This document shows, piece by piece, positions 1 through 21,109 of a stretch of 21,109 bases of DNA. A model generated the notes under the pieces. That model saw only the letters and a program-made list of their open reading frames with translations. It was not told the DNA's origin and made no database searches. Source of the stretch: a virus. Both the position numbers and the translations under genes were made by a program. How positions within the stretch are numbered: position 1 is the stretch's first letter; each line of letters starts with the position of its first letter. The stretch is taken from positions 1-21,109 of IMG/VR virus record IMGVR_UViG_3300022187_000295; one strand, written 5' to 3'.

Positions 1-132
1 GTTAATAAATAATGCTAACTCATTTGCATTAGCAACTGGATTATCCAATGTGTAAGATGTAGTCGCACTTGTAGTGAAGTCTTGCTTAGCAAAACTTGTG
101 TAACTTAATGCTGGTTGATTTCCTAAATACAT
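1..132 (-). CDS. Tail fibre-like protein, N-terminal part only (runs off the window)
   Basis: An ATG at 130-132 opens a frame that stays open to the window edge (44 residues), beginning MYLGNQPALSYTSFAKQDF and continuing with a TTSATTSYTLDNPV stretch. The Thr/Ser-rich strand pattern resembles the N-terminal domains of tail fibre and tail-associated proteins in marine podoviruses. It also has the same flavour as the start of the fibre at 479-1954. The start codon directly follows the stop codon of the upstream gene (TAG at 133-135, no gap), so translation is probably coupled. By position it is likely a second fibre, an adhesin or a fibre accessory protein. The C-terminal part, which would decide this, lies outside the window. 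Confidence 0.75.
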   Translation of the reverse strand, partial: MYLGNQPALSYTSFAKQDFTTSATTSYTLDNPVANANELALFIN

Positions 133-456
133 CTATGCTACGTCTTCCAATGTTGAAATAATTACATCTGCAATACCAGAAGCATTGTCAGATTTTACTT
201 TAACAGCACCACCATTAGGAATAATTACTTTTCCAGATATAGCTTCTAAAGAACTTCCAACTGGTATTGGTGCTTGTTTAACAATGTATCTATCGTTAGA
301 ACCATCATTAAGAACTATATCTATAAGTATAGAGGTTGTGCCAGTATTAGATACTAGACAACCAATCATAACTTGTTTGTTAGATGTAGTGGTCTTAACT
401 GTAGTCAACGTAGCATTTGTCAAACTAGCTGTTGTTGAATTAAAGTTATTTGCCAT
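133..456 (-). CDS. Small beta-rich virion-associated protein (107 aa)
   Basis: The 107-residue protein starts MANNFNSTTASLTNATLTTV and has alternating hydrophobic and polar residues throughout, with a segment KQAPIPVGSSLEAISGKVII typical of a small beta-sandwich. There is no signal peptide or membrane segment. It sits between the long tail fibre and another tail protein, each separated by a few bases or none. A strong Shine-Dalgarno (AAGGAG, on the minus strand within 457-478) precedes the ATG, suggesting high expression like the other structural genes. Similar short proteins occur beside fibres in marine podoviruses. The role (fibre accessory, tip or decoration protein) is inference from position and composition. 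Confidence 0.8.
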   Translation of the reverse strand: MANNFNSTTASLTNATLTTVKTTTSNKQVMIGCLVSNTGTTSILIDIVLNDGSNDRYIVKQAPIPVGSSLEAISGKVIIPNGGAVKVKSDNASGIADVIISTLEDVA

Positions 457-478
457 GTTTATTTTTCTCCTTAATTAT

Positions 479-1954
479 TTATCCAAGTGCTATTGCAAAA
501 GGAATTGAATTGTCTGTTGCTGAAATAGAAAGTGTTTCGTTTCCACCGTCATTATTTTCAGTAAATGTAACATTTGAACCTGCTACTAATTTTCCATTTA
601 AAAAACCTGCTGTTGTATCATTTGCTGAAACTAAAGTTTTAACATCTGTATCTGCTGTAATTTGTTGCCAAGATGAGCCGTTATAATATTTAAGAGCATT
701 GTCTGTTGAATTATAAAATAAATCACCTTCGTCTAAAGATGTTGTTGGGTCTGTTGCACCAATTCTGTATGAATTAGCAAAACTATTTACGTCAGCAATA
801 TTTGTAGCAACAGTATTTACATTGGTAATGTCAGTTGCAACTGTATTAATATTTGTGTTTGCCCCTGCAACTGTATTAATATTTGCATTATTAGTTGCTA
901 CTGTATTTATATTACTGTTGTTTCCAGCAACTGTATTAATATTTGTTTCGTTACCTGCAACCGAAGTGATGTTAGCATTGTTTCCTGCTACTGTGTTTAC
1001 ATTAGCAACATTAGTTGCAACTGTATTTACCTTAGCAATATCCGTAGCAACTGTTCCTATATCTGTAGCATCATTAGCAACACTTGTTACATCTGCTGAT
1101 ATACCTGCAACTGAAGTTACGTTAGCTGAAATACCTGCTACTGTAGAAATATTTGTATCATTACCTGCAACTGTAGTTACATCTGCATTTATTCCTGCAA
1201 CAGTATTTACATTGGCAATATTTGTACCGACTGTATTTACGTTTGAAATATTGTTTGATACTGTGTCTATTTCAGACGTAGCTTCATTTAAATCATTTGC
1301 CGCAGTTTCTATTTCTGAAATTGCTTCGTTTAAATCGTTTGCTACGGTAGTTACATCTGCAATGTTTGTAGCAACAGTGTTTACATTTGCTATGTTCGTA
1401 GCAACTGTTCCAATATCTGCTTCATCACCTGCTACCGCAGTAACATCAGAGCTTATACCTGCAACTGTAGTAACATCAGAACTAATACCTGATACTGTTG
1501 TAATATTAGGTATGTTTGTAGATATAAATTGTTTGTTAACAGCGTCAGTATTATTTACTGGGTCTGCTACATTAGTAAGTCTTTTATTCTGTGTGTCCCA
1601 TTGAAAATTTGTATTAGAAATCTTAATAACGTCACCTGCATCATCAATAGCTTCTTGTGACATAAAGAACGCTTGGTCACTATCTGTATCTAAATCACTC
1701 TCTGTAAGAACTGACCCAGAAGCATAGTCTACTAATTTAGTAGTTTGTGACGTTCTTCTTCTAATCTCGATAGCCGCATCTTGGGCAGGTGCAGTATTAA
1801 AAGTAAGGGTAGTCCCTGCACTATTTAGGGTAAAAGCTGTAGTTGCTACCCCTGATAGGGTAACTGTAAGGTCACTTGTGGCTCTATAACTAAAAGGTAT
1901 AGAATAAGATGTTGTACTGTTATTACCTGTATAACGTACAAAACTATTTGCCAT
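479..1954 (-). CDS. Tail fibre protein with T7 gp17-like N-terminus and decapeptide repeats
   Basis: This 491-aa protein would be the receptor-binding fibre. Residues 1-145 (MANSFVRYTGNNSTTSYSIP...) match the virion-attachment domain of T7 gp17-type fibres. Residues 151-388 are almost entirely 10-residue units of the form [VI]x[TS]V[AS]xxxx[DN]: six units, two 14-residue units with helical character (211-238), then fifteen more. Residues 395-491 form a distinct C-terminal domain with GDLFYNSTDNALKYYNGSSW, a motif common in phage fibre tips. A Shine-Dalgarno AAGGAA and a promoter-like motif lie just upstream. T7 gp17 is 553 aa, so the length is normal. The position after the internal core genes also matches gp17. 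Confidence 0.9.
   Translation of the reverse strand: MANSFVRYTGNNSTTSYSIPFSYRATSDLTVTLSGVATTAFTLNSAGTTLTFNTAPAQDAAIEIRRRTSQTTKLVDYASGSVLTESDLDTDSDQAFFMSQEAIDDAGDVIKISNTNFQWDTQNKRLTNVADPVNNTDAVNKQFISTNIPNITTVSGISSDVTTVAGISSDVTAVAGDEADIGTVATNIANVNTVATNIADVTTVANDLNEAISEIETAANDLNEATSEIDTVSNNISNVNTVGTNIANVNTVAGINADVTTVAGNDTNISTVAGISANVTSVAGISADVTSVANDATDIGTVATDIAKVNTVATNVANVNTVAGNNANITSVAGNETNINTVAGNNSNINTVATNNANINTVAGANTNINTVATDITNVNTVATNIADVNSFANSYRIGATDPTTSLDEGDLFYNSTDNALKYYNGSSWQQITADTDVKTLVSANDTTAGFLNGKLVAGSNVTFTENNDGGNETLSISATDNSIPFAIALG
791..1504 (-). repeat. Degenerate 30-bp tandem repeat encoding decapeptides in the fibre shaft
   Basis: Inside the fibre gene the sequence repeats every 30 bp (for example GCAACTGTATT-type blocks on the plus strand), encoding 21 decapeptides such as VNTVATNIAD and INTVAGNNSN. 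Two 42-bp units at fibre residues 211-238 interrupt the register. Nucleotide identity between copies is only partial while the amino-acid pattern is kept, so selection acts on the protein. Hydrophobic residues fall at unit positions 1, 4 and often 8. Confidence 0.9.
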
Positions 1955-1987
1955 GTATGATTTTCCTTAATTTTTGATTGGGTTTTA

Positions 1988-2006
1988 CTAAAAGTGTAAG
2001 TTTAGT
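1988..2006 (-). promoter_or_regulatory. Putative phage RNA polymerase promoter upstream of the tail fibre
   Basis: On the minus strand this reads ACTAAACTTACACTTTTAG, 33 nt upstream of the fibre ATG. The only other copy found (16297-16315) differs at one base. The ACACT-NNNN-AG core resembles SP6 (ACACTATAG) and T7/T3 (CACTATAG, CACTAAAG) promoters. Its 5' end overlaps the TAA stop of the upstream gene. The location equals that of T7 phi17. A host sigma factor is less likely because no TTGACA-like -35 lies at a suitable distance. Confidence 0.6.
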
Positions 2007-5000
2007 TGTTTGCTAGAGTTTCTAGCGTCTCGTAGTGTTTTTGATATTTAGTTCGTTCATTTTCAAAGATAGCATTTTGTCTTTCAGCAAATTCTGGGAA
2101 CTCTGCCATCATTTCATCTTTAGAATATCGGTCAATGTATTTGATAAAATCAATGATAACTTGAGCTTGTTCGTCTTTACCATTAATTGTTCCTGCGGGG
2201 TGTCTGTAAATCTCACTGTTTTTATCTAATATCATCTTTTCAACGTATTCTGCTAGTGTATATCTCTTGCCATCATAGTCTTCACTGGTAATGATATTTC
2301 CACCCTCATCTACTCTAGTGTTAAATTTAATTTCTAACATTCTATCGTAAGCTGTTTGGTGTTTATCATTTCTTATATCTTTAAGATTTATAGCTCCTGT
2401 GCTATCACCTGTAAGTCTAATACTTTGCACTGGGTGTCTGTACTTAAATTCTCTTTCGCTAATAAATTTAGATGTTTCTGTTTGTTTAAAATTAGTCATT
2501 GCAAATGGTGAAGACCATAATCCACTTTCACCACCTAATCCAAATAACCAACCATTTTTTCTATCAATAGGTTCACCAAACATATTACGTTTTGGCATAA
2601 TTGCATCTTTACTTGTAAATGGTAATCTTAATCTATCGCTTAAAGTGTATAATTCTCTTTCCCATTCATCATTAACTCTATCTAAATATCTTAATCCACC
2701 TGATAGTGGGAATGCTTTGTAAGCAAATTGAGATGCTATCTGTGTACCCATTCTTTGTGGTTTTTTAGAAAACATGATGTCATCTGAAGTCATCATATTT
2801 ACTAATTCGATAATATTTTTTGTATAAAATTTAGAAGATACATTTCTTGTAAGTGTTGCAACAACACCCATAATTAATTCTGTTGTATCTTTCTCTACCA
2901 TAGGTTCTAAATCATCAGTGTGTTTTAACTTGTGATTAAATAAAGAAACTAAATCTGCCGCAATAAAAAATGGCATCATAATAGGGTCTAATCTATTTAA
3001 AGAAATATATCTGCCATCATTAGTTTTGTATGAGTATGGTATCTCGCCAGTGTTAGCTTCTTTGTCTTTTTGTTTTTTATAATCAACATCACCACCACCT
3101 ACAATTTTACCAGACATAGCAAAACTAACTGCTGTTCCCCACAAAGCCCAACCCATTTGTATTCTAGCTTTTGCTTCAGCCGCCGCTTCAGGATTAAGAT
3201 ATTCTTTTTTTCTAAATGGGTTCATACCTCTAGCTATTTCACTTCTAAACTTACCTCTAGGTAAACCTTTTTCTGCTAACATGTGAGCCATTTGAAATTG
3301 AAATCTACCTAAGAAAGGTAAATGTTGTGCTGACCATCTCAATAAGTTTGATGGAGTGTTTACAAAGTGAAGACCTAATAATCTTAATGATTTATGTTTT
3401 GTTGCAATTCTTAAAAGTGAACCTGTAAATTTATCATCTAATGCTTTTGTATTAGGATTTATTTGTCCTACGTTTTGTGTGTATGAACCTTCTTGTGCAT
3501 GATACAAAGGTGAATTTAATCTAGCATCAACAGTTTTATCTACTTCAATAGCTGAACCATTTTTTCTAATATATTCTGCTTCTATTTCTTTAGCTCTTTT
3601 TTTATACTTATCGGCATAAGTAATATCAGTTAATCCTAATTTTCTATCACTAAAACTAAACTCTGGGTTTTCTTTTAATATTCTTGAGTTAATTAAAGAT
3701 GTCATTCTAGCTTTAAACATCATAGATTTAAGAAATTCATCTCCTGCTGAAAGAACTCTCATAGGTGCTGACACAACTCTTCCTGCTCCTTTAAATGTTC
3801 CTGTAACAATTTTACCTAATCTTGTTCCGTCTAATCCTACAAGGTCAGTTATTGTTTCACCCCAAGCATCAAATAAATCTTGAAGCTGTCCTTGTCTCAT
3901 AGTGCTATCATGTTTCATTTGTCTACTATCAAGTATAGCTCGACCTTCATAAAATGACTTACCTGCTCTTTTTAAAGCATGTCCAATAAAAGCATATTGA
4001 TATAAATATGTTTGTAGAGCTTCTCTCATTATAACTAAAGACCTGTCTCTATCTCTAAAAAACATGTTTGCACCTCTTAACGCCATTGTTGCAGGTTTCC
4101 ATTGTGTTTGTACTAGACCTGACACAATGTTAAGTATGTGTGTATCTGGTGAAGATAAAAGGTTATTGTTTACAAATTCTGTAGCTATGTCCCATCTATT
4201 AACTTCTTTCGCATTTTGTAATGCTCTAATAATTTGGTCTCTGTCAGCTAACTTACCGACAGCTCTATAAAATTCTAATCGTTGTTCTGGTGTACCTCTT
4301 TTAAGTGCCGCCATTTTAGGGTCTTCAGGGTTAGTAATAAGTTCAGAGGCTCTTGTAGCGTCAGCATCTACATTACCTGCTTGTAAAGCTCTTGCAATGT
4401 TTTCACCTGATTTCTTCTTACGAACAATAGTTTTATCTAATCTTTGTTCGACTGCTTCAATTTTATTTAAAATTAATCCTATATCATTAGGTGACATATT
4501 TATTTTATTATGCAATTCAGTAGACAATGCTCCTATCATATCAAAATCACTTCTTATATCATCTGCTTGTGCAATAATTGTTACATAGGCTTTGACAAAG
4601 GCTTCACTGTTAGCCATATCATCTGCCATTGCTTCAAATTTTTTTCTATCTTGTCCATACATAGTAACAACTTCATTAACCATTTGTTCTCTAGTTATTA
4701 CTTTCTTTTTAATTTTTTCTTTTACTTCTTCTGTTTTGTTTTTTACAAACGCTTCGTATTTACCACGTTGTTTTGTTAAATTTATAGGAAGTTCATTTTT
4801 CCCTGCGGGTTTATCTTCGGGAGTTATTTTATCAGTTTCTAATTTATTAATATATTCTTTTGTAGTTTTAGCAGGTTTGTTTCTTAAAGTTTTTGTAGTT
4901 TCATCTGGCAGTAACTCATCAAACAATCTTGCACCTGTAATATTACTTTGACCTTTTTCGTGTATTTCTAATAGGTTTTTAACACCTTTTCTTCTTAATG

Positions 5001-5793
5001 AATTATTTGTTAGTTTAAAAGCACCTGCTGAAAATGCACCACCAAATACAGTACCAAAACCAAAACCTGCGGCTGAAGCAACTGCACCTCTACTAAAACT
5101 ATACTTATCTTGTATACCTGCTTCTATGTTTGTATGTTGTAATAAAGCATCTTGACCACCTGCTATTACTGTATTGATAGCACCTTCAGTTAATCCACCT
5201 TTAATAACAGCTTTTCCTAATGCTTGTTTTTGTGCATACTTTGCTGTTTCTTTTAATGCTCTTTCATTAAGTTCTTTTGCCATTTTATCTTTTAGCGTAA
5301 CTCTTAATGCTTGTTTGTATGCTTGTTTAGCCGCTTGACCACCAACTCCTGCACCTACTACGTTAACAGGGTCTAGTATCATAGCACCACCATTATCAAC
5401 TAACCAACCACCAAAACTTCTATTTGGGTCATTCCAAAACGAAGGCAAGTTTTCATAAGTTTGTGATATGTATGCAAATTCTTTTAATCTTTGTTCATCT
5501 TCTTCACCCATTACATTAGACAAGTCCATACCCATAGACACAGTATTGTTTGTTCTCCAAGACCTGTCGGTATAAAAATAATCTAATAAATCAGCATGAG
5601 ACATACGATTAAATCTTTTATCGTCTTCTCTGTAAGAATAATAACTTTTTAATGTTTTATAAAATTCTTCTGTTTGTATTTGTTCTAAAGCATCTGTTTC
5701 ATTTGTAGCTATTTCAGGTACTTTATAAGTTGTAGCATCAAGTACACTATCGTTGTTTTCTTCTGTTGTATCAAATGAGCCAAACTTTGCCAT
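2002..5793 (-). CDS. Large internal virion (core) protein, T7 gp16-like by position
   Basis: At 1263 aa this is the largest gene of the window and close to T7 gp16 (1318 aa). It lies directly before the tail fibre, as gp16 does. In T7 this protein is ejected into the cell envelope and helps form the DNA conduit. Visible features are an acidic N-terminus, Gly/Ala-rich hydrophobic stretches around residues 128-152 and 236-259 (GAVASAAGFGFGTVFGGAFS) that could contact membrane, a highly charged region around 310-370, and another hydrophobic patch near WALWGTAVSFAMSG. I see no lytic transglycosylase motif at the N-terminus, where T7 gp16 has one. Three bases separate it from the upstream gene. 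The core-protein role is inferred from synteny and size. Confidence 0.8.
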   Translation of the reverse strand: MAKFGSFDTTEENNDSVLDATTYKVPEIATNETDALEQIQTEEFYKTLKSYYSYREDDKRFNRMSHADLLDYFYTDRSWRTNNTVSMGMDLSNVMGEEDEQRLKEFAYISQTYENLPSFWNDPNRSFGGWLVDNGGAMILDPVNVVGAGVGGQAAKQAYKQALRVTLKDKMAKELNERALKETAKYAQKQALGKAVIKGGLTEGAINTVIAGGQDALLQHTNIEAGIQDKYSFSRGAVASAAGFGFGTVFGGAFSAGAFKLTNNSLRRKGVKNLLEIHEKGQSNITGARLFDELLPDETTKTLRNKPAKTTKEYINKLETDKITPEDKPAGKNELPINLTKQRGKYEAFVKNKTEEVKEKIKKKVITREQMVNEVVTMYGQDRKKFEAMADDMANSEAFVKAYVTIIAQADDIRSDFDMIGALSTELHNKINMSPNDIGLILNKIEAVEQRLDKTIVRKKKSGENIARALQAGNVDADATRASELITNPEDPKMAALKRGTPEQRLEFYRAVGKLADRDQIIRALQNAKEVNRWDIATEFVNNNLLSSPDTHILNIVSGLVQTQWKPATMALRGANMFFRDRDRSLVIMREALQTYLYQYAFIGHALKRAGKSFYEGRAILDSRQMKHDSTMRQGQLQDLFDAWGETITDLVGLDGTRLGKIVTGTFKGAGRVVSAPMRVLSAGDEFLKSMMFKARMTSLINSRILKENPEFSFSDRKLGLTDITYADKYKKRAKEIEAEYIRKNGSAIEVDKTVDARLNSPLYHAQEGSYTQNVGQINPNTKALDDKFTGSLLRIATKHKSLRLLGLHFVNTPSNLLRWSAQHLPFLGRFQFQMAHMLAEKGLPRGKFRSEIARGMNPFRKKEYLNPEAAAEAKARIQMGWALWGTAVSFAMSGKIVGGGDVDYKKQKDKEANTGEIPYSYKTNDGRYISLNRLDPIMMPFFIAADLVSLFNHKLKHTDDLEPMVEKDTTELIMGVVATLTRNVSSKFYTKNIIELVNMMTSDDIMFSKKPQRMGTQIASQFAYKAFPLSGGLRYLDRVNDEWERELYTLSDRLRLPFTSKDAIMPKRNMFGEPIDRKNGWLFGLGGESGLWSSPFAMTNFKQTETSKFISEREFKYRHPVQSIRLTGDSTGAINLKDIRNDKHQTAYDRMLEIKFNTRVDEGGNIITSEDYDGKRYTLAEYVEKMILDKNSEIYRHPAGTINGKDEQAQVIIDFIKYIDRYSKDEMMAEFPEFAERQNAIFENERTKYQKHYETLETLANN

Positions 5794-5796
5794 TTA

Positions 5797-7803
5797 TTAT
5801 TCTCCTATTAAAGTTTTAAATATATTATCTAATTGTTTATATATCTTTTGGTCTTCAGTTTTATTACCTGTTGTCATTTTAAGATTTGAAGCAACTTGTT
5901 TTACAATTTCTTGGTAATCTGCTGTAGACATCATATCAAAAACTTCTTTAGTCATAGTTTCACCAACTATTGAGGTAATATATTTTTGTATTTTAGGTAA
6001 CGTCTGTTGCCTGTATTTTTCATCTTCAGATATAATACCTGCAATAACTGTTTTTCTTAATTTAGGTGGGTCAACAGTGTCGAAGTTTGATAACACTGTA
6101 TCAACGTAACTTCCTAGTGTAATGTCTTCTCCATCTGCATTTGTAGATATAACTGTAGCATCTCTTTCTTTTTGTGCTTCTTCTTCGATAAATCTATCAG
6201 TTTCATCAAAGTCTTTAGTAATTTCTTTTTCAGTTAAATCATCTCTAGTTTCTAACTGTGCGATTGATTTAGTTGAAGCAGGAGCATTTACATATTGTTT
6301 AGAAATATAGTTTTCTAATTCAACCATGAACGCTTCTCTTTCTTTATTAGTTGGTTTTTTACCATTTTGTTTAAAGTAATCACTTTCAAAGTCATAAATT
6401 TCTCTCATTACATGTCGTTTAACTGAACTTTCTGCCTGTGCTTGTACTCTTGCGTCCACTCTTTTTTGATTTTTAAATGAACCTGAAACTATATTCATAA
6501 TAGCTGTAGAGCCTGAAGAATACGCTAGGTTATTTATGTGTAATTTTGCATTGTCATCTTTTTGTGAGTTCTCATAGTGGTCTAACATTGCACCCATTTT
6601 TCTAGGGTCAGTATCTAATTTGTTAAACTCTGCTTTCATTTCTTCTATGTCTGCAAAGCCATCTGAATAAATTTTAACAATAAAATCATCTAAAATTTGT
6701 GGGTCATCATTAATATATAAATCAGCTATCATAGCTTTATCAAAATTAGCTACAGCTTGAACATCTCCCATAGCTTCTAATCTATCTCTTAATGCCATCT
6801 TTTCTGTATGAGTTCTAGGACGTGTTGTAACATTTCCCTGTTCATCAGTTTCAGTTACATCAGAATATAATTCTGCGTAAATCTTTTTAACTTCTTGTTT
6901 TCTTTGATAATCTGCTTCTTCTCTATCATTAATTTCTAATTGTCTTCTTTTTTTAGTTAATTCATCTTGTATAGCTAAAACTTCTTTAGATTTTCTTGAA
7001 GCTAAAGTGCCAATAGCAGAACCACTTTTAGAATACCCTAAATTAGTATTCATTAATATATCTGCTCTATCTAAATCTGCTTCTGTTTTAGCATTTGCAA
7101 TAATGTCAACTATACTTCTTCTAACAACTGCTAGTGTTTCTGCATTAGTGTATAATAAAGTTGAACCTGTACCATCTCTCATAGGTAGTGGCACTTGCAT
7201 ATCTTTTAATATTGATGGCAAATTTTTCTTTAAAGTTTCTATAGGCTCATCAGATAATATACCTACGCCTTCCATAACTTTCTTTTCAGAATTATAAGCG
7301 GCTCTATTTTCAGCATCATTTAATGCGTCTACAGACTTAAATTTATTAAAATGTGTTGTAAATCCTAACAGTGTAGCACTATCCATTGATGCTGTATCAG
7401 GCATATATTCTTTATAGAACATATCAAGATTTTTACTTTCATCAGTAATGTCATACTTATCTTTGTTAGCTTTTATGTTTGCTATAACTTCATGTGCTTT
7501 TACTTTTCCTGCATGATAATTTGTAGTAGCATCAATGTATTTACCAGTTAACTCTGGGTGTTTTCCTGCAATAATTTGAGATTGTATTTGTTCAAATGTA
7601 TTACCATTTGCATATAGTTCATCTATCTTAGCAATAGCTTTATCTTTTTTTCTATCTATTCTTAACTCTTCTGCTTTACCAACTTTATAACCTGCATTTG
7701 TCAATGCTTTTGCTAGACCATCAGTAGCACTACCTGTTGATACATACCCTGCGTTAGCCGCACCATAATATTTGTTAGTTGCTTGTCTTTGATATTTTGC
7801 CAT
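5797..7803 (-). CDS. Internal virion (core) protein, T7 gp15-like
   Basis: The 668-aa hydrophilic, Lys/Glu/Asp-rich protein is mostly predicted helical from its heptad-like charged runs (for example around residues 270-310, KKRRQLEINDREEADYQRKQ). It has no signal peptide or transmembrane segment. T7 gp15 is 747 aa and lies between gp14 and gp16; this gene has the same place and similar size. In T7 these proteins form the inner core and the trans-periplasmic tube on ejection. The start codon overlaps the stop of the gp14-like gene in a TAATG arrangement (7803). The assignment rests on synteny, size and composition rather than a specific motif. Confidence 0.8.
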   Translation of the reverse strand: MAKYQRQATNKYYGAANAGYVSTGSATDGLAKALTNAGYKVGKAEELRIDRKKDKAIAKIDELYANGNTFEQIQSQIIAGKHPELTGKYIDATTNYHAGKVKAHEVIANIKANKDKYDITDESKNLDMFYKEYMPDTASMDSATLLGFTTHFNKFKSVDALNDAENRAAYNSEKKVMEGVGILSDEPIETLKKNLPSILKDMQVPLPMRDGTGSTLLYTNAETLAVVRRSIVDIIANAKTEADLDRADILMNTNLGYSKSGSAIGTLASRKSKEVLAIQDELTKKRRQLEINDREEADYQRKQEVKKIYAELYSDVTETDEQGNVTTRPRTHTEKMALRDRLEAMGDVQAVANFDKAMIADLYINDDPQILDDFIVKIYSDGFADIEEMKAEFNKLDTDPRKMGAMLDHYENSQKDDNAKLHINNLAYSSGSTAIMNIVSGSFKNQKRVDARVQAQAESSVKRHVMREIYDFESDYFKQNGKKPTNKEREAFMVELENYISKQYVNAPASTKSIAQLETRDDLTEKEITKDFDETDRFIEEEAQKERDATVISTNADGEDITLGSYVDTVLSNFDTVDPPKLRKTVIAGIISEDEKYRQQTLPKIQKYITSIVGETMTKEVFDMMSTADYQEIVKQVASNLKMTTGNKTEDQKIYKQLDNIFKTLIGE

Positions 7804-8306
7804 TATTCTTTTGCCTTTTTATTTTTTTGATTAGTTTCGTACCCTTCGTAAGCGGTACTAGCTATATCAATTATTAATCCAGTTCTTGATGGTTCGGTTG
7901 GAGGTCTTAAACTGTTATAAGTTTTTGATTGATTAGCAAATGCTTCAGATTGTTGGTTTTGAAACATTTGTACATCTTTGTCATAACCACTTGTTATTTC
8001 ATTCCAATCTTCATCATATAATGCTCCAATAGATTGGACTATCTTTGTATTATTACCAAAACCTAAATTTGTTTTTTGTGCAATTTCACCATCTCTTTCA
8101 GCTTTAGTTTTAACTTCAGCTTTTGCTTTTTCCATATCAGCGTTGACTTTCTCTTGGTCAATTTTATTTAGGTCATGTAAATATCCTCTATCGGCATTTC
8201 GTCTTGTTGTCTCTTGGTCTCTTCTGATAGCTTTGTTGTTAGCTTTCTTTTGTTGATACTCTGCAACTGTTCCTGCTATTTTAAGTGCCGCTTCAGGACT
8301 ACACAT
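7803..8306 (-). CDS. Internal virion protein, T7 gp14-like
   Basis: The 167-aa protein begins MCSPEAALKIAGTVAEYQQK. T7 gp14 (196 aa) also begins with MC followed by a short hydrophobic/Ala segment and a long helical Gln/Lys/Glu-rich region. Here residues 15-90 are a charged helix (QQKKANNKAIRRDQETTRRN...). In T7 gp14 is an ejected core protein that forms a pore in the outer membrane. The gene is joined to its neighbours by TAATG overlaps at both ends (8306 and 7803), so the gp13-, gp14- and gp15-like proteins are probably translated as a coupled set. The call is based on position, size, N-terminus and helical composition. Confidence 0.8.
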   Translation of the reverse strand: MCSPEAALKIAGTVAEYQQKKANNKAIRRDQETTRRNADRGYLHDLNKIDQEKVNADMEKAKAEVKTKAERDGEIAQKTNLGFGNNTKIVQSIGALYDEDWNEITSGYDKDVQMFQNQQSEAFANQSKTYNSLRPPTEPSRTGLIIDIASTAYEGYETNQKNKKAKE

Positions 8307-8782
8307 TATTTATTTACCTCTTTCATCATTAATAAAAATGGCATCTTACCGATACCGAAATCTCCTATTTTTCTTCTTGGTTCAAATCCTAAAAATTGTA
8401 ACCATTTTAAACTTTTCCAATTTCTTTCATCTACAAAATTGTAGACGTATTTATAACCTTTACTCATGTCATTTACCCACTTGGGACATTCTTTTATAAA
8501 TTGTTTTGTATGTTTGAATAAAGTCTCACTAGATAAAAGCCATACTACTCCATAACCTTTTTCTTTTGTTGGACTAGAACCAAACATACCAATTACACCT
8601 TCTGACTTTGTTCCAATTATAGAATAAATCTTTGCATTCTTTTGTGTAAATGGAATTACTAAAGCCTCTAATGGTGACGCACCATCTGAAGCCATAATTT
8701 CTTGTCTATCACCTTTTCTTATTTTAGGTGCTAACTGTAAACTGTCCTCTAATTTTGCAGGACGTACATAATTTTCTTTCAT
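8306..8782 (-). CDS. gp13-like internal virion protein with GNAT-type fold
   Basis: At 158 aa it is similar in size and place to T7 gp13 (138 aa), directly after tail tube protein B. The sequence starts MKENYVRPAKLEDSLQLAPK, like the beta1-alpha1 start of GNAT acetyltransferases. It ends in a NWKSLKWLQFLGFEPRRK segment, which matches the conserved N-x-x-x-x-x-F-L-x-x-x-G-F end of that fold; T7 gp13 has RFLKTIGAVF there. The acetyl-CoA loop (Q/R-x-x-G-x-G/A) is not obvious, so enzymatic activity is doubtful and a structural or assembly role is more likely. The start overlaps the upstream stop as TAATG (8782). Confidence 0.8.
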   Translation of the reverse strand: MKENYVRPAKLEDSLQLAPKIRKGDRQEIMASDGASPLEALVIPFTQKNAKIYSIIGTKSEGVIGMFGSSPTKEKGYGVVWLLSSETLFKHTKQFIKECPKWVNDMSKGYKYVYNFVDERNWKSLKWLQFLGFEPRRKIGDFGIGKMPFLLMMKEVNK

Positions 8783-11274
8783 TAAATCCTTCTTGCTCTA
8801 TTGTGATAATAACCCTCAACCTCTGCACCTGCGATATACATAGGCAAGTGTGATGACGATTTAATATCTAATGTAAACTGTGTGTTTTCTGCTTGTACTG
8901 GTACTCTTAATGTACCTGTAGAAATAGCAGGTTGTCCTATTACTGAAGTAGATGTACCAATGACATAACCATTCATAATAGTTGTAAATGTATCTCTATT
9001 TTCTGGTGTTACTTCTACTTGAAAGAAGCCACTGTTTTCAAAATTAAACGATATGTTTCGTATTTGGTATCTACCTGAAGTTACTGCTACTAATCCTCTT
9101 CCAGTATTCTCTCTGACATACTGCGGAGACATTGTGTATTTACTTTCGTATGGAACACCAATGTATAACGCTGTGTGGTTTCCTACGATTGTATATGTTG
9201 AACCTGTAGTATTTGTTGCTGTGTAGTTATTACCATTAGTTCTATCTACTGCAATCAATCCAGTTTTTGCACCATAAGGTGACGTAAACGTAGTTAAATC
9301 TGTTGCCGCATCATACGTTCCTGTAACTGAAGTTTTAAGGTCAAGATAAACACCATGACCTATTGTTGTATCTTTTAAATTTCTTAAATCTATTTTTAAT
9401 AATTTAGTAGTAGTACCCTCTGACGCTAATACATAAATAAAACTTTCTAATGACATAGCACCAATAATCTTAACACCTGTAAATTCCCATTTAGACCATG
9501 CGTTTTGTACTTTCTCTCCACCATCAAAGAAATACTTATAGATGTACATTGTGTTAGCGTATGTTGTAGATACTGTGCCACTGTAAGGTGCAGTTTGACT
9601 ATCTGCTGTATCTGACGCTAAAAATATAAGTGTGTCTTCTGTGGTGTTGCTGACAATTTGGTAACAGTTAGTAGGTATTAAGTTTCCTACTGATACTGTA
9701 ATGTCCATACCATCATTTGTAAGTGTATCATCATCAGCAAAGTATTCTCTTATTGCTGTATTGTTTGTTCTTGCTTGTGCAAAGTATGCAAACTTACCTG
9801 CTGATACTGGTGTTACTTTATCATCATGTTCAAATGACGATACTTCATTAAGTATAGCTGTTGTTGGTGATATACCTTCACCAGAGCTATCTAATTTGTA
9901 TTGTGCTGTATCAGAAAATAACAATAAACTTTCGTTAAATCCTACAGAGTTTTTAAGTGTGTTAACTTGTGTACCTGAAGCCGCAATATCAATAGGGTCA
10001 GTATCTAATACTTGTGTAGATGTTGTTGCAAAATAATTAAAGAAAGAAGCATTCTCTGTAAATACTAAATTTTCTCCTGATAATATTCCTAATCTATTTT
10101 TGTAAAATGTTAGGTTATTAATTTTTTTACCAACAAATGTAGGATTAGGATTACTTTCTATATCTCCACAGGTTCTATCTGTCCAATCTAATTGTTGAAA
10201 TGTAAATGTACCATTGTTGTTATTAATCAATGCGTGTGGCATTGTAGAATTATCTAAACCTACAGACGTTGCAGGTGCTATAGTTTCATTCCATACACCA
10301 GACTTGCCTGAAAAATTTACATAGTAATCAGATAATGTGTCACCTTCTTCACCAGTAACTTTTATAATTACACCTTCTTTTCCATAAAAAGGTAACTTAC
10401 TAAAATCTTGTATTTCATCTCTAATAGAATACATGGCTGTGTTACCAGAACCATCAGAAGTAGTTATAGTATAGTTAGCATTGCCATCAGTAGGTTTTCC
10501 ATAAATAACACTGTCGTATGCTTCAAATGTAAAATAGTTTGTAAACCCAGAATAGTTTGCTAATCCTTGTGTAGTAGATTGTGTTGCATTGTTATCTGTT
10601 CTTACTACTTTAAATCCTATGCCATCAGCCGCACTGTCCCAATGTGTGCTAGAAGTACCATATAAAAGTATATCTGTTATTTTATTTGTATCTCTAAATT
10701 TACTATCAGTAGACGCATCATTACCTGAAGGTAACTGAAAAATTACTTCTAGTTCTTGTGCCATTGATGGGTGTTTTAAGGCAACTTTGTATTCTCTACC
10801 ATAGTTTGTAAGTTTACAAACAATTAAAAATTCTTCTACTTTAGCCGCAGACGTTGCACTGTCAGCCGCCACTGTTGTTGCTGTATTAGCTAAAAATGTA
10901 TAGTCAGCAATGTTAACTAACTTAAAGTTTTCTCTAGGGTTTGTTGAAGTTAGATAACTTGAACCACTTGCAACTGTAACTGTTTTTTCATTACCTGCTA
11001 AATCAAATACTTTAATACCTCCATTGTATAAAGCTACAATGTATTGATTATCGGCATCTCTTTGTATTTGCCAAAATTTTGTTTTGTTAGAATAAATATT
11101 ACTACTGTCTACTGTTGCTACAAAATCTAAAGGTGGTCTTTTTGATAAACCATCTACTAAACCATTTTGTAAATTTACTTGGTCTGCTCCTTGATTGATA
11201 CCTCTTTGCGTAGGTGTCTGTTGAGACATACCATTTAAAAAGTTAGGAATAGATTGTGAAACAACACTTCCCAT
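8782..11274 (-). CDS. Tail tubular protein B (nozzle), T7 gp12-like
   Basis: The 830-aa protein begins MGSVVSQSIPNFLNGMSQQT, the typical opening of gp12-type nozzle proteins, with NGLVDGLSKRPPLDFVATVD soon after. It is rich in beta-strand pattern and Thr/Ser/Asn; T7 gp12 is 794 aa. The segment NNLTFYKNRLGILSGENLVF around residue 390 is a recognisable conserved stretch, as is VSSFEHDDKVTPVSAGKFAY near 480. In T7 it forms the hexameric end of the short tail below gp11. The gene begins two bases after the stop of tail tube protein A and overlaps the next gene by one base. Confidence 0.93.
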   Translation of the reverse strand: MGSVVSQSIPNFLNGMSQQTPTQRGINQGADQVNLQNGLVDGLSKRPPLDFVATVDSSNIYSNKTKFWQIQRDADNQYIVALYNGGIKVFDLAGNEKTVTVASGSSYLTSTNPRENFKLVNIADYTFLANTATTVAADSATSAAKVEEFLIVCKLTNYGREYKVALKHPSMAQELEVIFQLPSGNDASTDSKFRDTNKITDILLYGTSSTHWDSAADGIGFKVVRTDNNATQSTTQGLANYSGFTNYFTFEAYDSVIYGKPTDGNANYTITTSDGSGNTAMYSIRDEIQDFSKLPFYGKEGVIIKVTGEEGDTLSDYYVNFSGKSGVWNETIAPATSVGLDNSTMPHALINNNNGTFTFQQLDWTDRTCGDIESNPNPTFVGKKINNLTFYKNRLGILSGENLVFTENASFFNYFATTSTQVLDTDPIDIAASGTQVNTLKNSVGFNESLLLFSDTAQYKLDSSGEGISPTTAILNEVSSFEHDDKVTPVSAGKFAYFAQARTNNTAIREYFADDDTLTNDGMDITVSVGNLIPTNCYQIVSNTTEDTLIFLASDTADSQTAPYSGTVSTTYANTMYIYKYFFDGGEKVQNAWSKWEFTGVKIIGAMSLESFIYVLASEGTTTKLLKIDLRNLKDTTIGHGVYLDLKTSVTGTYDAATDLTTFTSPYGAKTGLIAVDRTNGNNYTATNTTGSTYTIVGNHTALYIGVPYESKYTMSPQYVRENTGRGLVAVTSGRYQIRNISFNFENSGFFQVEVTPENRDTFTTIMNGYVIGTSTSVIGQPAISTGTLRVPVQAENTQFTLDIKSSSHLPMYIAGAEVEGYYHNRARRI

Positions 11275-11276
11275 AG

Positions 11277-11885
11277 TTAGTAGTTCCTTCTATTAGGTCT
11301 ATGAATTATAGAAAATGTATTGCTGTCACCTTCAAGTATATTTACATCACTCTCTTGGCTATCGGCTTGATGGAATGCCATAAGAGCTTCATTCTCATCT
11401 TGACCAATTAATTGTGTAATTTCTCTATCACCAATAAATCTAGCCGCAAATCTTCTTGCCGCTTTCATTGTAATATATTGTCTTGCGTATTCTGGTAAAT
11501 CTTCAAACTGTTGTACTAAAACTAAATCAACTGATTTAGGTGCAGAAGTAAATACATCTGTATGGTTTTCCATATCATATAAGAAACCACTTCTAATAGT
11601 GTAGTTTAGGTATCTGTATTGGGAGTTTGCATCTGCTTTAACGCAGTTTGAAGGAAGGGGTACTTTGTTATCACTATCTAAAGATAATGATTTATAATTT
11701 ACATGTGTATTAAAATTCCACCCTTGTGATTGGATAGACATAGATGTTTCATTAAGAATATTTTTTGCTGTACTTACATCAACTGTAGTAGTGCCTGTAA
11801 TACTATTAACTGGACTTTCTCCAATCGTAGATAGCATTATATTTACAGCTTGTAATTCGCTTGTGGGTGTAATTTGTGTAGTCAT
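11277..11885 (-). CDS. Tail tubular protein A (gatekeeper/adaptor), T7 gp11-like
   Basis: The 202-aa protein is close to T7 gp11 (196 aa). Shared landmarks are the N-terminal ELQAVNIMLSTIGESPVNSI (T7: [20 protein letters not shown]), the IQSQGWNFN segment (T7: IQSRGWTFN) and a C-terminal ITMKAARRFAARFIGD helix (T7: VTKASRQFNNRFFG). In T7 it forms a dodecameric ring between portal and nozzle. The ATG at 11885 is preceded by AAAGGATAG, a Shine-Dalgarno with short spacing. Upstream, between the capsid stop and this start, lies a strong inverted repeat. Confidence 0.93.
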   Translation of the reverse strand: MTTQITPTSELQAVNIMLSTIGESPVNSITGTTTVDVSTAKNILNETSMSIQSQGWNFNTHVNYKSLSLDSDNKVPLPSNCVKADANSQYRYLNYTIRSGFLYDMENHTDVFTSAPKSVDLVLVQQFEDLPEYARQYITMKAARRFAARFIGDREITQLIGQDENEALMAFHQADSQESDVNILEGDSNTFSIIHRPNRRNY

Positions 11886-11913
11886 CTATCCTTTGTGTTA
11901 AATTTTGTGTGAG

Positions 11914-11954
11914 TACACTGGGCGGATTGTCAGTGTTAATCTCCGCCCAGTATA
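11914..11954 (-). terminator. Hairpin after the capsid gene (T-phi-like position)
   Basis: A perfect 10-bp inverted repeat (ACTGGGCGGA / TCCGCCCAGT, 11942-11951 and 11917-11926) encloses a 15-nt loop. In the minus-strand transcript the stem extends to 13 bp through one U-G and two A-U pairs; on the plus strand that position would be an A-C mismatch, so the hairpin favours minus-strand RNA. It lies 10 bp after the capsid stop, the place of the T7 T-phi terminator. No long U tract follows, so it may be a partial terminator or a processing/stability hairpin. Confidence 0.65.
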
Positions 11955-11964
11955 AGTAGAAGTA

Positions 11965-12942
11965 TTACGCTTCTTTGATACCTACAGCCGCTTCAGGTCT
12001 CAATACTCCGTGACCCATGCTGTATTTAGCTACCATTAACGTACCTTGTCTTCTAATGTCGTACTCTTTTTCAACAGCTAAATCCATTAGCTTAACAGTT
12101 CCTACTGCTGAAGGGTGAGATACAAGAGCAACGTAGTTAGATAGGTCTACCGCTTGAGGGTTAGAGCCACCTGCTGTTGCTGAACCTTGTTCTACACCAG
12201 AGTTAACATTAGACGATACAAAGTGAGCTACAGGTACTAATTCAATACCTGCAATTTTAGTAACTCTACCTTCAGCGATTGAACCTGAACCACTAAAATC
12301 AACATTAATCGCATTAGTTGCGTTTGCTAATTTGTAGTATTCTTCCAATCTCATAAAGCATTTTCTGCCTTCTGAAGGAACGTAGTTAGCGTCTAATTGT
12401 TTTGCCGCCGCAAACAAACTATCAATCATAGCATTAGCCGCAGTTGCGTCTGTTGCTGAAGCGATTGAAGTGTTTGTTAGTACAGTCCCAGAAGCATATC
12501 CACTGTCAGATACGTTTGCTGAAGCCTGTGCCGCTTGACCAATAGTTTGTAAGATGTGCTTATCTTTAGTAAAAGCTAAAGCTCTTCCTATTTCTTGTGA
12601 ATACGCACTTCTTACGTCATAATGGTTTTTTGCCTCCTCGATATTCGATAAGAATACAGATGAGATTAAAAGGTCATTAATTGTAATAACCTTTTCGTTG
12701 TGGTTTACATCAGAACCAGTTATTTCAGTACCTGCTGTGTGGTAAGAAGAACCAACTCTACCCATTACTGGGAAAGTTGCTGATTTTCCAGAAGCAATGC
12801 TTCTAGTCATATCTGCACCTGCTGTTTTTGAAGCTCTATCAAATGAAGTAATAACTTCACCTGCGAATACTTTTAGAAACAGAGCGTCTTCTGAACCACC
12901 TGCATTTACTCGTCCAACTGATACTGGACTTGCATTTGCCAT
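11965..12942 (-). CDS. Major capsid protein, T7 gp10A-like
   Basis: The 325-aa protein (T7 gp10A is 345 aa) has the HK97-fold shell protein signature of this family. Landmarks are ALFLKVFAGEVITSF (T7: ALFLKVFGGEVLTAF), SIASGKSATFPVMGR (T7: SISSGKSAQFPVLGR), NHYDVRSAYSQEIG (T7: NHYDVRSEYTSQLG), a HPSAVGTVKLMDL stretch and a C-terminal AKYSMGHGVLRPEAA. A strong Shine-Dalgarno (AAAAGGAAACACT then ATG) precedes it, and the 139 bp upstream carry no gene. I see no slippery heptamer near its end, so a gp10B-type frameshift product is not indicated. A hairpin follows immediately. Confidence 0.97.
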   Translation of the reverse strand: MANASPVSVGRVNAGGSEDALFLKVFAGEVITSFDRASKTAGADMTRSIASGKSATFPVMGRVGSSYHTAGTEITGSDVNHNEKVITINDLLISSVFLSNIEEAKNHYDVRSAYSQEIGRALAFTKDKHILQTIGQAAQASANVSDSGYASGTVLTNTSIASATDATAANAMIDSLFAAAKQLDANYVPSEGRKCFMRLEEYYKLANATNAINVDFSGSGSIAEGRVTKIAGIELVPVAHFVSSNVNSGVEQGSATAGGSNPQAVDLSNYVALVSHPSAVGTVKLMDLAVEKEYDIRRQGTLMVAKYSMGHGVLRPEAAVGIKEA

Positions 12943-13081
12943 AGTGTTTCCTTTTGTTATGACGTTAGTTTATAAAAGCCTCTTCAATTAATTATTTAGT
13001 CAAGATTGTCCCTCGCAAGGGGTCAAGTTATTTGGCTAATTAAAGTTGGCAGTTGCCACACATGAGTGTTGCACAACTATT
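12943..13081 (-). promoter_or_regulatory. Non-coding leader upstream of the capsid gene
   Basis: This 139-bp stretch is the longest gene-free segment of the window. On the minus strand it contains a short GC-rich hairpin (CCCT-TGCG-AGGG, about 13012-13023) flanked by two CTTGAC copies, a TGGCA/TGCCA inverted repeat near the upstream end, and the Shine-Dalgarno AAAAGGA just before the capsid ATG. The 19-bp promoter-like motif found elsewhere is not recognisable here. In T7 the same place holds phi10. Calling it a regulatory leader is inference. Confidence 0.45.
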
Positions 13082-13321
13082 TTAGTTACAGTTCCACTTT
13101 CTTAAAGCTAATGCTTTTCTAGTGGGTTTTCCGTTTTTAGACATAGCTCCTTTTACTCCGCTCATTCTCGCACAGAAACTCTTTTTTCTTCCTGCCGCTC
13201 TTGAACCTGCTTTAGGATTGCCTGTGACAGGAGCTTTTAAGTTATGTCCTTTTCTTTTAAAAAAAGCCCTTCCTCTAGCATTTAAGCCACCAGAAGGACT
13301 TTGATATTTTTTAGCAACCAT
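13082..13321 (-). CDS. Small strongly basic protein (79 aa), DUF6321-like
   Basis: The 79-residue protein starts MVAKKYQSPSGGLNARGRAF, contains SRAAGRKKSFCARMSGV, and ends KPTRKALALRKWNCN. This pattern is familiar from small phage proteins annotated DUF6321; I cannot confirm this by search. It has 21 Lys/Arg and no Asp/Glu, and two of its three Cys lie in the FCARM and WNC segments. It has no membrane segment. Its ATG overlaps the stop of the 48-aa gene (TAATG, 13321). The place between scaffold and capsid and the extreme charge suggest a nucleic-acid-binding or capsid-associated protein, but no function is known to me. Confidence 0.85.
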   Translation of the reverse strand: MVAKKYQSPSGGLNARGRAFFKRKGHNLKAPVTGNPKAGSRAAGRKKSFCARMSGVKGAMSKNGKPTRKALALRKWNCN

Positions 13322-13467
13322 TATGCTTTCGCAGTTTTGGCGGCACGTTTGAATTGTTTAGCAGTAGGTCTACCTTTTTGTCCTGCTTTTCGCATCTTCT
13401 CACCTGAACCTGCTTTAATTCTAGCACGTTTCTTATGAATGTTGGCGTATAATCCGTTCTTTGCCAT
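13321..13467 (-). CDS. Tiny basic protein (48 aa)
   Basis: Read directly: ATG at 13465-13467, TAA at 13321-13323, protein MAKNGLYANIHKKRARIKAG followed by SGEKMRKAGQKGRPTAKQFK and a short RAAKTAKA tail. It has 16 Lys/Arg and one acidic residue. Small proteins with a GLYANIH-x-KR-x-RI start are familiar from marine phages. It overlaps both neighbours by one base (TAATG at 13467 and 13321), which supports it as a real, translationally coupled gene. Function unknown; DNA or RNA binding is inferred from charge. Confidence 0.8.
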   Translation of the reverse strand: MAKNGLYANIHKKRARIKAGSGEKMRKAGQKGRPTAKQFKRAAKTAKA

Positions 13468-13571
13468 TATGCTTTTTTCTTCTTATTCATTATTTTTGCT
13501 TTTAAAGCGGCAGGTAATCTTTTCTGTCCACCTTTTAATGTTTTAGTTTTCTTTGTTTTCTTTCCGTACAT
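13467..13571 (-). CDS. Tiny basic protein (34 aa)
   Basis: ATG at 13569-13571, TAA at 13467-13469. The protein is MYGKKTKKTKTLKGGQKRLP followed by AALKAKIMNKKKKA, with 14 Lys/Arg and no acidic residue. It is preceded by a strong Shine-Dalgarno (AAAAGGAAACATA then ATG), almost the same leader as that of the capsid gene, so high expression is likely. It follows the scaffold gene by 20 bp and is coupled by TAATG to the 48-aa gene. Function unknown. Confidence 0.78.
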   Translation of the reverse strand: MYGKKTKKTKTLKGGQKRLPAALKAKIMNKKKKA

Positions 13572-13591
13572 TATGTTTCCTTTTAGTTGGT

Positions 13592-14329
13592 TTATAAATC
13601 TGAGTTAGATAATTTTTCTTGAACCATTGCTTGATACGCAGGGTCTTTCTGGTATCTGTCATCACTCATAGCTCTTGTAACTTCAGCCCAAGACTTGTAA
13701 CCATCTTGTCCTGTAATTGTGCCTTTACCTTCTACGAGTTTTGGTTCACTACCATTAGCTTTTTCAAATTTTGCTTTTAATCCTACGACTGCTAACTTTG
13801 CAGTTTCTATATCTTTAGAATTAACTGCTGTATTGTATGCAGTCTTTTCTTGTTCAGACATATTCTCTGCCGCCCAGTTAGACATTTCTGCATAAGCATC
13901 AGTACCACCAACCATTTCTTTTATAGAGTTGGCTTGTTGGTCAGCGATTGCTTTTTGACCTTCAATAAACTGGTTTACATAATCTTTAGGTATACCTGCT
14001 TTTTCTAATGCTTCGTATGATTTAGCATCTAACTCACCCTTTTCATTATACTCTGTTGCTAGGTTATCCATATTTAAACCTGCACTCTCAACTGCTTTTT
14101 CAGCAATCTCTAAATCAGATGTTTTAGTTTCTGTTTTAGGAGTTTCTTCTTTGGGTTCTTCTTGTTTGTTGTCACCAAGTTTCTTTTCTAACTCTGCATA
14201 AGACTTTGCTAAATCTTCAACACTGTTGAATTTTTCAGGTAAGCCTTCAGGTTTACTTTGTGTAACATTTTCTTCTACTGGCTTTTCGCTAGTAGTTTCT
14301 TCTTGTTTTATCTCTACTGTTTCTACCAT
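13592..14329 (-). CDS. Capsid assembly scaffolding protein, T7 gp9-like
   Basis: This 245-aa acidic protein (rich in Glu, Lys, Thr) has the stretch PEGLPEKFNSVEDLAKSYAE at residues 28-47, typical of gp9-type scaffolds. A disordered Glu/Lys/Thr-rich region (55-75) and predicted helices follow. In T7 gp9 fills the procapsid core during shell assembly and leaves before packaging. The C-terminal basic/helical part (SWAEVTRAMSDDRYQKDPAY...) would bind the capsid protein. The gene lies nine bases after the portal gene and before the capsid block, as expected. Confidence 0.93.
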   Translation of the reverse strand: MVETVEIKQEETTSEKPVEENVTQSKPEGLPEKFNSVEDLAKSYAELEKKLGDNKQEEPKEETPKTETKTSDLEIAEKAVESAGLNMDNLATEYNEKGELDAKSYEALEKAGIPKDYVNQFIEGQKAIADQQANSIKEMVGGTDAYAEMSNWAAENMSEQEKTAYNTAVNSKDIETAKLAVVGLKAKFEKANGSEPKLVEGKGTITGQDGYKSWAEVTRAMSDDRYQKDPAYQAMVQEKLSNSDL

Positions 14330-14338
14330 TTGTTATCC

Positions 14339-15898
14339 TTATTGTGGTTTAGTTAAATTATTTGCAACTTGAGGAATGGCTTTCTCTGCCATTTGCATCA
14401 TCTGGTCATTTTGCATTTGCTCTTCTTGAGCCGCTTGTTCTTCTGCTAGTTGCTCTTGTGATTTTAATAGACCATCTGTATCAATCCCTAAACCAATAGC
14501 GATACGTTTAATTAAATCATCAGGGTTTAACGCCTGTACAACTTGCGGATTTATCTGTGCTAGATTTCCTATCTCTGCAACAAATTCTCTTAATTTTTGT
14601 AAATCATTTCCTCTACCTAATGCTTCTATACCTGTAATAATTGTAGGCTGTACTGTTCCTTTAGGTAGTTTAGGTATTTCATTAGCTTGTTCCATTCTCT
14701 TCATAAGAATAGAAACTAAAGGTAATTGAAACTCTTGTGATAGTAATGAATATATACCACCCATAGCAGTCTCTAATTGTTCTGCCATGTATCTAATTTC
14801 TTGTGCTGTTACTCTTTCTGCATCTCTTTGTATTGCTGTGTGTAGTAAGAATGCGTAAGACATTCTCTCTTCTAATTTAGCAATAGACTTTTCTACTACT
14901 TGTAAATCATATTGTTTCTGTGCTTGTAGTACAGACACATCTTCAGCAGTACCAGTAATGATGTCACCATTTCTAGTCATAGCTAAATCTTTTTTTCTAG
15001 TAACAGAGTTAGGTCTGACCATGAATACTACTTTAGATGAAGCCGCCGCACTTTCTACAAGTGCTTGTGATAAACCTTCTAGTGATTTTAAATCACCTAA
15101 AAATTCTTCTACATATCCTCTTCCATAATCTTCATTGTCAACTCTTACCATTCTTAATGCTTGGTAAGGCATTCTATCGTTTTTAAATGTACCAATACTT
15201 TCTGGTATTTTTATTCCGTTTACTTCTTGGCAAACATAAAACTCATTGTCATTTAATCTGTATACATGTGTGTATAATTCTATGTCTTCGTCTGACTTAT
15301 AATCTGGGTCAGCTATAACTTGTGCAGATACTTCTTTACCTAAAGATAAAATACTTGCTTTCTCACAGATAACTATTTCTAATACATTACCTGACGCATC
15401 TCTTCTAACTACATATTGTGACAAAGGAAATACTCTCATGCTTCCTTTTTTAGGTAAATAAGTTAATACGTTACCACCTACAATAAGATGTTTAAGAGCT
15501 TCAAACACACTAACTCTTAATGCAAGTTGTTCTATTTTACTTGATACTTCTTTTTCTATTACAGACAAAGACTTCTCTATGTCAGTCTTCATGTCTTTAT
15601 TTTCTTCTAATTCTTTTTTAGCGTCACCTGTAATTGATAATCTAAAAAATGGGGAGTTAGGGGGAAGCAATAATAAAAGAAGTTTACTTGCTAGATTGTT
15701 GACACCTCTTGCACCAACGGATTGAAATGGATTGTATAATTCATCTGAAGATGTAAAACCTTCAGGTTTGATAAGTGATGGGATAGTTAATTCACTGCAC
15801 TCTTCTGCTCTATCTAAATAGTGTTCTCTTTCTTGTTGTAGTTTAAGATATCGTTCTTTAGCTGTATTTGCTTTCTGTAAACTACCTTCGTATTCCAT
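14339..15898 (-). CDS. Portal (head-tail connector) protein, T7 gp8-like
   Basis: The 519-aa protein (T7 gp8 is 536 aa) shares many landmarks with gp8. Examples are QSVGARGVNNLASKLLLLLL (T7: QAVGARGLNNLASKLMLALF), FEALKHLIVGGNVLTYLP, YGRGYVEEFLGDLKSLEGLS, and QRDAERVTAQEIRYMAEQLE followed by TAMGGIYSLLSQEFQLPLV. The dodecameric portal is the vertex through which DNA is packaged and ejected. The C-terminal 50 residues are Gln/Glu/Met-rich and probably flexible. It starts four bases after the stop of the 69-aa gene. Confidence 0.97.
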   Translation of the reverse strand: MEYEGSLQKANTAKERYLKLQQEREHYLDRAEECSELTIPSLIKPEGFTSSDELYNPFQSVGARGVNNLASKLLLLLLPPNSPFFRLSITGDAKKELEENKDMKTDIEKSLSVIEKEVSSKIEQLALRVSVFEALKHLIVGGNVLTYLPKKGSMRVFPLSQYVVRRDASGNVLEIVICEKASILSLGKEVSAQVIADPDYKSDEDIELYTHVYRLNDNEFYVCQEVNGIKIPESIGTFKNDRMPYQALRMVRVDNEDYGRGYVEEFLGDLKSLEGLSQALVESAAASSKVVFMVRPNSVTRKKDLAMTRNGDIITGTAEDVSVLQAQKQYDLQVVEKSIAKLEERMSYAFLLHTAIQRDAERVTAQEIRYMAEQLETAMGGIYSLLSQEFQLPLVSILMKRMEQANEIPKLPKGTVQPTIITGIEALGRGNDLQKLREFVAEIGNLAQINPQVVQALNPDDLIKRIAIGLGIDTDGLLKSQEQLAEEQAAQEEQMQNDQMMQMAEKAIPQVANNLTKPQ

Positions 15899-15902
15899 TT
15901 AA

Positions 15903-16112
15903 TTAGACAGTAGTGTTAGTAGCTATGTTTAAACCTGAAGAAGTATTTAAAGAACTCGTACCTGACTTCTTTACTTTTTTCTTCTTAATGTTTAAGTCCT
16001 GTTCATTTGCCTTTACTAACTCTGGTGCAGTTTGTTCACCCACAGTTTGTGAAGTGTTAACTGGTGCAGGAGCAGGTTCAGGAGCAGGTGGCATCTTAGG
16101 TGACATGCACAT
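15903..16112 (-). CDS. Small Pro/Ala-rich protein (69 aa) upstream of the portal
   Basis: Sequence begins MCMSPKMPPAPEPAPAPVNT and contains a NIKKKKVKKSG basic run at residues 41-51 followed by a Ser/Asn/Thr-rich tail. It appears disordered and has no membrane segment. Start chosen at the first ATG because AGAGAGG lies about 10 bases upstream; the internal ATG (third codon) would have wider spacing. Small proteins starting MC with Pro/Ala runs commonly precede portals in podoviruses. In T7 the comparable slot holds gp7.3, a tail assembly/virion protein, but I see no clear sequence match. Function inferred only from position. Confidence 0.75.
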   Translation of the reverse strand: MCMSPKMPPAPEPAPAPVNTSQTVGEQTAPELVKANEQDLNIKKKKVKKSGTSSLNTSSGLNIATNTTV

Positions 16113-16113
16113 A

Positions 16114-16296
16114 TTATTTATCCCTCTCTTTAAGTGTATTAATAAAATTAACTACGTCCCTTTGACCTGCTTTAAAATAAATAGTTTTAGTATCATCTTT
16201 CAAATCAGGTGACTTTTCAGGGTAAACTTTGTTTAACAACTTAATTAAGTCATCAACATTTTCAGGTAGAACTAAATCTTCCGTTACGTTTTTCAT
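16114..16296 (-). CDS. Conserved small phage protein (60 aa)
   Basis: The protein MKNVTEDLVLPENVDDLIKL continues with LNKVYPEKSPDLKDDTKTIY and FKAGQRDVVNFINTLKERDK. It looks like a compact helical domain with no membrane segment. Similar 60-90-aa proteins with a YPE(K/R)-x-P and F-x-AGQR-x-VV pattern occur near the portal gene in T7-like marine phages; I cannot assign a function. It starts 14 bases after the nrdB stop with no clear Shine-Dalgarno. The promoter-like motif ends immediately before its ATG, so an mRNA starting there would be almost leaderless. Confidence 0.8.
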   Translation of the reverse strand: MKNVTEDLVLPENVDDLIKLLNKVYPEKSPDLKDDTKTIYFKAGQRDVVNFINTLKERDK

Positions 16297-16315
16297 CTAA
16301 AAGTGTAAGGTTAGT
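16297..16315 (-). promoter_or_regulatory. Putative phage RNA polymerase promoter upstream of the virion gene block
   Basis: On the minus strand this reads ACTAACCTTACACTTTTAG and differs at a single base from the copy at 1988-2006. Its TAACC...CACT...AG pattern recalls the T3 promoter (TAACCCTCACTAAAG) and its ACACT...AG core recalls SP6. It sits between the RNR operon and the morphogenesis genes, matching the region of T7 phi6.5. Its 5' end overlaps the nrdB stop, and its last base touches the ATG of the next gene. Confidence 0.62.
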
Positions 16316-17261
16316 CCCAAAGATTACCTGTGACAGTACCTTTGTTATATTCTGTAGCTCTATTCTCAAAGAAATTAGCATGTTCTACGCCATTTAATAC
16401 CCAATCTAACCACGATAATGGGTTCTCTTTAACACCATAATTAGGTTTTAAAGATAATTGAAGTAGTCTTCTATCTGCTATGTATCTAATATACTCTTTT
16501 ACTTCTTCAGCTTTTAATCCTCTTATACCACCCATAGAAAAAGCTAAGTCAATAAACTTATCTTCAAGCTCAACCATATCTCTAGCTGTTTGATAGATAC
16601 TTGCTTTAAATTTTTCTGTCCAAATATTTGGGTTTTCTTTTATGATTTGATGAAACAATTTAATCATGCTTTCAACATGGTGTGTTTCATCTCTGATAGA
16701 CCAAGTTACTATCTGACACATACCCTTCATACGTCCATATCTTTGAAAGTTAAGAAGCATAACAAATGATGCAAACAACTGTAAGCCTTCACCAAATGCA
16801 GAAAAACAAGCTATCTCTCTAGCTAGTCCTTCAAGTCCTTTACCTTTAGATGTAAATAGATACTCATGTTTATCCGACATTTCTTTGTACTCTTGAAACG
16901 CTTTGTATTCCTTATCAGGTAATCCAATAGTATCATTTAACAAAGAATAACTATGTGCATGGTTTGCTTCACTAGAAGCTATTGCAGATAACATCATTCT
17001 TATTTCAGGTGATTTAAACTGTGGGATATACTTGTCTAAATAGGCTTGTGCTATATCAACATCTCCTTGTGTAAAGAATTTTAATATCTGTCCTATTAAA
17101 TTTTTTTCTTCTGCACTTAATCTTTCATTCCAGTCTCTTACATCTTCATGCAATGGTACTTCACTTGGTAGCCAGTGCATTTTTTGTTGCATATCGTATG
17201 ATTGAAATGCCCATTCATAATCAAATGGTTTATAGTATGCTCTCTTCTTAAATAAACTCAT
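16311..17261 (-). CDS. nrdB: Ribonucleotide reductase class Ia, small (radical) subunit
   Basis: The 316-aa protein carries the diiron-tyrosyl radical cofactor needed by NrdA to reduce ribonucleotides. All iron ligands and the radical tyrosine are visible: Asp67, Glu98, His101, Tyr105, Glu158, Glu192 and His195. Their spacing (31, 3, 4, then 34 and 3) equals that of E. coli NrdB (D84, E115, H118, Y122, E204, E238, H241). It is therefore the tyrosyl-radical type, not the Tyr-less class Ic type. It ends in NFFENRATEYNKGTVTGNLW-D; the final residues should dock to NrdA. It is shorter than E. coli NrdB (376 aa) mainly at the N-terminus. Its ATG overlaps the preceding stop (ATGA, 17258-17261). Confidence 0.96.
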   Translation of the reverse strand: MSLFKKRAYYKPFDYEWAFQSYDMQQKMHWLPSEVPLHEDVRDWNERLSAEEKNLIGQILKFFTQGDVDIAQAYLDKYIPQFKSPEIRMMLSAIASSEANHAHSYSLLNDTIGLPDKEYKAFQEYKEMSDKHEYLFTSKGKGLEGLAREIACFSAFGEGLQLFASFVMLLNFQRYGRMKGMCQIVTWSIRDETHHVESMIKLFHQIIKENPNIWTEKFKASIYQTARDMVELEDKFIDLAFSMGGIRGLKAEEVKEYIRYIADRRLLQLSLKPNYGVKENPLSWLDWVLNGVEHANFFENRATEYNKGTVTGNLWD

Positions 17262-17416
17262 CTTAGTAATTCAATCCCTTCTATAATAATTATAATTAAT
17301 AATTCTACTGCTAAGATTGTGTGATACACAGTCCATAACACAGATTGTTTTTGTTTTCTTCTACGCCGCTTCTTTCGTGGTTTATCAAAACCATCAAAAA
17401 TACTACTGTCTGTCAT
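17258..17416 (-). CDS. Small basic single-span membrane protein (52 aa)
   Basis: The protein begins MTDSSIFDGFDKPRKKRRRR, continues KQKQSVLWTVYHT, and ends in a hydrophobic helix (about residues 29-50, ILAVELLIIIIIEGIEL). The basic cluster before the helix predicts a cytoplasmic N-terminus. The ATG at 17414-17416 overlaps the upstream stop as ATGA, and its own stop overlaps the nrdB start as ATGA. The frame is open upstream to 17557 (99 residues), but that extension runs over the 36-aa gene in another frame, so I prefer the shorter start. Role unknown; a holin-like or membrane-anchoring role is possible but unsupported. Confidence 0.78.
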   Translation of the reverse strand: MTDSSIFDGFDKPRKKRRRRKQKQSVLWTVYHTILAVELLIIIIIEGIELLR

Positions 17417-17523
17417 ATTAGTGTTCCTACTATTAGTCCTAATAAAAATCCTATCCATGCACCCACTAATCCTTCTCGGTAATACAAAGATAGTATGCTT
17501 AATTTTTCTAAATATTTTTTCAT
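17413..17523 (-). CDS. 36-aa membrane peptide with a glycine zipper
   Basis: ATG at 17521-17523, TGA at 17413-17415. The sequence is MKKYLEKLSILSLYYREGLV followed by GAWIGFLLGLIVGTLI. Residues 18-36 form a probable transmembrane helix, with Gly21, Gly25, Gly29 and Gly33 spaced exactly four apart, a glycine zipper that favours tight helix packing and oligomerisation. It overlaps the zinc-ribbon gene by ATGA upstream and the 52-aa gene by ATGA downstream, which is strong evidence that it is translated. Function unknown. Confidence 0.75.
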   Translation of the reverse strand: MKKYLEKLSILSLYYREGLVGAWIGFLLGLIVGTLI

Positions 17524-17672
17524 TGTTCTTCTTCCTCTTTTGGTAAATATACTTCAACGTGTGATTTGCATTTTGGACATGATAAGTTAGTTACCATGAT
17601 ATAAGTGTCATTATCTTCTATATCGTGGTCTCCGCCCCAGATTAACTCTGTATTACAATGCCAACATTTCAT
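17520..17672 (-). CDS. Small zinc-ribbon protein (50 aa)
   Basis: ATG at 17670-17672, TGA at 17520-17522. The sequence is MKCWHCNTELIWGGDHDIED, then NDTYIMVTNLSCPKCKSHVE and VYLPKEEEEQ. Cys3/Cys6 and Cys32/Cys35 form two CxxC knuckles typical of a zinc ribbon, ending in an acidic tail. The ATG overlaps the nrdA stop as TAATG and the stop overlaps the next gene as ATGA, so it is embedded in the RNR operon. Similar CWHC...GGDHD proteins occur in other phages. A redox, regulatory or nucleic-acid-binding role is possible; none is shown. Confidence 0.85.
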   Translation of the reverse strand: MKCWHCNTELIWGGDHDIEDNDTYIMVTNLSCPKCKSHVEVYLPKEEEEQ

Positions 17673-19423
17673 TATTCACACGCCAAACAATCAGCTTCAG
17701 GTATGATTGTTCTTTCTACTTTTTTTGATACTAACTCTGCACGTTTGATTGCCTCACTTCTGCAATAGTACAAAGTTTTTATTTTTCTTTTCCAAGCTAA
17801 CATGTGTATGTCATGTAACTCTTTAATGTTTACATCAGCAGGTACAAATACATTTACTGACTGACCTTGACATACATACTGTTGTCTGTCTGCCGCATGT
17901 TCTATTACCCATTGCTGATTAATTTCTATAGATGTTTTAAATGTATCTTTTTCATAATCAGATAGTTCATCTAAATGTAATACTGAACCTCTTTGTGCTA
18001 CAATAGACTGCCACACTGCATCAGTGTTCATGCCTTTTTTCTCTAGTAACTGTTCTAAATATTTATTCTTAACTAGAAAAGAACCTGACATTGTTTTCTG
18101 TACATAAGCGTTAGCTCTGTATGGTTCTATTGATGGTGATGTAGTACCACAAATAATAGATGATGATGCGTTAGGTGCTATGGCTAACAAGTGTGCATTA
18201 CGCATACCTGTACCTTCCATATCAGGTGCTTCACCTCTCTTAATTGCTAGTCTTTGACTTTCTTCTACAGCTTCTTGTTTAATCTTTTTGAATATCTTTA
18301 AGTTCATAGCTTTAGCCAATGCACTTTCAAAAGGTATACCTTTAGATTGTAAGTATGCGTGGAAACCCATAGCTCCTAACCCAATACTTCTTTCACTAGC
18401 CGCACTAAACTTTGCTCTAAACACACTCTCTGGTGCATTCTCTATAAAATGAGACAAAGCATTATCTAAGAACCTAACTAAATCAGGCACGAACAATGGT
18501 TCATTCTTCCACTCTTCATACTTTTCTAAATTAACAGAAGACAAACAGCACACTGCTGTTCTGTTTTCATTAGTAGGTAATGTAATCTCTGTACATAAAT
18601 TAGAATGATGTACTTTTAATCCTAGTTTCTTTTGTGTTTCAGGCAATGCGTCATTGATAGTATCTATAAATGAAACATAAGGCTCACCAGTAGCAACTCT
18701 TGTTTCTAATAATTTTTGCCACAACTCTCTAGCTGATACAGTTCGTACTACTTTCTTTGTATGAGGGTCAATTAAATTCCAACTGTCATCATAGGTAGGT
18801 TCAGCTATACACTTTTCTATCAACTGCATAAACTCATCAGATATGTTTATTGCATGATGTAGGTTAAGACATTTTCTATGTATGTCTCCACCACTAGGCT
18901 TACGCATTTCTAAAAATTCTATTATCTCTGGGTGTGACATATCCATGTATGCCGCATAACTTCCACGCCTTGTTTTACCTTGTGAGAATGCAAGTATCTC
19001 ACTGTCTACAACGTGAAGAAAAGGTATTGAACCTGAAGATGCAGAACCACCTGATGTACTTACACCATCACTTCTAACATGTCCCCAGTAACCACCGATA
19101 CCACCACCAATAGATGCTAACCAAGCATTCTCTGTGTAGTGTCCTGTTAATCCTTCTCTACTATCACCAACATAATTTAAGAAACAAGAGATAGGCATAC
19201 CTCTGTTAGTACCACCATTAGATAAAATAGGTGTGGAGTACATAAACCAAAGTTTACTAGCGTAGTTATAAATTCTTTCTGCCATCTCATCATTATCTGA
19301 AAATGCTTTTGCCGCTCTCATAAATCCATCTTGCGGTGATGTTTCTTCTGGTAGTAAATACCTATCTTTTAAAGTTGTCTTACCGAAGTCAGTAAGCAAC
19401 TCATCTCTTTCGTAATCAATCAT
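17672..19423 (-). CDS. nrdA: Ribonucleotide reductase class I, large (catalytic) subunit
   Basis: The 583-aa protein reduces ribonucleoside diphosphates to deoxy forms for phage DNA synthesis, with NrdB as radical donor. Catalytic residues are all visible: Cys80 (PISC) and Cys292 (AVCCL) as the redox pair, Asn275-Cys277-Glu279 (NLCTE) as the active-site triad, Tyr552-Tyr553 (LYYCRSE) as the radical-transfer pair, and C-terminal Cys579/Cys582 (DCLACE) that shuttle electrons from thioredoxin or glutaredoxin. It is much shorter than E. coli NrdA (761 aa) because it starts at the LLTDFGKTTLKDRYL region and lacks the N-terminal ATP-cone, so dATP inhibition through that domain is absent. It overlaps the DUF3310 gene by 8 bp. 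No intein or intron is seen. Confidence 0.96.
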   Translation of the reverse strand: MIDYERDELLTDFGKTTLKDRYLLPEETSPQDGFMRAAKAFSDNDEMAERIYNYASKLWFMYSTPILSNGGTNRGMPISCFLNYVGDSREGLTGHYTENAWLASIGGGIGGYWGHVRSDGVSTSGGSASSGSIPFLHVVDSEILAFSQGKTRRGSYAAYMDMSHPEIIEFLEMRKPSGGDIHRKCLNLHHAINISDEFMQLIEKCIAEPTYDDSWNLIDPHTKKVVRTVSARELWQKLLETRVATGEPYVSFIDTINDALPETQKKLGLKVHHSNLCTEITLPTNENRTAVCCLSSVNLEKYEEWKNEPLFVPDLVRFLDNALSHFIENAPESVFRAKFSAASERSIGLGAMGFHAYLQSKGIPFESALAKAMNLKIFKKIKQEAVEESQRLAIKRGEAPDMEGTGMRNAHLLAIAPNASSSIICGTTSPSIEPYRANAYVQKTMSGSFLVKNKYLEQLLEKKGMNTDAVWQSIVAQRGSVLHLDELSDYEKDTFKTSIEINQQWVIEHAADRQQYVCQGQSVNVFVPADVNIKELHDIHMLAWKRKIKTLYYCRSEAIKRAELVSKKVERTIIPEADCLACE

Positions 19424-19640
19424 CTTTTGTTTCTGTTACTTTGGGTTGTGCTTCTTTATCAATAATAAAATCTATGTATTGTTTAGCTTTTTTTAAATCT
19501 TGTATGCCGCCTTTAAATCTCCAACGAGAAATGTACTTCACAACATTGCCCTCGCAGTACGAGAGGTTATTCTTTGTGATGTAATCTATAGGTTCAATAC
19601 CACCTTGATTGTAGTGCATTGGTTTTTTTATATTGTCCAT
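19416..19640 (-). CDS. DUF3310 family protein (74 aa)
   Basis: The protein starts MDNIKKPMHYNQGGIEPIDY and has CEGNVVKYISRWRFKGGIQD at residues 29-48, then LKKAKQYIDFII: the conserved P-x-HY...G-x-E-x-ID-x-I...GN-x-x-KY-x-x-R pattern of DUF3310. In T7 this fold is part of the gp1.7 nucleotide kinase, so a role in nucleotide metabolism next to RNR is plausible, though this short version has no separate catalytic domain that I recognise. It overlaps the exonuclease gene by 13 bp and nrdA by 8 bp, so it belongs to the same coupled unit. Confidence 0.88.
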   Translation of the reverse strand: MDNIKKPMHYNQGGIEPIDYITKNNLSYCEGNVVKYISRWRFKGGIQDLKKAKQYIDFIIDKEAQPKVTETKDD

Positions 19641-20380
19641 AGTTTTACCTTCCCTGTTTTCTTATTGTATTCTCCGTGTCTTAAAATGTGTGCGACCCTA
19701 GCTTGTTGTAGAGCTTCTTTTTGTGTGTAACCTTTTTCTTTGTAGATACCTTTGACTACCTTCCATAAGTCAGGCAATGTGCAGTTAGTATATTTAAGAA
19801 GTAACTTCTCTGCTGTCTTAATGCCTACACCATCAATGCCATCATAGCCATCAACCTTGTCACCCATAATTGTCTGTAACATGAAGTTATAGTTAGCTAT
19901 CTTCTCTGGTATTTGTTCTACTGTCATACCATCTTGTGAAAGATTGCATGGTATAGTTCGCATGTCTTTATCAACGCTAACTAATATTCTTTCTTCATCA
20001 CTAGGTTCAGTTGCCATAATACCCATGACATCATCTGCTTCTAGATTAGCCCACATGACACCATTATGTTTTTCCATAATGTGTTCACGCATTGCATTTA
20101 AAACTATTGGTTTACGTTTTTCTTTACGATTGCTTTTGTATGTAGGAAGAACATCTTTTCTAAAATTGTTCCTATCTGTAAGTGCTACCACATAATCATC
20201 TGCTGATAACCCTGAACCTAAATCATCTATCACTGCATCTAATTGTGCATTACAAGTAGGTAACTCTGCGTGTAATGTCCATAAGCCATCACCCCAGTTG
20301 ATAGGTTGTTCATTGTTAGTTGCTATCTGGTAAGCAAGTATGTCACCATCAATTACTAATACTTTTTTCTTTTTATACAT
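19628..20380 (-). CDS. 5'-3' exonuclease, T7 gp6-like (FEN/PIN family)
   Basis: The 250-aa protein shows the metal-binding residues of the FEN-type 5' nuclease family: Asp11-x-Asp13 (VIDGDILAY), Glu114/Asp116/Asp117 (LEADDVMG), Asp137/Asp139 (SVDKDM), and Asp174/Asp177 before the helix-hairpin-helix (GDKVDGYDGIDGVGIKTAEK, 173-192). The segment RKDVLPTYKSNRKEKR at 74-89 is the basic arch. In T7 gp6 removes RNA primers, degrades host DNA and takes part in recombination. It is directly after the predicted endonuclease gene, joined by TAATG (20380); GAGAGG upstream serves as Shine-Dalgarno. Confidence 0.93.
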   Translation of the reverse strand: MYKKKKVLVIDGDILAYQIATNNEQPINWGDGLWTLHAELPTCNAQLDAVIDDLGSGLSADDYVVALTDRNNFRKDVLPTYKSNRKEKRKPIVLNAMREHIMEKHNGVMWANLEADDVMGIMATEPSDEERILVSVDKDMRTIPCNLSQDGMTVEQIPEKIANYNFMLQTIMGDKVDGYDGIDGVGIKTAEKLLLKYTNCTLPDLWKVVKGIYKEKGYTQKEALQQARVAHILRHGEYNKKTGKVKLWTI

Positions 20381-20784
20381 TATTTAACTATCCTCTCCTG
20401 CATAGATTTGCTTAAATTTTTTGGTAAAAATATTTCGGCTAAAGGTATTAAGACAAACCTACTACGCCAACCATCACCACCATTTTTAAGTGTACCTATG
20501 TATTTTTTTGCTAATCTTTTTACTGTTCTAGTATCAAATATTAATCTGCAATAATCTTTGTCACCCTCTGCTAATATGTGTACCCAATAATCAGCTTTGG
20601 TTGCCATGATACCTGAAGGCTTACCATTGCATTCTACTTCTATTGCAATGTTACCTGTTTTAAACCACCAGTCTCTTTCAGTCTTAACTTCTATTTTATT
20701 TTTATCTTTGTCTAATATAGATGCTAGTCTTTGTTCTCTTTCTTGACCATACTTTAGGTCAATATCAAATTTATTATTCTTCAA
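20380..20784 (-). CDS. Predicted PD-(D/E)XK endonuclease, probable TTG start
   Basis: The frame has no ATG until late, so it must begin at a non-ATG codon. Two TTG codons are possible: 20797-20799 (139 aa) and 20782-20784 (134 aa). I prefer the second because GGAG lies nine bases upstream and the codon overlaps the polymerase stop as TTGA, matching the coupling style of the operon. The core, in 139-aa numbering, is KIEVKTERDWWFKTGNIAIE (35-54), where E37-V-K39 fits the E-x-K half of the nuclease motif, followed by GKPSGIMATKADYWVHIL. Upstream acidic residues (E20, D30, D32) could complete the site. It could process branched or host DNA; it is not clearly similar to T7 gp3. Confidence 0.7.
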   Translation of the reverse strand: MKNNKFDIDLKYGQEREQRLASILDKDKNKIEVKTERDWWFKTGNIAIEVECNGKPSGIMATKADYWVHILAEGDKDYCRLIFDTRTVKRLAKKYIGTLKNGGDGWRSRFVLIPLAEIFLPKNLSKSMQERIVK

Positions 20785-21109
20785 TGTGTTCCACTCCAAT
20801 TAGTTGATATTTTATATTCGCCTGTTAGCGGCACTCTTAATTGGAAGTGTTCACCTGCACGTTTAATACATTCGACTGCAATCTTACCAATGTCTTCAGC
20901 GTCTTGTTCTTCACACTCAACTTGTATCTCATCATGTACCCATACAACTTGTTGTGCGTTCTTAAATTTCTTAATCTCTTTATTAAATTCTACTAGCCAT
21001 CTCTTACATAGGATTGCACCTGCACTTTGTAATAATGTGTTGAGTGCAGAGTAACTATTACGAACTTTGATTTGTCTTTTGTCTAAACCATTTAGATAAC
21101 CACGTTCAG
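20781..21109 (-). CDS. DNA polymerase A family, T7 gp5-like, C-terminal end only
   Basis: The minus-strand frame is open from the window edge to a TGA at 20781-20783. It encodes ERGYLNGLDKRQIKVRNSYS, then ALNTLLQSAGAILCKRWLVE and, further on, QVVWVHDEIQVECEEQD, ending TGEYKISTNWSGTH. The VHDEIQV stretch is motif C of family A polymerases (catalytic His-Asp-Glu), and ALNTLLQSAGAI matches T7 gp5 at the same position. It replicates the phage genome and in T7 uses host thioredoxin. The 5' part with the exonuclease and finger domains lies beyond the window. Confidence 0.95.
   Translation of the reverse strand, partial: ERGYLNGLDKRQIKVRNSYSALNTLLQSAGAILCKRWLVEFNKEIKKFKNAQQVVWVHDEIQVECEEQDAEDIGKIAVECIKRAGEHFQLRVPLTGEYKISTNWSGTH

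Follow-up and report, generated by a model that had tools for sequence, protein, structure and literature searches.

Small basic proteins encoded between the scaffold and capsid genes of a pelagiphage: candidate head-internal proteins with embedded relatives in T4-like phages

The head of phage T4 contains the small, basic internal proteins IPI, IPII and IPIII at about 360 copies each (PMC9026906), and lysines of the T4 internal proteins touch DNA phosphates (PMC3012670). The T4 prohead protease cuts after L/I-X-E (PMC9026906, section 2.5). The polyvalent proteins, as outlined by Iyer et al. 2017 (PMC5512222), are late phage proteins of several domains for which packaging and processing have been proposed, the protease being a fused metallopeptidase.

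The three proteins described here resemble IPI, IPII and IPIII, and the gp22/gp67 core fragments, in being small and basic and in the head location proposed for them below. Forms of two of them embedded in longer proteins of T4-like phages would also share prohead-protease processing, as predicted from a sequence motif. The T4 internal proteins carry a short N-terminal targeting propeptide on a single protein, whereas here the module, or bead, is the downstream part of an often multi-bead precursor; in podoviruses it is a separate gene without propeptide. Searches of Pfam, PHROG, NCBIfam and PDB returned no match between the T4 internal proteins and the small proteins, which, judged by sequence, are not members of that group. 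Unlike the polyvalent proteins characterised in PMC5512222, the beads are basic, 40-80 aa long and without a recognised enzymatic domain, and the protease proposed for them is the prohead protease; SNF2 ATPases are common to both (see locus L081 below).

The window, i.e. the whole stretch of virus DNA analysed, is the 21,109-base IMG/VR record IMGVR_UViG_3300022187_000295. Along the 2.5 kb that were compared, its head region shares 96% identity with Pelagibacter phage HTVC131P, a Pelagivirus of the Autographiviridae. The virus is thus a Pelagivirus relative of HTVC131P, and its hosts are SAR11 bacteria. On the minus strand the gene order is portal, scaffold, three small genes, capsid and tail tube, with the following features:

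13592..14329, minus strand: scaffold (capsid assembly) protein; PF05396, E 1.2e-20; phrog_1052, E 6.1e-67
13574..13584, minus strand: ribosome binding site, the 11-mer AAAAGGAAACA just ahead of the ATG that starts the 34-aa gene
13467..13571, minus strand: 34-aa basic protein, first of the cluster, MYGKK...LKGGQKRLP...KKKKA; open reading frame
13321..13467, minus strand: 48-aa basic protein of the phrog_16028 family, GLYANIHxKRxRIKxGSGEKMRKxG; PHROG match
13082..13321, minus strand: 79-aa basic protein, DUF6321 (PF19846); Pfam match
11965..12942, minus strand: major capsid protein; PF21703, E 8.1e-90

The initial annotation had placed three very basic, translationally coupled ORFs between scaffold and capsid, and all three are present on the minus strand at the positions listed. 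A recount agrees with its figures: the 34-, 48- and 79-aa proteins hold 14 + 16 + 21 = 51 lysines and arginines and 0 + 1 + 0 = 1 acidic residue in 161 aa, and the 34/48-aa and 48/79-aa junctions are both TAATG overlaps. The ribosome binding site of the first gene, which had been described as nearly identical to that of the capsid gene, is the same 11-mer, AAAAGGAAACA, repeated before the capsid ATG (12945-12955, minus strand). T7 is not known to have genes between 9 and 10.

HTVC131P (gp33-35), HTVC201P and Eistla each have the whole trio annotated. By Nei-Gojobori counts dN is below dS in all nine comparisons of the three genes with these phages, including 3 of 3 for the 34-aa protein, and the 48-aa gene differs from that of HTVC201P by 10 synonymous and 0 non-synonymous changes. 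Annotated relatives together with dN<dS rule out spurious ORFs; the three small ORFs are real, conserved and under purifying selection. Conservation of the complete trio, which the initial annotation had left to a survey, holds for these three phages but not for HTVC019P, which is 84% identical in this region and has neither the 48-aa nor the 79-aa gene. These two genes are therefore accessory, and probably dispensable. Among the 28 Pelagibacter phage records that match this region, comparison of the lists by hand gave DUF6321 in 12 and the 48-aa family in 18. At the same place HTVC019P encodes a different, 43-aa basic protein (L496, 1295-1426); this basic family, GTSRPKSKSTIS, replaces the 48-aa gene in some pelagiphages, a further case being HTVC200P (L499, 2918-3052), where it adjoins a cysteine-free DUF6321 gene.

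For the 34-aa protein, 37 relatives were found in IMG/VR and no match in the protein-family libraries. Two other searches were also negative: tblastn of phages was run with the low-complexity filter on, so that masking is the probable cause, and a text pattern applied to ORFs collected earlier was too strict. The other two proteins fall into catalogued families that are widespread and have no assigned function. The 48-aa protein is a full-length member of phrog_16028 (E 7.5e-26, profile positions 1-47 of 50), a family with matches in 101 phage records; mean column identity over 58 members is 73%, and 53 of 57 aligned relatives are 63-96% identical to the window protein. The 79-aa protein scores 74.1 bits against the Pfam gathering cut-off of 28.5 for DUF6321 (profile positions 2-72 of 72) and belongs by score to phrog_4689 as well; here it is a stand-alone gene. 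DUF6321 has matches in 546 of 50,697 phage records, mostly cyanophages. The initial annotation had said that a histone-like head component would be new for the group, which has to be corrected in one respect: the families are known, occur in hundreds of cyanophage and pelagiphage records, and are missing from some close pelagiphages.

AlphaFold2 models, built from alignments that include the window proteins, show two helices for the 48-aa protein (58 rows; mean pLDDT 87.0, pTM 0.60) and three for the 79-aa protein (72 rows; mean pLDDT 90.2, pTM 0.71). At least two of the three small proteins are thus predicted, with good model confidence, to fold as small helical units. A fold search with the 48-aa model gave no solved chain that reached Z 2, and structure searches with the DUF6321 model gave no similar solved fold. 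The latter did match 12 predicted viral proteins with E values no higher than 0.001, of which seven bear the name DUF6321, and Foldseek returned two weak PDB matches, one a ribosome entry (E 5.6, meaningless by itself). A PDB sequence match to 8q05_Z (CsLinker chain, E 0.0019) consisted of two weak low-complexity stretches and was set aside. PADLOC and NCBIfam searches gave no match. The initial annotation had raised the idea of a histone-like head component. HU, H-NS and the protamines are likewise small and basic, but Pfam, NCBIfam, PDB sequence and fold searches connect none of the three proteins to them by family or fold, and membership of a histone-like family was rejected.

Two features of these families are recorded in passing. 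The 52-aa member of the 48-aa family in Roseobacter phage CRP-810 (L008, 6001-6159) is labelled 'ribonucleotide reductase A subunit', a label that matches in S-B28 and similar records overlap too; it is probably a copied annotation error. Among 260 distinct DUF6321 domains, the number of cysteines is 0, 2 or 4, with a single exception (L037, one cysteine). The two main cysteines are both present in 109 of 134 rows, both absent in 24, with the second cut off in one, and the last cysteine is usually the C-terminal residue. This suggests disulfide or metal pairing as a hint only, the independent changes being too few: the tree shows one change of the first cysteine and two of the last, which has no statistical weight, and a disulfide was not adopted on this basis.

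Outside the pelagiphages the two families recur near head genes. The T7-like cyanophage S-RIP1 has both DUF6321 and the 48-aa family between scaffold and capsid, P-SCSP2 has DUF6321 there and S-CBP1 the 48-aa family, while in P-SCSP1g the position is between capsid and tail tube; the scaffold-capsid or capsid-tail position recurs in several Autographiviridae genera. In CRP-810, with its SU10-type capsid, the 48-aa family lies near the capsid gene. Counter-examples are HTVC204P and HTVC034P, in which DUF6321 stands among a run of small uncharacterised genes near a DnaA-like gene. The two families tend to occur side by side: DUF6321 lies within 1 kb in 54 of 80 IMG/VR loci retrieved with the 48-aa family alone (the contigs of three of these loci, L018, L019 and L146, had turned up in an earlier scan as well), and four single ORFs contain both. 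A known head or terminase gene was found by single-sequence search in 30 of the 80 loci. A protein-family scan of 100 of the 128 selected long ORFs near the 48-aa gene in the other 50 loci added 23 phrog_2 large terminases and 17 P22-type portals. For cysteine-free DUF6321 (n=80 loci), a T7-type portal gene lies at most 700 bases downstream in 27; in the remainder no such portal was detected despite enough sequence (46), the sequence was too short (6) or the portal was elsewhere (1).

T4-like phages carry the same modules in another form. DUF6321 is there the C-terminal part of longer proteins encoded near gp15-gp16-gp17 or near tail-fibre/terminase genes, and the 48-aa family is embedded in longer proteins too. 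The sequences that precede embedded DUF6321 are mostly unrelated to each other, and they usually end with a Glu 2 or 4 residues ahead of the first Trp and a hydrophobic residue two positions before the Glu. This motif was scored as [LIVMF]xE and, in a strict version, as [LI]xE, with the other positions of the same proteins as background. The 104 embedded DUF6321 domains yielded 66 distinct contexts, of which 60 have the Trp anchor and 40 remained after removal of similar upstream sequences; three of the six contexts left out for want of the anchor (L022, L029, L023) fit the motif by eye. [LIVMF]xE is present in 50 of the 60 anchored contexts against 2009 of 25633 background positions (7.8%), and in 31 of the 40 non-redundant ones against 8.1%; the strict form is present in 14 of 40 against 4.2%. 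Binomial P values are 1.9e-26 (31/40) and 4.6e-10 (14/40), both nominal, as the phages are related. The motif is absent from 9 of the 40, and most matches use V, M or F, not the strict L/I of T4. Before the embedded 48-aa family it is found in 28 of 42 contexts against a background of 14.2%; this count includes 14 contexts with a Met within 12 residues, possibly stand-alone starts. The predicted cut product would begin within a few residues of the start of the stand-alone proteins.

Whole records, many of them fragments, were searched for the T4-type prohead protease family PF03420. Of the 18 IMG/VR records that have embedded copies 11 gave a match, among them every one of the six longer than 100 kb; of the 18 whose copies are stand-alone (17 from IMG/VR plus HTVC131P) 0 did so (Fisher P 1e-4). 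Because protease presence tracks phage type, this split agrees with cleavage by the protease but is not independent proof of it. By title or abstract, no literature was found on prohead-protease processing of such proteins in cyanophages. One of the longer proteins, a 2202-aa ORF (L081, 5641-12246), joins DUF6321 to SNF2/helicase domains and resembles injected polyvalent proteins.

Evidence from virions is available for the embedded forms. The sole DUF6321 domain of S-CREM2 lies in gp137, one of the 52 virion proteins in Table 3 of PMC10665884; its 4 unique peptides, which may lie inside or outside the domain, amount to a coverage of only 4.1%. That of S-SCSM1 lies in SSCSM1_29, whose GenBank label 'virion protein' presumably stems from the detection of 45 proteins in virions of this phage (PMC9602691). 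The DUF6321 protein of S-SZBM1, identified as S-SZBM1_192 by matching gene order and lengths, is absent from the text and from Table 1 of 30 virion proteins in PMC9146016. The embedded protein is thus listed in virions of two of the three cyanophages checked, as far as these tables and labels go. Two further sources were not counted: the main text on S-CREM1 reports 14 virion proteins without a mappable list, and the S-P4 DUF6321 protein is labelled 'structural, T4 GC0119' whereas the text of Sullivan 2010, which gives 41 virion proteins for S-SM1, calls T4-GC119 hypothetical. The literature searched contained no virion proteomics for a phage with the stand-alone proteins (searches of the P-SCSP1u structure paper and the P-SSP7 purification paper found no virion mass spectrometry) and no paper naming DUF6321 or the peptide GLYANIHAKR; searches for work on pelagiphage virion or internal proteins gave nothing on these genes among the matches listed. 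The early suggestion that the proteins could be packaged is in this way indirectly supported by the head-module location across several portal types, by the protease motifs before the embedded forms and by the cyanophage virion lists; S-SZBM1 counts against it.

We lean slightly towards the view that these are small, folded, basic head-internal proteins, encoded as separate genes in podoviruses and released as beads by a protease in T4-like phages, which work like the T4 internal proteins. The three basic proteins would be produced alongside those of the head and end up inside the prohead, among the DNA. In T4-like phages, DUF6321 and 48-aa beads would sit on longer precursors, probably cut by the prohead protease at (L/I/V/M/F)-x-Glu before each bead; in podoviruses without the protease, each bead would be its own gene, with a start that almost coincides with that of the cut bead. 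Inside the head the lysines and arginines would bind DNA and may aid its packing or stability, and the beads may leave with the DNA at infection. Neutralisation of DNA charge as such, one of the roles first considered, stays a conjecture, the sequences being too conserved for a generic polycation; the strong conservation of the 48-aa family argues against a purely electrostatic role. By simple arithmetic, the three proteins at 360 copies each would offset some 22% of the charge carried by the DNA of a 40.9-kb genome, and at 50 copies 3%.

The same conservation (63-96% identity in 53 of 57 relatives) exceeds the needs of a mere counter-ion and would also suit packaged proteins that act mainly after ejection, in the manner of T4 IPI and Alt, against one particular target in the host or its defences, with the charge serving only for travel with the DNA. 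That the set is accessory and swapped, with a different 43-aa basic protein in HTVC019P, and that the L081 bead is joined to an SNF2-type helicase, a kind of domain found in the injected polyvalent proteins of PMC5512222, point the same way. We nevertheless think ejected effectors unlikely, given that the proteins have no PADLOC match and no known fold, and that a target peculiar to one host would fit poorly with families conserved in phages whose hosts are unrelated.

Proximity to scaffold, portal and terminase genes would equally be expected of late assembly helpers (adaptors of scaffold, portal or terminase) that bind DNA or head proteins and are gone before maturation, without being packaged. 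This reading is quite improbable in our estimation: embedded relatives are listed in virions, and the unrelated portal types fit a shared partner such as DNA better than any one head protein. Small size, basic charge and conservation are typical of RNA binding as well, and the weak Foldseek match to a ribosome entry, meaningless by itself as noted, could be placed on the side of RNA-binding or regulatory proteins that act on transcripts or ribosomes in late infection, with the location beside the capsid gene merely setting the expression level. Such a role, which leaves both the beads behind prohead-protease motifs and the virion listing unexplained, we consider very improbable. Should the preferred reading, head cargo, be true, DUF6321 and its 48-aa partner, which are recurrent unknowns of ocean viruses, would gain a first testable function; T7-like and T4-like phages would be using the same internal modules by two routes, and further virion cargo could be found by way of small basic modules behind prohead-protease sites.

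The set of modules may be wider. Between its scaffold and capsid genes P-SCSP2 carries five small ones, and besides DUF6321 three of them match beads of longer phage proteins (all E values from single comparisons): one matches L076 (62% over 60 aa, E 4e-20), one an EF-hand-like stretch of the 1195-aa ORF of L022 (58% over 26 aa, E 7e-7) and one L026 (85% over 13 aa, E 2e-5) and, more weakly, P-SSM2 gp114 (E 0.001). The L022 ORF also contains the 48-aa family and resembles a cytidylyltransferase weakly, with a score below the Pfam cut-off; the S-CREM2 virion proteins tabulated in PMC10665884 include a cytidylyltransferase. The shared beads would be DUF6321, the 48-aa family and probably the KPCGRQ, EF-hand-like and PSAYAN modules. 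A broader proposal, made tentatively and with doubt somewhat outweighing confidence, is that unrelated marine phages (T7-like, P22-portal-type, SU10-like and T4-like) share an exchangeable vocabulary of small virion-internal beads. Phages that lack the prohead protease would bring them into the head as products of separate small genes, and phages that have it as polyproteins which it cuts; in many abundant ocean viruses the beads would thereby make up a protein phase associated with the packaged DNA.

The segment between the DUF6321 gene and the capsid gene holds two hairpins (13010-13078 of the window, minus strand) kept by compensatory changes. In nine phages 126 of 126 cells pair, 6 of the 14 pairs change on both sides, and none of 500 shuffles reaches the covariation score; the single-sequence fold of the region is unremarkable (z -0.58), and Rfam gave no match. 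The pattern of the first hairpin occurs in at least 120 IMG/VR stretches. Among the matches listed, its inner stem, present in 10 different versions, pairs fully in 119 of 120; wherever a capsid gene was found (118 loci), the distance from the hairpin to the capsid ATG downstream is 108-127 nt. The hairpins have the look of an RNA element in the capsid leader that has not been described before, and the element is also present in HTVC019P, which has neither the 48-aa nor the 79-aa gene.
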